This document shows positions 1 through 64,000 of a DNA stretch of 64,000 bases, piece by piece. The first letter of the stretch is position 1; every line of letters begins with the position of its first letter. The DNA comes from Adhaeribacter pallidiroseus (lineage in GTDB: Bacteria; Bacteroidota; Bacteroidia; Cytophagales; Hymenobacteraceae). The notes below the pieces were generated by a model that searched no databases, was not told the DNA's origin, and was given only the letters and a program-made list of their open reading frames with translations. The DNA is taken from assembly GCF_003340495.1 (NCBI RefSeq), contig NZ_QASA01000001.1:4092001-4156000 (forward strand). Reading direction: 5' to 3'. Position numbers and translations under genes: made by a program.

Positions 1-6
1 TGCCAT
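1..6 (-). CDS. rplL: 50S ribosomal protein L7/L12, first two codons only
   Basis: The first six bases read ATG GCA (Met-Ala) on the minus strand, 39 bases downstream of the rplJ stop. L7/L12 almost always follows L10 and commonly begins Met-Ala, so this is taken as the start of rplL cut off by the window edge. The call rests on gene order and two codons only. Confidence 0.55.
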
Positions 7-45
7 TTTTTATTAAAAATTAAAAGTTATTTATTTATTGTTTAA

Positions 46-588
46 TTATTCTTTTTCAGATAACGTTTTCAGGATGCCCGCAAGCTTATTACCTCCACCT
101 TGCAGTGCAGATATAACATTTTTAGCTGGTGATTGTAACAGACCAACAATTTCGCCGATCAAATCTTGCTTCGACTTAATTGTGTTCAGTACTTCTAAAT
201 TTTCAGCACCAACAAATACATCACTGTCTATGTAAGCTCCTTTAAAAGCAGGTTTAGCTTCCACTCCTTTACCATAAGCTTCAGCTTTATAAAACGCTTT
301 TAAAAGTTTAGCTGGAGCACTGCCTGACTCTTTTGAGAACAATACACCTGATTGCCCTTTTAATGCAGTATCCATAGCAGATGTATTGGCACTTAATGTA
401 TCTAAAGCTTTCCGGATTAAAGTATTTTTATATACTTTATACTCCATACCCTTATCAAAACACAACCTGCGGAACCTGTTTATACTAGCAACGCTAAGCC
501 CAGCTGCGTCTGTGATGTAAAAGAATTGGTGTGTAGCAAACTTATCTGCTAATTCGTTAACTATCGCTTGTTTTTCTTTCCTTGTCAT
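46..588 (-). CDS. rplJ: 50S ribosomal protein L10
   Basis: L10 anchors the L7/L12 dimers to 23S rRNA and forms the base of the ribosomal stalk that recruits translation factors. The 180-residue product has the family's N-terminal globular part (Met-Thr-Arg-Lys-Glu-Lys start, the 'YKVYKNTLIRKAL' segment near residues 50-62) and a helical C-terminal tail that binds L7/L12. It is slightly longer than E. coli L10 (165), as is usual in Bacteroidota. It starts 4 bases after the rplA stop, so it is translated from the same message. The order L11-L1-L10-(L12) is the standard bacterial arrangement. Confidence 0.97.
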   Translation of the reverse strand: MTRKEKQAIVNELADKFATHQFFYITDAAGLSVASINRFRRLCFDKGMEYKVYKNTLIRKALDTLSANTSAMDTALKGQSGVLFSKESGSAPAKLLKAFYKAEAYGKGVEAKPAFKGAYIDSDVFVGAENLEVLNTIKSKQDLIGEIVGLLQSPAKNVISALQGGGNKLAGILKTLSEKE

Positions 589-592
589 TCTC

Positions 593-1291
593 TTATTTTG
601 CTGAAGTTAAACTTGGATCTACTGGAACTGCCGGACTCATTGTGCTTGACAATGTAATACTTCTAATATAAGTTCCTTTGGCAGATGAAGGTTTTAACCG
701 ATTTAATGTGGAAATTACTTCTGAAGCGTTCTCCGCTAACTTATCCGGTGAAAAAGAAACTTTTCCAATGCTTGTGTGGATGATACCAGTTTTATCCACT
801 TTAAAGTCGATTTTACCAGCTTTCACTTCCTTCACTGCTCTTGCTACATCGGGAGTAACCGTACCCGATTTAGGATTTGGCATTAAATTACGAGGTCCCA
901 AAATTCGGCCTAAACGACCAACTTTCGCCATAACAGAAGGCATTGTGATAATTACATCTACATCCGTCCAACCTTTTTCAATTTTTTGGATATATTCATC
1001 CAAACCAACATAATCGGCACCCGCATCTTTGGCTTCCTGTTCTTTATCTGGTGTGCATAAAACTAGCACCCGAACAGTTTTTCCTGTACCGTGTGGCAAT
1101 GTAGCAATACCACGAACCATTTGGTCTGCTTTACGTGGATCTACGCCTAATCGTACATCGATATCAACTGAAGCATCAAACTTAGTGAAAGTAATTTCTT
1201 TTACTACTTCTGCTGCATCAATCAAAGAATATTCTTTATTCAGGTCTACTTTAGCTAAAGCAGCTTTCCTGTTTTTAGTGTTTTTTGCCAT
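593..1291 (-). CDS. rplA: 50S ribosomal protein L1
   Basis: L1 forms the mobile L1 stalk of the large subunit, acts in release of deacylated tRNA, and in many bacteria represses its own operon by binding the mRNA leader. The 232-residue product is full length and carries the family signature around residues 124-145 ([20 protein letters not shown]). It lies 12 bases downstream of rplK and 4 bases upstream of rplJ. Whether L1 autoregulation operates here was not judged. Confidence 0.98.
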
Positions 1292-1303
1292 TACTATCTA
1301 ATA

Positions 1304-1747
1304 TTATTCGCTCCAGGGCGCTTTACCTGTAACTGTAATACCCATGCTACGTGCAGTACCTGCTACTAACTTCATAGCAGATTCCACTTTAAATGCATTT
1401 AAATCGGGCATTTTAGTTTCCGCAATTGTTCTTACCTGATCCCAAGTTACCGAACCAACTTTATTACGATTTGGTTCTTTGGAGCCACTTTTGATTTTAG
1501 CAGCATCTAATAATAAAACAGGAGATGGTGGAGTTTTAATAACAAAGTCGAATGACTTATCGGTGTAGATTGTAATCAACACTGGACAAATTTGGCCGGC
1601 TTTATCTTGGGTTCTAGCATTAAACTGCTTACAGAATTCCATAATATTTAAGCCTTTTGAGCCAAGAGCAGGTCCAATCGGTGGCGAAGGATTCGCGGCA
1701 CCTCCCTTTACCTGAAGTTTCAGGTAACCTTTTATTTCTTTTGCCAT
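1304..1747 (-). CDS. rplK: 50S ribosomal protein L11
   Basis: L11 sits at the GTPase-associated centre of 23S rRNA and is needed for stringent-response sensing. The 147-residue length matches the family. The N-terminal '[20 protein letters not shown]' segment and the '[16 protein letters not shown]' RNA-binding C-terminal part are clear. It is separated from nusG by 96 bases, enough for a leader or an internal promoter; none was recognised. L1 follows at once downstream. Confidence 0.98.
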
Positions 1748-1843
1748 TTTTTTTATTTAACTGTAGCCGTTAGCTTCCAGCTTATTTAGTTTTTTGCTCT
1801 AATTTTAAAATTCAACACGTGAGAGCTACCAGTGTTAATTATC

Positions 1844-2401
1844 TTAAGACTCTTTTTCTACCTGCATGTAGTTCAGCTCAACCGGTGTATTTCTACCAAA
1901 TATTTTTACCATAACGTTGAGTTTTTTTCTTTCTTCAAATACCTCTTCTACAGTGCCGGCGAAACCGTTAAATGGTCCATCCATTACTTTAACTGTTTCC
2001 CCTACTATAAACGGAGACTCTAAAGTTTCTTCCGTTTCATCAGTTTCATCTACCTTACCTAGAATACGGTTTACTTCTGATAAACGAAGAGGTACCGGTT
2101 TTTTCATGGCAGAACCTTCATTAGCACCTAAAAAGCCAATTACTCCAGGAGTACTGATAATAATGTGCTCTGCTTCACCATGTGATAAATCAGCATGAAT
2201 AAGAATATAGCCCGGGAAAAAGTTACGTTCCCGCACTCTTTTCTTTCCATTCCGCATCTCGTAAACCTTTTCCGCTGGAATTAATACTTGCGGCACATAA
2301 TCGGTAAGCTCTTGTCTAGATATTTCAGTTTCGAGGTAAGATTTAGCTTTCTTTTCCTGACCACTTACTGCACGAACTACATACCATTTTAAATCTGCCA
2401 T
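1844..2401 (-). CDS. nusG: Transcription termination/antitermination protein NusG
   Basis: NusG binds RNA polymerase through its NGN domain, suppresses pausing and links polymerase to Rho or ribosomal protein S10. The 185-residue product has an N-terminal NGN domain (begins [20 protein letters not shown]) and a C-terminal KOW motif (around residues 132-150, [20 protein letters not shown]). It lies 11 bases downstream of secE and upstream of rplK, the classic secE-nusG-rplKAJL order. Confidence 0.98.
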
Positions 2402-2412
2402 TTACTCTTAGA

Positions 2413-2607
2413 TTAAAACTGGTTGTAAAACCACGATAAGGTAGAATCGTATACAAAATCCATCAGGCCCACAACAATCGCAAATACAATTGAGCCTACC
2501 AATACTAATACCGAGCTATTCTGTAACTCGCTATACTTTGGCCATGAAACACGATGTCTCATTTCCTCAACTGTATCACTGATATAATTCTTAACCTTTT
2601 CCATCAA
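2413..2607 (-). CDS. secE: Preprotein translocase subunit SecE
   Basis: SecE is the essential small membrane subunit that clamps SecY in the Sec translocon. The 64-residue protein has the short form found in most bacteria outside the gammaproteobacteria: an amphipathic helix with the conserved 'EEMRHRVSWPKYSEL' segment (about residues 14-28) followed by one transmembrane helix (about 32-50). It lies between tRNA-Trp and nusG, which makes the assignment secure despite the size. Confidence 0.96.
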   Translation of the reverse strand: MMEKVKNYISDTVEEMRHRVSWPKYSELQNSSVLVLVGSIVFAIVVGLMDFVYDSTLSWFYNQF

Positions 2608-2631
2608 CTACGAAATTGCCAAATTTATTTG

Positions 2632-2704
2632 CACGGGTGGAGAGACTCGAACTCCCAGCCAATGGTTTTGGAGACCACTACTCTACCAATTGAGCTACAC
2701 CCGT
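2632..2704 (-). tRNA. tRNA-Trp (anticodon CCA)
   Basis: A 73-base cloverleaf folds on the minus strand. The acceptor arms ACGGGTG (5' end at 2704) and CACCCGT pair fully, the T-arm contains GTTCGAG, and the anticodon loop CTCCAAA gives CCA for tryptophan. The discriminator is G and the 3' CCA is not encoded. It sits between tuf and secE, as in many Bacteroidota. Confidence 0.97.
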
Positions 2705-2765
2705 AAAAAAATGCACACCATTTTTGAAATGGAGTGCAAATTTAACTATTTTATATATATAAACA

Positions 2766-2798
2766 AATCCGCTCCCAAAATTTATTTGAGAGCGGATT
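2766..2798 (-). terminator. Hairpin downstream of tuf
   Basis: The arms AATCCGCTC and GAGCGGATT form a 9-bp stem with a loop of about 15 bases just after the tuf stop. On the minus strand it is followed by ATTTGTTTATATA, a poor U-tract, so it may be a partial terminator or a processing site between tuf and tRNA-Trp/secE rather than a full stop. Confidence 0.6.
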
Positions 2799-2813
2799 AT
2801 ATTTTAGAATAAT

Positions 2814-4001
2814 TTAGTCTAAAATCTCAGTTACCTGACCAGCACCAACGGTACGGCCACCTTCCCGGATCGCAAAACGTAAGCCTTTTTCCATCGCTAC
2901 TTTGTTAATTAACTTAACAGTAATAGTAATGTTATCACCAGGCATCACCATTTCTACCCCTTCTGGCAATACAATTTCACCCGTTACGTCAGTAGTACGC
3001 AGGTAAAATTGCGGGCGATATTTATTAAAGAATGGCGTGTGACGTCCGCCTTCTTCTTTCGACAGTACGTAAACTTCTGCTTTGAATTCTTGGTGAGGTT
3101 TAACAGATCCTGGCTTACAGATTACCATACCCCGACGGATCTGTTCTTTGTCAATACCACGAAGTAGTAAACCTACGTTATCACCAGCTTCACCTCTGTC
3201 CAAAATTTTGCGGAACATTTCTACCCCAGTTACAACAGACTTTAAGCCTTCTGCACCCATGCCCAGGATATCAACTTGCTCACCAGAGTTAATGATACCA
3301 CGTTCTATACGGCCAGTTGCTACAGTACCACGTCCAGTAATTGAGAACACGTCTTCTACTGGCATCAGGAAGGGCAGATCAGTTAAACGGGTCGGAATTG
3401 GAATAAAGCTATCTACCGCATCCATCAACTCTTCAATAGTAGTTACCCATTTAGCATCGCCATTTAAGCCACCTAATGCAGAACCTTGAATTATTGGAAT
3501 ATTATCTCCATCAAAATCGTAGAATGATAATAATTCCCGGATTTCCATTTCAACTAGTTCTAATAATTCTGGATCGTCTACCATGTCCACTTTGTTCATG
3601 AAAACAACTAATTGTGGTACACCTACCTGACGAGCTAACAGAATGTGCTCGCGAGTTTGTGGCATTGGCCCATCAGTAGCAGCCACTACCAGGATAGCAC
3701 CATCCATTTGAGCCGCACCAGTTACCATGTTTTTTACATAGTCCGCGTGACCTGGACAGTCTACGTGTGCATAGTGACGATTAGCAGTAGAATATTCTAC
3801 GTGCGAGGTGTTAATAGTAATACCGCGTTCTTTTTCTTCGGGAGCGTTATCGATAGAGGAGAAATCTCTTTTCTCGGCAAGACCTTTGTTCGCTAAAACC
3901 TGAGTGATAGCGGCAGTCAGGGTTGTTTTACCGTGGTCAACGTGCCCGATGGTACCGATGTTAACGTGCGGCTTCGAGCGATCAAAATTTTCTTTTGCCA
4001 T
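2814..4001 (-). CDS. tuf: Elongation factor Tu
   Basis: EF-Tu is the GTPase that delivers aminoacyl-tRNA to the ribosome. The 395-residue product is full length. The P-loop GHVDHGKT is at residues 19-26, the switch II motif DCPGH around 81-85, and the base-recognition motif NKVD around 136-139. Beta-barrel domains 2 and 3 follow and the protein ends in VTEILD. It is flanked by tRNA-Thr upstream and tRNA-Trp downstream. A Bacteroidota-type promoter ahead of tRNA-Tyr probably drives the tRNA-tuf unit. Confidence 0.99.
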
Positions 4002-4096
4002 TTTATTTTTATTGTTGAATTGTTAAATTTTATTTTTCTTTAATATACAAAACCGCTTAACAAGCACATAGCTTGGCTAAGCGGGAAATGTTATTG

Positions 4097-4168
4097 AGCC
4101 AACGATGGGAATTGAACCCACGACCCCTTCCTTACCAAGGAAGTACTCTACCCCTGAGCTACGTCGGC
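4097..4168 (-). tRNA. tRNA-Thr (anticodon GGT)
   Basis: A 72-base cloverleaf on the minus strand: acceptor arms GCCGACG and CGTTGGC (one G-U pair), anticodon stem CTTCC/GGAAG enclosing TTGGTAA, giving GGT for threonine, and T-loop GTTCAAT. The discriminator is T and CCA is not encoded. It lies directly upstream of tuf. Confidence 0.97.
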
Positions 4169-4220
4169 AGCACGCAAGAACACAGCCTCTAAATGCCCTG
4201 TTCTTGCGTGTTGGTGTTAG

Positions 4221-4293
4221 AGCGGGAGACGAGGTTCGAACCCGCGACCTACAGCTTGGAAGGCTGTCGCTCTACCAACTGAGCTACTCCCGC
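4221..4293 (-). tRNA. tRNA-Gly (anticodon TCC)
   Basis: A 73-base cloverleaf on the minus strand: acceptor arms GCGGGAG/CTCCCGC, anticodon stem ACAGC/GCTGT enclosing CTTCCAA, giving TCC for glycine, and T-loop GTTCGAA. The discriminator is T and no CCA is encoded. It is 52 bases upstream of tRNA-Thr. The intervening spacer repeats 'GCAAGAACA' in inverted orientation, a possible processing hairpin. Confidence 0.97.
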
Positions 4294-4346
4294 TTGTAAT
4301 GATTAAGAATAAAGATTTTTTTTAAAATTCTAAATCTTATTTGGTG

Positions 4347-4429
4347 TGGGGAGAGAAGGATTCGAACCTTCGAAGTATCACTACAACGGAGTTACAGTCC
4401 GTCCCATTTGGCCGCTCTGGAATCTCCCC
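4347..4429 (-). tRNA. tRNA-Tyr (anticodon GTA)
   Basis: An 83-base tRNA with a long variable arm on the minus strand: acceptor arms GGGGAGA/TCTCCCC, anticodon loop CTGTAAC, giving GTA for tyrosine, and T-loop GTTCGAA. The discriminator is A and no CCA is encoded. It is the first gene of the tRNA-Tyr, Gly, Thr, tuf unit. Confidence 0.97.
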
Positions 4430-4490
4430 GGCATACATTAATTTAAAGAACTTTTCTTTCTTAACAGCAAGGCTATTTCGTAAGGAGTTG

Positions 4491-4520
4491 CAAAATTAGA
4501 TGGTTTTTTTTCTTTGTCAA
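4491..4520 (-). promoter_or_regulatory. Bacteroidota-type promoter of the tRNA-tuf unit
   Basis: On the minus strand a TTG box (part of TTTGACA) is followed after 19 bases by TAATTTTG, an exact match to the TAnnTTTG -7 element of the Bacteroidota primary sigma factor. It lies about 60 bases upstream of mature tRNA-Tyr. Position and spacing fit a strong housekeeping promoter. Confidence 0.7.
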
Positions 4521-4646
4521 ACTTTTCTTTAAAAATGTTTACAGATTTTAACTGCTTTGAAACGTGTATATTTTTAAATTTTTTAATTATTACTAGTATC
4601 CTCTCTGTACCAGCTAGTTGCTAAATTATTTAATTTTAATAATTTA

Positions 4647-7235
4647 TTATGGTATGTTACTGTAAATACGGATTAGTTTAGGATCTTTCTCTTTCGATTT
4701 AATATCTGCTAATAATTTTCTTTGCTCTTCAGAATCTGAAGCAATGCTTAATGCTTGGAATGCAGCTAGCCGGATGAAATAAGTTTCATGATTTCTTGCC
4801 ATGTCTTCGAGCTTTGTTAAACCTTTCTTAATATCTAACTGCGAACCAAAGTTCATCAGAAAGCCTCCAAAATTTTGCGTAAAGAAGTATAAGTTCTCCC
4901 CCTTTACAACATCAATATTTCTCATGAACCAATCTAACTGGGTGGGATTACCAAAGCGCGCATAATAACCAGATAAAGCTTTTAACAATTCGCCACTGGT
5001 AACATTATCAAACTGTTTTAATTTAGCTGCTGCTGCTTCGTTTTTAGTTGTTATTAATCCTTCAATACCAGCTGCTACTACCGCATACGATGAATCGGAA
5101 AGCGATTGTTCTAATACGGAAGCAACAGCAGGGTTGGGCAGAGCAGTAATAGCTGTAATAGCATCGGCACGCACAACACTCTTTTTATCGTTCTTAGCTA
5201 TGGTTTGCAATTCCTGAAACAGGGCATTAAGCTCTGGTCCGGTATATTTAGCTAGTGCTGCTAAAGCTGCTGAACGGATTTGATGCGTTTCATCTTGTAA
5301 AGCGGCTCGCATCATTGCTAAGACTTTTGGCTCATTTACTTTATCCGTCAGCTTAGTAATAGCTTCGTACTTTGGCAAATACTGATTAACATTATAAAAC
5401 TGATACATTAATTCGGCATCGGTTTTTGGCTGGTTTATTTTGCCCAGTAACTGTTGCTGTGCATCGAACACTACTAAATCCGGTTTAGCCTCTGCAGGAA
5501 AATGGAAGGATTGCTGAGCTTTAGTAATAGTAATAGCGTGCTCTTTTTTCTGCTTACCATTCCAGACAGCTATTGTTAAAGGCAAGCGATAAATAGGCGT
5601 ATAAAGGGAATCTTGCTGCTGCGTAACAGTTATCTGCACCTGGCCGTTTTGGTAAGCATGCACTACTTTTAAGTCCGGGTGACCCGGTTTTAGAAACCAT
5701 TGATCAAAAAACCAGTTGAGATCTTCGCCGGTTACATCTTCAAAGGCCATACGCAGTTCCGCTAACTCCACCGAGGTAAACTGATTTGCCTTTAGATAAT
5801 TCTGTAAAGCAGTAAAAAAGGCATCATCGCCCACATAATTTCGGAGCATGTGCAGCACCCGGCCACCTTTCGCGTACGAATGGCTATCGAACATATCTTC
5901 TTTATCCTGGTAATGATACCGGATTAAAGGTTCTTGTTTGGTTTCGGCTTCGGCTAAGTATTCGTTCAGTTCTTTTAAATTCAGTGCATCTGCTGAGGGT
6001 TTGCCATATTTATGTTCTTCCCACAAGTATTCGCTGTAATTAGCAAAAGATTCATTTAAAGGCAGGTTGGCCCAACTTTCCAGGGTAACTAAATCACCAA
6101 ACCATTGATGAAATAATTCGTGCGCAATAATAAAATCCCAGTTAGTATCCAATAATTCCCGCCTAGATAATTGTAAACTTTCCATGAAAACCGAAGCGGT
6201 GGTATTTTCCATAGCTCCCGAAACATAATCGCGTACTACCACCGAAGCATACTTCTGCCACGGAAAATCAACCCCTAATTTTTTTGAAAAAAACTCCATC
6301 ATTTCGGGAGTATTTCCAAAGACAGCCTTCGCCGTATTTTTAAATTTTGGCTCTACGTAGTAGTCTACATTTAAATTTCGCCACTTATCGTGCACCACCG
6401 CAAACTCCCCAACGGCCACCATGGCCAGGTACGGAGCGTGCGGCTTATCCATCTTCCAGTAATCAGTACGGGTACCATTTAAATTTTTCACGGAACTCAC
6501 CAGCAAACCATTCGAGAGAGTCGTGTATTGCGGGTCTACGGTCAGGTAAATTTCCTGGGTCATCCGCTCGTTAGGGGAATCAATGGTGGGCATCCAGGCC
6601 GAGTTAGCTTCGGTTTCGCCTTGGGTCCAGATTTGTTTCGGTTTGTTAGCTTCGTTGCCCCGCGGATTGATAAAATATAAACCTTTATCGGAAGTGATCG
6701 CGGCACTGCCTTTTACTTGTAGGTTATTGGGGTTAGCTACATAATTAATCTGAATTTTATATTCCTGGTTACGGGTATATTGTTTATCGAGCTTTACGGT
6801 GAGTTTCAGCTTATCGTATGTGTATTGCAAGTCTTTATTTGTAGTACCGCTTACCAATTTTACGTTTTGAATAGTAAAACCTTTGGCATCCAGTACAGCC
6901 GTATTTTGCGGATAAAAGAAAGGCTTTAAAGTTAAAATGGCTTCTCCGATAGCTTGTTGCTTGCTCCAGTCGAAACGAATTTTAAGCTGGGTATGAATTA
7001 AGTCGGATAAACGGGTAGTAGTGGGATGATAAGATCCCGGCTTAGATACCCATTCCGGAATACTATCCGACTGCTGTCGAGCAACGGTATCCATTAAGGG
7101 GGTTGGTGCAGCAGTAATGGTGTTAGCAGTTGTACTGTTATTTGGTGCTTGAAAAGTTGCCTGATTGGTTTTACATCCTACTCCCCAAAAGATGATCATT
7201 ATTAAACGAAGCACGCCCCAAAACTTCTCATGCAT
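4647..7235 (-). CDS. M1-family zinc aminopeptidase with C-terminal HEAT-like repeats, lipoprotein
   Basis: This enzyme removes N-terminal residues from peptides, probably in the periplasm or at the outer membrane. The 862-residue product begins with a hydrophobic stretch ending in a lipobox-like WGVGC (Cys21), so it is probably lipid-anchored. The M1 core has the substrate-binding GAMEN motif near residue 340, the zinc site HELFH near 373-377 and the third ligand in NESFANY about 20 residues on. The region from about 600 consists of helical repeats (AAL/AALAALAKY units) like HEAT repeats, in place of the usual ERAP-type C-terminal domain. It is divergently arranged with the biotin carrier gene (87 bases between start codons). 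The natural substrate is unknown. Confidence 0.92.
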   Translation of the reverse strand: MHEKFWGVLRLIMIIFWGVGCKTNQATFQAPNNSTTANTITAAPTPLMDTVARQQSDSIPEWVSKPGSYHPTTTRLSDLIHTQLKIRFDWSKQQAIGEAILTLKPFFYPQNTAVLDAKGFTIQNVKLVSGTTNKDLQYTYDKLKLTVKLDKQYTRNQEYKIQINYVANPNNLQVKGSAAITSDKGLYFINPRGNEANKPKQIWTQGETEANSAWMPTIDSPNERMTQEIYLTVDPQYTTLSNGLLVSSVKNLNGTRTDYWKMDKPHAPYLAMVAVGEFAVVHDKWRNLNVDYYVEPKFKNTAKAVFGNTPEMMEFFSKKLGVDFPWQKYASVVVRDYVSGAMENTTASVFMESLQLSRRELLDTNWDFIIAHELFHQWFGDLVTLESWANLPLNESFANYSEYLWEEHKYGKPSADALNLKELNEYLAEAETKQEPLIRYHYQDKEDMFDSHSYAKGGRVLHMLRNYVGDDAFFTALQNYLKANQFTSVELAELRMAFEDVTGEDLNWFFDQWFLKPGHPDLKVVHAYQNGQVQITVTQQQDSLYTPIYRLPLTIAVWNGKQKKEHAITITKAQQSFHFPAEAKPDLVVFDAQQQLLGKINQPKTDAELMYQFYNVNQYLPKYEAITKLTDKVNEPKVLAMMRAALQDETHQIRSAALAALAKYTGPELNALFQELQTIAKNDKKSVVRADAITAITALPNPAVASVLEQSLSDSSYAVVAAGIEGLITTKNEAAAAKLKQFDNVTSGELLKALSGYYARFGNPTQLDWFMRNIDVVKGENLYFFTQNFGGFLMNFGSQLDIKKGLTKLEDMARNHETYFIRLAAFQALSIASDSEEQRKLLADIKSKEKDPKLIRIYSNIP

Positions 7236-7291
7236 ATTCTTAAATGTTTTAAATTTGCCGGCAATTTCTACATTTACTTCCGGATTTCAAT

Positions 7292-7299
7292 TATATTTG
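7292..7299 (+). promoter_or_regulatory. Possible -7 element for the biotin carrier gene
   Basis: TATATTTG matches TAnnTTTG and lies 23 bases upstream of the chosen ATG (7323). No TTG box is found at the proper distance. A second match, TAAATTTG, lies near 7249, so the exact start site is uncertain. Confidence 0.45.
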
Positions 7300-7322
7300 A
7301 GCCCCAAAAGAATATCATTACT

Positions 7323-7820
7323 ATGCTACAAGTAAAAACTGCTAACGGAAAAGTATGGCAGGTTGATATTAAAAAAGACGTAATACTTGTAGATAATTCC
7401 TCTTTTTCTTGGGATCTGGTGCCCCTTGGTTTAAACCGTTTTCATATTATTTATAACCATCAATCTTTTAACGCTGAGTTAATTAAAGCTGATTACGCTG
7501 CTAAAACATTCACAATTAAAGTGAATGGTTTTTTGCACGAATTAGCTTTGCAAGATCGCTTTGATCTGCTTCTGGAAAAAATGGGCATGAGCCAGGTTAA
7601 TTCCAAGAAAATTAACGAAGTAAAAGCGCCTATGCCGGGTTTAATCCTGGATATAAAAGTATCGGTTGGTCAGGAAGTAAAAAAAGGCGATCCACTGGTA
7701 ATTTTAGAAGCCATGAAAATGGAAAATATTTTAAAATCGCCGGACGATGGTACAGTAAAGGCTATCAAAGTGGCGGTACGCCAGAACGTAGAAAAGAATC
7801 AGGTAATTCTGGAATTTTAA
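7323..7820 (+). CDS. Biotin carboxyl carrier protein (acyl-CoA carboxylase biotinyl subunit)
   Basis: This small protein carries covalently bound biotin that shuttles CO2 between a biotin carboxylase and a carboxyltransferase, as in acetyl- or propionyl-CoA carboxylase. The C-terminal biotinyl domain (about residues 90-165) contains VKAPMPGLI and the biotinylation motif EAMKMEN with Lys132. The N-terminal half (MLQVKTANGKVWQVDI) is the beta-rich segment typical of Bacteroidota carriers annotated with propionyl/methylmalonyl-CoA enzymes. The reading frame is open back to 7230, but that would overlap the divergent aminopeptidase start and the promoter, so ATG 7323 was chosen (165 residues). No carboxylase subunit lies beside it. 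Confidence 0.9.
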   Translation: MLQVKTANGKVWQVDIKKDVILVDNSSFSWDLVPLGLNRFHIIYNHQSFNAELIKADYAAKTFTIKVNGFLHELALQDRFDLLLEKMGMSQVNSKKINEVKAPMPGLILDIKVSVGQEVKKGDPLVILEAMKMENILKSPDDGTVKAIKVAVRQNVEKNQVILEF

Positions 7821-7977
7821 ATCATAATTTAGTTTGAAGGGCAAAAGGTTTAAGAGTTAAAACTTACACAATTTTTAAATTTTATCCTTCCGGCACAATC
7901 AGATACATAATTATTACCCGACTAATAACTATTACATCGAAAAGTATAACAACATTATTTATATAATCTGTGGTCAG

Positions 7978-8052
7978 TTGACTATGGACTGTGGACAAAA
8001 TTCAATAATCAATTATAAACCTATAGCCTACCGGCCATAGACTGTGGACTAA
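7978..8052 (+). repeat. Short direct repeats of 'ctatggactgtggac' type before pyrH
   Basis: GACTATGGACTGTGGAC near 7980-7996 is repeated as CCATAGACTGTGGAC near 8036-8050, ending just before the pyrH start. The two units are about 55 bases apart. Their role is unknown; the second unit occupies the place where ribosome-binding signals would lie. Confidence 0.5.
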
Positions 8053-8763
8053 ATGAAATACAAACGAATTCTTTTAAAACTAAGTGGTGAAGCGCTCATG
8101 GGCGAGCAACAATATGGCATCGACACCAAACGATTGATCCAATATGCGCACGAAATTAAAAGTGCTGCTGAACTAGGTGCCGAGATAGCTGTAGTAATTG
8201 GGGGTGGTAACATTTACCGGGGCTCCCAAGCCGAATCCATGGGATTAGATCGGGTACAAGGCGATTATATGGGTATGTTGGCCACCGTAATTAACAGCAT
8301 GGCGCTGCAAAGTGCGCTCGAAAAAGAAGGCATTACCACCCGTTTACTTTCCGGCATTAACATTCAACAAGTTTGTGAGCCGTACATCCGGCGGCGGGCC
8401 ATGCGCCACCTTGAAAAAGGCCGGGTTGTAATCTTTGGCGCGGGTATTGGTAGCCCGTACTTTACCACCGACTCAGCGGCAAGTTTGCGGGCCGTAGAAA
8501 TTGAAGCCGATGTAGTTTTAAAAGGAACCCGGGTAGACGGAATTTACACCGCCGATCCGGAAAAAAACCCGGATGCCGTTCGTTTTACACACCTTACTTT
8601 TCAGGATGTTTTTGAAAAAAATCTGAACGTCATGGACATGACAGCTTTTACCCTTTGCAAAGAAAACGACTTACCTATTATTGTCTTCGATATGAATCGG
8701 GCTGGTAATTTACGACGTATTTTAGAAGGCGACGATTCGGTGGGAACTCTAGTATCTTCCTGA
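8053..8763 (+). CDS. pyrH: Uridylate kinase (UMP kinase)
   Basis: PyrH phosphorylates UMP to UDP in pyrimidine nucleotide synthesis and belongs to the amino-acid kinase fold. The 236-residue product is full length. It shows the N-terminal phosphate-binding KLSGEALMG (residues 9-17), GGGNIYRG near 55-62 and the uridine/ATP region around DSAASLRA and [13 protein letters not shown] (about 140-175). It is followed 114 bases later by frr, the usual pyrH-frr pairing. Confidence 0.98.
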
Positions 8764-8877
8764 AAATTTATTATTTGTTGTACTCCCTACATTTTGTAGT
8801 TAACCAAAATATTGCTTTTTTACGTACGTTCTGCGTTTAGTTTTTAACGACGCTCATTTTATTCATAACTTAAAAGT

Positions 8878-9441
8878 ATGGAAGAAGAAATTCAGTTTTA
8901 TCTCAGCGAAGCAGAAGAATCGATGGCAAAAGCTTTGCAGCACACCAGCATTGAATTAAGTAAAATCCGGGCGGGTAAAGCTTCGCCAGCCATGATTGAA
9001 GATTTAAAAGTAGATTATTACGGCACGGCCACTCCCATTTCGCAAGTAGCCAATATTAGCACGCCCGATACCCGTACCTTATTAATTAAACCTTGGGAAA
9101 AAAATATGCTGGGCGAAATTAACAAAGCGATTAAAAATAGCGATTTGGGACTAAACCCCTTACAAGAAGCCGATGCTGTACGTTTAAATATTCCGGCCTT
9201 AACCGAACAACGTCGCCGGGATTTAGTAAAACAAGCGAAAGGTGAAGGCGAAAGCGGCAAAGTACGGGTGCGTAATATTCGCAAAGATGTTAATGAATCA
9301 CTTCGCAAGCTTTTAAAAGAAGGAGCTGCCGAAGACGCGATTAAAGATGCGGAGGTTAAAGTACAAAAACTGACCGATTCCTACATTGTAAAGGTAGATG
9401 ATTTACTAAGCAAGAAAGAAACCGAAATAATGACTATTTGA
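8878..9441 (+). CDS. frr: Ribosome recycling factor
   Basis: RRF, with EF-G, splits the post-termination ribosome. The 187-residue product has the standard length. The C-terminal helix bundle includes VRNIRKDVNESLRKL (about 142-156), and the RAGKASPAMIEDLKVDYYG segment lies near residues 31-49. It is the last gene of the pyrH-frr unit: a strong hairpin follows 24 bases after the stop. Confidence 0.98.
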   Translation: MEEEIQFYLSEAEESMAKALQHTSIELSKIRAGKASPAMIEDLKVDYYGTATPISQVANISTPDTRTLLIKPWEKNMLGEINKAIKNSDLGLNPLQEADAVRLNIPALTEQRRRDLVKQAKGEGESGKVRVRNIRKDVNESLRKLLKEGAAEDAIKDAEVKVQKLTDSYIVKVDDLLSKKETEIMTI

Positions 9442-9464
9442 TAATTGCTCCAAGCACATACAGC

Positions 9465-9495
9465 AGAGCCCTTTTGCCAACAGCAAAAGGGCTCT
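9465..9495 (+). terminator. Intrinsic terminator after frr
   Basis: AGAGCCCTTTTGC and GCAAAAGGGCTCT form a perfect 13-bp stem around a five-base loop, followed by TTGCTTTAT. It ends the pyrH-frr unit. Confidence 0.85.
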
Positions 9496-9723
9496 TTGCT
9501 TTATGGTTATAAACAAAAATTTAAAAAAATAGATCGCTTACACTATTCAATCCATAACTCTTCTATTAACCCGTCCAAAAACAGCAGATTTTAAAAAATT
9601 ATATCTTGATTCTTTATTTTTTAAATTTTAGATGATCCCGGAAGGGTTCAAATCCGCTGCAAACAAAAAAAAGAATTAAAACTGGTAAAAACCTTATCTT
9701 ACCGCAGCAAAGCTTCGTTTATC

Positions 9724-11778
9724 GTGACATATGATTTACGCAAGAATATAGCCTGTATGGAAGAAATAGAAAACACGCCCCAATTAGTAAAAGATGATGG
9801 TTGGCTTAGTCCTTTTGCCCCAGATATAATAGAGCGTCAAAATCAGTTTAATCTAACTTTAGAGCAAATACAGCAGCAATACGGTTCCCTCCGCCATTTT
9901 GCAAATCAGCACCAGTATCTCGGTATTAACTACGATGCTAAAAACGAAGGTTGGTGGTACCGCGAATGGGCGCCGGCGGCTAGGCAACTCTTCCTGATTG
10001 GTGATTTTAACGATTGGAACCGCCAATCGCACTCTTTGCAGAAGAACGCCCAAGGTATTTGGGAAATTTTTTTACCCGATCAGGAATATGCCAGCCGGTT
10101 TGGCCACCAAACAAAAGTAAAAGTACACGTTGATGCTGCCAACGGAAGACTCGATCGAATTCCACCTTATATCCGGCGCGCGGTTCAGGACCCGGTGAGT
10201 TATGATTTTGCCGGTCAGGTTTGGTTACCCGAAGAACCGTTTATCTGGACCGACGAAGCTTTTGCTGTCTCCACTATTACCGAACCCGTCATTTATGAAT
10301 GCCATGTGGGTATGGCGCAGGAAAAAGAAGGCGTAGGTACCTACCGCGAGTTTGCCGACGAAATTTTACCCCGCATTGCCCGGGGTGGTTATAATTGCCT
10401 CCAACTTATGGCCGTCATGGAACATCCGTACTACGGTTCGTTTGGCTACCATGTCTCTAACTTTTTTTCACCGACTTCCCGTTTTGGCTCGCCCGAAGAT
10501 TTAAAATATTTAGTTAACGAAGCACATCAGCTCGGCATGGCCGTTATTATGGATGTAGTCCATTCGCACGCGGTAAAAAATGTGGCCGAAGGTTTAGCTA
10601 ACTTCGATGGGTCCGATGACCAATATTTTCATTCGGGGCCGCAAGGTTTCCACCCAGGTTGGGATTCCCGGTTATTTAATTATGGCAAACCCGAAGTTCG
10701 GCAATTTTTATTATCAAATTTAAAATACTGGCTCGAAGAATTTCACTTCGATGGCTTCCGTTTCGATGGCGTTACTTCTATGCTCTATCTGCATCACGGC
10801 GAAGGCGTAGCTTTTGATAATTATAGTAAATATTTCCAGGAAGGCGTAGATAACGATGCTATTTTGTACCTGCAGTTAGCCACCAGTCTGGTACAGGAAG
10901 TAAAACCCGGAGCTATTTGTATTGCCGAAGACATGAGCGGGATGCCGGGCCTTTGCCGACCCATCGACCACGGAGGCGTTGGTTTTGATTACCGGTTGGG
11001 TATGGGAATACCGGATTATTGGATTAAATTATTAAAACACACTCGCGACGAAGATTGGAATATTTATGAAATGTGGGGCGTATTGACCAATCGGCGTTAC
11101 CTCGAAAAAACCATTGCCTACGCCGAATCGCACGACCAAGCTTTAGTGGGTGATAAAACGCTGGCCTTTTGGCTCATGGATAAAGAAATGTACTTTCACA
11201 TGAGTGTAGATGATCCTAATTTAGTTATCGACCGGGGCATTGCCTTGCATAAACTAATCCGGTTAATTACTATTTCCTTAGGCGGCGAAGGTTATTTAAA
11301 CTTTATCGGTAATGAATTCGGGCATCCCGAGTGGGTGGATTTTCCACGGGAAGGTAATAACTGGAGCCATAAACACGCCCGCCGGCAATGGTCGCTGATT
11401 GATAACCCTAATTTAAAATACAAGTTTATGGGTAATTTTGATCGGGCAATGATTAAAACTATTCTGCAAAACCATGTTTTAGCTGCACCACAGGCGCAAC
11501 AACTTAACATGGACACCGCAAATAATATTATTGCTTTTGAGCGGGCCAACTTAATCTTTGTTTTTAACTTTAGTATTCAAAATTCCCTATTCGGCTATAC
11601 TTTTACAGTACCGCAACCCGGAACTTACCAACTTATCCTTACTTCTGATGAGGCTGATTTTGGGGGATTTAACCGCATCGATACCAGCATAGAATATTTC
11701 ACTTACGAAGAAGAAGGCGTTTCTAAATTACGCATTTACAGTACCAATCGCACCGCACTGGTATTTAAAAAGAAGTAA
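9724..11778 (+). CDS. glgB: 1,4-alpha-glucan branching enzyme, eukaryotic-like GH13 type
   Basis: The enzyme cuts an alpha-1,4-glucan chain and reattaches it by an alpha-1,6 bond, making glycogen branches. The 684-residue product has an N-terminal CBM48-like domain (WYREWAPAARQLFLIGDFND, about 79-98), then a GH13 barrel with the nucleophile Asp in FRFDGVTSM (about residue 347) and the acid/base Glu in IAEDMSG (about 401). The short N-terminus and the 'EHPYYGSFGYHVSNFF' region resemble the animal/plant branching-enzyme subgroup rather than E. coli GlgB. The frame opens with GTG at 9724; ATG at 9757 (12th codon) is an equally good start. It probably works with the GT3 glycogen synthase at 26808-28649. 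Confidence 0.94.
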   Translation: MTYDLRKNIACMEEIENTPQLVKDDGWLSPFAPDIIERQNQFNLTLEQIQQQYGSLRHFANQHQYLGINYDAKNEGWWYREWAPAARQLFLIGDFNDWNRQSHSLQKNAQGIWEIFLPDQEYASRFGHQTKVKVHVDAANGRLDRIPPYIRRAVQDPVSYDFAGQVWLPEEPFIWTDEAFAVSTITEPVIYECHVGMAQEKEGVGTYREFADEILPRIARGGYNCLQLMAVMEHPYYGSFGYHVSNFFSPTSRFGSPEDLKYLVNEAHQLGMAVIMDVVHSHAVKNVAEGLANFDGSDDQYFHSGPQGFHPGWDSRLFNYGKPEVRQFLLSNLKYWLEEFHFDGFRFDGVTSMLYLHHGEGVAFDNYSKYFQEGVDNDAILYLQLATSLVQEVKPGAICIAEDMSGMPGLCRPIDHGGVGFDYRLGMGIPDYWIKLLKHTRDEDWNIYEMWGVLTNRRYLEKTIAYAESHDQALVGDKTLAFWLMDKEMYFHMSVDDPNLVIDRGIALHKLIRLITISLGGEGYLNFIGNEFGHPEWVDFPREGNNWSHKHARRQWSLIDNPNLKYKFMGNFDRAMIKTILQNHVLAAPQAQQLNMDTANNIIAFERANLIFVFNFSIQNSLFGYTFTVPQPGTYQLILTSDEADFGGFNRIDTSIEYFTYEEEGVSKLRIYSTNRTALVFKKK

Positions 11779-12040
11779 AAAGCTTAAACCATTATATTTT
11801 TTAAATTTTAATTATTCCATTATCAGAAGCAGGAGCTACTCCTGCTTTTTTTATGGATATATCTTTATAGATTTTTAAATAGAAAAACACAAAATTTTAA
11901 AAAAATGCAACTAAGATAATAATCCGTTATTCTAAATATATAATTAGCAAGTAGCTTTTCTAATAATGCCGTTTTTGAAATAAAATATTGTAAATTGTTT
12001 ACAATTAATTGTAAATATAACCTCCTTTTAAATTTAAATA

Positions 12041-12667
12041 ATGGACAGAAGAGAAGCTATGCTGCGAGTGGCTGCTTTAATGGGTAGTGCCATTTCCGCT
12101 CCGCTCCTATCCGGCCTGTTGTACAGTTGCGAAACTAAAACCAGCAACAACCAAGACACTAAAACCACTACCCTTGTCTCGGATAAGCATAAGGCCATGA
12201 TTCAGGAAATCACCGAAATTATTATTCCGGCTACCAGTACTCCTGGTGCTAAAGAAGCCAAAGTACCGGAATATGTGTTAATTATGTTGGCTGATTGCTA
12301 TCCGGAAAAAGACCAGCAACGGTTTTTTAAAGGTTTAGATACCCTGGACGAACGCGCCAAACAAGCGCACGGCACCGAATTCCTGGACTGCAAACCTGAA
12401 CAGCAATTGGCTTTACTAAACAAAGAAGATGCTTTAGCCAAAGCCGAACGTGACGAGCAAAACAGAATAAAAGCCCAGGCTAAAACGCGGGAAGAAAAAG
12501 AGAAAGAAGTGGAGCCCTCCTTCTTTTCAATGATGAAGGAAATGACTTTAGTAGGTTATTTTACTTCGGAACCAGGCGCCACCAAAGCTTTGGCCTACGT
12601 GCACGTACCGGGCCGGTTTGAAGGTTGTACCCCCCTGACACCGGGCCAAAAAGGTTGGGCTACTTAA
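12041..12667 (+). CDS. Gluconate 2-dehydrogenase subunit 3 family protein, Tat-type lipoprotein
   Basis: Proteins of this family are small partners of GMC-type membrane dehydrogenases and help export or mature the flavin subunit. The 208-residue product starts with twin arginines (DRREAMLRVAALMG, residues 2-15), then a hydrophobic stretch and LLYSC with Cys30, which fits a Tat signal with a lipobox. The mature part is charged and helical (KTREEKEKEVE near 148-158) and ends in GQKGWAT. The GMC oxidoreductase begins 71 bases downstream, the usual pairing. The substrate is unknown. Confidence 0.85.
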   Translation: MDRREAMLRVAALMGSAISAPLLSGLLYSCETKTSNNQDTKTTTLVSDKHKAMIQEITEIIIPATSTPGAKEAKVPEYVLIMLADCYPEKDQQRFFKGLDTLDERAKQAHGTEFLDCKPEQQLALLNKEDALAKAERDEQNRIKAQAKTREEKEKEVEPSFFSMMKEMTLVGYFTSEPGATKALAYVHVPGRFEGCTPLTPGQKGWAT

Positions 12668-12738
12668 TCAAGGCTATTTATTTTCTGAATAGCTCCTTTC
12701 ATTTATTAAATTTTTAAATTTTTAGCATTTTCTTTTCC

Positions 12739-14439
12739 ATGAATATAAACGGTAAAGCAAAAGAACAAAATACCTATGACGCCATCGTTATTGGTTCCGG
12801 CATCAGTGGTGGCTGGGCTGCCAAAGAACTCACCGAAAAGGGTTTAAAAGTGTTATTACTCGAACGGGGCCGTAATGTGGAGCACGTAAAAGATTATACC
12901 ACCGCCATGAAACACCCCTGGGAATTTGCCCACCGGGGTAAAATTACTTTAGCCCAAAAAGAAACCCATCCTTATTTAAGCCGGGATTATCCTTATAACG
13001 AAACCAACGAAAGTTTCTGGATAAACGATAATGATGCGCCTTACAGCGAAAAAAAACGGTTTGATTGGTACCGCGGTAATATTGTGGGTGGCAAATCGAT
13101 TATGTGGGGCCGGCAATCTTACCGGCTTGCTGACCTGGATTTTGAAGCCAACGCCAAACAAAGTATCGGAGTAGATTGGCCCATCCGGTATAAAGATATA
13201 GCGCCTTGGTACGATTACGTTGAAAAATTTGCGGGTATTAGCGGCGCCAAAGAAAATATCCCGCATTTGCCGGATGGCGAGTTTTTACCCCCCATGGAAC
13301 TCAACTGCGTAGAGAAAGATGTAAAAAAACACATCGAATCTAAGTTCAAAGGCCGGCATTTGACTATCGGGCGGGTAGCTAACTTAACGCAGCCGCACAA
13401 TGGACGGGCCTCGTGCCAATACCGGAACTTATGTAGCCGCGGTTGCCCCTACGGCGCTTATTTCAGTACGCAGGCTTCTACCCTGCCCGCTGCCATGAAA
13501 ACGGGTAACCTTACCCTACAGCCACACTCGCTGGTGAGTAACATTATCTTCGATGAAAAATTAAATAAAGCTACCGGCGTAACGGTAATTAATACCCAAA
13601 CCAGTGCCACCACTGATTACTTTGCCAAAATTATTTTTGTAAACGGTTCAACTTTAGGTACTACTTTCGTTCTGCTCAATTCTATTTCAAATCGTTTCCC
13701 CAATGGTTTAGGTAGTTCCAGCGGTCAGTTAGGCCATAATTTAATGGATCATCATTTCCGGATTGGGGCCACCGGCGAAGCCGAAGGTTTTGATGATCAA
13801 TATTACTACGGTCGTCGTGCAAACGGCATCTATATTCCGCGTTTTAGAAACTTAGGTGATGAAAAACGCGATTACGTTCGGGGCTTTGGTTACCAGGGCG
13901 GGGCCAGCCGGGATAGTTGGATGCGTGGAGTAGCCGAAATGGGTATTGGCGCTAACTTTAAAGATGAGCTTTCGAAGCCTGGCCAGTGGAAGATGAACTT
14001 AACCGGCTTTGGTGAATGCCTGCCGTATTACGAAAATCAGGTACTCTTAAATAAAGAGACAAAAGATAAGTGGGGCTTACCAACATTGGATATTGATGCC
14101 GAGTTTAAAGACAACGAGATGAAAATGCGGAAAGACATGATGAACGATGCCGCCGAAATGCTGGAAGCTGCCGGTCTCAAAAATGTGACCACCTACGATA
14201 ACGGTTCTTATCCCGGCATGGCTATCCACGAAATGGGTACCGCTCGCATGGGTCGCGATCCAAAAACTTCGGTACTAAATGCTTTTAATCAATTGCACGA
14301 AGTAAAAAATGTATTTGTAACCGATGGCGCCTGCATGACTTCAGCTGCCTGTCAAAATCCATCGCTTACCTACATGGCCTTAACGGCCCGGGCTGCTGAT
14401 TTTGCCGTTAAAGAACTGAAGAAAGGTAATATCGCCTGA
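12739..14439 (+). CDS. GMC-family FAD-dependent oxidoreductase
   Basis: GMC flavoproteins oxidise alcohols or sugars using FAD. The 566-residue product has the Rossmann motif GSGISGG (residues 19-25) with the ribose-binding Glu at the next strand (LLLERG, Glu42), a cysteine-rich loop (CQYRNLCSRGCPYGAY, about 227-242) typical of the gluconate/sorbitol dehydrogenase subgroup, and the C-terminal GMC domain with an active-site His near 497 (AIHEMGTARMG) and Asn near 540 (CQNPSLTYMAL). No signal peptide is seen, consistent with export as a complex by the Tat signal on subunit 3 just upstream. The sugar or polyol oxidised cannot be told from sequence. Confidence 0.92.
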   Translation: MNINGKAKEQNTYDAIVIGSGISGGWAAKELTEKGLKVLLLERGRNVEHVKDYTTAMKHPWEFAHRGKITLAQKETHPYLSRDYPYNETNESFWINDNDAPYSEKKRFDWYRGNIVGGKSIMWGRQSYRLADLDFEANAKQSIGVDWPIRYKDIAPWYDYVEKFAGISGAKENIPHLPDGEFLPPMELNCVEKDVKKHIESKFKGRHLTIGRVANLTQPHNGRASCQYRNLCSRGCPYGAYFSTQASTLPAAMKTGNLTLQPHSLVSNIIFDEKLNKATGVTVINTQTSATTDYFAKIIFVNGSTLGTTFVLLNSISNRFPNGLGSSSGQLGHNLMDHHFRIGATGEAEGFDDQYYYGRRANGIYIPRFRNLGDEKRDYVRGFGYQGGASRDSWMRGVAEMGIGANFKDELSKPGQWKMNLTGFGECLPYYENQVLLNKETKDKWGLPTLDIDAEFKDNEMKMRKDMMNDAAEMLEAAGLKNVTTYDNGSYPGMAIHEMGTARMGRDPKTSVLNAFNQLHEVKNVFVTDGACMTSAACQNPSLTYMALTARAADFAVKELKKGNIA

Positions 14440-14453
14440 TAAATTCACAAACC

Positions 14454-14496
14454 AATAACAGAAAAGGCCGACTAAATGTCGGCCTTTTCTGTTATT
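14454..14496. terminator. Bidirectional terminator between convergent genes
   Basis: AATAACAGAAAAGGCCGAC and its exact reverse complement form a 19-bp stem with a TAAAT loop between the GMC gene (plus) and the glycosyltransferase (minus). The A/T ends provide a U-tract in both directions. Confidence 0.88.
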
Positions 14497-14527
14497 CAAG
14501 TAATAATCAACAATAAAATTTAAAAAA

Positions 14528-15877
14528 TCAGGCTTGCTCTACTACTTTTTCCAGAACATCCAGAATTTCTTCGGAGGTTTTTTCCCAGGTAAGAGATTCA
14601 ATATCCTGGTACGAATCAGCAATTACTTTTTCGCGTAAAGCTTCATCTTCCAGTAAAGCAAGAATGTGCGCAGCCATAGTTTCAATATCATTGTAATCTG
14701 CTTTTAAAGCACTGTGCAGTACTTCCGCGGCCCCTGATTGGTTAGAGATAACCGCCGGCACCCCAAACTGTGCTGCTTCTATGGCGGATAAGCCAAAAGG
14801 CTCCGATACCGAAGGCATACAATACACATCCGCAATAGCCAATAAGTTTTCTACTTTCTCGCGATCCAGGAAGCCGGTAAATTCAAATTTGTTATCCAGT
14901 TGTAAATATTGGTCTGAGGTTAACAGTTCTTGCAACTGATTACCCGTGCCCGCCATTACAAATTGCACATCTTTGTTTTTCTCCAATACTTTGGCGGCAA
15001 TGTCTAGGAAATAGGCGGCACCTTTTTGTTCGGTTATCCGGCCCAAAAACAAAACAATTTTATCTGCGTCCGGTGCTTTATCTTTCCGAACCGGTTGCTT
15101 CGAGTCTATGCCATTGTAAACTGGTTGTATCCGCTCCGGCAAAATACCATACTGGGTTTGTATGATTTTAGCCGTATACTCACTTACCGGAATAATAAAA
15201 TCGGCTTTATCCAAAGCTTGTTTTTCCAATTCGTAAATCCAGCCTTGGCTGTCTTTACCGGCCCGGTCGTAGCTTAAAGAGTGCACGTGCACGACTAATG
15301 GTTTGCCGCTCACCAATTTTAACTCTACCCCCGCTAAAAAGGTCATCCAATCGTGGGCATAAATAATATCAAAATCTTTATGCGAAGCCAGCCGGGTAGC
15401 ATAGCGGGCATATTGAATAACCGCGGAGTTGGCATCCATTTTTTCCAGGCTGGTGTGGCCAAATACATTTAATTCTTCCACCGGCTCGGTAATGGTTACT
15501 GGATGATAAGCAACTTTAACCGGTGGAGTTGTGGTAGCTGTATTTTCTATTAGTTCGCTCTTTGTTTCCGGTACAATAGTCAATGCTTCTTCAGCATTTT
15601 CGTAAGGCAGAATATTAGCGGGTACATACATCACATCACCAAAAGCAGAATACTCCGGCTTAGTAAACGCTGCTTTAATGTTTTGAATATCGATGTTGTT
15701 AAGGCCCGTTAAATCAACATTTTGCAAAATAAAATCCGGATCCGATTTAGGTAGGATCAGCGTAAGATCGACCTTTCCGGCCAGAGATTTAGAGATACCA
15801 TAACAGGCAGCACCCAATCCGCCGGCAACAATTGGGGGAAATTCCCAACCTAACATCAATACTTTTAGCTTTCTCAT
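14528..15877 (-). CDS. Glycosyltransferase with GT-B fold (GT4/GT5 type, glycogen-synthase-like)
   Basis: A retaining GT-B enzyme, probably making an alpha-glucan or a related glycoside. The 449-residue product opens with VLMLGWEFPPIVAGGLG (residues 5-21), the N-terminal nucleotide-sugar/glycan loop shared by starch/glycogen synthases and GT4 enzymes. It has HVHSLSYD and a C-terminal donor site (LGRITEQKGAAYFLD, near 283-297, and EPFGLSAIEAAQFGVPAV near 361-378) with the E-x7-E motif. A low-complexity insert (about 100-135, Thr/Glu/Pro rich) separates parts of the N-domain. It lies divergently from the GH31 alpha-glucosidase, which suggests alpha-glucan or oligosaccharide turnover. GT4 versus GT5 membership needs a search. 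Confidence 0.85.
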   Translation of the reverse strand: MRKLKVLMLGWEFPPIVAGGLGAACYGISKSLAGKVDLTLILPKSDPDFILQNVDLTGLNNIDIQNIKAAFTKPEYSAFGDVMYVPANILPYENAEEALTIVPETKSELIENTATTTPPVKVAYHPVTITEPVEELNVFGHTSLEKMDANSAVIQYARYATRLASHKDFDIIYAHDWMTFLAGVELKLVSGKPLVVHVHSLSYDRAGKDSQGWIYELEKQALDKADFIIPVSEYTAKIIQTQYGILPERIQPVYNGIDSKQPVRKDKAPDADKIVLFLGRITEQKGAAYFLDIAAKVLEKNKDVQFVMAGTGNQLQELLTSDQYLQLDNKFEFTGFLDREKVENLLAIADVYCMPSVSEPFGLSAIEAAQFGVPAVISNQSGAAEVLHSALKADYNDIETMAAHILALLEDEALREKVIADSYQDIESLTWEKTSEEILDVLEKVVEQA

Positions 15878-16242
15878 GTAAGTAACTTCTTTAACAACGT
15901 CTGAAATAGAACCAATAAATTATTTATTTATGAATTATTCTTATTTACTAAGTAAATAATCAAAAAATGCTATATATATTTGTTATATTTCTTTATTAAA
16001 CTAAACATTCCAAAGAAGTATACGAGAATTCAACTTCTCTACTTACCTTTAACAACAACGAATTTTTAGTTAGATTTTAAACATTAACCACAATAAAGTT
16101 AATGCATTTAATAATATCGTAATTTTTTTACGAATTTAGTAAAGAATTATGAAAACGAATAAATATTTTTAAAATTATTATTTTTTTTCTTATTCAATTC
16201 TATTCTGCTGCTCATCAACTAAATAAAGTTTAATGCCATTAT
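15878..16242. other. AT-rich divergent intergenic region
   Basis: 365 bases between the divergent glycosyltransferase and GH31 genes. It is strongly AT-rich and must hold both promoters, but no clear TTG/TAnnTTTG pair was found on either strand. No ORF, RNA or repeat was recognised. Confidence 0.6.
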
Positions 16243-18663
16243 ATGGAAAATATAATCCACGAAGGTAATTACATGATAAATGACCTGACAAACAGAAAAG
16301 GAGAACTGTTTCCGGGTACTATACTGGATTGCAAACACGAAAATAATAACTTTTACTTTTACTGCGATAACAATGTTATTCTGCATATAAAAGCTTTAAC
16401 CGATAAAATAATCCGGTTTCGGTACGCAGTGGATGGTGATTTTCCGAAAGATTTTTCTTATGCTTTATCTGATGCTTACCAGCCGGAAAAACCAACGTTG
16501 GAATTTAAAGAAAAAACCGATCATTTTCGCATTACTACCAACCGAATTATAATAACCATCTGGAAAGAAAATCTGTCGGTTAGAATACTAGATAAATCGG
16601 GTACCATTCTTATTGAAGACGAAAGAGGCTTTCATTGGGAGTATGATCAAACAACCGGAAACGATGTTGTTAAAATAAGTAAAAAAGTACAAAGTGGCGA
16701 GCATTATTACGGGCTCGGCGACAAAGCCTTTAACATGAACCTGCGAGGCCGGCGGGTGCAAAATTGGGGAAGCGATACCTACGGCTACGGCAAAAACTCG
16801 GATCCGCTTTACAAGAACATTCCTTTTTACATTGGCTTACACCAGAAAATAGCTTACGGCATGTTCTTCGATAACAGCTTCCGGAGTTATTTTGACTTTG
16901 CTGCGGAACGCAGCAACGTAACCAGCTATTGGGCACAAGGCGGCGAAATGAATTATTATTTTATTTACGGCCCCGAACTAATAGAAGTAACGGCCCAATA
17001 CACCAACCTAACCGGTAAACCCGAATTACCGCCGCTTTGGGCCTTAGGTTACCACCAGTGCAAGTGGAGTTATTACCCGGAACAAAAAGTAAAAGAAATC
17101 GCCGCCAATTTCCGGGAGCGCCAGATTCCCTGCGACGCCATTTACCTGGATATTGATTACATGGAAGGTTTCCGGTGTTTTACCTGGAGCAAAGACCGTT
17201 TTCCAGATCCAAAACGCATGGTGCAGGAACTAGCCCAAGATGGCTTTAAAACTATTGTCATTATCGATCCGGGCATAAAAATAGATAAAGACTACTGGGT
17301 GTATCAGGAAGGGCTCGCCAATGATTATTTTTGCCGCCGCGCCGATGGACCACTGATGAAAGGCTCGGTATGGCCTGGTCTGTGCAACTTTCCGGATTAT
17401 ACCCGCCCCAACGTGCGGGAATGGTGGGCAGGTTTATTTAAAGAACTAATAGCAACCGGGATAAAGGGGGTTTGGAACGACATGAACGAACCCGCCGTTT
17501 TTGAGCAAGGTACTTTTCCGGATGATGTGCGTTTTGATCACGATGGCCACCCGTGTAGTCATAAAAAAGCGCATAATATTTACGGCATGCAGATGGCCCG
17601 CGCTACTTACCAGGGCGTAAAAAAATATGCTTACCCCAACCGGCCGTTTACCATAACCCGCTCGGGTTATTCCGGAGTGCAGCGTTTTGCCGCTACCTGG
17701 ACCGGTGATAACATCGCCAGTTGGGAACACATGTGGCTGGCCAATATTCAATGCCAGCGTTTAAGTATTTCGGGTTATTCTTTTGCCGGCTCCGATATTG
17801 GCGGATTTATTGAAACACCTTCCGGGGAGTTATACATTCGTTGGTTAGCGTTAGGTGTATTTCATCCTTTTTGCCGGACTCATTCTTCCGGCGACCATGG
17901 CGAGCAAGAGCCTTGGTCGTTTGGCGACGAAAATACCGATTTAGCCCGCAAGTTTATTCAGCTCCGTTACCAGCTAATGCCTTACATGTATACTACCTTC
18001 TGGCAGTATACAACCTTCGGCACTCCCATGCTCAAACCTTTAGTTTACCTGGACCAGTACGATTCCGAAACTTACTTACGCATGGCCGAATTTGGATTAG
18101 GTGACAATTTGCTGGTTTGCCCGATTACACAACCTGAAGCCGATGGCCGCTGGCTGTATTTACCGCGTGGTAACTGGTATTATTACTGGACCGACGAATT
18201 AGTGGTGGGCGGAAAAGAAGTGTGGGCCGAAGCCAAATTGGATCGCATTCCCTTGTATGTGCAAGCGGGCGCCGTTATTCCCATGTACCCGATAAGGCAA
18301 TACGTAGGCGAAAAGGCTATTGAAGAATTAACTTTACACGTGTATCATAAAAACGGGGCACACCAAAGCACTTTGTTCGAAGATGCCGGCGATGGCTATG
18401 GCTATCAAAATGGGGAATGCCTGGTAAAGAAATTTGCTACCGTGGGCACTACGCAAAGTCTGAATGTGCAGCAAACTGTTTCGGGTAATTTTATTCCTAC
18501 TTATCATACCTGTAAGATCGTGTTACACGGTTTACCTTTCGAGGTAACCCTTACGATAATAGATGACCAAGCTTTACCGCTCAGCGAGATAATAAGAGAC
18601 GAAACGCAAAATACTTACACCCTTATCGTAAATGCCAACTTTTTGAGTTTAACTTTCCGGTAA
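16243..18663 (+). CDS. GH31-family alpha-glucosidase
   Basis: GH31 enzymes release alpha-linked glucose (or xylose) from oligosaccharide ends. The 806-residue product has an N-terminal beta-sandwich followed by the catalytic barrel. The nucleophile is Asp413 in GVWNDMNEP and the acid/base Asp489 in TWTGDN; a beta-rich C-terminal part ends the protein. No signal peptide is visible, so it is probably cytoplasmic. ATG 16243 is used; ATG 16273 (11th codon, MINDLTNRK) is an alternative. Its neighbours, a glycosyltransferase and fructose-bisphosphate aldolase, place it in sugar metabolism. Substrate specificity (maltose, isomaltose or xyloside) cannot be set from motifs alone. Confidence 0.93.
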   Translation: MENIIHEGNYMINDLTNRKGELFPGTILDCKHENNNFYFYCDNNVILHIKALTDKIIRFRYAVDGDFPKDFSYALSDAYQPEKPTLEFKEKTDHFRITTNRIIITIWKENLSVRILDKSGTILIEDERGFHWEYDQTTGNDVVKISKKVQSGEHYYGLGDKAFNMNLRGRRVQNWGSDTYGYGKNSDPLYKNIPFYIGLHQKIAYGMFFDNSFRSYFDFAAERSNVTSYWAQGGEMNYYFIYGPELIEVTAQYTNLTGKPELPPLWALGYHQCKWSYYPEQKVKEIAANFRERQIPCDAIYLDIDYMEGFRCFTWSKDRFPDPKRMVQELAQDGFKTIVIIDPGIKIDKDYWVYQEGLANDYFCRRADGPLMKGSVWPGLCNFPDYTRPNVREWWAGLFKELIATGIKGVWNDMNEPAVFEQGTFPDDVRFDHDGHPCSHKKAHNIYGMQMARATYQGVKKYAYPNRPFTITRSGYSGVQRFAATWTGDNIASWEHMWLANIQCQRLSISGYSFAGSDIGGFIETPSGELYIRWLALGVFHPFCRTHSSGDHGEQEPWSFGDENTDLARKFIQLRYQLMPYMYTTFWQYTTFGTPMLKPLVYLDQYDSETYLRMAEFGLGDNLLVCPITQPEADGRWLYLPRGNWYYYWTDELVVGGKEVWAEAKLDRIPLYVQAGAVIPMYPIRQYVGEKAIEELTLHVYHKNGAHQSTLFEDAGDGYGYQNGECLVKKFATVGTTQSLNVQQTVSGNFIPTYHTCKIVLHGLPFEVTLTIIDDQALPLSEIIRDETQNTYTLIVNANFLSLTFR

Positions 18664-18674
18664 GTGTTGCCTCT

Positions 18675-18718
18675 AAAACTAAAAAGCCACGGGTTTACAC
18701 CTGTGGCTTTTTAGTTTT
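18675..18718. terminator. Bidirectional terminator after GH31 and aldolase
   Basis: AAAACTAAAAAGCCAC and GTGGCTTTTTAGTTTT pair perfectly (16 bp) around a 12-base loop, followed by a T-run on the plus strand and preceded by A-rich sequence serving the minus-strand aldolase gene. Confidence 0.88.
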
Positions 18719-18728
18719 TTTTTAAATT

Positions 18729-19805
18729 TTAGTTACGATTTAAAGCATTTAAATCTTCAAACGCTTCTTTTAAACGGGCAATAAAGTTCTTTTCCCCTTC
18801 GCGTAACCAAACCCGGGGATCATAGTATTTTTTATTCGGGCTATCTTCGCCATCGGGGTTACCAATCTGCGCCTGCAGGTAGCCTTTCTTGCTTTCGTAA
18901 TAATTCCGGATACCATCCCAGAAAGCCCATTGCATATCGGTATCAATATTCATTTTAACGGCACCGTACTCAATCGCTTCTTTAATTTTGTGTTTCTCAG
19001 AGCCGGAGCCACCGTGGAACACAAAATTCACCGGATTAGAGCCGGTTCCAAATTTCTGTTGAATGTATTCCTGCGAATTTTTTAAAATTTCGGGACGAAG
19101 CTCTACGTTACCGGGTTTATAAACGCCGTGTACGTTACCAAAAGCCGCCGCAATGGTAAAATGTTCGCTAATAGCTTTTAAGGTTTCGTAAGCATAAGCT
19201 ACGTGCTCCGGTTGGGTATATAAATGCGAGGCATCTACATCCGAGTTGTCTACGCCGTCTTCTTCGCCGCCGGTTACGCCCAACTCAATTTCTACGGTCA
19301 TCCCCATTTTACTCATCCGCTCTAAATAACGGGCACACGTTTCAATGTTTTCCTGAATATCTTCTTCCGATAAATCGAGCATGTGGGAGCTGTACAACGG
19401 TTTGCCGTGTTGCGCGTAAAATTTCTCGCCGGCATCTAGTAAACCATCAATCCAAGGCAGTAATTTTTTTGCAGCGTGGTCGGTGTGTAATACCACCGGT
19501 ACGCCATACGCTTCGGCCATTAAATGCACGTGCTGGGCTCCCGAAATGCCACCGGCAATAGCGGCTTTCTGGCCATCGTTGTTTAAGCCTTTACCGGCAA
19601 AATATTGCGCACCGCCGTTCGAAAACTGAATGATGACCGGGGAATTTACCGCTTTAGCGGTTTCCAGCACCGCATTAACGGTTTCGGTACTAATTACGTT
19701 TACTGCCGGCAGGGCAAAATTATTTTCGTTGGCATAATTAAATAAGGCTTGCACATCGTCGCCGAATAATACGCCCGGTTTAAATTTGGTCATCACGTCA
19801 CTCAT
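18729..19805 (-). CDS. fbaA: Class II fructose-bisphosphate aldolase
   Basis: Zinc-dependent aldolase that splits fructose 1,6-bisphosphate into glyceraldehyde 3-phosphate and DHAP, and condenses them in gluconeogenesis. The 358-residue product is of the long class IIA type (E. coli FbaA-like). Zinc/catalytic segments visible include VVLHTDHAAKK (about 103-113), GVTGGEEDGVDN (about 177-188), NVHGVYKPGNVEL and FVFHGGSGS (about 261-269). It is a single gene sharing a bidirectional terminator with the GH31 gene. Confidence 0.97.
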   Translation of the reverse strand: MSDVMTKFKPGVLFGDDVQALFNYANENNFALPAVNVISTETVNAVLETAKAVNSPVIIQFSNGGAQYFAGKGLNNDGQKAAIAGGISGAQHVHLMAEAYGVPVVLHTDHAAKKLLPWIDGLLDAGEKFYAQHGKPLYSSHMLDLSEEDIQENIETCARYLERMSKMGMTVEIELGVTGGEEDGVDNSDVDASHLYTQPEHVAYAYETLKAISEHFTIAAAFGNVHGVYKPGNVELRPEILKNSQEYIQQKFGTGSNPVNFVFHGGSGSEKHKIKEAIEYGAVKMNIDTDMQWAFWDGIRNYYESKKGYLQAQIGNPDGEDSPNKKYYDPRVWLREGEKNFIARLKEAFEDLNALNRN

Positions 19806-19983
19806 TGCTTATAATATAATTAAATAGGTTTACTGAATTTTTAGAAAGAAAGTAATTGGTCTGAATTAATATTTTCTAATTAAACCAGCGCAATACTACT
19901 TTTTTTTATCGTAATTAAAAATTTATGCTTTTACTTTTCAACAAAATTACTCCTTTGCTAAAAAATTGATCTACCAGCATAAA

Positions 19984-21336
19984 CTAAACTGATTCTATTT
20001 TCTGAATATATTGTTGGTGGGCAAACTCTAACTCGGCTAATAAGGATTCTCGTTGCTGCATTAACCCACTAATTAATTTACGGTCGCGGAAGAATAAGGT
20101 CTGTAACTTTAAAGTGGTGCGCACTTTTTTAAATTTTTGATAATAATAAAGCACAAAAAAACCAGCAACTGGTAACATAATTAAAAAAAGCAGCACTACA
20201 AACCAGGCGTGTGTAAAGTACCAGACCAAGTAGCACTCCAGGGCATAGAACAAAGGAAAAGTAAAAATACCCGTACTCAACAGAATAGGAGCCGTAAACT
20301 CTTCTTCTTCGGTTAAAGCTGCCGCTACTTTGGCCGGCAAGATATAAGGCAAATAGTTGGTAATTAATCCAAAAAGGTACAACGGCAAGCCTATCAAGAA
20401 AAACAAACCCGAAGTAAACAACCATTTGCCTAAGTGCCGGTTACCCGCCGCATCGTAAAACACCTGATCGTTTAACCTTAACTGATTTAATTGCGCTAGG
20501 TAAGCGGCTAGTTTTTGCTGAATATGTTTTACTCTTTCGGGATGGATATTTTTAAAAAATTCCAGGCTGGCTACAAGGTGCCGGGTTAGTTCAAATTCTT
20601 CGACACTGTTATTTACCTGATGGTCGGTTACCAGTTTACTTTTATAAACTGCTTCCACTTGTTTCACTAGTTCGTCATCTTCTTCGGAGTAGGTATGTAT
20701 AATCTGAGATTCTAATGCCGCCCGAATCTGCTCGGTTAGTAAGCGTACCGCCCGAGTAGAATCTTGCTGGTAAATAGCCGCCAAATCATTCACAACAATA
20801 GGGGATGCTATATTTACGAGTACTTTGCTTCGAAATCGGGTAGGCTCCGAATAATTTAAACCCACGGGCAAAATAGTTACTGTTTGCGCAAAATTACTTT
20901 GAGCAGCAGCACCCAAAGCAATACGGGCCGCCCCTGTTTTCAAGGGCCGGAGCCGGCGTTCATTAAAACTATTCCCTTCCGGAAAAATCAACAAGGTGCC
21001 GTTGGCCTGCAAAAATTCGTAACATTTCTCGAAGATAGCACTGTTGGCTCCAGCCGTAGCCACGCCATCTTCTTTGCGGTACACCGGAATCAGGTTCATT
21101 TTGCCGAGTAGCCACTTCCGGAAAGGTGTATTGAAAACAGTACTCTTCGCAATGAAATAAACTTCTTGCCGCAACAACGAAGCAATTACAATCGGGTCCA
21201 TAAAAGTATTCGGGTGATTGGCTACCAAAAGCAAAGGCCCTTTAGCTGGTAAACTGCCAGATTGCTTTACTTCTATTTTCTGGTAAAAAATTTTTAATGC
21301 TAGCCTGAAAATTAATTTAAGAATAAAATAACCCAT
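19984..21336 (-). CDS. 1-acylglycerol-3-phosphate acyltransferase family protein (PlsC-like)
   Basis: Membrane acyltransferase likely to transfer an acyl chain to a lipid or glycerol phosphate. The PlsC domain covers about residues 28-230, with the catalytic His-Asp pair in NHPNTFMDP (His41, Asp47; one residue longer than the classical H-x4-D) and the phosphate-binding FPEGNSFNERRLRPLKTGAA. Two or three hydrophobic segments lie in the C-terminal half (about 310-400), absent from minimal PlsC. The frame is open to 21462, but the extra 42 residues look non-conserved, so ATG 21336 (MGYFILKLIF) is preferred, giving 450 residues. Its exact acceptor is unknown. Confidence 0.85.
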   Translation of the reverse strand: MGYFILKLIFRLALKIFYQKIEVKQSGSLPAKGPLLLVANHPNTFMDPIVIASLLRQEVYFIAKSTVFNTPFRKWLLGKMNLIPVYRKEDGVATAGANSAIFEKCYEFLQANGTLLIFPEGNSFNERRLRPLKTGAARIALGAAAQSNFAQTVTILPVGLNYSEPTRFRSKVLVNIASPIVVNDLAAIYQQDSTRAVRLLTEQIRAALESQIIHTYSEEDDELVKQVEAVYKSKLVTDHQVNNSVEEFELTRHLVASLEFFKNIHPERVKHIQQKLAAYLAQLNQLRLNDQVFYDAAGNRHLGKWLFTSGLFFLIGLPLYLFGLITNYLPYILPAKVAAALTEEEEFTAPILLSTGIFTFPLFYALECYLVWYFTHAWFVVLLFLIMLPVAGFFVLYYYQKFKKVRTTLKLQTLFFRDRKLISGLMQQRESLLAELEFAHQQYIQKIESV

Positions 21337-21816
21337 ACTCTCCGCAAAATAACTACTTCTTAACGCTCCCTTGGTAAATATTAAATATACTAAGCTTTCC
21401 TTAACAACGGAAACGTAGAAGCTACTTCCGTTCTTAACACTAAAGCATCCCGAATAAAGCATTCTCTTGATCTTCTATACTACTTGGGTCTAAAAAGCTA
21501 TTAATTTTATATTCCGCTGTTATAATAACCTATATTTTTAAAAATTTATCTTTTTCAAAAGCTATTAGGCCATTTTTAACAGGTAATTATGTCTTAGAAC
21601 ATTATTTTGATAGCATTAATAATGAGGCAGTTTATATTTTAACTCTTTTTATTATAATTTAGTTATTTTTGATCATTAAACCTTATTTATACAGGTGTTT
21701 TTCATTAATTATATAATATTTTTAAAAATTTACCTTAAAAAATTAGGCATAATATTAAAATTTTTATTATGTTTGAATCGTACATCAACTAATCTATCAC
21801 CTCTAATTATTAACCC
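21337..21816. other. AT-rich divergent intergenic region
   Basis: 480 bases between the acyltransferase and amt. It is very AT-rich, with two copies of the near-palindromic TTTTTAAAAATTTA motif (about 21535 and 21719). A TATGTTTG at 21768-21775 could be the amt -7 element, but no TTG box is placed properly. No ORF is supported. Confidence 0.6.
21768..21775 (+). promoter_or_regulatory. Possible -7 element of amt
   Basis: TATGTTTG matches TAnnTTTG 41 bases upstream of the amt ATG. The -33 region is only AT-rich, so the call is weak. Confidence 0.4.
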
Positions 21817-23145
21817 ATGAAAGAAAAATTATCTATCGTTCCCTTTTCATTGCTGGTAATCTTCAGCGTGTTGGGTGTTGCCTTGTCAGGAGTACCCGGA
21901 AGCATGCCTACCGAAGGTTTAAATTCGGGCGACGTGGCCTGGATGTTGGCGGCAACCGGTTTAGTTTTATTAATGACTCCGGGCTTAGCCTTGTTTTACG
22001 GAGGCATGGTAAATGCTAAAAATGTTATTTCAACGATGCTGCAGAGTTTTATCTGCATGGGGGTTATTAGCATTTTGTGGATTGTAGTGGGCTTTAGCCT
22101 GGCCTTTGGCGACTCAATCGGTGGTTTTATCGGCGACCCGCGTACTTATTTTATGTTTAACGGCGTACTCGAAAGCAAGCCTTGGCCTTTAGCCGCCACC
22201 ATTCCGTTGGTATTATTTGCTTTCTTCCAGCTAAAATTTGCGGTTATTACCCCCGCGCTTATCACGGGCTCTTTTTCCGAAAGAATTCGGTTTACTTCTT
22301 ATATCTTATTAGCGTGCTTATTCAGCATGTTTATTTACGCGCCTATCGCGCATTGGACCTGGCACCCCGATGGTTTCTTGTTTAAAATGGGCGTGTTAGA
22401 CTTTGCCGGTGGTACTGTAGTACACATTTCGGCGGGTTGCGCGGCTTTGGCTTCTGCCATGTATTTAGGAAAACGCAAAACCGAGCAAATGCATTCTACT
22501 CCGGCTAACATCCCGTTTGTACTGATTGGTACTGGTTTGTTATGGTTCGGATGGTTTGGTTTTAACGCCGGTTCGGCGGTTAGCGCCAGTGGTTTAGCGG
22601 CTTCGGCTTTTGCTACTACTAACACGGCGGCCGCTGCGGCTGGTTTAGCCTGGATTTTATTTGATGCATTCCGGGGTAAAAAACCTTCGGCCATGGGCTT
22701 TTGTATTGGCGTAGTGGTAGGTTTAGTAGCTATCACTCCGGCTGCGGGCTATGTCGGAATTTCGGTAAGTATTTTTATTGGTACGGTAGCCGCTATCATT
22801 AGCAATTTAGCAGTTTCCTGGAGAGGCAAATCCAGCCTGGACGATACGCTGGATGTATTTCCTTGCCACGGCGTGGGTGGCATAGTGGGTATGTTAATGA
22901 CCGGTATTTTTGCGCACCAAGGCATTAACGCCGCCAACACCACTGGTAATGGTTTGTTCTACGGCGAAACCAAATTATTCCTGATTCACTTAACCGCTTT
23001 AGGTATTGTAGTAGCTTTCTCCTTCCTGGGTACTTTTGTACTACTAAAAATAACGGACCTGATTTCTCCGCTGCGCGTATCGCCGGAAGATGAAAACGTT
23101 GGTTTAGATGTATCGCAACACGAAGAAAAACTACTGGTTGCCTAA
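21817..23145 (+). CDS. amt: Ammonium transporter, Amt/MEP/Rh family
   Basis: Inner-membrane channel taking up ammonium for assimilation. The 442-residue product has an N-terminal signal-like helix, then about 11 membrane segments. Signature stretches include LFYGGMVNAKNV (about 67-78), DFAGGTVVHISAG (about 193-205, with the first pore His) and CHGVGGIVGMLMTGIFA (about 349-365, second pore His region). The C-terminal tail (SPEDENVGLDVSQHEE) is the cytoplasmic part that often touches GlnK, but no glnK lies beside it. Confidence 0.96.
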   Translation: MKEKLSIVPFSLLVIFSVLGVALSGVPGSMPTEGLNSGDVAWMLAATGLVLLMTPGLALFYGGMVNAKNVISTMLQSFICMGVISILWIVVGFSLAFGDSIGGFIGDPRTYFMFNGVLESKPWPLAATIPLVLFAFFQLKFAVITPALITGSFSERIRFTSYILLACLFSMFIYAPIAHWTWHPDGFLFKMGVLDFAGGTVVHISAGCAALASAMYLGKRKTEQMHSTPANIPFVLIGTGLLWFGWFGFNAGSAVSASGLAASAFATTNTAAAAAGLAWILFDAFRGKKPSAMGFCIGVVVGLVAITPAAGYVGISVSIFIGTVAAIISNLAVSWRGKSSLDDTLDVFPCHGVGGIVGMLMTGIFAHQGINAANTTGNGLFYGETKLFLIHLTALGIVVAFSFLGTFVLLKITDLISPLRVSPEDENVGLDVSQHEEKLLVA

Positions 23146-23161
23146 TTGAATAAACCTTATT

Positions 23162-23215
23162 CTAATAAAAAACAAAAGCGGCTTCATTTCTGAAGCCGCT
23201 TTTGTTTTTTATTAG
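23162..23215. terminator. Terminator after amt
   Basis: CTAATAAAAAACAAAAGCGG... forms a perfect stem of about 25 bp with ...CCGCTTTTGTTTTTTATTAG around a TTTC loop. It separates convergent amt and purU and is symmetric enough to act on both strands. Confidence 0.9.
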
Positions 23216-23240
23216 AATTTAGTAAATAAATGCAAAATTT

Positions 23241-24071
23241 TTAAAAAATTATCGTTTTGTTCCCGCTCACAAATACCTTGTCGGCAAAAACCAGCTTTAA
23301 GGCTTGGGCCAATACAATTTTCTCTACATCCCTCCCCGACTGCGCCATATCGCGGGCGCTGTGCGCATGGTTTACCTGAATAACGTTCTGGGCGATAATG
23401 GGACCTTCGTCCAGTTCATTGCTCACGAAATGGGCCGTGGCCCCAATAATTTTAACGCCTCGCTCAAAAGCTTGTTTGTAAGGATTGGCCCCTATAAAAG
23501 CCGGCAAAAAAGAATGATGAATGTTGATGATCTGTCGCGGAAATTTGGTAACAAAAGCCGGATTTAACACCCGCATGTACTTGGCCAACACAATATAATC
23601 CGGCTGGTAGCTTTGCACAATTTGCATCATTTCTGCATCGTGCGCTTCGCGGGTTTTCTCTTCGTGGGTTACGTAATGAAACGGAATGCCGAACCTTGTT
23701 ACTAAAGGTTCTAAAACAGCGTAGTTGCCGATTACCGCCAAAATATTTGCTTGCAGATCGTTGAACTCGTAACGAAGCAATAAATCGCCGAGGCAATGGT
23801 GTTCTTTGGTAACCAGGATTACAATGTTTTTCTTTTGCGGCGGCACCAATTGAATAACTACTCCGGCGGGTAAAACCGTGTACAACTCCGCTACTACTTG
23901 TTCTACTTGTATCTCCCCTTCTACTTCGGCCCGCATGTAAAAATGATTTAAAGTATTATCCACAAACTCGTCGTTGCTGATAATATTTAAATTATGATTA
24001 AAAACTACTTTGGTAATATCGTAGATTAAGCCTTTCCGGTCGGGGCAGTCAATGCGTAAAGTATGAATCAT
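23241..24071 (-). CDS. purU: Formyltetrahydrofolate deformylase
   Basis: PurU hydrolyses 10-formyl-THF to THF and formate, balancing one-carbon pools for purine and glycine metabolism. An N-terminal ACT domain (about residues 1-80, THTLRI-type start IHTLRIDCPDRKGLI) precedes a formyltransferase-like hydrolase domain. The catalytic His is in NIHHSFLPAFIGANPY (about 210-225) and Asp in the region ATAHFVSNELDEGPII. The frame is open 13 codons further up (24110), but ATG 24071 gives the usual family N-terminus (276 residues). Confidence 0.95.
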   Translation of the reverse strand: MIHTLRIDCPDRKGLIYDITKVVFNHNLNIISNDEFVDNTLNHFYMRAEVEGEIQVEQVVAELYTVLPAGVVIQLVPPQKKNIVILVTKEHHCLGDLLLRYEFNDLQANILAVIGNYAVLEPLVTRFGIPFHYVTHEEKTREAHDAEMMQIVQSYQPDYIVLAKYMRVLNPAFVTKFPRQIINIHHSFLPAFIGANPYKQAFERGVKIIGATAHFVSNELDEGPIIAQNVIQVNHAHSARDMAQSGRDVEKIVLAQALKLVFADKVFVSGNKTIIF

Positions 24072-24133
24072 TCTGGGTTGGTTTCCTCTTAGGTTCAGAT
24101 GTTTATACAAGTTTTTATTGCCATACGCATAAA

Positions 24134-24162
24134 AAAGCCTTCTGCTACTATCAGAAGGCTTT
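24134..24162. terminator. Hairpin between purU and the Dabb gene
   Basis: AAAGCCTTCTG and CAGAAGGCTTT form an 11-bp stem with a seven-base loop, ending in AAATTTTAAAA. It lies downstream of the Dabb-domain gene on the minus strand and is a good terminator for it. Confidence 0.75.
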
Positions 24163-24176
24163 AAATTTTAAAAAAA

Positions 24177-24479
24177 TTACACGGTTTCCGAGTCATAAAT
24201 CTGCACCCGGTCCCAGTACTGCTTGCAGGTTTCTACAAAGTTCAAATGAATAGGATCTACCTGGTAGGCATCGTGATCAACTAAGTTTTCGAATACCAGC
24301 AACAAGGAATACGAATACGAACGATCAATTACCGGCCGGTCCGTAGACGCGGGCTTTCCTACATCGCCTAACTTTACGTGTTGGATAGGCAATAAGGCCT
24401 TTACACCCGCTTCAAAAGCAGCTTGTTGTTCCTGATCTAAATCCGGTTTTAAAAAGAAAAAAACGTGATGTACAAACAT
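24177..24479 (-). CDS. Dabb (stress-responsive A/B barrel) domain protein
   Basis: Dabb proteins are small dimeric ferredoxin-like barrels found in stress responses and in some cyclases; most bacterial members have no known reaction. The product, counted from ATG 24479, has 100 residues beginning MFVHHVFFFLKPD. It has the family's early His-His pair and the later YSYSLLLVFENLVDHDAYQV segment. An ATG 11 codons upstream (24512) is possible but adds non-family residues. It lies between purU and cutC with no evident functional link. Confidence 0.85.
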   Translation of the reverse strand: MFVHHVFFFLKPDLDQEQQAAFEAGVKALLPIQHVKLGDVGKPASTDRPVIDRSYSYSLLLVFENLVDHDAYQVDPIHLNFVETCKQYWDRVQIYDSETV

Positions 24480-24539
24480 AAATGGCAAATTAAAGATGGA
24501 TATGGCCGGCAATTTATAGGTTTCTTAAAATAATACCTA

Positions 24540-24776
24540 GTTTTTGGTTGCTGGTCATTAGTTATTAGTTATTGGTTGTTCGTTGTTGGTTGTTAGAATA
24601 GGAATATGTTCAACTCCTATTAGCATTACCTCGCGAATTAATTCACATCGCGATAAGCTATCGCCCATCTCTTTTACCACAAGCTCGACCAGCAATAAAC
24701 TAGTAAAAAATCCAAACAAGGAACAAACAATAACTAACAACTAACAACCATTAACTACTAACTAACATTCGCTTGT
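24540..24776. repeat. GTT/AAC-rich inverted-repeat element (copy 1)
   Basis: A left arm built of TTAGTTATTAGTTATTGGTTGTTCGTTGTTGG-type units (about 24557-24597) faces a right arm of AACAAACAATAACTAACAACTAACAACC-type units (about 24720-24752), so the two are imperfect inverted repeats around about 120 bases of unique sequence. A similar arrangement is found at 46113-46292. No transposase is inside. It is called a repeat only; a MITE-like origin is a guess. Confidence 0.6.
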
Positions 24777-25513
24777 AACGCTTGTTGGGTTTTAGCTACT
24801 TTACCCGCGCTGGTAAAAGCTAGTTCGTATTCGGGTACGCGCAGTTCGCCGCCCATAAAAGCATTGTTGTTGCGGTAAATCATAGAGCTGGGTACTTTTT
24901 CGCGGGCGGTTAAGTGAAATTCTTGAGCGTTGGTTTCGCGCTTTAACCGGGCAATGTTGCGGTCGGTGATGCCGCCGCCGGGCATTGTAATTATTCTTCC
25001 CGCCGCTTTCTGAATGAGTTGCGCAATAAGTTCCGACCCTTCCAAAGCGGATTTTTCCTGGCCCGAAGTTAAAATCCGTTCCACGCCCAGTTCTATCAAC
25101 TGCTCCAGGGCCCGGAAAGGATCCGCTACCATATCAAAAGCGCGGTGAAAGGTAATCTGCAGGGGGCGAGCCTGCTCAATTAAAGTGGCAGTTCGTTCCA
25201 GATCAATGTTGCCATCGGGTTGTAACACGCCCAACACTACCCCATCAGCCCCCAAACTCTTGATCACATCCAGGTCGTGTTGCATTACGGCAAATTCCTC
25301 GGCGGAATAGCAAAAATCGCCGCCGCGGGGCCGTAAAAGTACGTGAATAGGAATACTTACTTGCTGGCGGGCTATTTTTAAACAACCGGCGGTGGGCGTC
25401 GTGCCGCCTTCAAACAAATTAGCGCATAGCTCCACCCGGGCCGCGCCACCTTTTTCCGCTTCCTGACAGGAAGCTACCGAATCGGTGCAAATCTCTAACA
25501 ACAATGGATTCAT
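24758..25513 (-). CDS. cutC: Copper homeostasis protein CutC
   Basis: CutC is a TIM-barrel protein linked to copper tolerance; its biochemical role is still debated. The 251-residue product matches the family length and shows the N-terminal LEICTDSVASCQEAEKGGA (residues 6-24), LRPRGGDFCYS (about 62-72), HRAFDMVADP (about 123-132) and LTSGQEKSALEG near 149-160. No copper ATPase or chaperone lies nearby. Confidence 0.94.
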   Translation of the reverse strand: MNPLLLEICTDSVASCQEAEKGGAARVELCANLFEGGTTPTAGCLKIARQQVSIPIHVLLRPRGGDFCYSAEEFAVMQHDLDVIKSLGADGVVLGVLQPDGNIDLERTATLIEQARPLQITFHRAFDMVADPFRALEQLIELGVERILTSGQEKSALEGSELIAQLIQKAAGRIITMPGGGITDRNIARLKRETNAQEFHLTAREKVPSSMIYRNNNAFMGGELRVPEYELAFTSAGKVAKTQQALQANVS

Positions 25514-25710
25514 TATAAAATTTTTAAAAATTTAGGCAGCAGACGCTCTTTACTCCTCCTGAATGAGATAAAATAAAACCCTTATTAATTTTTAGGGATT
25601 ACCTGCCATAAAAGTAAAACATTCGGGTATATTGTCGCGGAAATAAAGCAATTCTATTACTGCCGCGCAGGATGTTGTGCGCGTTAAAACCGGAAATTAG
25701 ATGTAACCAA

Positions 25711-26811
25711 ATGGATTTAGGCTTACCCATTCCTTACTTGTTCGAGAAAATCTTACACGCGGCCGGACTAATTATTGGTAGCCTGGTAGTAGGGCTACTC
25801 CTCAAATTTTTAATTTTTAAGGCGCTTATTCTGTATAGCCGCCGCCGGACCAGCGCTACCACAGCGCCTAGTATTATCCGGTTTGTGAAGCGGCCACTGG
25901 GTTATTTTTTACCGGTGCTGGTTTTTTCGTTTGTGGCACCACTCATGCCTTTTACCGGCGGCAGCTTAGAAGTAATGCGGCGCATTATCGAAACCAGTTT
26001 AATTATCACCTTTGCCTGGGTACTGATTGGTGTTGTTTACGTTTTCGAAGATGTTGTCCGGCAGAGTTACCAGATTTCGAAAGCCGATAACTTTCGCGAA
26101 CGGAAAGTAATTACGCAGCTGCAATTTATTAAGCGTTTAGTAGTAATAGCCATTGCTTTTGTGGCTTTAGCATTGGTGCTGATGAGCTTTGCCACCGTCC
26201 GAAAAATTGGTACAGGCTTACTTACTTCGGCGGGAATCGTGGGGATTATTGTGGGCTTTGCCGCGCAACGTTCTCTGGCCAATTTACTGGCCGGTTTTCA
26301 GATTGCTTTTACGCAGCCCATCCGGATTGATGATGTGGTTTTACTGGAAGGCGAATACGGTAACATTGAAGAAATCACGCTGACCTACGTGGTAGTAAAG
26401 ATCTGGGACCAACGCCGATTGGTGTTACCGATTAATTACTTTATCGAAAAACCTTTCCAGAACTGGACGCGCTCCAATGCCGAACTTTTGGGTACCATCT
26501 TTATTTATACCGATTATACCATTCCCGTGGATGCTGTGCGAACCGAACTGGAACGCTTGGCTGCGGCTTCGTTGCTTTGGGATAAGCGCGTTTGCAAATT
26601 ACACGTAACCGAATCTAAAGAAAAAACTTTGGAATTGCGGGCCCTCGTGAGTGCCCGCGACTCCAGTACTGCCTTTGAATTGCGGTGCGAAATCCGCGAA
26701 AAATTAGTTTTATATATCCAGCAAAACTTTCCGGATAGCTTGCCTAAAACGCGCAACGAGGTGCCAGCCGGAGCCGGAACCTCGTTCAATAGCAGCCTCG
26801 GCGAAGCTTAG
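25711..26811 (+). CDS. MscS-family mechanosensitive ion channel
   Basis: A small-conductance mechanosensitive channel that releases solutes during hypo-osmotic shock. From ATG 25711 the product has 366 residues. There are four hydrophobic segments in the first 190 residues, the pore-lining helix with GFAAQRSLANLLAGFQIAF (about 188-206), then the beta domain (IDDVVLLEGEYGNIEEI) and a cytoplasmic C-terminal part. The frame is open to 25672, but that extension has no family look. Its stop codon overlaps the stop of the convergent glycogen synthase gene (26808-26811). Confidence 0.9.
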   Translation: MDLGLPIPYLFEKILHAAGLIIGSLVVGLLLKFLIFKALILYSRRRTSATTAPSIIRFVKRPLGYFLPVLVFSFVAPLMPFTGGSLEVMRRIIETSLIITFAWVLIGVVYVFEDVVRQSYQISKADNFRERKVITQLQFIKRLVVIAIAFVALALVLMSFATVRKIGTGLLTSAGIVGIIVGFAAQRSLANLLAGFQIAFTQPIRIDDVVLLEGEYGNIEEITLTYVVVKIWDQRRLVLPINYFIEKPFQNWTRSNAELLGTIFIYTDYTIPVDAVRTELERLAAASLLWDKRVCKLHVTESKEKTLELRALVSARDSSTAFELRCEIREKLVLYIQQNFPDSLPKTRNEVPAGAGTSFNSSLGEA

Positions 26812-28649
26812 GTATATTCTTTTTCCAGGGCCAGTACGTAAGCCCGGTTATAATGCTTTCTTAAGTTCTTCCAGTCAAATTCTACCGACGAATTCTCAAC
26901 GCTGTTTCTTAGCGATATCCGCTCCCGCTGGGTCAGGCGCACGTAATCGAATAAGTAATTGGTAAGCTGCGTTACGGCATCGTCGAAACTTTTATTCCGC
27001 CGTTTAATCACATAAGTACCGCGGGCGGTTTCTTCGTCTACCTGGCGGTTGGCCAGGTAATCTCCGAAGCCAGCCAAATCGCTGGTAACGGCTGGTACCC
27101 CGCGGGCAATACATTCCAGCGGCGTGTAGCCCCACGGCTCGTAATAGCTCGGGAATATACCTAAATGGCAACCCCGCACAAACTGCCCGTAGTCTAAGCC
27201 AAACAAGGGATTAGTCGCCGAAATAAAATCCGGATGGTAAACAATCTTTACCCGGTCGTGGGCATTATTAATTAAGTGCGACGAGCGTAAAAAATTTAAA
27301 ATTTCGTCGGAGTGATCGTGTACCAGGTTGTGCGTTACCACGCTCGGCAGGATGTGCGTTTTCCACGATTGTAAATTGCGGCGGTACCGCAATTGCCAGT
27401 AATCGTCTACAAATTCGCCCATGTTGGGCAATTTGAAGTCGGAGTTAGAAGCCGCGTAATAAAATAAGCGGTCGCCAATCTGCCGTTCAATGGTTTCGCA
27501 CGTTTCCCGGATTTCCTGCATCATGGCCCGCGATTGCAGTACGTGCGCGTTAATGGAGGTATATGGTTGCTTGGTTACGAAAAACATAACCACGGTTTTC
27601 TTAATGCCCGCTTCCTGCATCCGGTAATTCAAACGCGCCAAGGCTTCCAGGGTAACATCGAAACCTTTGTTGCGGTACTCGTACCGGCCCGAAGTAAAGA
27701 AATACAGCGTATGGTCCAGGTCGAAGGGATAGCTTTGAAAAAAATGCCCCATCACAAACTGGTGAATTTTTTCTTTATACTTCGCGTGCAGGTTCTGGAA
27801 CTCGTGAATGGCCGTAAACCGCTCAATGCTTAAACCGTTCGGCAGCAAAACATCCGGAATGCGGTCGAGAAGAAAAATACATTCCCGGGCCGTTACCTGG
27901 CTTACCGTACTAAAAATATGCGCTCCGTGCGCCGCCGCCCGTTCAATGCGCACAGCCGTTTCTATGTTAAAATGCTGGGCTTCTTTCAGCCAGTTTACCG
28001 ACGTCAGATTATCGTAAAACGACGGATCGTTCATAGCCAGGTAGCGGCCCAGCAAGGTGGCGTGCGTGGTAAATACAATTTTTATTTTGGCCTGCTCCCG
28101 CCGCAAAGCCGGAATAGCGGCACCCACCATCCATTCGTGAAAGTGCGCAATAACCGGCCGGTCGGTAATTCCCGGCGAAATCAACACCGATAAAAACACT
28201 TTCACCAAATGGCCAAAGGCAATCGTCTGGTTTAGCAGATCGTCGTTGTCCGGCGAAGGAATGTCGTGGTCGGCCCACAAGGCATACTTTATTTCGCCCA
28301 GCCGGTCGTATACACTATATGGATTTAACAATACTACCAACGGATTACCCGCCACCAGCCAATGCCCAAAATGCACTTCGTAGCCCATGTTACGCATCTT
28401 TAGTACCGCCTGGCCAAAGGGGCTGCTGTAATCATCGGTCGGTTCAAACTCAGCGGCAGCCGTTTTCGGAAAATAAGGGCCAATCAGGAAAAAACAACTA
28501 CCCCACTGTTCCATCATCGACTGTACCTTGGTTTGAATAACGGTATAAATACCGCCTACCTGGTTACATACTTCCCAGGCAATTTCGGTTAACAACGCTT
28601 GTTTCAGCGATTCTTCGTTTATCTTGGCAGGATGATTTAAATCTATCAC
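26808..28649 (-). CDS. Glycogen synthase, GT3 (eukaryotic/GYS) type
   Basis: Transfers glucose from a nucleotide sugar to the growing alpha-1,4-glucan. The 613-residue protein resembles fungal/animal glycogen synthase, not GlgA: it has EIAWEVCNQVGGIYTVI (about 22-38), HFHEWMVGAAIPALRR (about 168-183), FTTHATLLGRYLA (about 190-202) and, in the C-domain, PSYYEPWGYTPLECIARGVP (about 502-521), which includes the E-x7-E donor site. GT3 enzymes use UDP-glucose in eukaryotes. It probably partners with the eukaryotic-like branching enzyme at 9724, though the two genes are 15 kb apart. Allosteric arginine clusters were not examined. Confidence 0.94.
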   Translation of the reverse strand: MIDLNHPAKINEESLKQALLTEIAWEVCNQVGGIYTVIQTKVQSMMEQWGSCFFLIGPYFPKTAAAEFEPTDDYSSPFGQAVLKMRNMGYEVHFGHWLVAGNPLVVLLNPYSVYDRLGEIKYALWADHDIPSPDNDDLLNQTIAFGHLVKVFLSVLISPGITDRPVIAHFHEWMVGAAIPALRREQAKIKIVFTTHATLLGRYLAMNDPSFYDNLTSVNWLKEAQHFNIETAVRIERAAAHGAHIFSTVSQVTARECIFLLDRIPDVLLPNGLSIERFTAIHEFQNLHAKYKEKIHQFVMGHFFQSYPFDLDHTLYFFTSGRYEYRNKGFDVTLEALARLNYRMQEAGIKKTVVMFFVTKQPYTSINAHVLQSRAMMQEIRETCETIERQIGDRLFYYAASNSDFKLPNMGEFVDDYWQLRYRRNLQSWKTHILPSVVTHNLVHDHSDEILNFLRSSHLINNAHDRVKIVYHPDFISATNPLFGLDYGQFVRGCHLGIFPSYYEPWGYTPLECIARGVPAVTSDLAGFGDYLANRQVDEETARGTYVIKRRNKSFDDAVTQLTNYLFDYVRLTQRERISLRNSVENSSVEFDWKNLRKHYNRAYVLALEKEYT

Positions 28650-28823
28650 GGGCAGATGGTTTAAAGGTGGAAGTATACTTTTAAAGGTAAAAAATTACTG
28701 CAGTTTATTACGATAGTTTGGCAAAATTAGAAACTACTTTACCGTATTAACCGCAAAAAATTTTAATAAACGGTGCGCCAAAGCTTTCGGATGTAAATTT
28801 TTAAAAATTTAAAATTTTTGAGT

Positions 28824-29441
28824 TTACCGGAAAAGACCGAATAATTCCAGATTTATTTTATTAATGATTAAACCTAAATCTTCCGGGTTGGCGACAAAAT
28901 CCAGCTTGTTTACATCAATAATAAGCAATTTTCCCAAATCATAATGGCTGATCCAGTTTTCGTACTGTTCGTTTAAGCTGCGCAAATACTGAATACTGAT
29001 GTTGCTTTCGTACGCGCGGTTCCGTTTTTCAATTTGCTCAATTAATTTCGGTAAATCGGCTTTTAAGTAAATTAATAAATCGGGTGGGGTAACTAAACTT
29101 ACCAGCGACCGGTACAGTTCGAAATAATTTTCAAAATCGCGCTCGCTCATCATGCCCGATTGATACAGGTTGCGGGCAAAAATGTAGGCATCTTCGTAAA
29201 CCGTACGGTCCTGCACCACACTCTTTTCGCTGTGCTTAATTTGCTGTACTTGCCGGAAACGGCTGTTCAGGAAAAAGACCTGCAGGTGAAAGGCCCAGCG
29301 GGGCATGTCGTCGTAAAAATCTTTTAAATAGGGATTATTATCTACAGCTTCTTCGAACAGCGCCCATTTGTAATGCTGCGCTAATTTTTGCGCCAGCGTA
29401 GTTTTACCGGCTCCAATATTTCCGACTATAGCAATATGCAT
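28824..29441 (-). CDS. Deoxynucleoside kinase
   Basis: Phosphorylates deoxynucleosides for dNTP salvage. The 205-residue product has the P-loop GNIGAGKTT (residues 7-15), the 'FEEAVDNNPYLKDFYDDM' segment (about 29-46), the DRT/DRS-type motif VVQDRTVYEDAYIFA (about 75-89) and the lid region with IEKRNRAYE (about 137-145). This pattern fits the dNK/dGK/dCK family; which base is preferred cannot be read from motifs. It is the last core gene before an AT-rich island. Confidence 0.92.
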   Translation of the reverse strand: MHIAIVGNIGAGKTTLAQKLAQHYKWALFEEAVDNNPYLKDFYDDMPRWAFHLQVFFLNSRFRQVQQIKHSEKSVVQDRTVYEDAYIFARNLYQSGMMSERDFENYFELYRSLVSLVTPPDLLIYLKADLPKLIEQIEKRNRAYESNISIQYLRSLNEQYENWISHYDLGKLLIIDVNKLDFVANPEDLGLIINKINLELFGLFR

Positions 29442-29521
29442 GGGAGAGTTATAGGTTGCAGGTTACAAGTTGCCCGTTATACGGTAAAGCAGCGGAACTG
29501 GCTTGGGTTTTAGATAGCAGG

Positions 29522-29550
29522 TTGGTGAATTATTTTAAAAAATTCACCAA
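29522..29550. terminator. Hairpin at the left edge of the accessory island
   Basis: TTGGTGAATT and AATTCACCAA form a perfect 10-bp stem with a nine-base AT loop. Just right of it, GGAGGTAAC (29553-29561) is inverted at 29668-29676 as GTTACCTCC. It may be a terminator or part of an island boundary; there is no T-run of note. Confidence 0.45.
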
Positions 29551-29704
29551 ATGGAGGTAACCCGTTAATTTTTAAAGCTGTTTGTTATCAGCTATTTCAA
29601 TCCGACCAAAGTAGTTGGATTGACGCATAAAACATGCGTATATTTAGGAGTTAACAGTAACCCACTAGTTACCTCCGATAATTTAAATTGTTTGATTGGA
29701 AAGA

Positions 29705-31312
29705 ATGGATAAAGACACTTTTTTACTTCGTGACACAATTAAGCAAATAGAATCTTCATTCACAAAAGACGGTTGGGCAATTATTTATGACAGCTATGAT
29801 TCAAGAAAAGACGACCAAACACTTATCTACTGTTGCTTAGTTGATTCTGCAAGAATAAAAAAGTATAAGCTTGACAGTAATTGGGGAATTCAGAGTGGAA
29901 GCGAAGGCAAACCTTCAATATTTGAATCTTATAAAAATGGCAAGGTCATAACGACATATCAAACTTTTTCTGATAAAGGAATAGAACCCTTTCTTTTCTC
30001 TAAGTACTTCAGTTTTAATGATGGTTACGATTCCTATGTAGATATATCTGAGGAGTTTATTCTTTATTTCAAGCTATATGAAAAATTGCAAAATAAACAA
30101 AGTAGGCAATACTACTTTATAGATGAACTCGGCGAGCTTGACGAAGTAATTATCGTAGAACCAAAAAAAATAAGAGTTAAGCTGAAGTATTTAATAGAGT
30201 ATATTTCTATAAGGAAAATGTATTTGTCGATTTGTTTTGATTTCATGAGGTTAGATCAAAGCAACCTTAAAGACATGGATATAGAACCAATGGACAAAAA
30301 CTTTCAATCCGATTACTATTGTTACAATCATCTGATACGTCCACTCGATTTTGAAGCTGGTAAAAATCAAAGTTGGATTCATGGGAAAGTAATAATCAGC
30401 CCTAAGAAAGGCAAAAGTAAAGGCTATCACTTTGATTATGAAAACTCGCAGTACGCAACATTCATTACTGGTTACGACAATAACGGGAATGAAATCTTAC
30501 AGAGTTGCAAAAGAGAAGATGAGAAATACTTTATTCTGACATACTTCAAGAAAGAAGTTTTGAATAAATACTACAATGACCCAACAAAATATGAGGTTGA
30601 TGGCTTTCATGTAAAATCAAATTTTTTTATTTTAAAAATTGATAATAATGTAGCAGACTACGTACCCGTGTTTTTAGTTGAACTGGGAATGTTACCTTAT
30701 AAAGAGCAATTACATTGGAAGCAATACAATATTCCACCTCAAAAAGGCATTAGTAGTACTTACTATCGAACTATGATTGAGGGAAACTGGGCTCAGCACC
30801 CAGAAACACCAGACTTATACTTTAAATACAAATACAAAAAATTTAATGAGAAGTGGGAAAAGAAGTTTGGTTGGAAATTTTATAAACCATTAGCCAAAGA
30901 AGACGAGCACCTTTTTACCGCTTTGCATATTCCAACATCAAACAATGTAAAAGCATTCTGTGAACAAATTCTAACAATTGTAAAAATTACTATTGACCGT
31001 CTCAACGAAGCTGAATTTTCAAAAGTAATCATTCTTGACCCTAAAGACAGAGGTATCACTAAGCTCGAAAAATTTTTAAAAGTTAAAGAAGTTGAAATAC
31101 CCGAAATGATTACTTTTTTAAGAAAATTGTGGGATTTGCGTTCAGGATTGCTTTCTCATAGTTTTAGTAACTCTAATAAAGATTGTAAAAAAGCTATAGA
31201 ATATTTCAATCTTAAAGGAAATAATTACGCTGAGGTAGCAAAGGACATTTTTATAAAATCAGTTTTTACACTCAACACATTAGAGAATTTTTTAATTAAC
31301 GATTACAAATAA
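29705..31312 (+). CDS. Large uncharacterised protein with a C-terminal HEPN-like R-x5-H motif
   Basis: The family is not recognised. The 535-residue protein (ATG 29705; TTG 29696 would add three residues) is Lys/Asn/Tyr-rich and AT-rich in codon use, unlike its neighbours. The C-terminal 150 residues look helical and contain LWDLRSGLLSHSFSN with Arg479 and His485, the R-x4-6-H spacing of HEPN ribonuclease domains, especially Apea-like HEPN ('lRs..aHg'). The N-terminal 330 residues look beta-rich, with no signal peptide or membrane segment. It lies in an island with an MNT nucleotidyltransferase stump 14 bases downstream and a PIN toxin-antitoxin pair. A defence or abortive-infection role is inferred from context only. 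Confidence 0.7.
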   Translation: MDKDTFLLRDTIKQIESSFTKDGWAIIYDSYDSRKDDQTLIYCCLVDSARIKKYKLDSNWGIQSGSEGKPSIFESYKNGKVITTYQTFSDKGIEPFLFSKYFSFNDGYDSYVDISEEFILYFKLYEKLQNKQSRQYYFIDELGELDEVIIVEPKKIRVKLKYLIEYISIRKMYLSICFDFMRLDQSNLKDMDIEPMDKNFQSDYYCYNHLIRPLDFEAGKNQSWIHGKVIISPKKGKSKGYHFDYENSQYATFITGYDNNGNEILQSCKREDEKYFILTYFKKEVLNKYYNDPTKYEVDGFHVKSNFFILKIDNNVADYVPVFLVELGMLPYKEQLHWKQYNIPPQKGISSTYYRTMIEGNWAQHPETPDLYFKYKYKKFNEKWEKKFGWKFYKPLAKEDEHLFTALHIPTSNNVKAFCEQILTIVKITIDRLNEAEFSKVIILDPKDRGITKLEKFLKVKEVEIPEMITFLRKLWDLRSGLLSHSFSNSNKDCKKAIEYFNLKGNNYAEVAKDIFIKSVFTLNTLENFLINDYK

Positions 31313-31326
31313 GGGTATACTGCCAA

Positions 31327-31518
31327 CATGGTATCGCCAAAAGCGAGATTGATCTACTGATTGACTTTGAACCGGACCAAGAAAACTTCGACAATTACAT
31401 GGCGGTATATGATTTGTTTGAAAACCTGTTCCAAAACGAAAAAGTTAAAATTGTTACTAAAAATGGTCTGAGCAGGCACATTGGTCCGAAAATTTTCAAA
31501 GATCTGATGTATGTATAA
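31327..31518 (+). pseudogene. C-terminal remnant of an MNT-type nucleotidyltransferase
   Basis: The frame from 31327 to the TAA at 31516 encodes 63 residues that read like the C-terminal three-fifths of a minimal nucleotidyltransferase: AKSEIDLLIDFEPD (the second Asp pair of the metal site), then FENLFQNEKVKIVTK and IGPKIFKDLMYV at the end. The N-terminal part with the GSxxRG motif is missing and no start codon is present upstream, so the gene is broken. MNT proteins normally pair with HEPN toxins; the neighbouring protein carries a HEPN-like motif. Confidence 0.75.
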
Positions 31519-31686
31519 AGAGTTGGTAGAATAAACAATGAACTTTAATTTATAAATTGAGCAGCGGTTATGAGCAGACCAAATGCTAATTCTCTACTTG
31601 CTCAAAGCCTTGCTCGTTAGTGGTAAGCCATTCGCAGCCAAGCATCAGGTTCAATCAAACAACAAACCTATTTTTTTAAATTAAAC

Positions 31687-31926
31687 ATGTTAACAATAAA
31701 CACTATATTAAAAGAACTTAAAAATGTTCCGGTTAACCGACTGGAAGATTTGTATTCTATTATTCATGCTTTACGGGCCAATAGCAAGAAGTCGGATAAG
31801 AGAAGCAAGAAAGTTCTCTCTTTCGCAGGTTCACTTGCTGACATGACAGATGAAGATTACCACGACTTCCTGAAGCAGACAAAAGACTCCAGAAACAACC
31901 TTTTTGACCGTGACCTCACGATATGA
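31687..31926 (+). CDS. Antitoxin partner of a PIN-domain toxin
   Basis: A 79-residue acidic/basic protein with an N-terminal helical part (MLTINTILKELKNVPVNRLE) and a flexible C-terminal part (KKVLSFAGSLADMTDEDYHD) of the kind that wraps the toxin. The 'lsfaGsl.dm...dy.dfl' pattern is common in antitoxins encoded before VapC-like toxins in Bacteroidota. Its stop overlaps the toxin start by four bases (ATGA at 31923), which couples translation. It probably neutralises the toxin and represses the pair's promoter. Confidence 0.82.
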   Translation: MLTINTILKELKNVPVNRLEDLYSIIHALRANSKKSDKRSKKVLSFAGSLADMTDEDYHDFLKQTKDSRNNLFDRDLTI

Positions 31927-32327
31927 AGCCTGTTCTTGTTGACACAGATATCCTTTCTGAATTTCTTCGTGGCACTCCTAAAGTGGTAGAAAATGCAGAA
32001 AAATATCTCTTGACCTATGATGCTATCAATTTCAGCATTATCACCTATTACGAGATATTAAACGGGTTACTATACAAAGACGCCAGAAAACAACTTGAAA
32101 AGTTTACTGACTTTGCCGACCTTAATAAGGTACTCCCGCTAACAATCAGCGCGACCAGACAGGCGGCAGAAATTTACGCTGATCTTAGAAAAACAGGTCA
32201 GCCTATAGGACACACAGATTGCTTAATTGCTGGTATCGCATTGACCAACGGTTTGCAACTCGTTACAAACAACACAGACCACTTTAGAAGAGTAAAAGGC
32301 CTAGAAATGATTAACTGGTTGCCGTAA
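31923..32327 (+). CDS. PIN-domain ribonuclease toxin, VapC-like
   Basis: Type II toxin with a PIN endoribonuclease fold, usually cutting tRNA or rRNA. The 134-residue product has the acidic metal site: Asp7 (LVDTDILSEFL), Glu44 (YYEILNGL), Asp99 (HTDCLIAGIA) and a final acidic/Asn cluster near 116-119 (TNNTDHF). All catalytic positions look intact, so the toxin should be active. It overlaps its antitoxin by four bases. The module closes an AT-rich accessory island. Confidence 0.9.
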   Translation: MKPVLVDTDILSEFLRGTPKVVENAEKYLLTYDAINFSIITYYEILNGLLYKDARKQLEKFTDFADLNKVLPLTISATRQAAEIYADLRKTGQPIGHTDCLIAGIALTNGLQLVTNNTDHFRRVKGLEMINWLP

Positions 32328-32506
32328 TATTTGGCTATTGCACTTATAAGTTAGAGTCTTTATTGCAAAGGCTCAACTACAAGTATTTAGTTTACAACAG
32401 TTAAATTATTGTTATTATCAGAAAATAGAAAGGTAAGATAGCATCACGAGCCAAATTAAATACTTACTACCCAAATTCTGATCTATTATATCCTTCTACG
32501 TCATAT

Positions 32507-35416
32507 TTAATTCCGGGGACCACCACCTGATCTGCCTGGGCCAAAATCGCGGTTCCCGGGATTAAAATCGCCTGGTCGCCGTTCCCGATCGCCCCGATTA
32601 CCTGGATTATTAAGGTTATTGCCTGTAGCATTACCGTTATACTGCCGGATAGTATAGGTAAATGAAAGCATAAAATACCGTTGCAGCGTGCGGGTTTCTA
32701 CGTCTTCGATGTACGTAGGCTGAATGTTGCGTTGGATGCTGTTGTTTTGTTTTAGCAAATCGTACACAATCAAACGCAGGTCGCCATTACGCTTGGGGAA
32801 AAACTTTTTACCCACGCTCACATTCCATAAACTGTAGTTTTGGTTATAGTTGGCACTTAAGCCCGAGTAAATGCGCTGCGTAAAATCAGATTGTAACACA
32901 AAATTTTTCCAGAAAATCCAGTTTAGTCGGGCGCGATTGTTAATGGTGTAATAATTATTGTTTTGGCCCACCGAAGCCGAGTTCCGGGTTAAATTCATGT
33001 TTCCGTTACTGGCTAAAGTAAAATCTAAATTCTCACTGATGTTGCTGCTTAAAGTTAAGCCTACGCCATAGGTTTGCGTGTAAGAATAATTAAGCACCCC
33101 GTTTAAATACCCCGGATTTTTGTTGTAACCTGCATTAGCATCTACGTTTACGTTGGTTTTAATCGCTTTTATGGGAATACCATAATTGACGAAGCCGTTA
33201 AAATTATACTGCCCGTTTACGTTTGTGGGGCGGGTTATCTGCTGGTTCCGAATCAGCGGCACGCCAAAAATTACTTCGGTAGAGTCGGCAATAATGGTTG
33301 CGTTTACAATCGGATTTTGATTAACCGAAGCGTTGAGGCCAATAAAAAAAGTACTGGCTTTTTCCAGGTTAGTAGCGGAGTAGCGAATGTTGGCAAAATG
33401 CCGGTAATATTGGTTCAGGTTGGGGTTACCAATGGTAAAACGTAAGGAATCGTTGCTGAGCGTAACTACATCCTGTAATTGGTCTACCGACGGCGGATTG
33501 GTTGCGCCCCGGTAAAAGAGCCGGAAGTTTTTCTGTTTGGTAATGTTGTACTGCAACCGGGCATTGGGCACCACATTATGAAAGCCGCGGGAAAAAGAGT
33601 TTTTGGTTGGAAATTCCCGCTCGTTGTTTAACTCGGAGTATTGGTAGGAGGTATTAAAATTAAAATTAATCTTATTATCCTGCGTCCGGAAACGGTAACC
33701 TACGCCTACCCGGTGTTGTGGGTTAAAATTAACGAAGGTATTGGAAAAGCGCGGATCAAACGCGTTGTAGCCTTCTTCTTCGTCAGTAAAGTTATAAGCC
33801 CGCCGATCCGACTCGTTGCGCTGGATGGTACCCGAATAATTTAGTTGCAATTGACTAAGCTTACTCAGCGGTTCCGAAAACGAAACAGACGGCGTTAAAC
33901 TCCAGCCTTTTACTTCCTGATCGTTGCGCTGATTGATGGAGATCAACTCGTCCGGGTTAAATTGTTCCGTTTCGGACTGGTTATACGAATCAACGTTGCG
34001 GTTGTTAATACTGGTACCTAAACCAATGGAAAGCGACCGGCCGCGTTTGGCAAACCGGTGCTGCAAAGTGAATTCGTTGGTAAAGTTAATACCCAGTGAT
34101 TTGGAATTACTCTGGCCGGCCGTTTCGGTTACCAAAGCAGTATCCAGGCTCCGGCTCCGGTTGATGCCCGATAACGCATCCCGGCCCTGCAAACTTAAGC
34201 GGGGCCGCAAAAAAATAGTATTGGCCGAGTCGATCTTGTATTCTAACCGAAAATTTAAACGGTGATTATGGTTTTGGGTGGCCGAATTGTTTATTTCGCT
34301 CTCCGCGTTATAAGGTAGCCGCTGATTAACTACGTATTGCAAAAAAGATTTTTCGTAGGCATCGTTATCGGTGTAATTTCCGAAGTAGCTGCCGCTGATT
34401 TCTAATTTTTTACCAAACTGGCCCGAATAGTTTAAGCCCCCCGAATGCGTTTTGGTGATGCCGTTTAACTGCGGAACGGCAAAGTCGTTACCGCCGCCAA
34501 AACCACCGCCACCTGGGCCACCGCCACCCCCTCTTCCACCGCGACCGCCGCCTCCCCCACCACCCGATACGCCGATTAAATCTTCGCCGGAAAAATTTTG
34601 CTGGTTTATGGAGTTTGATTGCCCCAGAATGGTTAAACGCTGCCCCGGCTTAAACATATTTAAACTGCCGCCTACCTGGTAGCGAGCATCGGTGCCGGCA
34701 CCGGCGTAAACCCGCCCAAACTGCCCCGTTCTCCGATCCGCCCGCGTTACAATATTTAAAGTTTTAACGCGGGTTCCATCATCAAAACCCGACACCTTGG
34801 CCTGTTCGCTTTGTTCTTCCAGAATTTGAATTTTATCAATTACCTCCGCCGGCAAGTTATTGAGTGTGGCATTTACATCATCGCCAAAAAACTCTTTACC
34901 ATCTACCAGTACGCGCTGTACGTTTTCGCCCTGGGCTTTTACCTGGCCATCCTGCACGTTAATGCCGGGCATTTTCTGAATAAGATCGGTAGCATTCGCG
35001 TCGGGGTTGGTTTTAAAAGCGCGGGCATTGAGCTCGGTAGTATCGCCTTTTTGTACGGCCGTGGGGGTTTTGCCAATAATCTGCACTTCTTTTAACTGGC
35101 GGGTGTCGGAAGATAGAGCAATAGCGCCTACGTTTAAAGGGGCATTAGTAAGACTGATGGGCCGCTCCACGGTTTGATAGCTTAAAAACGAGATTCGTAG
35201 CAAGTACCTACCCGGCGTTTGCTGAAAAGCAAATCTGCCGGTAGCATCCGTTATTACCGCCGACTGTGTGGAATCGGGTAAGCGCAGGAGCAACACCGTG
35301 GCGCCGGGCAAAGGCGAATTGTCTTTACGATCGGTTACGGTACCTTCCAGCAAAAAAGATTGGCCCCAAGCTGCTTCGGATAAAAGAAAAATAGCAAGCG
35401 TAAAAAATATTTTCAT
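32507..35416 (-). CDS. TonB-dependent receptor-like outer-membrane beta-barrel protein with CarboxypepD-like N-domain
   Basis: Outer-membrane protein of the Bacteroidota 'CarboxypepD_reg-like / OMP_b-brl_3' type. The 969-residue product has a signal peptide (about residues 1-18, cleaved after AWG), a carboxypeptidase-regulatory-like beta-sandwich (about 22-105), a plug domain (LIQKMPGINVQDGQVKAQGE and VLVDGKEFFGDD) and a large barrel. Two low-complexity parts stand out: a run of mostly glycine with a few arginines at about residues 277-310 inside the barrel, and a Gly/Pro/Arg/Asn-rich C-terminus after the last strand. No SusD partner is adjacent, so it is probably not a polysaccharide SusC. 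The substrate is unknown. Confidence 0.88.
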   Translation of the reverse strand: MKIFFTLAIFLLSEAAWGQSFLLEGTVTDRKDNSPLPGATVLLLRLPDSTQSAVITDATGRFAFQQTPGRYLLRISFLSYQTVERPISLTNAPLNVGAIALSSDTRQLKEVQIIGKTPTAVQKGDTTELNARAFKTNPDANATDLIQKMPGINVQDGQVKAQGENVQRVLVDGKEFFGDDVNATLNNLPAEVIDKIQILEEQSEQAKVSGFDDGTRVKTLNIVTRADRRTGQFGRVYAGAGTDARYQVGGSLNMFKPGQRLTILGQSNSINQQNFSGEDLIGVSGGGGGGGRGGRGGGGGPGGGGFGGGNDFAVPQLNGITKTHSGGLNYSGQFGKKLEISGSYFGNYTDNDAYEKSFLQYVVNQRLPYNAESEINNSATQNHNHRLNFRLEYKIDSANTIFLRPRLSLQGRDALSGINRSRSLDTALVTETAGQSNSKSLGINFTNEFTLQHRFAKRGRSLSIGLGTSINNRNVDSYNQSETEQFNPDELISINQRNDQEVKGWSLTPSVSFSEPLSKLSQLQLNYSGTIQRNESDRRAYNFTDEEEGYNAFDPRFSNTFVNFNPQHRVGVGYRFRTQDNKINFNFNTSYQYSELNNEREFPTKNSFSRGFHNVVPNARLQYNITKQKNFRLFYRGATNPPSVDQLQDVVTLSNDSLRFTIGNPNLNQYYRHFANIRYSATNLEKASTFFIGLNASVNQNPIVNATIIADSTEVIFGVPLIRNQQITRPTNVNGQYNFNGFVNYGIPIKAIKTNVNVDANAGYNKNPGYLNGVLNYSYTQTYGVGLTLSSNISENLDFTLASNGNMNLTRNSASVGQNNNYYTINNRARLNWIFWKNFVLQSDFTQRIYSGLSANYNQNYSLWNVSVGKKFFPKRNGDLRLIVYDLLKQNNSIQRNIQPTYIEDVETRTLQRYFMLSFTYTIRQYNGNATGNNLNNPGNRGDRERRPGDFNPGNRDFGPGRSGGGPRN

Positions 35417-35582
35417 AGCATCAGAAACGGATCGTGCGTTCCTTGGATGCTTGTAAACCCGTAAAGTTTAACTGGTTATTAGAAAAATTGGAGAAATTTT
35501 AAAAATTTTAAATTTTGAAGAAGATTCTACTTTTAAGAATTGGCTTACAAAATCAACAAAGCTTTAATTTGATTGCTACAAG

Positions 35583-35610
35583 GCATAAAAAAAACAGGTT
35601 TAATGCCTGC
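35583..35610 (-). terminator. Weak hairpin after nadD
   Basis: On the minus strand GCAGG-cattaaa-CCTGT is followed by a run of T residues (to about 35584). The stem is only five pairs, one of them G-U, but the T-run is long, so it may end the sigma-to-nadD gene row. Confidence 0.45.
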
Positions 35611-35636
35611 TCTTAACCCAATAGAAGATAAAGTTA

Positions 35637-36209
35637 TTACAACCAGAATTTCTTCAATTTAATGTAATTTTCTACCTCCTCGGGTACCATGTAGGTAATG
35701 GATTTACCTTGGTGCACGCAGTCGCGGATAAAGGTAGCCGAAATGTCCAGCATGGGGGCGGGTACCATTTTTACTTTGGGGTGATCTTTTAGGGCAGAAG
35801 GCGGTGTGCCGGAACGGGGATATACGTAAACCTGGAAAAAATTTAAAATTTGCTCGTAGTTTTTCCACTTCGGGAAAGAAGGCAGATTATCCTCGCCGAT
35901 AATCAACACAAACTCGTACGAGGGGTATTTATCTTGCAGGTAGGTAAGCGAATCAATGGTGTAGCTGGGCTTCGGCATTTTAAACTCAATGTCCGATACG
36001 CCTAAGCGGGTATTTTTATCAATGGCCAAGTTTACCATGTGCAATCGGTCGAACTCGTGTAAAAGCGAAGCACTGGCCTTAAAAGGATTTTGTGGGGAAA
36101 CTACCAGCCACACGGCGCTTAAGTCGGTATTGTTGGCCATGTAATTGGCTAAAATTAAATGCCCGGTATGAATAGGATTAAAAGAGCCGAAAAGCAGGCC
36201 AACTTTCAT
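35637..36209 (-). CDS. nadD: Nicotinate-nucleotide adenylyltransferase
   Basis: NadD joins nicotinate mononucleotide with ATP to give nicotinate adenine dinucleotide in NAD synthesis. The 190-residue product has the nucleotidyltransferase motif GSFNPIHTGHL (residues 8-18) and the C-terminal SATFIRD (about 160-166), which corresponds to the ISxTxxR motif. Its start overlaps the gmk stop by four bases, so the two are co-translated. Confidence 0.95.
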   Translation of the reverse strand: MKVGLLFGSFNPIHTGHLILANYMANNTDLSAVWLVVSPQNPFKASASLLHEFDRLHMVNLAIDKNTRLGVSDIEFKMPKPSYTIDSLTYLQDKYPSYEFVLIIGEDNLPSFPKWKNYEQILNFFQVYVYPRSGTPPSALKDHPKVKMVPAPMLDISATFIRDCVHQGKSITYMVPEEVENYIKLKKFWL

Positions 36210-36790
36210 ATCACATTATCTTCTACCCCGATAAACTCGTTTACTAATTTTTCCGATTTTTGGAAGGCGTCTTCCAGGTTGTCGTTTACAATTACTTTAT
36301 CGAATTTATCTTCGAAGCTTAATTCAAACTTAGCTTTAAATACCCGACTGGAAATACTGGAGGCCGAGTCGGTAGCCCGGGCTTCGAGCCGCTGCGCCAA
36401 GGCCTCGATGGAAGGTGGTTTTACAAATACCGCCAAGGCCCGGTTGCGGTAAAATTCTTTGATGTGCAGACCGCCTTTTACGTCTACATCCAGAATGGCG
36501 TGTTTGCCATTACTCCAGATGCGTTCAATTTCGGATTTTAGCGTACCGTAAAAAGCGCCTTCGTATACTTCTTCCCACTCCACGAACTCATTATTTTCAA
36601 TTTTTTGCCGGAAATCTTCGGGAGTGATAAAGTAATAATCTTTACCGTGGGTTTCGTTGCGCCCGCGTTTGTCGCGGGTACAGGCCGAAATGGAGAAACC
36701 TAAATGCGGATTTACGTTTAATAGATGCTTTACAATGGTGGTTTTACCCGCCCCGGAAGGCGCCGAAAAAATAATAAGCTTGCCTTGCAT
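36206..36790 (-). CDS. gmk: Guanylate kinase
   Basis: Phosphorylates GMP to GDP. The 194-residue product has the P-loop SAPSGAGKTT (residues 9-18), the GMP-binding SACTRDKRGRNETHGKDYYF (about 35-54) and VEWEEVYEGAFYGT (about 70-83), followed by DVDVKGG near 98-104. The length matches the family. It overlaps nadD by four bases and lies six bases after the anti-sigma gene, so sigma-region and nucleotide genes may share a message. Confidence 0.96.
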   Translation of the reverse strand: MQGKLIIFSAPSGAGKTTIVKHLLNVNPHLGFSISACTRDKRGRNETHGKDYYFITPEDFRQKIENNEFVEWEEVYEGAFYGTLKSEIERIWSNGKHAILDVDVKGGLHIKEFYRNRALAVFVKPPSIEALAQRLEARATDSASSISSRVFKAKFELSFEDKFDKVIVNDNLEDAFQKSEKLVNEFIGVEDNVI

Positions 36791-36796
36791 TCCGGG

Positions 36797-37075
36797 TTAA
36801 ATGGTTTCATGGATAACCGTTTTAATAGAACCCATTAAATTGATGGGCACTAATTTGCGCTTAATATTATCTTTTAAGAAAGATTTAAGCTGCTGGTGCT
36901 TATCATGCGCTTGAAAACAATCCTGACAAGTTTCGAGATGTTTAAAAAAATAATGACGGTCTTCGGTGGTGGCTTCACCATCAATAATAACATCCAGTAA
37001 CTCTACTACTTTTTGGCAGTCGGTTTTAGGTCCTTCGTCGGTTAGGGCGTGTTGCATTGTAAAGGTTGTATCCAT
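36797..37075 (-). CDS. Zinc-binding anti-sigma factor
   Basis: A 92-residue protein with the ZAS signature: Cys near residue 20, then HLETCQDC (His-x3-Cys-x2-Cys, about 46-53). ZAS proteins hold ECF sigma factors inactive, often in a redox-sensitive way. The C-terminal half is basic and helical with no membrane segment, so it is a soluble anti-sigma. It lies downstream of an ECF sigma gene, its likely partner. Confidence 0.85.
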   Translation of the reverse strand: MDTTFTMQHALTDEGPKTDCQKVVELLDVIIDGEATTEDRHYFFKHLETCQDCFQAHDKHQQLKSFLKDNIKRKLVPINLMGSIKTVIHETI

Positions 37076-37197
37076 GAGCGTTGTTGGTTAGTTTTTAGTT
37101 GGTTTTTGTTTAACCGATTTAGCGGCCTGTTTCCTGTGTAACAAAAAATCCAAATAAAAATTTACAACTTTATATATTTTTTTAATTTTTTTTTAAA

Positions 37198-37803
37198 TTA
37201 TTCTTCATCGTCGCCGTTATACCCCATCGAACGGGCGTATTTTTCTAATTTTTCTTTCAGGAAATTCCGGGCCCGGTGTAAACGGGAGCGAACCGTACCA
37301 ATGGGAATATCCAATATTTTGGCCATTTCTTCGTACGTAAATCCTTCGAGGTCGCACAAAATAATCACGGTTCTAAAATCTACGGGCAAAGAATTTAGCG
37401 CGCTGGCCACCTCGTCGCCGATTAACTCCTGCACACTCTGGGAGCGCATATCCGAGGTGGTGGCAATTTCGCCCTCGCCATCTAAGCCTTCCGAATTATA
37501 ATAGCCTTCTACTTCGCTGTAATCAACCTTAGCCGGTTGCTTACTCTTCTTGCGGAAGTCGTTAATAAAAGAATTTTTAAGTATCCGGAACAGCCAGGCT
37601 TTGGCGTTAGTTCCGGGTTCAAAATAATCGAAGAACCGGTACGCCTTCAGATAGGTCTCTTGAACCAGGTCATTGGCATCGTCTTCGTCTAAGGTAAGTC
37701 TAAAAGCAAAATTATACAGCGGGTCGATGATGGGCAGTAACTCTGCCTCGAACCGGGTATCTTTTTCTTGTTTACTTAGTTGATTGCCTCTTTGCTCGCT
37801 CAT
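37198..37803 (-). CDS. ECF (sigma-70 family) RNA polymerase sigma factor
   Basis: Alternative sigma factor. The 201-residue product has region 2 (LPIIDPLYNFAFRLTLDEDD, DANDLVQETYLKAYRFF, about 25-73) and region 4 with the helix-turn-helix (GFTYEEMAKILDIPIGTVRSRLHRARNFL, about 154-182). The insertion between them (about 90-125) is acidic. A zinc-type anti-sigma follows 122 bases downstream. The upstream region has a TAACTTTG element and a small hairpin, hinting at its own regulation. The stress that activates it is unknown. Confidence 0.93.
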   Translation of the reverse strand: MSEQRGNQLSKQEKDTRFEAELLPIIDPLYNFAFRLTLDEDDANDLVQETYLKAYRFFDYFEPGTNAKAWLFRILKNSFINDFRKKSKQPAKVDYSEVEGYYNSEGLDGEGEIATTSDMRSQSVQELIGDEVASALNSLPVDFRTVIILCDLEGFTYEEMAKILDIPIGTVRSRLHRARNFLKEKLEKYARSMGYNGDDEE

Positions 37804-37829
37804 TTAACTTAATTTGAATGTTAATAAAC

Positions 37830-37859
37830 ATGGTAACAGCTACCATATACGCAAAGTTA
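37830..37859 (-). promoter_or_regulatory. -7 element and leader hairpin before the ECF sigma gene
   Basis: TAACTTTG (minus strand, 37852-37859) matches TAnnTTTG, 49 bases upstream of the sigma start. Between them ATGGTA/TACCAT (37830-37846) forms a six-pair hairpin with a five-base loop. No TTG lies at the usual distance, so the promoter call is moderate; the hairpin could be an operator. Confidence 0.45.
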
Positions 37860-38047
37860 CGATAATAGGCAACGTAGCGTTTTACTTGTATATAATAAAT
37901 AGGACTCCGGTTACCTAGAATTTTAAAATTAAACGCTACGTAACCGGCGGTGATCAGCATTCCGGTAAAAAACGCTTAATGCCGGATTGTACGTAAAAGC
38001 AATCAGAATGGCTATTTTTTATTTTATCAGTACTGGGTTACTATAGC

Positions 38048-39322
38048 CTAAGCAAGAGTCCTTACTTTATTTATCTGGTTGGCAAAGAAAAAGCAGTAGA
38101 AAAAAACAAAAGTATTGAGGCCAATCTGCCTTTGAAAAAAAGATTCTACGAGCATGGCCGTGGCGATAATAATTAAAAAAGCAGTACTTTCTAAGTTCTG
38201 TTGCCAATTACATTTTATAAACGGATACAAGAAGGTATACAGTAGTAAAATCAGTCCGCCCACGCCCATACTCACCAGAAAGTTCAGGTATTGATTATGC
38301 AGGCCTATCTGATTCTCTTTTTTTAAGCCAAAATCTTTTACCGCGTATTGGCGGTCCAATTCTACTTTTACATCAGCCGGGGCTACCCCCAACAACCAGT
38401 TTCGTTCAATTAAGGTTAAAGCCGTTTCCCAGGCCGCTAAGCGTTGCGAGATGGAATAATAATTAATATCCTCGTGATGCAGGTAACGCGCTATATCGTA
38501 CTGAGTATTGGCTACCCGCAACCGCACCGATTCCAGCGTGAAATAAGCCCCAATAGGTATTAACACCATAAGCGCGAGTAAAGCACTGCCCAGCACATAT
38601 TGCTTGTAGTTACGAATGATCACAAAAAGATACACCAGCATTGCCACATACAGAGCCATTAATCCGGTGCGAAAGGCCATTATATGTAAGCAAAGAAAAG
38701 TAAGCCCAACACATACTAACAAAATAGTTTTCTCGGCTTTGTGCTGAATTACAATGGAGGACTGGTAAATATGGATTCCAAAAAAAATGGCCAGCGCCAT
38801 TAGCACGCCAAAGTAAATATGCGATATGCCATTAATACTAGTTGGATTTTGACTATGAGAAATCATGGCGTTAATTTCTGCGCGATGCAGAAAATAATGA
38901 ATAACCGTGCCCACCGAAAGCAATGCAACCAGCAGTACAAAAAGCAACAATAACGCATATTTTTGTTTGGGGCGCAAACCGGGCAACAGGCCCCAAGCTA
39001 CCGGTATTGTTAGAAATGGCAAGTACTGCGTAACATAATAACGCCATTGCCCCCAATTTTGGGTGTATAACGTACTCAGCAGAAAAAGCCCGTAAAAACC
39101 CAGTAGCAGTAGTGCCGGTGTATTTTGCTTTAATTGGTTTAAACCTTTTGATAAAGGCATTTGCCACCCCGCCCACAGCAGCATAGCAACAGGAGTTATG
39201 CTCAGCAACCCGCGCGACAGTAACAAACCAACCACCAATAAACTGCTTAAAAGAAACAGGCCATTTTGGGCTTTTACTTCCGAAAAACGATTATTTTTTA
39301 AGTTTGCCAGAAGATTTTGCAT
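38048..39322 (-). CDS. O-antigen ligase family membrane protein
   Basis: Multi-pass membrane protein related to WaaL/Wzy_C, which transfer or polymerise lipid-linked glycans. The 424-residue product has about 10-11 hydrophobic segments and a large periplasmic loop (about 265-330) ending in the family region LIERNWLLGVAPADVK and GLHNQYLNFLVSMGVGGL (about 342-359), with the conserved HNxYL-like motif. Two glycosyltransferases follow in the same orientation, so it belongs to surface-glycan assembly. Ligase versus polymerase activity cannot be separated by sequence alone. Confidence 0.87.
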   Translation of the reverse strand: MQNLLANLKNNRFSEVKAQNGLFLLSSLLVVGLLLSRGLLSITPVAMLLWAGWQMPLSKGLNQLKQNTPALLLLGFYGLFLLSTLYTQNWGQWRYYVTQYLPFLTIPVAWGLLPGLRPKQKYALLLLFVLLVALLSVGTVIHYFLHRAEINAMISHSQNPTSINGISHIYFGVLMALAIFFGIHIYQSSIVIQHKAEKTILLVCVGLTFLCLHIMAFRTGLMALYVAMLVYLFVIIRNYKQYVLGSALLALMVLIPIGAYFTLESVRLRVANTQYDIARYLHHEDINYYSISQRLAAWETALTLIERNWLLGVAPADVKVELDRQYAVKDFGLKKENQIGLHNQYLNFLVSMGVGGLILLLYTFLYPFIKCNWQQNLESTAFLIIIATAMLVESFFQRQIGLNTFVFFYCFFFANQINKVRTLA

Positions 39323-39445
39323 AAGGCCTAATTAAAATAATTCTTTTAAAGAGTTGTTAATACCAAGCATTAATGCTTACCATTTTTTTAAATTCTTGCA
39401 TTTGTTAAGAGGCCAACAAGTAAATTCACGGAGAAAAACAGTAGA

Positions 39446-40471
39446 TCAGCGCCATTGCTGCACCCGGCTAACTACCTCGGCTACCCTAATCTGCTGAATG
39501 CACACGCAAGCCCCGGGATTCTTCCGGCAATCGCTGCAATCTTTCGGCAAAACCAGGTATTCTGCCTGCGGGCCCAGTGGCGCCCAACGCCCCGGGTGCA
39601 TGGGCTTGATGGGCGGAAATAAACCTAAAGCATGAATTCCCAAGCCGGCCGCTACGTGTAATGGCCCCGTGCCCGAGGCTATTAAACCCGTACAGGCTTT
39701 CATAAAAGAAATAAACTCCGGCAACGATAATTTACCCGTAATATCGGTTACCCAAGGCGCTACTTGCTGCAGCCAGGAGCGTAGCAAATCGTGTTCGTGG
39801 GAAGAACCGGAAATAAATACCTGCCAGCCTTGCTGGTGTAATTCCCGGGCCAACGCGCCAAAGTGTTCCAGACCCCATTCCCGCCCGTGTCCGCGCGATT
39901 TAGGATGCAGAATAATACGCGGCTTATTGTTTTTTAAAATTTTTTGCCATTTTTCCGGTAGATTTTCTACTTCGGAAAAATCCAGGCATGCCGTTACTTC
40001 TGGCAAAGTGGGTATAACTTTTAAACCTAAAGGCCGGAGCAAAGCAAAATTTAACTGGCTTTCGTGGTAAGGCGAGTGGCGCCGACTTAATGTCACTAAA
40101 TAATTTACCGTAAACCAGTGAAACCATCGGTTGCGCGTGCCAATACGTTGTTTTACGCCTGCTTTACGAGCTAGTTGCGCAATCTGCTTGTTCGGAAAAA
40201 CGTGAATGATGCTGCTAATTCGCTGATTTTTAAAAAATTGGATTTGTTCGACAACTGGCAATTCTTTTACGTCATCCCAATTTAAAAATTGATCTACGTG
40301 CTGGCAGCAAGCTACTACGGGAGCCGTGTAGCTGCGCCCCAGAAACAGCACGCGGGCACCGGGTACGTGTTGCTTCAACCAACCAGCCATCGGTAACGTT
40401 AACACCACATCCCCGATCGCGTCAATCCGGCTGATCAGGATAGTTTTAACCGGAACGTTCAAGTCCTTCAT
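39446..40471 (-). CDS. Glycosyltransferase family 9 protein (heptosyltransferase-like)
   Basis: GT-B fold enzyme related to ADP-heptose:LPS heptosyltransferases. The 341-residue product has the N-terminal ISRIDAIGDVVLTLPM (residues 13-28), a central HPKSRGHGREW donor/acceptor segment (about 191-201), and CTGLIASGTGPLHVAAGLG (about 260-278) where GT9 enzymes bind the nucleotide. Its start overlaps the stop of the GT2 gene by four bases. It probably adds a core sugar to lipopolysaccharide. Confidence 0.92.
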   Translation of the reverse strand: MKDLNVPVKTILISRIDAIGDVVLTLPMAGWLKQHVPGARVLFLGRSYTAPVVACCQHVDQFLNWDDVKELPVVEQIQFFKNQRISSIIHVFPNKQIAQLARKAGVKQRIGTRNRWFHWFTVNYLVTLSRRHSPYHESQLNFALLRPLGLKVIPTLPEVTACLDFSEVENLPEKWQKILKNNKPRIILHPKSRGHGREWGLEHFGALARELHQQGWQVFISGSSHEHDLLRSWLQQVAPWVTDITGKLSLPEFISFMKACTGLIASGTGPLHVAAGLGIHALGLFPPIKPMHPGRWAPLGPQAEYLVLPKDCSDCRKNPGACVCIQQIRVAEVVSRVQQWR

Positions 40472-41220
40472 CGGTGGGCCCAGTATAATTTAGCGTACTT
40501 CACAAAAACCGCGTAGCCCGACAGTACTGCCACGCAAAACCCGGCAAAGCCATCGCGCCAGCCCATTTTTAAAAAATACATCTGAAAAAACTTAAACGGT
40601 GGCTTTACCAGCATAGGCCATAAACCCGGCTTTTTGCCTTTCAGCTTTAACTCCTGGCAGGCAATGGTGGTAAAATGATCTATTTGTTTCAGATGATCGT
40701 CCAGGGTATAAAAAGAATAATGCAGTAAATCGCCTTTTAGTAAACCGGTAGCCTGGTTGGGTTGTACCTGATAGACTTCGTGTAACAATAAACCTGCCCA
40801 TTGGCCTTGCTCGCGGTTGTACAAGCGCAGCTTTTTATCGGGGTACCAGCCGCCGTGCCTTATCCAGGAACCGCAATAATTGGTTAACCGCACCAAGTAA
40901 TAGCCAGCCAGTTGCCAGTTTGCTTTGATAGTTAAGATTGATTTTTCGAGTTCCGGACTAACTACTTCATCGGCGTCTAGAGAAAGAATATGCGGATAAG
41001 CAGCCTGGCTATTGGCAAAGTTTTTTTGATCGACGTAGCCGGTAAAAGCCCGTGAAACAAACCGTACGCCATGTTGCGCGCATATTTCGGCGGTATTATC
41101 CGTCGAGTACGAATCTACTACTACAATATCGTCGGCTAATTTTTCTACGCTTTCCAGGCAGCGCCCAATGTTGCGGGCCTCGTTAAACGTAATGATTACC
41201 ACCGACAACTTTACGGGCAT
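40468..41220 (-). CDS. Glycosyltransferase family 2 protein (WaaE/KdtX-like)
   Basis: GT-A fold enzyme of the lipopolysaccharide core beta-1,4-glucosyltransferase group. The 250-residue product shows LSVVIITFNEARNIGRCLES (residues 5-24), VVDSYSTDNTAEIC (about 35-48) and SLDADEVVSPEL (about 80-91) for nucleotide-sugar and metal binding. A hydrophobic C-terminal segment suggests membrane contact. It overlaps the GT9 gene and forms a unit with it. Confidence 0.92.
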   Translation of the reverse strand: MPVKLSVVIITFNEARNIGRCLESVEKLADDIVVVDSYSTDNTAEICAQHGVRFVSRAFTGYVDQKNFANSQAAYPHILSLDADEVVSPELEKSILTIKANWQLAGYYLVRLTNYCGSWIRHGGWYPDKKLRLYNREQGQWAGLLLHEVYQVQPNQATGLLKGDLLHYSFYTLDDHLKQIDHFTTIACQELKLKGKKPGLWPMLVKPPFKFFQMYFLKMGWRDGFAGFCVAVLSGYAVFVKYAKLYWAHR

Positions 41221-41365
41221 CTATCTAAAACTTATGGCTGGTTTAAATTCTGCACGAATATCGGATTTTCCCCGATAGCATGCTGAATTTTTAAATTTTT
41301 ACGCAGGTAGTATTTAGCAAAATGCTTATTCTAAAGTACATTCTTCTAAATAAACACCAAATAAA

Positions 41366-41391
41366 AAGAGCCGGACAAAAATCCGGCTCTT
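41366..41391. terminator. Terminator between ahcY and the GT2 gene
   Basis: AAGAGCCGGA and TCCGGCTCTT form a 10-bp stem around a CAAAAA loop. It lies 60 bases after the ahcY stop on the minus strand, so it should end the ahcY message before the downstream GT2 gene. Confidence 0.75.
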
Positions 41392-41450
41392 CAAAAATAT
41401 ACGCCAAAGATAATCCGCGAAGCTGAAATAATCCGCAGAAATCCGTAATG

Positions 41451-42758
41451 CTAGTAACGGTAATACTCGGGTTTAAACGGTCCTTGCTGATCTACGCCGA
41501 TGTAGGCCGCTTGGTGCTCCGATAATTCTTCCAGTTCCACGCCAATTTTCGCTAAGTGCAAACGGGCTACTTTTTCGTCGAGGTGCTTAGGTAAAGTATA
41601 CACCTGGTTTTCGTAATTAGCCGCATTCTGCCATAATTCTAACTGGGCCAGAACTTGGTTGGTAAAAGAGTTAGACATTACAAAAGAAGGGTGACCGGTG
41701 GCGCAACCTAAGTTTACTAAACGACCTTCGGCCAACACGATAACGTCTTTGCCTTCAATGTTGTATAAATCAACCTGCGGTTTAATGGTGTCTTTGGTAT
41801 GTCCGTAATTTTGGTTTAACCAAGCCATATCAATCTCATTATCGAAGTGGCCAATATTACAAACAATGGCTTTGTCTTTTAAAGCCCGGAAATGTTCTTC
41901 CCGGATAATATCGCAGTTACCGGTAGCGGTTACTACAATATCCGCTTGCGGCACGGCATCGGCCATTTTCTTCACGGCAAAACCATCCATAGCGGCTTGT
42001 AAAGCACAGATTGGGTCGATTTCGGTAACAATTACGCGGGCTCCAGCGCCCCGTAACGAAGCCGCCGAACCCTTTCCTACGTCGCCGTAACCAGCCACTA
42101 CGGCTACTTTACCGGCCATCATCACGTCGGTAGCCCGACGAATGGCGTCTACTAAAGATTCTTTACAGCCGTATTTGTTATCAAATTTCGATTTGGTTAC
42201 CGAGTCGTTAATGTTAATAGCCGGTAAGGGCAAGGTACCGTTTTTCACGCGCTCGTATAAGCGGTGTACGCCGGTAGTAGTTTCTTCCGAAATTCCCCGG
42301 ATACCTGCGGCTAATTCGGGGTATTGATCCAGTACCATGTTGGTTAAATCGCCACCATCGTCCAGAATCATGTTTAACGGTTTACGCTCTTCGCCAAAGA
42401 ACAAGGTTTGTTCAATGCACCAGTTAAATTCTTCTTCGTTCATACCTTTCCAGGCAAACACCGGAATACCCGCGGCGGCCACGGCAGCGGCGGCATGATC
42501 CTGGGTAGAGAAAATGTTGCAGGAAGACCAGGTTACGTCAGCACCTAACTCCACCAGGGTTTCAATTAAAACCGCAGTTTGAATAGTCATGTGCAAGCAA
42601 CCGGCAATGCGCGCTCCTTTTAAAGGTTTAGAAGCACCAAATTCTTCGCGGATGGCCATTAAGCCCGGCATTTCTGCTTCCGCTAATCTAATTTCTTTCC
42701 GACCCCACTCGGCGAGTGAGATATCTTTAACTTTGTAGTTAAGGGCGGTTTCGATCAT
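41451..42758 (-). CDS. ahcY: Adenosylhomocysteinase
   Basis: Hydrolyses S-adenosylhomocysteine to adenosine and homocysteine, relieving methyltransferase inhibition. From ATG 42758 the product has 435 residues ([19 protein letters not shown]). Key parts are visible: [16 protein letters not shown] (about 52-67), the NAD site [12 protein letters not shown] (about 222-233), ATGNCDII near 279-286 and [14 protein letters not shown] (about 353-366); it ends KPEYYRY as in the family. The frame extends to 42809, but a Bacteroidota promoter lies just upstream of 42758, which supports the shorter form. Confidence 0.98.
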
Positions 42759-42778
42759 TTTTATATAGTTTTGAATGG

Positions 42779-42809
42779 CAAAGTTACAGAATAGGTTTAT
42801 GAACTGCAA
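42779..42809 (-). promoter_or_regulatory. Bacteroidota-type promoter of ahcY
   Basis: On the minus strand TTG is followed after 20 bases by TAACTTTG, an exact TAnnTTTG match, 21 bases upstream of the ahcY ATG at 42758. This fits a short leader and supports the chosen start. Confidence 0.65.
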
Positions 42810-43085
42810 AACTCCTTCTGGGTAATGTTTTCGTACAGAAGTAGCTCATTGTCTGTAATTAAGAAAACAATAAGTTTAGCTTACAACAAATTAAAGAACA
42901 AAGTGTTCGGTTGAGCCGCATTTATTCTGGTTTAACCGAAATCAAAGAAAATAGTTTAAGCCGTATTAAAAATCAGCAACCAGCCGGATATTAAACCTAA
43001 ACGCACCAGTGCCAATTACCACCAGATTAAAAGCTTGCAGGTGAACAATGGCTAAATTTTTAAATTTTTACTTACTACGGGATAC
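42810..43085. other. Intergenic region, nothing recognised
   Basis: The space between ahcY and the methyltransferase gene. It contains a TTTAACCGAAATC/TTCGGTTGAG pair of imperfect inverted sites (about 42908-42945) and one AAATTTTTAAATTTTTA motif at 43054-43070, 16 bases before the next start. No RNA or ORF is supported. Confidence 0.5.
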
Positions 43086-44288
43086 ATGCCGGACTTACAA
43101 CCACTAACGAGTGCCGAACAAGAATTTGTACAGGAACACGCCCAAGCCGATCCGGCCAAATTGTTACTGCAACAACACCGGTTTAAAGGCCTGGAGGTTC
43201 CTCGCCTGGTCCATTACATTCAGGCCCGGCAAAAAGTTAAAAACAAGCTACCGCTCTGGCACCAGAACTTGCAGATTATTTACCCACCTGTTTTATCTTT
43301 AGAACAAAGCTCTTCGGAAATAACGGCCCGCTACAAGGCTAACCTGGGGCGTGGGCGCGTTTTAATTGATTTAACCGGCGGCTTGGGTATTGACAGCTTT
43401 TACTTTGCCCAGCAATTTGCGCAGGTACATTACGTGGAGCAAAACCCCGAACTTACCGCTATCGCCAGGCACAATGCTACGGTTCTGGGCGCAACCAATA
43501 TGCAATTTCACGCTGGTTTGGCCACTGATTTTTTAAAAAATTTTACTGGCAAAGCCGATTGCATTTATTTAGATCCTGCCCGACGGGGATCGGCGAATCA
43601 GAAACTCCATTTTCTCTCGGATTGCGAACCAGATGTACTGCAGTTACTGCCCCTACTTTTTCAGAAAGCCGATCACGTTTTGCTTAAAACTTCGCCCATG
43701 CTGGATATTGAACAAGCCCGGCAGCAGTTAGGCCAGGTAAGTAGCATTATAGTGGTAGCGGTAGATAATGAATGCAAAGAAGTACTTTACCTGCTAGATA
43801 AAAATGCGCCGCCGGAACCCGATTATAAAGCCGTAAACTTACACGCCAGCAAAGAAGAAGCAACCTTAAAATTTAAAAAAACCGAGGAGGAAACCGCCAC
43901 GATTACTTACTCCGAACCCCAAGCCTTTATTTACGAACCCAACACGGCCATTCTAAAAGCCGGCGGTTTTAAAAGCGTAGCGCACCAATACCATGTAAAC
44001 AAACTGCACCGCAACAGCCATTTATACACCAGCGAAACATTACTACCTGAATTCCCGGGCCGGGTTTTTAGCTGCCAAGCTGTTTGTAAATACCAGAAAA
44101 AGGCTATTCTGCCCTATTTAGCCGCCAAAAAAGCTAACATTACGGTACGTAACTTTCCGGATTCCGTGGCCGCAATCCGCAAAAAACTAGGTTTGCCGGA
44201 AGGGGGTGATCAGTATTTATTCGCTACTACTGATGTACATCAAAAACCCATTATTCTGGTTTGTGAAAAAGTTATCCCGGCAACTTAA
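43086..44288 (+). CDS. Class I SAM-dependent methyltransferase with THUMP-like C-terminal domain
   Basis: Likely an RNA or protein methyltransferase. The 400-residue product has an N-terminal helical part, then a Rossmann core with VLIDLTGGLGIDSFYFA (about 96-112, SAM site), VHYVEQNPELTAIARHNA (about 117-134) and the active-site-like DCIYLDPARRG (about 158-168). The C-terminal 100 residues match the THUMP-like domain often fused in Bacteroidota, with FPGRVFSCQAVCKYQKK near 322-338. It is a single gene. The target RNA is unknown. Confidence 0.85.
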   Translation: MPDLQPLTSAEQEFVQEHAQADPAKLLLQQHRFKGLEVPRLVHYIQARQKVKNKLPLWHQNLQIIYPPVLSLEQSSSEITARYKANLGRGRVLIDLTGGLGIDSFYFAQQFAQVHYVEQNPELTAIARHNATVLGATNMQFHAGLATDFLKNFTGKADCIYLDPARRGSANQKLHFLSDCEPDVLQLLPLLFQKADHVLLKTSPMLDIEQARQQLGQVSSIIVVAVDNECKEVLYLLDKNAPPEPDYKAVNLHASKEEATLKFKKTEEETATITYSEPQAFIYEPNTAILKAGGFKSVAHQYHVNKLHRNSHLYTSETLLPEFPGRVFSCQAVCKYQKKAILPYLAAKKANITVRNFPDSVAAIRKKLGLPEGGDQYLFATTDVHQKPIILVCEKVIPAT

Positions 44289-44526
44289 ACGTATTATTTA
44301 TAAAAATTTTAAAATTTGTTTTAAAGAATAAGAAAAATTTATTGCTGAACCGATCCTAATAAACCTCCTCTCTCCTTCTGCACAAATATTACGTTGTCCT
44401 TCCCACAAACTACCGCGACTTTTCTAAGTTGTTGAAGCTTCTTATTTTTACTTGAAAGAGTTTATTATTTCGACTTCACACTCAAAATATTAAATCTGCG
44501 CTGGCTGGAAGCGTAAGAAAGAAAAG

Positions 44527-44847
44527 TTAATTGGAAGACGAGAGTTTCATCAGTACCAGACCCACAATTATTAATACCGCTGCTAACACCCGGGTAAAAT
44601 TAACGGCTTCGCCCAGGATAAAAATACCCACAATAAAACTCCCGATTGCTCCGATTCCGGTCCAGATGGTGTAGGCGGAACCCAGTGGTAAAGTTCGCAT
44701 AGCGATAGAAAGCAGGCCAAAACTGGCGAACATGGAACCGATAGTAATAACGGAAGGAACAAGGCGGGTGAATCCGGCGGACTGCTTCATGAAATAAGCC
44801 CAAACCACCTCTAATAAACCGGCAATAAATAAGTAAATCCAAGCCAT
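44527..44847 (-). CDS. gdx: SMR-family exporter, Gdx/SugE-like guanidinium exporter
   Basis: Four-helix dual-topology transporter that exports guanidinium in exchange for protons. The 106-residue product has four membrane helices, the essential Glu13 in helix 1 (FIAGLLEVVWAYFMKQS) and the Gdx-type WAYFMKQSAGF and PLGSAYTIWTGIGAIGSF (about 54-71) signatures that separate Gdx from multidrug EmrE types. A guanidine-II-like riboswitch and a strong ribosome binding site (AAAAGGAGG, four bases before ATG) lie just upstream, which supports a guanidinium role over general drug efflux. Confidence 0.88.
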   Translation of the reverse strand: MAWIYLFIAGLLEVVWAYFMKQSAGFTRLVPSVITIGSMFASFGLLSIAMRTLPLGSAYTIWTGIGAIGSFIVGIFILGEAVNFTRVLAAVLIIVGLVLMKLSSSN

Positions 44848-44850
44848 AAA

Positions 44851-44917
44851 GCCTCCTTTTGGTTAAGCTGGGCCGTCCCAGACATGATTCCCAAAGTGGG
44901 GGAGGCCGTTCCTCCTA
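44851..44917 (-). ncRNA. Guanidine-II (mini-ykkC) riboswitch
   Basis: On the minus strand two small hairpins stand in the leader: hairpin 1 GGAGG-AACGG-CCTCC (44901-44915) and hairpin 2 CTGGG-ACGG-CCCAG (44868-44881), 19 bases apart. The ACGG loops on GG/CC stems are the hallmark of guanidine-II sensors; hairpin 1 has one extra loop A. GCCTCC of hairpin 1 is exactly complementary to GGAGGC, the Shine-Dalgarno at 44851-44856. This suggests that without ligand the GCCTCC hides the ribosome site, and guanidine-stabilised hairpins free it. Identification rests on motif and the downstream Gdx-like gene. Confidence 0.82.
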
Positions 44918-44924
44918 TCGGGTA

Positions 44925-44953
44925 CAAAAATACTTTTTTACCTAATAAGACAA
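44925..44953 (-). promoter_or_regulatory. Promoter of the riboswitch-gdx transcript
   Basis: On the minus strand TTG, 18 bases, then TATTTTTG (TAnnTTTG). Transcription would start about seven bases later, directly before riboswitch hairpin 1, so the transcript opens with the sensor. Confidence 0.7.
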
Positions 44954-45219
44954 AAGTTAATTTTTTTTCTTCTCCCGAAAATTATCACGCGGATTATCTC
45001 CGGTAGTTGTAAAAACCGCTCAAATCCACAATCAATAAATTTACTTAAAGGCTCTATTTTTTTAAATTATTACTTCTTCCCTTACAAGTGCCGCTAAGAT
45101 TCTCTGAATTTTAAAAATCCGGGAATCCTGAAAAAGTAAATTATATTTGCCGCTCACCAAACTGACTAGCCCGTACCTCGTACAGCTATCCGACAATAAA
45201 ACAGACCTATTAATAAAAA
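44954..45219. other. Divergent spacer between gdx and the glycosidase-like gene
   Basis: AT-rich. A TATATTTG (TAnnTTTG) near 45142-45149 could be the -7 element for the gene at 45220, leaving a leader of about 65 bases. No TTG box at the right distance was seen and there is no reading frame that could extend the glycosidase upstream. Confidence 0.45.
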
Positions 45220-46104
45220 ATGATTGAAGCAGTAAAATTCTGGAACGAACCTAATAATAAATCACACTGGGACCCGCAAATAGATCCGGAATGGCGGATC
45301 TACGGCCAAATGGTAAAATTAGCCGCTCAAGCCGTTAAGGCCGAAAATCCGGGCATCCTGCGCGTGCTGGGCGGTATTTCGCCCATTGATCCTAGTTTTA
45401 TCAATCGCATGCAAAGCTACGGTGCCCTTGATGACCTGAATGCCGTAGCGGTACATGGCTTTCCGTTGGATTGGAATTTGTGGTCGATCCACGAGTGGCC
45501 CAACAAAATAGCCGAAATTGAAGCCGTAACCAATTTGCCCGTGTGGGCAACCGAAGTAGGTATTTCCAGTTTTGGCGCCGAAGAGGTGCAGGAGTTTGGT
45601 TTGCAACGGACAGCCGAGTTATTAATGGGCCGGGTACCGCGGGCGCATTGGTATAGTTTATACGATTTACCGCAAGCCTGGGAGGCTACCACCCGCCACC
45701 GCGAAGCCGAAGGTTCGTCGTATTACCGTCATTTTCACATGGGTTTATTGCGCGAAGACGGCACGCCTAAATTAGCGCTCAAACATTTCTCGGATTATAC
45801 CCCGGAGTTCGGCATTTGCCAGTGGTTCCATTTCGAAGATCACCGCCTGGACCAGGCCATTGACTGGCTCCGGAAACTAGGGGTAAAGCATTTACGCACC
45901 GGTTTAAGCTGGGCCGATTGGCTGCGCCCGAACGCCGACGTGTGGTTTGACCACGTGATGAAAAAACTGGAAGAATTTGATTTAACCGTTACGTTCTGCT
46001 TTACGCCCGAATCCAAAGGCATCCAGCCGCACCATACCAGTCCGCCCCAAAACATTGAAGAGTTCGCCGATTTCTGCGTAACCATGATGCGCCGCTACGC
46101 TTAA
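45220..46104 (+). CDS. Glycosidase-like protein (GH39/clan-A type) with circularly permuted barrel
   Basis: A 294-residue protein with both catalytic signatures of clan-A retaining glycosidases. The acid/base Glu10 is in FWNEPNN (strand 4), at the very N-terminus, and the nucleophile Glu112 in VWATEVGISS (strand 7), followed by HWYSLYDL (strand 8). The segments that normally come first lie at the C-terminus: FGICQWFHFED (strand 1), VKHLRTGLSWADW (strand 2) and LTVTFCFTPESKG (strand 3), ending FADFCVTMMRRYA, which would normally run straight into the WNEPN strand. The gene therefore looks circularly permuted. No signal peptide is present. Substrate (beta-xyloside or other) is unknown. Confidence 0.78.
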   Translation: MIEAVKFWNEPNNKSHWDPQIDPEWRIYGQMVKLAAQAVKAENPGILRVLGGISPIDPSFINRMQSYGALDDLNAVAVHGFPLDWNLWSIHEWPNKIAEIEAVTNLPVWATEVGISSFGAEEVQEFGLQRTAELLMGRVPRAHWYSLYDLPQAWEATTRHREAEGSSYYRHFHMGLLREDGTPKLALKHFSDYTPEFGICQWFHFEDHRLDQAIDWLRKLGVKHLRTGLSWADWLRPNADVWFDHVMKKLEEFDLTVTFCFTPESKGIQPHHTSPPQNIEEFADFCVTMMRRYA

Positions 46105-46112
46105 AATTTAAA

Positions 46113-46292
46113 AAAAGTAGTTATTAGTTGTTCGTCGTTAGTTATTCGATCCATAAGATTTCAACAATTGATAATTTAAGCTCAAGTACTTCGACCAAAT
46201 TAGTTTAATGCATTATTTATATTAATCTATTGATCTATAAAAGCTTACACATCTAAAAACGAATAACTAACAACGAATAACGAAAACCAACC
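46113..46292. repeat. GTT/AAC-rich inverted-repeat element (copy 2)
   Basis: The left arm GTTATTAGTTGTTCGTCG...TTAGTTATTCG (about 46117-46150) is answered by CGAATAACTAACAACGAATAACG (about 46259-46281) in inverted orientation, with about 110 bases between. The same arm words occur at 24540-24776. The right arm ends eleven bases before the next gene's start region. Confidence 0.6.
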
Positions 46293-46300
46293 ACTACCTC

Positions 46301-47227
46301 ATGAGCGAGCAAATTCAGGAAGACGCGCCCGACGTGTGGATGCAGCACATGCGCCAGGGAGCCTTTGCCGAAGCCTGGAAAAAAAGTGATGCGGACTTGA
46401 AAGCCCGGGCCGGTCAGCCTTGCTGGCACTGGCCCCGGCATTTTCAATACATCTGGGATGGTGGCTCTTTAGCCGGCCAGCGGGTTCTGGTACGTTGTTA
46501 TCACGGGCTGGGCGATACCATCCAATTTATCCGGTACATGCCTTTGTTAAAAGCAATTGCCGCTGAAGTTATAGTGTGGGCCCAGGAACCGCTTATCCCG
46601 CTTTTAGAAACTGTATCTGGTATTGATCAGCTTTTGCCGCTGCACGATGGCACGCCCGAGGTAGCATACGATGCGGATATCGAAATCATGGAATTGCCGC
46701 ATTACTTCCGGACTACTCTCTCCACCCTCCCGGCGCAGGTGCCTTATTTGCACGTTAAACCGTTACTCTTACCTTCCGAAACAGATAAGTTAAAAGTGGG
46801 ATTGGTTTGGAAGGCGGGTGATTGGGATGAAAGCCGTTCTATTCCGTTTTCTGCTTTAGCGCCTTTGGCGAGTTTATCGCATATTCAATTTTACATGCTG
46901 CAAGCTAATGCGCCAGAAGCCGGTTATACCGGCGCCTTTGGGGAGTATCCGGGTAACTTTGGTTTGTATGATTACGCGCGAGTACTAAAAGGCTTGGATT
47001 TATTAATTACCGTTGATTCCATGCCGGCGCATTTGGCCGGTGCCCTCGGCGTACCCGTCTGGACTTTATTGCGGGTGAATGCCGACTGGCGGTGGATGGA
47101 GGATCGGGAAGATAGTCCGTGGTATCCGACCATGCGGCTTTTCCGGCAAACGCAATTAGGTAATTGGGAGGAGGTTATTAATCGGGTTTCGGAGGAGTTA
47201 AGTAAGGTTAGTAGAGATAAAAATTAA
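46301..47227 (+). CDS. Glycosyltransferase-9-like protein
   Basis: A 308-residue protein with the GT-B C-terminal half found in GT9-type and TPR-linked glycosyltransferases: LVRCYHGLGDTIQFIRYMPL (about 64-83), a donor-site-like DYARVLKGLDLLITVDSMPAHLAGALGVPVW (about 224-254; Asp and His of the VDSxxAHLAGALG motif) and a final WYPTMRLFRQ. The N-terminal 50 residues look like a single TPR-type helix pair. No sugar can be assigned. It follows the glycosidase-like gene in the same direction. Confidence 0.8.
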   Translation: MSEQIQEDAPDVWMQHMRQGAFAEAWKKSDADLKARAGQPCWHWPRHFQYIWDGGSLAGQRVLVRCYHGLGDTIQFIRYMPLLKAIAAEVIVWAQEPLIPLLETVSGIDQLLPLHDGTPEVAYDADIEIMELPHYFRTTLSTLPAQVPYLHVKPLLLPSETDKLKVGLVWKAGDWDESRSIPFSALAPLASLSHIQFYMLQANAPEAGYTGAFGEYPGNFGLYDYARVLKGLDLLITVDSMPAHLAGALGVPVWTLLRVNADWRWMEDREDSPWYPTMRLFRQTQLGNWEEVINRVSEELSKVSRDKN

Positions 47228-47240
47228 GTTTATTGTTAAT

Positions 47241-47495
47241 CTTTGGTGCCTTTTCAAGTCTCCATGCTCGGGTGCTATCTAGCTTGCTGGCTTCAAGTTT
47301 TGCCTCGTGGCCGGCGGGCCTCGTTTAACCCCTCCGCCTACGGCACCTCCCCTAAAAACAGGGGAGGAGATGAAGTTGTTACTTCTTTCTTCCTTTCCTC
47401 GCTCCACCACGCAATGCTGTGCACCGGAACCAAAGGTTCGCAGAACCCAGAAGGCCCTCCTGAGCCAAACTGTTGTTGTTTTTGCTCAGCTACTG
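47241..47495 (+). repeat. 255-bp structured repeat, copy A
   Basis: One of three copies (A here, B 51543-51796, C 51966-52228 inverted). Landmarks in order: CTTTGGTGCC, GGGTGCTATCTAG, GCCTCGTGGCCGGCGGGCC, AACCCCTCC, the hairpin CCTCCCCT-AAAAAC-AGGGGAGG, ACCGGAACCAAAGGTTCGC followed by AGAACCCAGAAGG, and CTGAGCCAAACT. The copies are clearly homologous but diverged by point changes and small indels. Short open frames across it are not conserved between copies, so it is regarded as non-coding. Confidence 0.85.
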
Positions 47496-47890
47496 TCTTT
47501 CTCAAGCGACCTTTTCTAGTTAGTCTTATAGAATTATTATGGTAGAATTACCCTGGCAAATAACCTAGCGCAAGTCTTAGCAAAGCGACACTTGTGCTTA
47601 ACGACAAATTCCAGTCTCCCGACTGGCAAAGTATCAGCTAATTAGAATACAAAAGTTAGGAAATTACCTATTGTCTCTCAATCACCACTTTATAATTATA
47701 CCAATTGAAGGTACGAGTTACAAGCTCGCACCAGCGCAGTAAATTGGGATAAGTAAATCCAAATTCAAGGGTTAATTCATGTTCGTTTGCGTAAGGAACA
47801 TTGACGTAGTTCGAGGATAAAGCGGAACAAAAATTTAAAGATTGGTTGCTCTACCAATAAGAAAATACAGCAACTAATGCTGTACCCAAC
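47496..47890. other. Intergenic region, no gene recognised
   Basis: About 395 bases after repeat A. It contains short self-complementary words (GACTGGAATTTG/AAATTCCAGTC-like around 47610 and GGTACGAGTTACAAGCTCGCACC near 47711) that resemble decayed repeats, but no ORF, RNA or full repeat copy was found. Confidence 0.5.
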
Positions 47891-47923
47891 AAAAAAGCGG
47901 AGATTTTCGGTCTCCGCTTTTTT
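47891..47923 (-). terminator. Terminator after the FrhB-like gene
   Basis: AAAAAAGCGGAGA and TCTCCGCTTTTTT form a 13-bp stem around a seven-base loop; on the minus strand it ends in a T-run. It sits immediately after the stop codon. Confidence 0.82.
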
Positions 47924-49308
47924 TATCCTTTTAATTCGCTGTGGCGTTTAAACATTTCTTTAAACTTTCCCTGGTGGTAGGCCAGACCATGGTAAATGGC
48001 AGCGGCTACGCGCGCCCAACGGTAGTAAATCTGGGGTTTTTGGAGTTGGCGGGCGAATTTAAAAACCCGATTGCTCCACGCCGAAATGTAATACCGGGTC
48101 CGATAAATAAGTTTGCGCTGCCGGGTGGGCGTTTTCGCATCTGGAGCTACGCGTTTGCGGGGCTTCACGCCTTTTTTCTGCCAGGTAAGCCGGTAAGCTA
48201 AACCTTCGCGTCGTTGCCGGAAACCAGCCGCCTGCGTTTGGTGTACAAATTCGGCGTCTACGGCTTTTAATTCTAATCTATTTTCCTGAATAGCGTTAGC
48301 AACTAGTTGTTCTATTACGGGCGAGCGTACCACTACCACGTTCGTACCTTTGCCATCCGAAGAATACGGTTCTACCCAGGCATCCCCGAAGGAAATATCG
48401 GCGGTTTCGGCTACTACGTCGTCGCAGTAGTTACAGGCGGAATTCATGTAAAAACCCGCCCCCCAGTCGCCGTCGGCTAAATGCCACCACAAACGATTTA
48501 CTTTCTGGCCATTGCGCAGGGTCAATTGGGCGTTGTACCAGTTGGCCGGGTGGTTATGGTCTTTCAGGCGGTATTCTACTTGCTCTACCTGGTTTACGGG
48601 CACGTTCATTTGCCAGGCAAAGCTTTCCACGAACCGGGCACTTTTCATGTGGCCGCAAAATAGCCCCAAAGTAAATTTTATGCGCTCCCGGATAACAGGA
48701 TCTTCGCGGCGCAGCAATTGTACGGCCTTAATAAAGCACGGAATGCCCACCACGGCGTACCGGCCCGGTACTTCGCGGATAATTTTTAAAATTTCGGATA
48801 ACTCAATGGGGTAATACCGCGACTTGGCGCCCGCCCGGACTTCTGCCTCGGTGCGGGCAATGCGGTACTTGAAATAACGGCCGTTGGTTTGCGGATCTTC
48901 GGTGGCGATAACGTGCGCCACACCATCAATCAAACCTTGCCGCATTAACTCGGTAGCCACCCAGGTAACCATCCCACCCGAGCTGCCTTGCAACCGGAAA
49001 TCGGCCTCGCCCACGTGCCCCACGTACGCCTTCTCGAAACGGCCAATACTGGGGTGTTGCTGTTCAGCGGTCGGGTATAAATGATCGGCTAAGTCATCTT
49101 CGTTTTTGGCTTCCGGCGAAAACGGGCAGGTTTGCGTGAAACTAACCGAACGCTGGTTAAACCAGGCGCTATCACCGGTAGGTTTTAACTGGCCGTAATC
49201 ATCAAAATTCATTTGCACGTCGGGCACCTTGGCCTGCGCCACGCAACTGCCGCAACCAATACACAAACCAGAACGCACAATTTCCTGCGGACTTACTAAG
49301 GCGCTCAT
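47923..49308 (-). CDS. Coenzyme F420 hydrogenase/dehydrogenase beta-subunit-like iron-sulfur protein
   Basis: FrhB-like proteins carry flavin and 4Fe-4S clusters; those beside polysaccharide pyruvyltransferases are common in exopolysaccharide loci and their reaction is not settled. The 461-residue product has the ferredoxin motif CIGCGSC (residues 16-22) with further cysteines (TCPFSPEAKNEDD near 60-72), the central FrhB domain with LQGSSGGMVTWVA (about 107-119), IPCFIKAVQLLRRED (about 190-204) and a second cysteine pair in SACNYCDDVVAETADISFGDAW (about 290-311). Its start overlaps the stop of the upstream pyruvyltransferase gene by four bases, so they are co-translated. Confidence 0.87.
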   Translation of the reverse strand: MSALVSPQEIVRSGLCIGCGSCVAQAKVPDVQMNFDDYGQLKPTGDSAWFNQRSVSFTQTCPFSPEAKNEDDLADHLYPTAEQQHPSIGRFEKAYVGHVGEADFRLQGSSGGMVTWVATELMRQGLIDGVAHVIATEDPQTNGRYFKYRIARTEAEVRAGAKSRYYPIELSEILKIIREVPGRYAVVGIPCFIKAVQLLRREDPVIRERIKFTLGLFCGHMKSARFVESFAWQMNVPVNQVEQVEYRLKDHNHPANWYNAQLTLRNGQKVNRLWWHLADGDWGAGFYMNSACNYCDDVVAETADISFGDAWVEPYSSDGKGTNVVVVRSPVIEQLVANAIQENRLELKAVDAEFVHQTQAAGFRQRREGLAYRLTWQKKGVKPRKRVAPDAKTPTRQRKLIYRTRYYISAWSNRVFKFARQLQKPQIYYRWARVAAAIYHGLAYHQGKFKEMFKRHSELKG

Positions 49309-50411
49309 GCGGGTTGTAATTGTTTAGTACTCAACGCCCGGTCCAGGTACGCTTGGGATGATTGCCGCAGCAAATTTATTCTTTCGGTAATTTCGGGGTT
49401 TAAAGGCTTGCTTAAACGGGCTTCAAAAACCTCAGAAGTTGTTCCTTCTAAAATTAGATGTTTTTCACCACCGATTTTGGCCATTAAACCTTGCAGTTTA
49501 TAGCGGCGGTAAGGCGTAGTTTCGCAGACAAAAGGACGGGCGTTGCGCAAAGCAAAAACACAACCGTGGAAAAAGTTAGTGGCTACCGCTTCGGCTTTTG
49601 CCATAAAATGCGCGAAATCGTGCGGGTCGGCAGTGAGCCATTGTTCGTCAGCAAAATCGTTGCGGTACCCAATGCTGATGAGCGGTAAGTTTTTGGTTCG
49701 GGCATAGTTCTGAATTTCGCGGGCGAAAGACTCGGAAAAATTATGCCCGTAAACGGCCAGGTACGACTTTGGCAGATTACTTAAACTGCGATCATCGGGC
49801 GTTACTGGGAATTGCAGGCAAGGGTCCAGCACCATTTCGGGCTCAAAGCCTAAGGCATTATTTACTATTTCCTGCGAGTTGGCATCGCGCACCGAAATTT
49901 GATCGAAGTTGCGCAACTTTTCGGCCCAGGTGGGGTCCATGCCCCAGGTAGCGTCGTAATTACCAAAACTAGCGGCGTAGGAAATCAACCGCTTAGCTCG
50001 TACGTTATCGCCGTAAAAAATAGAACAGCCGCCAAACCACGGGTGCGATAAATTCCAAACCTCGTCGCTGCCCACCACTACTACATCGTAGTTATCCATT
50101 TCGGCCGGGTTATCCAGCTGAAAGCGCCGCGACAAGGGCATGGTTTTAAAAATCTGAAAAAATTTTAAAATTTTCTCGCGGTACTGGGGGTAATCTGATT
50201 TAGGTACGTGCGTCGGCAATACCGGCTGAAAAGCGCAGGTCCACTCGGCCTGGTTTACTCTATCGGAATCGTGGTCCAGAATTTCTACCTGGTGGCCGCG
50301 GGCCTGTAAACCTTCGGTTAAACAACGCGCTTGCCAGTAGCTTCCGTAATTAATGCAGCGGTGAAAAGTAAGCACGCCGATTTTTAAAATATCTTTTTTT
50401 GTATGCTCCAA
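49305..50411 (-). CDS. Polysaccharide pyruvyl transferase family protein
   Basis: Family members add pyruvate ketals to sugars in exopolysaccharides, using phosphoenolpyruvate. The 368-residue product has the N-terminal GVLTFHRCINYGSYWQ (residues 12-27), VVGSDEVWNLSHPWFGG (about 110-126) and the C-terminal ATNFFHGCVFALRNARPFV (about 277-295) typical of the family. It is translationally coupled to an FrhB-like protein and, with the GT9/GT2/ligase set, points to decorated surface glycans. The acceptor sugar is unknown. Confidence 0.9.
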   Translation of the reverse strand: MEHTKKDILKIGVLTFHRCINYGSYWQARCLTEGLQARGHQVEILDHDSDRVNQAEWTCAFQPVLPTHVPKSDYPQYREKILKFFQIFKTMPLSRRFQLDNPAEMDNYDVVVVGSDEVWNLSHPWFGGCSIFYGDNVRAKRLISYAASFGNYDATWGMDPTWAEKLRNFDQISVRDANSQEIVNNALGFEPEMVLDPCLQFPVTPDDRSLSNLPKSYLAVYGHNFSESFAREIQNYARTKNLPLISIGYRNDFADEQWLTADPHDFAHFMAKAEAVATNFFHGCVFALRNARPFVCETTPYRRYKLQGLMAKIGGEKHLILEGTTSEVFEARLSKPLNPEITERINLLRQSSQAYLDRALSTKQLQPA

Positions 50412-50838
50412 TGTATCTTTCGGAAAAGTGTCAATAATTAATCAGTATAGTATACCCCATCAGCTTGCTAAATTTTTAAAAATTAAAATTCAGCATAAAC
50501 CGGTTACGGGTTTCGGTTCAACCGAACGGGATAAAGGCCGTTTAGGTTCTAAACAACCTTAAAATAAAATCAGCAGGGTAGCTCATGAAATAGAGTTATA
50601 AAGCTGGTTCACTTTTATAATTGCCCCAGCAATTTAACAACTACTTGGCAAATTACCGGATTTCGTTGGGATGATAAACTGCCCCGGCGAAAAAGAATTT
50701 AAAACGGAGTTGAGGATAGTTCCGTTATAAGGCACTATTTAAAATAAGTAATCTATAAGCCGGAGCCGTTACTTGTGGTTACAATTTGATTAGTATAAGC
50801 TCAAAAACGAATAGATACTCAAGCCGCAATTAAACTTC
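50412..50838. other. Divergent intergenic region with an AACCGAA palindrome
   Basis: 427 bases between pyruvyltransferase (minus) and phosphatase (plus). It holds an AT motif at 50470-50490 and the perfect palindrome TTCGGTT-C-AACCGAA (50512-50526), which could be an operator or a chance hairpin. No ORF or RNA is supported. Confidence 0.5.
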
Positions 50839-51441
50839 ATGATTAACCTTCTCCTTATTCGTCACGCCCTTACCGACTCGGTAGGCAAGCGCCTTTCGGG
50901 CCGTTTGCCCGGTGTTCCTTTAAACGCGACCGGCCGCCAACAAGCCCAGGAATTAGCTTTGCGGCTCACCCACGTACCACTTGCGGCTATTTACAGCAGC
51001 CCCCTGGAACGCGCCGTGGAAACGGCCGAACCAGTAGCGCAATCGCACCAATTAGAAACCCTAATTTCGGAAGATTTTTTAGAAATAAATTTTGGCGATT
51101 GGACCAACGCTAGCTTCGAGGAGTTACAAACCAATCCGACATTTAAAAACTTTAATACTTTCCGGAGTAATACGCGCATACCCGGCGGCGAAATGATGCT
51201 GGAAGCCCAAACCCGCGTAATTACCGGCATTGAGAAATTATATCAGAAACACCATCAACAAACCATTGCCATTGTGAGCCATTCCGATTTAATAAAAGCG
51301 GCGCTGGCTTATTACGCCGGCATTCACCTGGATCTGTTTCAGCGCGTGGAGATTAGTCCGGCTTCGGTAAGCGTAGTTCAAATTTTTCCGGAAACGGCTA
51401 AGATTTTAGTTATAAACGATACCGGCGAAATCCAGCTTTAA
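50839..51441 (+). CDS. Histidine phosphatase (phosphoglycerate mutase-like) protein
   Basis: A phosphohistidine enzyme; substrates in this group range from sugar phosphates to nucleotides or alpha-ribazole phosphate. The 200-residue product has LLIRHALTDS with the nucleophilic His9, RLPGVPLNATGRQQAQELA (about 22-40), SSPLERAVETAEPV (about 54-67), an acidic loop FLEINFGDW (about 81-89) and the second catalytic His in IVSHSDLIKAAL (about 146-157). It stands alone, so the physiological substrate cannot be inferred. Confidence 0.9.
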   Translation: MINLLLIRHALTDSVGKRLSGRLPGVPLNATGRQQAQELALRLTHVPLAAIYSSPLERAVETAEPVAQSHQLETLISEDFLEINFGDWTNASFEELQTNPTFKNFNTFRSNTRIPGGEMMLEAQTRVITGIEKLYQKHHQQTIAIVSHSDLIKAALAYYAGIHLDLFQRVEISPASVSVVQIFPETAKILVINDTGEIQL

Positions 51442-51542
51442 TTTACTCGATTAAATCTTGATAGTTTTTAATTTGTAGGGTATTGGTATCTAATACACCA
51501 CTTTAAATACTTTAGAATAAAAAGCCCTATCCGGGTACTTCT

Positions 51543-51796
51543 TTGGAACTTTTTAAGTCTTTAGGCATTGGTGCTATCGAATTTGTTAGCTTCCAGTTTG
51601 CCGGCACCGGCGGGCCTTAACCCCTCCCCCTGACGGGACCTCCCCTAAAAACAGGGGAGGAGATGCCACTGTTGCTTCATTCTTTCCTTCCTCGTTGCAC
51701 TGCGGAATGCCTCGTACCTCGGCACCGGAACCAAAGGTTCGCAGAACCCAGAAGGCTCTCCTGAGCCAAACTAGTGTCAACTGCTCTTAGCTACCG
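51543..51796 (+). repeat. 255-bp structured repeat, copy B
   Basis: Same landmarks as copy A: GGTGCTATC, GGCGGGCC, TTAACCCCTCC, hairpin CCTCCCCT-AAAAAC-AGGGGAGG, ACCGGAACCAAAGGTTCGC followed by AGAACCCAGAAGG and CTGAGCCAAACTAGTGTCA. It is closest to copy C (both have CCCTGACGGGACCTCCCC where A has CCTACGGCACCTCCCC). Confidence 0.85.
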
Positions 51797-51965
51797 TTTT
51801 TACCTCTTTTAAAGTAGTACTGCCTCATTTAACGAGATAACTTCTATCAGGCTATGTTAAAATCAGAAACTGAAATTAAGAAGTTAAATGTTGATGATTC
51901 TCGTGATTGGGTGTATCATTAAATATTGTCTTCCTACTCTTATTTTATACCAAGTGCGCTCGAAA

Positions 51966-52228
51966 AGCAGTAGCTAAGCATAACTGACACTAGTTTGGCT
52001 CAGGAGAGCCTTCTGGGTTCTGCGAACCTTTGGTTCCGGTGTGGCGAAGAGCCACATTCCGCAGCGGAGCGAGGAAGGAAAGAATGAAGCAACAACTTCA
52101 TCTCCTCCCCTGTTTTTAGGGGAGGTCCCGTCAGGGGGAGGGGTTAAGGCCCGCCGGCCACGAGGCATACTGGCTGCTTGTCAACCTAGATAGCACCAAT
52201 GTCTGGAGACTGGAAAAGGCTCCAAAGG
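51966..52228 (-). repeat. 255-bp structured repeat, copy C (inverted)
   Basis: Inverted relative to A and B. Reading the minus strand: CTTTGGAGCCTTTTCC, TTGGTGCTATCTAGG, GCCTCGTGGCCGGCGGGCC, AACCCCTCCCCC, the same CCTCCCCT/AGGGGAGG hairpin, then GGAACCAAAGGTTCGCAG followed by AACCCAGAAGG and CTGAGCCAAACTAGTGTCA. B and C form an inverted pair around a 169-base spacer. Confidence 0.85.
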
Positions 52229-52264
52229 CTTCAGCCAAGTTAAACAAACCATCCTGCTGCACTG

Positions 52265-52681
52265 CTACTGAATAGTAATTTTTACGGCTACCTGGTTGGT
52301 AAGGCCATCCCGATTCGTAACGGTAAAAATAAACTGATCGACCTGGCCCGGAGTCGTTTCGAGGGTGGCGGTATAATCAGTAGAATACTGATCGCCTTCA
52401 CTGCCCGATAAATCTTTGCTAAACACCGATGCCGGCGCTCCACCGTTAATGGCTTTCGAAACGTTAAACTTTTTCAGCACGTCTTTGTCTTCGGTTTTGG
52501 CGGCATTTATACCAATAATTATGGCGCTACCCGCCGGCAACGTAACATCTGACGATATATAGTTACCCCCGGTTTTAAAGCTGATATCGGGCAGTTTGCC
52601 TTCGTCTTTTTCGCAGGAAGTTACAGTAAATAAAGTAAGGCCGATTAATAAAAGGAACAACAACGGTTTAGCAAATTTCAT
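52265..52681 (-). CDS. Small lipoprotein downstream of a TonB receptor
   Basis: A 138-residue protein with a lipoprotein signal (hydrophobic residues 6-20, lipobox TVTSC, Cys23) followed by a beta-rich domain resembling an immunoglobulin-like or bacterial surface domain (TPGQVDQFIFTVTNRDGLTNQ near 111-131). The family is not recognised. Its start overlaps the stop of the TonB-receptor gene by four bases, so it is made together with the receptor and is probably a surface or periplasmic partner of it. Confidence 0.8.
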   Translation of the reverse strand: MKFAKPLLFLLLIGLTLFTVTSCEKDEGKLPDISFKTGGNYISSDVTLPAGSAIIIGINAAKTEDKDVLKKFNVSKAINGGAPASVFSKDLSGSEGDQYSTDYTATLETTPGQVDQFIFTVTNRDGLTNQVAVKITIQ

Positions 52682-54708
52682 AGCTTATTTAATTTATTGG
52701 TTAAAGTGTATTTCAGCTGAAAAGTAATGTTACGGCCCATATTTAGCAAACCAAAATACTTAAACCGCGACAAATGATCGTAGTAAGCCCGGTTTAGTAA
52801 ATTATTACCGGTAAGCGTGAATTGCCAGGTGCCTTGTTGCTGTGAAATTACCGTACTAAAACCGGCATTCCATAAATTATAGGCCGGAGTAGCAATTTCG
52901 TAAGGCGCCACTTTGCTTTGCTTAAAGTTATAATCTACGGTGGTAAATACCTGCAAAGCGCGGTTTTGCGGCAGCTCAAAGGTATAATGCAGATTAGGCG
53001 TTATTTTAGTGGCCGGAATAAAGGGCGTGTAATCCCCTGCCTTGGTTTTACTGATCATACCGGAAACCGTGGAACCCACCGAGAGTTTAGGAGAAGCTTT
53101 TATTTGCAACGCTGCTTCCCCGCCGTATTGATTTACATTTTGCTGTTGGTAGCGGTACACCGGAAACCCAAACCATTCTTCGGTAGTTGGGTTTAAGGAA
53201 ATAAAATTAAAAAAATGGTTGTAAAACGGGCTCACCCAAAAAGTAACCGCTTGCGTATTTAACTCGGCGTGGCCGTTAAAGGCTAAATTTTGCTCATTTT
53301 TTAAATCCGGATTGCCAATCTCGTAAGTAAAAACGCCTTCGTGTAAACCATCCGACGAAAGCTCGGCCAGGTTAGGAATACGTACCCCGGTACTGGCGTT
53401 TAATTTAAAATGCAGATTAGTGGTGGGCAGCAAACTTAAACCGGTAAAAGCATTGTAATACGGCGAAAATTTAGAAAAAGGGTGGATTTCTTTGTCGGGG
53501 CCATTCACCGATGCCGTGAAATACGTTTTGATGTATTTCTGCCCAACGCCCAGGCCGTTTTCCCAAATTACTTTTTGGTGCCAGTTGGTTTCCAGGTACC
53601 CCGATACATTACTTTCCTGCATCCGGGCATCCGGCACAATCTTCCGGGCCCCGTAATTGGTATTATCTTCCAGGGAACCTAAGTTAGAAAGAATCAGCTT
53701 AGTTTTAGCAGATAATTCTTTTTCCCATTTAAGAAGGTATTGCACCGTAAGCAAATGCATGTTTAAGCTAATGGCGCCGCCCCCTTCGTTCTCCAGCCGT
53801 TTATTGGATTGCACCCCCACATTTACGTTTAGTTTGGAATTATTTAAAAAAATATCGTTGTCCGAGGAAATGGTATTGAGTAAAACTAAATGCGCCGGAT
53901 TTTCATTCAGATGCCGGCTCCAGCGTTTGTCCGGCTGAATAAAGGTGTATACATCGTTAAAAATAAAGCCAAAACGGTTAAAAGAGCTCATCAGATTATT
54001 CGTCGAAACCCAGTTTTTCTTCCGGAAACCGTACGTAGATTTCAGGTAATAGCCGTCGAACCGGCTGTTTAACACGCGCTGGTGATGGCCGTCCTGGTAA
54101 TCGGCGTTGTTCTCGACACCTACCCGCACCCGGAACCAGTTGTCTCCATTGTTAACCTTGTAGCCGCCTTGCAGCAACCCACCGCCCGTATTGCTGTTTA
54201 CCCGTAAGGCTACTTCGCTTTCGCGGATACCGTTGGCCGGTGCATTTTCTTCGATTAAATTAATCACGCCGCCCATGGCTTCCGTGCCATACAACACCGA
54301 TAAGGGCCCTTTCACGAGTTCCACTTTTTGTAATCCCATATCCGACAGCCCTAATCCGTGTTCTTCCTGCCATTGCTGGTTATCAAACTTTAACCCGGAA
54401 AGCAACACCACCACGCGGTTCCCGTACAATCCCCGGATAACCGGCTTGGCAATGGCTACGCCCGTGCTCAACATCGTTACGCCCGGGGTACGGGCTATTA
54501 AGTCGGTGAGGTTGTAGTTGCCGAATTTACTTAAACTATCCAGGGCCAAAGTAGTAATAAGCAAAGCCGTTTGTTGGGCTGGTTTTTCTTGGTAAGTCGT
54601 TATGGTTACACCCGCTAAGGCGTGCGTGCGCATACTATCGGTTGTTTGCCCGTAAACGCTACCTACCAACAATAAAAATAAAATTTGAAACAGGCTTTTT
54701 TTAATCAC
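52678..54708 (-). CDS. TonB-dependent receptor
   Basis: Outer-membrane ligand-gated transporter powered by TonB. The 676-residue product has a signal peptide (about 1-20, ending VYG-QT), a plug domain (ITTYQEKPAQQTALLITTLA near 36-55, VTMLSTGVAIAKPVIRGLYG near 74-93, VELVKGPLSVLYGTEAMGG about 127-145) and a barrel ending FQLKYTLTNKLNKL. No CarboxypepD domain or SusD partner is present, which fits a siderophore, metal or vitamin receptor rather than a polysaccharide SusC. The ligand is unknown; a small lipoprotein follows with a four-base overlap. Confidence 0.9.
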   Translation of the reverse strand: MIKKSLFQILFLLLVGSVYGQTTDSMRTHALAGVTITTYQEKPAQQTALLITTLALDSLSKFGNYNLTDLIARTPGVTMLSTGVAIAKPVIRGLYGNRVVVLLSGLKFDNQQWQEEHGLGLSDMGLQKVELVKGPLSVLYGTEAMGGVINLIEENAPANGIRESEVALRVNSNTGGGLLQGGYKVNNGDNWFRVRVGVENNADYQDGHHQRVLNSRFDGYYLKSTYGFRKKNWVSTNNLMSSFNRFGFIFNDVYTFIQPDKRWSRHLNENPAHLVLLNTISSDNDIFLNNSKLNVNVGVQSNKRLENEGGGAISLNMHLLTVQYLLKWEKELSAKTKLILSNLGSLEDNTNYGARKIVPDARMQESNVSGYLETNWHQKVIWENGLGVGQKYIKTYFTASVNGPDKEIHPFSKFSPYYNAFTGLSLLPTTNLHFKLNASTGVRIPNLAELSSDGLHEGVFTYEIGNPDLKNEQNLAFNGHAELNTQAVTFWVSPFYNHFFNFISLNPTTEEWFGFPVYRYQQQNVNQYGGEAALQIKASPKLSVGSTVSGMISKTKAGDYTPFIPATKITPNLHYTFELPQNRALQVFTTVDYNFKQSKVAPYEIATPAYNLWNAGFSTVISQQQGTWQFTLTGNNLLNRAYYDHLSRFKYFGLLNMGRNITFQLKYTLTNKLNKL

Positions 54709-55100
54709 GTTTGTTAAACTTAGGCACCCGGCACAGTTTTTTAAATTTTACTACAGCTGCGGGCAGGCTACATACGAATAAGCTGGCCCTTTTTCGTAAT
54801 AAGGCAATTTAGATAAAAACACTAGGTTTAATTACTAAAAAGATTTGTTTAAGTTCCGGCTATTTGTAAAGGCAAATAAATACTTAAATGAAAGAAATAA
54901 ATTAGAAGCTTTTATTTTTAATAAAATACTTTTTAGTAAGAGTAAGTTTTACGCGCAAACGCTATTAATTAATACCGGTAATTGCTCCATTGTCATATTT
55001 AAATAAGGTAAACAGGTTTGATACTGTAACATTTTAGCTATATTCCTGTTTTCAAAGCTTTTTTAATAGTCTACTATTTACATCATTAAAGACAATTTAC
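54709..55100. other. Divergent region between TonB receptor and ino1
   Basis: 392 bases, AT-rich. The receptor side has GCCCGCAGCTGTAG (minus strand) recalling a cobalamin-riboswitch core, but the rest of that fold is not found. One AT motif lies at 54737-54750. No promoter was identified with confidence. Confidence 0.5.
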
Positions 55101-56429
55101 ATGCATAATACCATAGAAAAAGCAACAGGAAAGCTTGGTATATTAACACCAGGGTTAGGTGCCGTAGCCACTACCCTTATTGCCGGGGTAGAAGCCGTGA
55201 AAAAAAATCTGGCGCAACCAGTTGGCTCTTTAACCCAAATGGGTAACATTCGCTTAGGAAAAAAATCAGAAAACCGGAATCCTAAAATCAAAGATTTTGT
55301 ACCGCTTGCCGACCTGCACGATATTGTTTTTGGTGGTTGGGATGTGTACCAAGATAATGTGTTTGAAGCCGCTATGAACGCTAAAGTGCTGGAGCCGATG
55401 TTGCTGCACGCCGTACGCGCCGAACTGGAAGCTATTAAGCCCATGAAAGCGGTGTTTGATCAATCGTATATTGCGAACCTGCACGGCGATAATATTAAGC
55501 AAGCCGCCACCAAAGCCGATTTAGCCAAGGCCGTGATGGACGACATTGAAAATTTTAAAGAAGCCAATGATTGCTCCCGCGTGGTAATTGTGTGGTGTGG
55601 CTCCACCGAAATTTATTTAGAGCCATCGGCAGTACACCAAACCCTCGAGAGCTTTGAAGCCGGTTTGCGCAACAATGATCCGGCCATTGCCCCTTCTATG
55701 ATTTATGCGTATGCGGCTTTAAAGCTGGGAGTACCTTTTATGAACGGTGCGCCCAACTTAACCTGCGATATACCCGCTTTAATGCAACTGGCCAAACAAA
55801 CCGACACGCCCATTGGCGGAAAAGATTTTAAAACCGGCCAAACCTTAATGAAAACCATTCTGGCGCCGGGCTTGCAGGCGCGGGCTTTAGGCGTAAAAGG
55901 CTGGTTTTCGTCTAATATTCTGGGTAACCGCGATGGTTACGTGCTGGATCATCCGGATAATTTTAAAACCAAGGAAGTTTCGAAGCTGAGCGTACTCGAA
56001 GATATTTTGCAGCCCGAATCTAACCCGGAACTGTACGGCGAAATTTACCACAAAGTACGCATTAACTATTACCCGCCGGCCGGCGACAACAAAGAAAGCT
56101 GGGATAACATTGATATTTTTGGTTGGCTGGGTTACTCCATGCAAATTAAAATTAACTTTTTGTGCCGCGATTCTATTTTGGCCGCGCCCTTGGTTTTGGA
56201 TTTAGCTTTATTCAGCGATTTAGCGAAGCGCTCGGGCATGTCGGGGGTGCAGGAATGGTTGTCTTTTTACTTTAAATCGCCGCAAACCGAAACCGGCTTG
56301 CACCCGGAACACGATATTTTTAAGCAGTTAATAGTACTGCAAAACACCTTGCGCCAGCTAATGGGCGAAGAAATAATCACCCATATGGGTCAGGATTTTG
56401 ATCAGGATTTAGTAGAAGCGTCGTTGTAG
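55101..56429 (+). CDS. ino1: Myo-inositol-1-phosphate synthase
   Basis: Converts glucose 6-phosphate to myo-inositol 1-phosphate with bound NAD. The 442-residue product shows the N-terminal nucleotide site GILTPGLGAVATT (residues 13-25), IVFGGWDVYQDNVFEAA (about 75-91), IVIVWCGSTEIYLEP-type segment (about 157-171), NGAPNLTCDIPALM (about 213-226) and GKDFKTGQTLMKTILAPG (about 238-255). In Bacteroidota such enzymes feed inositol lipids, including inositol sphingolipids in Bacteroides. No inositol phosphatase or phosphatidyltransferase lies in the window. Confidence 0.94.
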   Translation: MHNTIEKATGKLGILTPGLGAVATTLIAGVEAVKKNLAQPVGSLTQMGNIRLGKKSENRNPKIKDFVPLADLHDIVFGGWDVYQDNVFEAAMNAKVLEPMLLHAVRAELEAIKPMKAVFDQSYIANLHGDNIKQAATKADLAKAVMDDIENFKEANDCSRVVIVWCGSTEIYLEPSAVHQTLESFEAGLRNNDPAIAPSMIYAYAALKLGVPFMNGAPNLTCDIPALMQLAKQTDTPIGGKDFKTGQTLMKTILAPGLQARALGVKGWFSSNILGNRDGYVLDHPDNFKTKEVSKLSVLEDILQPESNPELYGEIYHKVRINYYPPAGDNKESWDNIDIFGWLGYSMQIKINFLCRDSILAAPLVLDLALFSDLAKRSGMSGVQEWLSFYFKSPQTETGLHPEHDIFKQLIVLQNTLRQLMGEEIITHMGQDFDQDLVEASL

Positions 56430-56460
56430 CCTAGTGTTATTTCTGTGTATATCATAAATG

Positions 56461-56488
56461 AAAGTGCCGGTTGTAAAGCCGGCACTTT
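56461..56488 (+). terminator. Terminator after ino1
   Basis: AAAGTGCCGG and CCGGCACTTT form a 10-bp stem around an eight-base loop followed by TTTGTTT, 32 bases after the ino1 stop. Confidence 0.85.
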
Positions 56489-56575
56489 TTGTTTCAGTTT
56501 GTTTGCTGACGAAATAGATACAGGGTTAAAGCTTTTGCAAAAAACACTAAATGGCATTTGGGCGGGCACGCAAAT

Positions 56576-56660
56576 CGTTGGTGAAGACACCAACAATGGC
56601 GCTAACCAGATTGATGCCGTTAGACTGATGCCGTTGTTGGTGTCTTCACCAACAACAACG
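56576..56660. repeat. Inverted pair of TTGGTG-AAGA-CACCAA palindromes
   Basis: CGTTGGTGAAGACACCAACA (starting 56576) recurs inverted as TGTTGGTGTCTTCACCAACA inside 56631-56660. Each copy is itself a six-pair palindrome (TTGGTG...CACCAA), and the pair can also fold on each other over 31 intervening bases. It lies in the 460-base gap between ino1 and the amidase gene; nothing else was recognised in that gap apart from the terminator and an AT motif at 56781-56795. Confidence 0.6.
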
Positions 56661-56892
56661 CCTAAGGGCATTGTCTTCGCTGCTAATCAATGGGAAAGCC
56701 TTCAAGAAATAATCCAGAATAATTATTACCGATTGTCTTTATTTTTAAATTCAAGCCAAGAATCCCGGCTTAATCAAACATTTTTTTAAATTTTTGGTTG
56801 TCGCCAGCTTATATTATTTGCTTAATTGCTACTTCTTGCAAAACATACAACCGGTAATTTAAAACATACTCCCTATTTAGTAGCGGCACAAA

Positions 56893-57849
56893 ATGGAAAA
56901 ACTAAAAGTAGCCACGGCGCAGTTCGAGAATAAAAGCGGCGATAAAGCCTACAATTTAAGCATTATTGAAGATCTAAGCCGGCAAGCCGCGGCGCAAGGC
57001 GCCCAGGTAGTTAGTTTTCATGAATGTTCCATTACGGGTTACACCCACGCCCGGAACTTATCCCGGGAGCAAATGCTCGACTTAGCGGAATTTGTTCCGG
57101 ATGGCCCGAGTATTCAGAAACTAACCGAAATAGCTACTCAATACCGGATAGCCGTAATGGCTGGCTTATTCGAAAAAGACCAGGAAGGCAAAATTTACAA
57201 AGCCTACGTTTGCGTGGATGCGAACGGTTTAGTAGCTAAATACCACAAACTGCATCCTTTTATTAATCCGCACATCACGCCTGGCAACCGTTACTGCGTT
57301 TTTGATTTGCTGGGCTGGAAATGCGGTATCTTAATTTGCTACGACAATAACGTTATCGAAAATGTACGGGCTACCAAACTGCTGGGGGCCGATATTATTT
57401 TTATGCCCCATGTTACCATGTGTACGCCTTCTACGCGACCCGGTGCCGGCTTCGTAGACCCGGCCTTGTGGGAAAACCGCGAAAACGACCCAACCTCGCT
57501 GCGCCTGGAATTTGATGGCCTGAAAGGGCGCGGCTGGCTCATGAAGTGGTTACCCGCCCGGGCGTACGACAATGCTATTTACGCCGTTTTCTCGAATCCC
57601 ATTGGTATGGATGCCGATCAGCTAAAAAACGGCTGCTCCATGATTCTGGATCCGTTTGGCGATGTAATTGCGGAATGCCGCCAGTTAGGCAACGAAATAC
57701 AAATAGCTACGCTTACCCCCGAAAAACTAGAACAAGCCGGCGGCGCCCGGTACCTGAAAGCCCGCCGTCCGGATTTGTACCGTACTATTATTGGCCAGGA
57801 ACACCAACCGGAGCAAAAAGTAGTGTGGTTACAAGCGGATAGCAAATAA
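56893..57849 (+). CDS. Nitrilase-superfamily carbon-nitrogen hydrolase
   Basis: Hydrolyses an amide, nitrile or carbamoyl bond. The 318-residue product has the catalytic triad: Glu44 in FHECSITGY, Lys119 in KYHKLHPF and Cys149 in ILICYDNNVIENVRA. The loop around MPHVTMCTPSTRPGAG (about 174-189) and WLPARAYDNAIY near 218-229 are features of aliphatic amidase/N-carbamoyl-type members. It lies downstream of ino1 but with a terminator between, so it is probably separate. The substrate is unknown. Confidence 0.9.
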   Translation: MEKLKVATAQFENKSGDKAYNLSIIEDLSRQAAAQGAQVVSFHECSITGYTHARNLSREQMLDLAEFVPDGPSIQKLTEIATQYRIAVMAGLFEKDQEGKIYKAYVCVDANGLVAKYHKLHPFINPHITPGNRYCVFDLLGWKCGILICYDNNVIENVRATKLLGADIIFMPHVTMCTPSTRPGAGFVDPALWENRENDPTSLRLEFDGLKGRGWLMKWLPARAYDNAIYAVFSNPIGMDADQLKNGCSMILDPFGDVIAECRQLGNEIQIATLTPEKLEQAGGARYLKARRPDLYRTIIGQEHQPEQKVVWLQADSK

Positions 57850-58093
57850 TTTTTCTGTCTGGTTGGTATGGATTTTTACCAAAAACGAACTCTATATAAA
57901 TCTAGTAAGTACTTGCAAACCATTCATGCGAAAACATACGGAGCAAAGCAATTGAATTTGGATAAGGTGTTTATCGAACAACGACTTACTAAAAACGAAC
58001 CACTACGTCGTATAACCAGTATATTCTAAATTCTTGTTTTTTTAAATTTTTAATCGTTAACTCCTCCTCGATTCTGTTAAACCATCGATAACC

Positions 58094-58699
58094 GTGAACG
58101 AAGCGATTAAATCAAACTCCTTCGGCCCCAAAAATAAGGTACTGCGGATAAACAATAAAGTGATTCAGTTTAATCGCCAAACGATTGCCCGAAAAGACAT
58201 TGTGGGCATTAAGCAGTACGCGCGCGCCATGCAGTTTTACCGGTTCCGGGTGGGTGAGCAACATTATTTAGGCCTGAAAACCGCTACCGCGCAAATAGAT
58301 ATTCTTTTTACCTGTTATTTCAGCATCGACCAGGATTATTTTATTGATTTAGAAAACCGGATTATCGCCGAAATCTGGGAACAAACCACCGACCAAATCT
58401 GGCTGGCCGGTAAAACCACTTTGCTAAACCACGGTACTCTAACGGTGGGCCCTTGCCAGATCAGCCGCCAAGGAATTCTTGTAACCAAAGGCAATGCTCT
58501 CCCGATAAAACAACAGCAAATAGCTTGGGCCGATTTACAGTACCAGGTACTTCATGACCGGCTGGTATTAAACAACCAGAACGATTACGCGGTATATACC
58601 AACCTGTACTTTAAAAATACCTGGAATATTGATGTTTTAATTGCCTTACTGGATTGGATTACCCAGGAAAATGGACTAGGAAACCTGCCCGCTACCTGA
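58094..58699 (+). CDS. Uncharacterised 201-residue protein
   Basis: No family was recognised. The frame begins with GTG at 58094 (MNEAIKSNSFG); no nearby ATG gives a better start. The protein has alternating beta strands with repeated 'KNKVLRINNKVIQFNRQTI' and 'VGPCQISRQGILVTKGN' patterns that recall PH-like or immunoglobulin-like small domains. There is no signal peptide or membrane helix. It lies between the amidase and the HEAT-cyclophilin lipoprotein genes, all on the plus strand. An AT motif (58037-58052) precedes it. Confidence 0.7.
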   Translation: MNEAIKSNSFGPKNKVLRINNKVIQFNRQTIARKDIVGIKQYARAMQFYRFRVGEQHYLGLKTATAQIDILFTCYFSIDQDYFIDLENRIIAEIWEQTTDQIWLAGKTTLLNHGTLTVGPCQISRQGILVTKGNALPIKQQQIAWADLQYQVLHDRLVLNNQNDYAVYTNLYFKNTWNIDVLIALLDWITQENGLGNLPAT

Positions 58700-58782
58700 G
58701 CCTTTGGAAATAAAGAAACTGCTTCTGCCGGGTCTGCATATTTGCGGCGTTTTCTGTATCTTCCTACCCGAGAGTTATTCCT

Positions 58783-60711
58783 ATGAGATACTTATACTTG
58801 CTGTTAGTTTACTTATTGGCTATAAGTTGCCAGGTTGCCGGCCGGCAAAAGGCCTTTACGTTAGGTAACAAATTTAACGATTCTACTATTCGCATTATTT
58901 ACACCGCCCAAGACGAGCGGCAAACCGATAAGCTTTTACCTTTTTTAACAGACACCAATGCGCGTTACCGTCAGGAAGCGGCTATGGCCTTGGCATCGGT
59001 GCAGGATTCGCTGGCTTTTAAGCCGTTGGTATCTTTACTCTCCGATCCCGAATTTGTGGTACGGCAGGCCGCCGCTTACGCCTTGGGGCAAACGGGTAAA
59101 GCAACCTCCCAAGAAACTATACTGCAAGCCATTGAAAAAGAAGAAAACAACACTGTTAGCGCCGAACTTTTAGAAGCCTTAGGCAAATGCGCCACCCAAC
59201 AAGGTCTTGATGCTTTAATTAAATTTGATTTTTCCGAACCCGAAGTGCAAGCGGGCCAGGCCTGGGGTATTTACCGGACGCATGCCCGGCAGTTAAATTA
59301 CGACTCAGCCATTCTTAAAATGGTTACTTTCTTAACGGCTCCCAACCCGGAAATTCGACTGGCGGCCGCTCACTTTCTGGCCCGTACGCCCCAACTCGAT
59401 CTTTCGGCGTATACTGCTGCTTTGGCCAACACGGCCCAGATTGATCCCAGTGTAGAGGTGCGCATGGCCGCTGCCCAGGCGCTTACCAAAGCAAAATCAC
59501 CCGGCTTAGCCAATGAACTGACCGGCATTCTGGAAACAGAACCGGATTACCGCGTACGTTTAAGTGCCCTACGCGCCACCGCTAACCTGGAATACACCGT
59601 AGCTAAACCTATTTTGTGGCGGGGACTGGCCGATAAAAATAGCAACACGGCCCTAACGGCCGCCGAAATAATTGCTACTAAAGTTACTCCCGACCAAGCC
59701 GACGAGCTATTACAAAAAGCCGGGCAAACGTTGCGATGGCGCATCCGGGCGACGTTGCTGGGAGCGGCCCTTAAACAACACCCGAATAAAAAAGAAGTAT
59801 TAACCACCATTCAGGAAAGATACGCCCAAAGTAATAACGACTACGAAAAAGCCGCTTTACTCACAGCCGCCGCCCAAGATATAGCCGGAGCTGAATTTAT
59901 AGAGAAAGAATTCTTTGCTACGCAAACACCAGTTATCCGGACATACGGCATTGAAGCTTTAACGCAAATCCGCAACGATAAAAATCTGCCGACTAGCCAG
60001 AAAAAGCACTTTGCCGATTTGTTTAAAAAAGCTATTGCTTCCGGCGACTTAGCCGTAGTGGGCATTACCGCGGGGCTGCTTCGCCAGCCGGAACTTAACT
60101 TTAAAACCGAATACACAGACCTAACTTTTTTAAAAAACGCCTTAGCCAAACTGGTTTTACCCCGCGACAACGAAGCTTACCAGGAAGTAGTGAAAACCAT
60201 TGCTTTTCTGGAAGGCCACCCCGAGCCACCTCCCCCGAAGAACCCGTTTTCGCACCCGATAGATTGGATTTTAATTCAGAGTTTACGGGCAAAGCAAGAA
60301 GTAAGCATCCAAACCAATCGGGGAGAAATTATCTTGCAATTGTTCGTGGAAGAAGCGCCCGGTACGGTGGCCAACTTTGTGCAATTAGCCCGTAGTGGCT
60401 TTTTTAACGGCAAAAACTTTCACCGGGTGGTACCCAATTTTGTAGTACAAGGCGGCGACCCCCGCGGCGATGGCTGGGGCGGCACCGATTACTCTATCCG
60501 CTCCGAACTCCCCGATTTGCATTACCGCGAAGGCTATCTGGGCATGGCTTCGGCGGGCAAAGATACCGAAAGCTGCCAATGGTTTATCACCCACTCCCCC
60601 ACTCCTCACTTAGACGGTCGCTATTCTATTTTCGCGCGGGCTACGACAGGCCTGGAAGTTTTGCCTTTACTGGAAATAGGTGATAAAATCCAGGAAGTGC
60701 GTTTGCGGTAA
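58783..60711 (+). CDS. HEAT-repeat lipoprotein with C-terminal cyclophilin-type peptidylprolyl isomerase
   Basis: Peptidylprolyl isomerase that probably helps fold exported proteins in the periplasm. The 642-residue product has a lipoprotein signal (YLLAISC, Cys16), about 460 residues of HEAT-like helical repeats (for example PEFVVRQAAAYALGQTGK near 87-104 and PSVEVRMAAAQALTKAKS near 223-240), then a cyclophilin domain (about 505-640) with FHRVVPNFVVQGGDPRGDG and CQWFITHSPTPHLDGRYSIF. Conserved cyclophilin residues (FHR-like, QGGD, FFIT-like) are mostly present, so it is probably active. Confidence 0.9.
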   Translation: MRYLYLLLVYLLAISCQVAGRQKAFTLGNKFNDSTIRIIYTAQDERQTDKLLPFLTDTNARYRQEAAMALASVQDSLAFKPLVSLLSDPEFVVRQAAAYALGQTGKATSQETILQAIEKEENNTVSAELLEALGKCATQQGLDALIKFDFSEPEVQAGQAWGIYRTHARQLNYDSAILKMVTFLTAPNPEIRLAAAHFLARTPQLDLSAYTAALANTAQIDPSVEVRMAAAQALTKAKSPGLANELTGILETEPDYRVRLSALRATANLEYTVAKPILWRGLADKNSNTALTAAEIIATKVTPDQADELLQKAGQTLRWRIRATLLGAALKQHPNKKEVLTTIQERYAQSNNDYEKAALLTAAAQDIAGAEFIEKEFFATQTPVIRTYGIEALTQIRNDKNLPTSQKKHFADLFKKAIASGDLAVVGITAGLLRQPELNFKTEYTDLTFLKNALAKLVLPRDNEAYQEVVKTIAFLEGHPEPPPPKNPFSHPIDWILIQSLRAKQEVSIQTNRGEIILQLFVEEAPGTVANFVQLARSGFFNGKNFHRVVPNFVVQGGDPRGDGWGGTDYSIRSELPDLHYREGYLGMASAGKDTESCQWFITHSPTPHLDGRYSIFARATTGLEVLPLLEIGDKIQEVRLR

Positions 60712-60982
60712 TTTTTTTAAATTTTTATTTCGGGCCGGCTTTTATGTAAGTCTACTTCCAATCTTCTTTTTCAGCCAGGCACAAATTTGCGAATTAATAA
60801 AAGATGAAGTGGCTAATTGCAATAAGGCAATTTTCGTATATTAGCCAATAGCTGTAACGTTACCTGTACCTTTACTTACTTGTTATAAGTTGTTAAACTT
60901 CCAGTTATAGTGCAGATAACCGGAACAACTCCGTTTATCCAGTAGTTATGCCATATTGTAAAATAATCAAAAGAGAATCGTA
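60712..60982. other. Spacer with hairpin before an AT-rich gene
   Basis: 271 bases. An AT motif lies at 60712-60729, and GATAACCGG-aacaact-CCGTTTATC (about 60915-60940) forms a nine-pair stem with one mismatch. TAGTTATGCC follows at about 60944-60953, and the inverse word GGCATAAT occurs at the far side of the next gene (61507-61512). No promoter was recognised. Confidence 0.45.
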
Positions 60983-61492
60983 GTGAACGTCTTATTTCAT
61001 TTAACAGTGGGAATCGGTATTGCTACTATATTGACGGACACTAAAAAAACTAGCCCAGAGGCAAAGCTGACAGACACGTTAAAGATTGAAATTAGCGCTT
61101 TTATTGTCGGCATTATTTCCCACGGCGCATTAGATTATATACCTCATTGTTATCCAATAAATTCAAGGGTCGATGTAATACTCGGATTAGCTTTTATTAT
61201 TGTTCTTACTTTGTTAGCAAACAATAAATATAAAGGAATAATTGGCCTTACCTTAATTGGTTGTATTTTCCCTGACTTAGTTGACCTTTCACCAGCTATT
61301 ATTAATAAAAATTTAGGATTTAATTTACCAATTCTTGACAAAGTATTCCCTTGGCATTGGCATGTATACTCTGGTTCAATTTATAATTATAGTTGTGGTG
61401 TGTCAACAATTAATCACCTATTAGTAATAGTAGCAGTTGGTATCGTATGTTGGTATAGGCGAGCAGACTTTAGTAATTTATTTTTAAATTGA
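60983..61492 (+). CDS. Membrane protein of the metal-dependent hydrolase/YdjM (DUF457) type
   Basis: A 169-residue membrane protein starting with GTG (60983). It has four or five hydrophobic segments and the histidine/aspartate residues of the LexA-regulated, membrane-bound hydrolase group: IISHGALDYIPHCYP (about 44-58), CIFPDLVDLSP (about 93-103), then VFPWHWHVYSG (about 120-130). A hydrolase function is only predicted for this family. Codon use is AT-rich compared with genes to the left, suggesting recent acquisition. Confidence 0.7.
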   Translation: MNVLFHLTVGIGIATILTDTKKTSPEAKLTDTLKIEISAFIVGIISHGALDYIPHCYPINSRVDVILGLAFIIVLTLLANNKYKGIIGLTLIGCIFPDLVDLSPAIINKNLGFNLPILDKVFPWHWHVYSGSIYNYSCGVSTINHLLVIVAVGIVCWYRRADFSNLFLN

Positions 61493-61511
61493 GAAGAAAC
61501 AACCAGGCATA

Positions 61512-63355
61512 ATCGAGTAGACGGCCCCACCAGTGTTGGCTGATGGGGAGCGCCTCTCACACCACTGTACGTACGGGTCTCGTATACAGCGGTTCGTTAA
61601 GTTGGGGGGCTACTTGTTTGTAGTAATCGAACAACGATTCATAACCTTTCTTGACCAACCGTTTCAGCGTGATAGTGGTCACCAGGATGGGGCTTTGCGC
61701 TACTGCCCAGCCCCCTTTCCGGGTCTGGCTCCAGGCATAGGCTTCCCCTTTTGAGACGCCTAATCGGATCAGGTTCTTTCTTTTCCGCTCGGGTTTCTTC
61801 CAGTCATGCCAGATGCAATGGCGCAGCCGGTTTCTGAGCCAACTATCCACTTGCTTTAACTTCCCCTGAATGCTGGCTAGACGAAAGTAGTTTACCCAGC
61901 CTCGCTGCACTTCCTTGAGTTGCTGAACGCGCTGCTCAAAGGCACTGGGCGTGGTCTTGCGGGTAATCCCTTTCAGGTTCTGCTTCAGCCTGGCCCAAGC
62001 CTTTTCTGCTACCACCAACTGGTATTTACCTTTCTCCCCTTTCCGGTAAGTGGGTACAAACCGGTAGCCTAGTATCTGAAAATCTACGGGTCGTCTAATG
62101 CCGCTCTTTTCCCGGTTGATGGGTAGCCTTAGCTTATTCTTCAGGAACAGGAAAAGGTTGTTGCCCACCTGCCGGGCCTCCGACTCACTTTTGGTATAAA
62201 CACTAAAGTCATCGGCATAGCGCACGTACCGCAAGCCTTGCTTTTCCAACTCTTTATCCAGCTCGTGAAGCAGAATATTGGAGAGCAGCGGACTCAACGG
62301 ACTGCCCTGTGGTACCCCTTTCCGGCGTTTGGTTAACTTTCCCCCAATAAGGATAGGGGCCCGAAGCCATTTGCGGATCAGGCGCAGCGTGAGCGGGCAT
62401 TTTACTTTCTGGTATACCAGTTGCAGGAGCAGGCAGTGCTCTACTTCATCAAAGAAGCTTTTCAGGTCCATATCGACAATATGCTGATAGCCTTCATTAA
62501 TGTTCTTCTGGGCTTGCCACACCGCCTGATGGGCGTTGCGGTTGGGCCGGAAGCCGTAGCTGTACTCTTTGAACTCCAGCTCGAAAAGCGGGGCTATGGC
62601 TTGGTTGACTGCTTGTTGTAGCAGCCGGTCGGTTACGGTAGGAATGCCTAACCGGCGCTTCTGGCCGTTGCTCTTAGGTATTTCTACCCCTAAGATGGGT
62701 AGAGGAAAGTACTGGCTGCTCCGGATAGCCGTAACTAAGGCCTCCTGATTTACTTGCAGATGCCCAGCTAGTTCAAGTACGGACATACCGTCTACGCCGG
62801 CTGCCCCTTGGTTAGCCTGCACTTGCCGGTAGGCTAGCAGCAGGTTGCCCCGGTGCAATACTTTCTCAATCATCCTACTTTCTACTTTATCTGTAATCCC
62901 TGTTCCGCTTACGCTAAGGCTGGCCAGGCCTCCTTACCACATTTGGAACAACTTCACGTTCGGCCCTTCGTCATCTTGTGAGACCTCCGCAGCGCTTACG
63001 GCTCGTTTCCTGATGGCTACTATGGCTTCTGCTGACTTCTCTCTTACCAACCCGTGGCCGAGAGACCTCCCCAGGTAAGAGCATATTCCTTCCTCCGATT
63101 CCTGGAACATCTACCCACTAGTACTTGTTGGTCAGGGGCTTTGCAAAGAGGTGCTTGCTTACCCGCACTAATGGGCCTCTTATGTACTTTCTGTTCGTCA
63201 GTACCGGATTTTGTAGTCCCGCTTTCTTCCCTGCTTATCTCACGATAAACCAGCTTGCGGCTTACTAACAGGCTGCACCAACTCGCCTGTAAGGGTCTTG
63301 CACCCTCTGGAATAATTTGGTACCTTTCAGTACCAGATGCCCATACTGGGCGCAC
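61512..63355 (-). mobile_element. Group II intron with reverse transcriptase/maturase
   Basis: The minus strand from 63355 starts GTGCGCCCAGTATGGGC, a group II 5' end (GTGYG), and is followed by a structured domain I-III region of about 480 bases, the maturase ORF, domain V (GAACCGCTGTATACGAGACC and GTACGTACAGTGGTGTG, about 61557-61597) and a domain VI-like hairpin (CCCCATCAG...CTGGTGGGG, about 61527-61550) ending near CTACTCGAT. The total of about 1.84 kb is normal. Both ends are set from motifs and could be off by a few bases. All parts look intact. Confidence 0.82.
61557..62873 (-). CDS. ltrA: Group II intron reverse transcriptase/maturase
   Basis: Intron-encoded protein that helps splicing and copies the intron into DNA. 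The 438-residue product has an RT domain (GAAGVDGMS near 23-31, IPKSNGQKRRLGIPTVTDR near 66-84, KSFFDEVEH near 134-142, KGVPQGSPLSPLLSNILL about 177-194, the catalytic YADD about 219-222) and the maturase X/GIIM domain (LKEVQRGWVNYFRLA near 319-333). No endonuclease domain is evident at the C-terminus. The last codons (NEPLYTRPVRTVV) are translated from domain V itself. Confidence 0.95.
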   Translation of the reverse strand: MIEKVLHRGNLLLAYRQVQANQGAAGVDGMSVLELAGHLQVNQEALVTAIRSSQYFPLPILGVEIPKSNGQKRRLGIPTVTDRLLQQAVNQAIAPLFELEFKEYSYGFRPNRNAHQAVWQAQKNINEGYQHIVDMDLKSFFDEVEHCLLLQLVYQKVKCPLTLRLIRKWLRAPILIGGKLTKRRKGVPQGSPLSPLLSNILLHELDKELEKQGLRYVRYADDFSVYTKSESEARQVGNNLFLFLKNKLRLPINREKSGIRRPVDFQILGYRFVPTYRKGEKGKYQLVVAEKAWARLKQNLKGITRKTTPSAFEQRVQQLKEVQRGWVNYFRLASIQGKLKQVDSWLRNRLRHCIWHDWKKPERKRKNLIRLGVSKGEAYAWSQTRKGGWAVAQSPILVTTITLKRLVKKGYESLFDYYKQVAPQLNEPLYTRPVRTVV

Positions 63356-63360
63356 ACCAC

Positions 63361-63405
63361 ACCTATACGGCAGCTGTGCCGCCGCATAGCAAAGAACGTT
63401 GGGCG
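63361..63405 (+). other. Imperfect hairpin and GTTRRRY site next to the intron
   Basis: CTATACGGC (63364-63372) and GCCGCATAG (63383-63394 region) form an imperfect stem with unpaired bases around AGCTGTGCC, followed by AACGTTGGGCGG, where GTTGGGC fits the attC core GTTRRRY. The intron lies on the other side. Together with AT-rich single genes left and right this recalls an integron cassette site, but the partner core and an integrase are not seen. Confidence 0.35.
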
Positions 63406-63443
63406 GAATATTTAAGAATGAAAGAAGTTTACACTAAAAGAAT

Positions 63444-63980
63444 GTGAAGAGAAAACTCGTGAAGCAAGCAGTAATATTTGTGCTAGCGTTTGCTATAATC
63501 TCATGCACAGACCCAAAATCACACAAAGTAAGGGAAACAGCTCCTGCTGTTCCAACAACAGTTCAAAAGCAAGTTGAAAAAGAACCAGTAATTATAACCG
63601 AAGAAAGAGAACCTGCCGAAACTCCCAATGTTTCAAAATTGGAATTAGAAACATTCACTTCATATCCGGATGAATTTAGCGGATGCGGTTGCTCCCTCTT
63701 CCTTACCGAGCAAGACAAACAAGAGCAGAAATACATTTATCTTGATGCGGGTGACATTGCCATGATAAAGCTGAATGAGGAGGTCCACACATTCGAGTAT
63801 AAAGGAAAGGTTAAAGGAAACACTCTTTATACTAGTAACTCGATGCAAATTGAGGTGAATATAACAAAGACCGTAGAAAATACTGAAATGGAAGAGACAT
63901 CAGATGTTGAGGGGACTTTTACTGTTACTAAAGGAAATGAAAAGTTAGTGCAAAAATTTATTGGATACTGCGGTTGCTAA
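63444..63980 (+). CDS. Small lipoprotein of unknown function
   Basis: A 178-residue protein with GTG start (63444; the ATG two bases earlier is followed at once by a stop). It has a lipoprotein signal (residues 8-20 hydrophobic, AIISC with Cys21), a Pro/Glu/Thr-rich linker (about 30-62) and a domain with four cysteines, two in SGCGCSLFL (about 80-88) and two at the C-terminus (GYCGC). The Cys-Gly-Cys pairs suggest disulfides or metal binding. Codon use is AT-rich. The family is not recognised. Confidence 0.75.
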   Translation: MKRKLVKQAVIFVLAFAIISCTDPKSHKVRETAPAVPTTVQKQVEKEPVIITEEREPAETPNVSKLELETFTSYPDEFSGCGCSLFLTEQDKQEQKYIYLDAGDIAMIKLNEEVHTFEYKGKVKGNTLYTSNSMQIEVNITKTVENTEMEETSDVEGTFTVTKGNEKLVQKFIGYCGC

Positions 63981-64000
63981 ATTAGAAATTAATAAAAAAG

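Follow-up and report, generated by a model that had tools for sequence, protein, structure and literature searches.

A naturally circularly permuted GH39-like barrel in Adhaeribacter pallidiroseus, a putative biosynthetic glycosidase with a normally ordered, SDR-fused sister

In this study, a window of 64,000 nucleotides from Adhaeribacter pallidiroseus (the whole stretch of DNA that was analysed) was found to carry a complete gene for a GH39-like protein of 294 amino acids, in which strands 1-3 of the barrel stand behind strands 4-8. The open reading frame, at positions 45220-46104 of the forward strand, starts with ATG, and an in-frame TAA two codons 5' of this start rules out a longer N-terminus; the C-terminal end of the protein is FADFCVTMMRRYA. 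The gene is followed by those for a GT9-like enzyme, an FrhB-like protein, a pyruvyl transferase and a phosphatase, and an inositol-phosphate synthase lies about 9 kb further on. The features are as follows.

45220..46104, + strand: complete gene with stop for the permuted GH39-like clan-A barrel protein, 294 aa (open reading frame, relatives, rotation, model)
45220..45801, + strand: strands 4-8, residues 1-194 (rotated alignment, model)
45802..46101, + strand: strands 1-3 and helix 3, residues 195-294, normally N-terminal (rotated alignment, model, PslG)
45247..45249, + strand: codon of Glu10, predicted acid/base (aligned with the WNEP glutamate of PslG)
45553..45555, + strand: codon of Glu112, predicted nucleophile (aligned with the WSTEWG glutamate of PslG)
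45895..45897, + strand: codon of Arg226 in strand 2 (invariant in 57/57 rows)
46301..47227, + strand: GT9-like glycosyltransferase (homologue near the permuted gene in 43/80 loci)
47923..49308, - strand: FrhB_FdhB (F420 dehydrogenase beta-type) protein (homologue in 30/80 loci)
49305..50411, - strand: polysaccharide pyruvyl transferase family protein (homologue in 30/80 loci)
50839..51441, + strand: histidine phosphatase (homologue in 60/80 loci)
55101..56429, + strand: myo-inositol-1-phosphate synthase (homologue of this type in 20/80 loci)

The original prediction had placed FWNEPNN with Glu10 at the opening of the protein, ATEVGISS with Glu112 behind it and the above segment at its end, and had proposed that joining the C- to the N-terminus gives a normal barrel order. 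All three motifs stand at those positions in the translation, and the joined sequence, with residues 195-294 placed before residues 1-194, is contiguous both with the GH39 enzyme PslG and with a paralogue from the same genome. Rotation at residue 195 converts two out-of-order matches with each of these proteins into a single alignment, and it is this restored contiguity with normally ordered homologues that marks a circular permutant. The rotated protein matches the normally ordered paralogue at 31% identity over 289 residues (E 3e-42), and PslG with 45 bits (E 5.9e-11), against 27 bits in two pieces for the unrotated sequence. When the start point was moved along the chain in steps of three residues (98 rotations), alignments with each of five normally ordered proteins scored highest from residue 193 or 196; the score against the own paralogue reached 378, compared with 229 unrotated, and 200 shuffles of the permuted protein gave 38 +/- 5 with a maximum of 54. 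Since the peak falls at the same place for all five targets and lies far over the shuffles, a chance match is excluded.

It had also been claimed that the gene is not a simple truncation, and our data bear this out. With the gene masked, tblastn searches of the window using the permuted protein, its rotated form and the barrel of the normally ordered paralogue as queries disclosed no missing N-terminal half at E<=1. A contig scan yielded 550 stretches encoding relatives, of which the best 80 were kept for study; all 80 of these homologues share the permuted order across the whole query, with the start codon at the same place and both catalytic glutamates present. By a strict pattern, the motif order beta4-Glu, beta7-Glu, beta2-Arg was recognized in 78/80, the other two having the same glutamates with different neighbouring letters. 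An in-frame stop occurs five codons or fewer upstream in 21/80 loci, and 45/80 are without an alternative upstream start. A truncated or split gene was rejected, given that no remnant was detected in the window at E<=1 and that the order is constant in the 80 relatives examined. That a truncation, frameshift or misassembly put the N-terminal strands behind the C-terminal ones has a negligible probability, as the order is identical in 80/80 contigs examined and full-length matches occur in 20 of the 148 genomes in the relatives sample, a count that includes the window's own genome. It is practically certain that the gene is a natural circular permutant of a GH39-like, clan-A (beta/alpha)8 glycosidase. 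A tandem-duplicated intermediate, a usual step towards circular permutation, was not seen at E<=0.01 in the 80 loci once the permuted gene had been masked, the lone homologous stretch being a normally ordered fusion in locus L064, and long open frames upstream in some high-GC loci held no homologous sequence at the same threshold.

The AlphaFold model of the 294-residue protein agrees with the permutation, as it displays eight strands (pLDDT 88, pTM 0.88) in the sequence order b4-b8 (residues 4-7, 47-50, 75-81, 108-113 and 142-145) and then b1-b3 (residues 197-200, 224-230 and 254-260). On this prediction, the (beta/alpha)8 barrel of GH39 is present, with the order 4-8 then 1-3 in place of 1 to 8, and it reads as complete within the 294-aa frame, with strand 4 first and strands 1-3 last. 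Sequence order alone cannot separate a permuted monomer from a domain-swapped obligate dimer, in which strands 4-8 of one copy would pack with strands 1-3 of another, and the linker between the segments, around residues 190-197, is short; such a dimer is nevertheless quite improbable, because the single chain is itself predicted to form eight strands at the above pTM and the model matches closed barrels over the whole chain. A Foldseek search of the PDB with the whole chain gave no strong match (best E 3e-4, TM 0.37), and no PslG or GH39 titles were noticed among the 50 rows listed from either PDB fold search; we read this search as uninformative, because aligners that keep to chain order pair the protein with barrels in the wrong register. 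The predicted model of the normally ordered L064 domain was poor (pLDDT 57, pTM 0.49, built from L064 and permuted rows only).

For the monomeric permutant, the predicted eight-strand barrel implies that the N- and C-termini would be adjacent in the fold. The old termini (helix 8 to strand 1) would be joined via the short linker near residues 190-197, and the new ones would fall in the loop that links helix 3 to strand 4. In TIM barrels, this loop is on the face opposite the active site. With the new termini there, the active site (Arg226, Asn9-Glu10, His79, Glu112 and Trp144) should be undisturbed. In an alignment of 57 rows, consisting of the window protein and 56 of the 80 relatives, N9, E10, H79 (the strand-6 His), E112, W144 (the strand-8 Trp) and R226 are invariant in 57/57, and the Asn-Glu pair near the strand-4 equivalent (N9-E10) and the Glu near the strand-7 equivalent (E112) are those expected of GH39.

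Among solved structures, PslG (PDB 5bx9, 4zn2) is the best sequence match, and the next one, the beta-xylosidase 1px8, which we take to belong to GH39, is weak (E 0.021). PslG is described as a GH39 endo-beta-glucosidase encoded within the Psl polysaccharide biosynthesis cluster of Pseudomonas aeruginosa, with Glu276 as nucleophile and Glu165 as acid/base (PMC11912335). On the alignment, these residues correspond to E112 and E10, with an offset of 26 for both. The rotated sequence has the similarity to a characterised member that GH39 demands, and the likeness to PslG extends to one contiguous alignment and two matched active-site glutamates; PslG differs in its normal strand order, its 416 residues, against a shorter permuted chain, and its periplasmic location with an N-terminal transmembrane domain (PMC10485009), whereas the window protein is without a leader. 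In profile libraries, the only glycoside hydrolase model of Pfam to match the permuted protein was PF11790 (Glyco_hydro_cc), at 15.6 bits against a cut-off of 21, accompanied by a minor match to a viral family at E 0.2; no NCBIfam model matched at E<=1, so that no curated glycoside hydrolase cut-off of either library was reached. The permutation was rejected as the cause of the Pfam miss, since rotation raises the PF11790 score to only 16.5 bits, still under the cut-off. Because of its strand order 4-8, 1-3, we file the protein as a permuted GH39 relative and not as an ordinary member.

Permuted glycosidase barrels are already known from the alpha-amylase clan. GH70 and GH13 are related by an established circular permutation (PMC11299179), and circularly permuted domains are described for MalS of GH13_19, where the permutation concerns domain order (PMC10223318). 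The GH70 glucansucrases and GtfB-type enzymes of clan GH-H resemble the window protein in being naturally permuted (beta/alpha)8 glycosidases; these enzymes and MalS are of another clan and size and multidomain, whereas the window protein is a single-domain barrel related to GH39. Another carbohydrate-active example is the deacetylase domain of PgaB, a circularly permuted CE4 needed for biofilm formation (a study cited in PMC10485009), which is a carbohydrate esterase of a family unrelated to the window protein. We found no published circular permutation in clan A among the matches listed from the open-access literature, with subscription journals mostly outside the scope of that search; what appears to be new is the single-domain, GH39-related case. 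Its relatives are many (550 found, the order constant in all 80 studied), the permuted ones form one clade, and an unpermuted sister is present in the same genome, so that the case offers a clean system for how permutation arises, whether it is selected, and its effects on folding and partnering.

For phylogeny, a tree of 62 rows was built from 28 permuted sequences (rotated), 27 normal SDR-fused sequences and, as outgroup, seven other normally ordered relatives labelled GH39-like. The permuted rows form one clade (support 100/99), and the SDR-fused rows of normal order form its sister clade (100/100); the rooting is the least sure part of the tree, because the outgroup branches are long. The 28 permuted rows carry the labels of eight phyla, several from MAGs, and this mixing of labels within the clade suggests horizontal transfer. 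Across the surveyed genomes (E<=1e-8, the counts omitting the centre genome of each sample, a carrier by choice), the distribution of the permuted gene is patchy: 19/147 in the relatives sample, 3/239 in alphaproteobacteria, 1/198 and 1/193 in samples of two other phyla, 0/149 in the sample of one order and 0/295 in the phylum sample. A partial match, residues 64-194 within a 193-aa frame, was observed in genome G1233. Two loci deserve mention by themselves. The permuted gene of L015, titled a Williamsia MAG, matches the window's at 81% identity, a closeness equal to that of Bacteroidota copies, and that bin label is doubtful. Locus L032 (Segetibacter sp. 3557_3, contig 25) holds a second, more divergent permuted copy in a genome that also carries L018, and it is possibly an offshoot with another role, lacking all 22 neighbour families considered below.

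The normally ordered paralogue of the window's own genome (C1:2778468-2780534, L084:6469-8535) is a 688-aa protein, the barrel of which is the N-terminal part, followed by a C-terminal NAD-dependent epimerase/dehydratase named here SDR1. It lies 1.36 Mb from the permuted gene, in the run SDR2 - GH/SDR1 - Zn-dehydrogenase - Gfo/Idh - glycosyltransferases. The SDR1-fused domain resembles the permuted protein as its sister clade, with the 31% identity after rotation given above, and as part of a linked gene set; it differs in normal order and in the fusion. In this genome, both of its catalytic glutamates have become alanine (WNAPNN, ITAAGFS) in a barrel otherwise recognisable at full length, which by its sequence appears to be a pseudo-glycosidase domain retained on the SDR enzyme. 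In L146 (G349:C3:5555600-5558700), a congener, the GH part (about 354 aa) and the SDR1 part (about 362 aa) each have an open frame of their own, apparently because the fusion has split there, or else through a frameshift.

The permuted gene was observed to co-occur with SDR1. In the 148 relatives, 20 genomes have the permuted gene (full-length match, the window's own included), 35 the normal barrel and 18 both; SDR1 was detected in 35, and the permuted gene accompanies it in 18/35, against 2/113 genomes without SDR1, namely G395 and the incomplete G352. A normal copy was also noticed in 19/50 genomes chosen from the 80 loci, the model matching just part of two of the 19 (L108 and L109). In alphaproteobacteria, SDR1 is present in 10/240 genomes, and a fused or permuted barrel in nine, all among those ten: the fusion alone is found in five, three combine an unfused SDR1 with a permuted GH at another place (sharing a contig with SDR1 in G679 alone), and one has both, while G705 has SDR1 at a contig end without any GH. 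Taken by themselves, these ten genomes show no significant tendency for fused SDR1 and the permuted gene to exclude each other (p 0.19). SDR1 is found in 19/80 loci, fused in one (L064), cut by the locus edge in another (L050, the genome of which contains a GH/SDR1 fusion) and without a GH part alongside in 17; in L147, a genome of the window's genus, the permuted-gene and fusion clusters adjoin. By this co-occurrence, the presence of the permuted gene goes with that of the pathway, and the gene seems capable of replacing the fused domain; the permuted protein probably does in trans the job done elsewhere by the normal-order barrel fused to SDR1.

The state of the normal copies was examined in 52 of them, with duplicate loci and GH39-like rows left out. 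Both glutamates are kept in 23/23 genomes without the permuted gene, against 18/29 with it (Fisher 0.001, for rows that are related and uncorrected for kinship). On the tree, the loss state requires at least seven changes; in an independent-pairs test, an average of about one of the five pairs differed in loss, each time as expected, which is too small a number to reach significance. Not every copy scored as intact has an unaltered active site; in L146, for example, Asp replaces the Asn that precedes the acid/base. Since 18/29 two-gene genomes still keep both glutamates in the normal copy, the replacement of the fused domain is incomplete. The active site of the SDR1-fused domain is degraded in the remaining 11/29, and because the barrel is kept where the glutamates are lost, part of the role of the normal homologue needs no catalysis. 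Together with the close co-occurrence of SDR1 and GH, this gives some ground for regarding the permuted protein as a non-catalytic partner, that is, a sugar-binding or regulatory subunit of SDR1 in which the glutamates are kept for ligand binding. Such a role is unlikely, however, since all 57 permuted rows share both glutamates, Asn9, His79 of strand 6 and Trp144 of strand 8, and the normal copies without a permuted companion all keep both glutamates. A catalytic glycosidase or transglycosidase in biosynthesis seems the more plausible identity from the sequence, and we hold it with fair though not high confidence.

Evidence for such a role also comes from the neighbourhood, for which 22 reference families were tallied across the 80 loci (tblastn, E<=1e-15; loose references for SDRs and glycosyltransferases; no random loci as control). 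At least one family is present in 78/80 loci, and none in L032 and L053. The TIGR04290 methyltransferase was detected in 36/80, its midpoint each time lying about 1 kb or less upstream; inositol-phosphate synthase in 35/80, with a second type in 20/80; and SDR2 in 33/80, SDR1 in 29/80 and a UDP-glucuronate-decarboxylase-like protein in 23/80, SDR counts that also catch other SDRs. On Sinorhizobium pSymB and Azospirillum plasmids, much of the same neighbour set is annotated, and in Azospirillum the annotated plasmid shows a four-base overlap between the methyltransferase gene and the start of the GH gene. No published name for this pathway came to light among the titles listed from the open-access literature.

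Public records name close relatives beta-xylosidase, as in all annotated copies among 30 listed of the 147 plasmid records with a relative, and GH39 enzymes are described as acting on beta-xylosides among other substrates (PMC11912335). A secreted degradative beta-xylosidase, as this automatic annotation would have it, is nonetheless very improbable: strand 4 opens the chain and the in-frame TAA stands just two codons before the ATG, which leaves no room for a signal peptide, the neighbours look biosynthetic, and the normal homologue is fused to an SDR enzyme. Under this label, neither the permutation nor the probable role in biosynthesis is visible.

Our preferred explanation, to which we assign a probability of about 0.8, is a permuted GH39-like barrel that serves as a putative biosynthetic glycosidase or transglycosidase and is able to replace the fused domain. 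Glu112 would be the nucleophile and Glu10 the acid/base of this enzyme, a putative cytosolic, retaining beta-glycosidase or transglycosidase. Its substrate would be a pathway intermediate, en route to an oligosaccharide or cyclitol glycoside, and the pathway would involve SDR sugar enzymes, glycosyltransferases, inositol-phosphate synthase, phosphatase and often the TIGR04290 methyltransferase. On the best reading of these genes, the putative substrate would be an intermediate of an inositol- or nucleotide-sugar-derived oligosaccharide, and PslG is a precedent for a GH39 enzyme encoded in a polysaccharide biosynthesis cluster. A wider scenario, which we advance only tentatively and would not expect to hold in full, is that one ancient permutation freed the GH domain from the SDR fusion and that it spread over at least eight phyla with the pathway; the freed domain would dock to unfused SDR1, rebuilding the ancestral two-domain enzyme in trans, the fused barrels would decay to scaffolds, and a new permuted clan-A GH family of biosynthetic (transglycosylating or proofreading) function would result.

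Two further observations were made. A conserved hypothetical protein of about 582 aa (L150:10330-12078, L151:14972-16726) is found near the permuted GH in 18/80 loci, with rhizobia, Azospirillum and others as hosts; it has no NCBIfam match at E<=1e-10, and the L150 copy no Pfam match at E<=1e-5. On the reverse strand of the window, positions 61557-62873 hold a 438-aa open reading frame that, by its motifs, looks like a group II intron-type reverse transcriptase/maturase.
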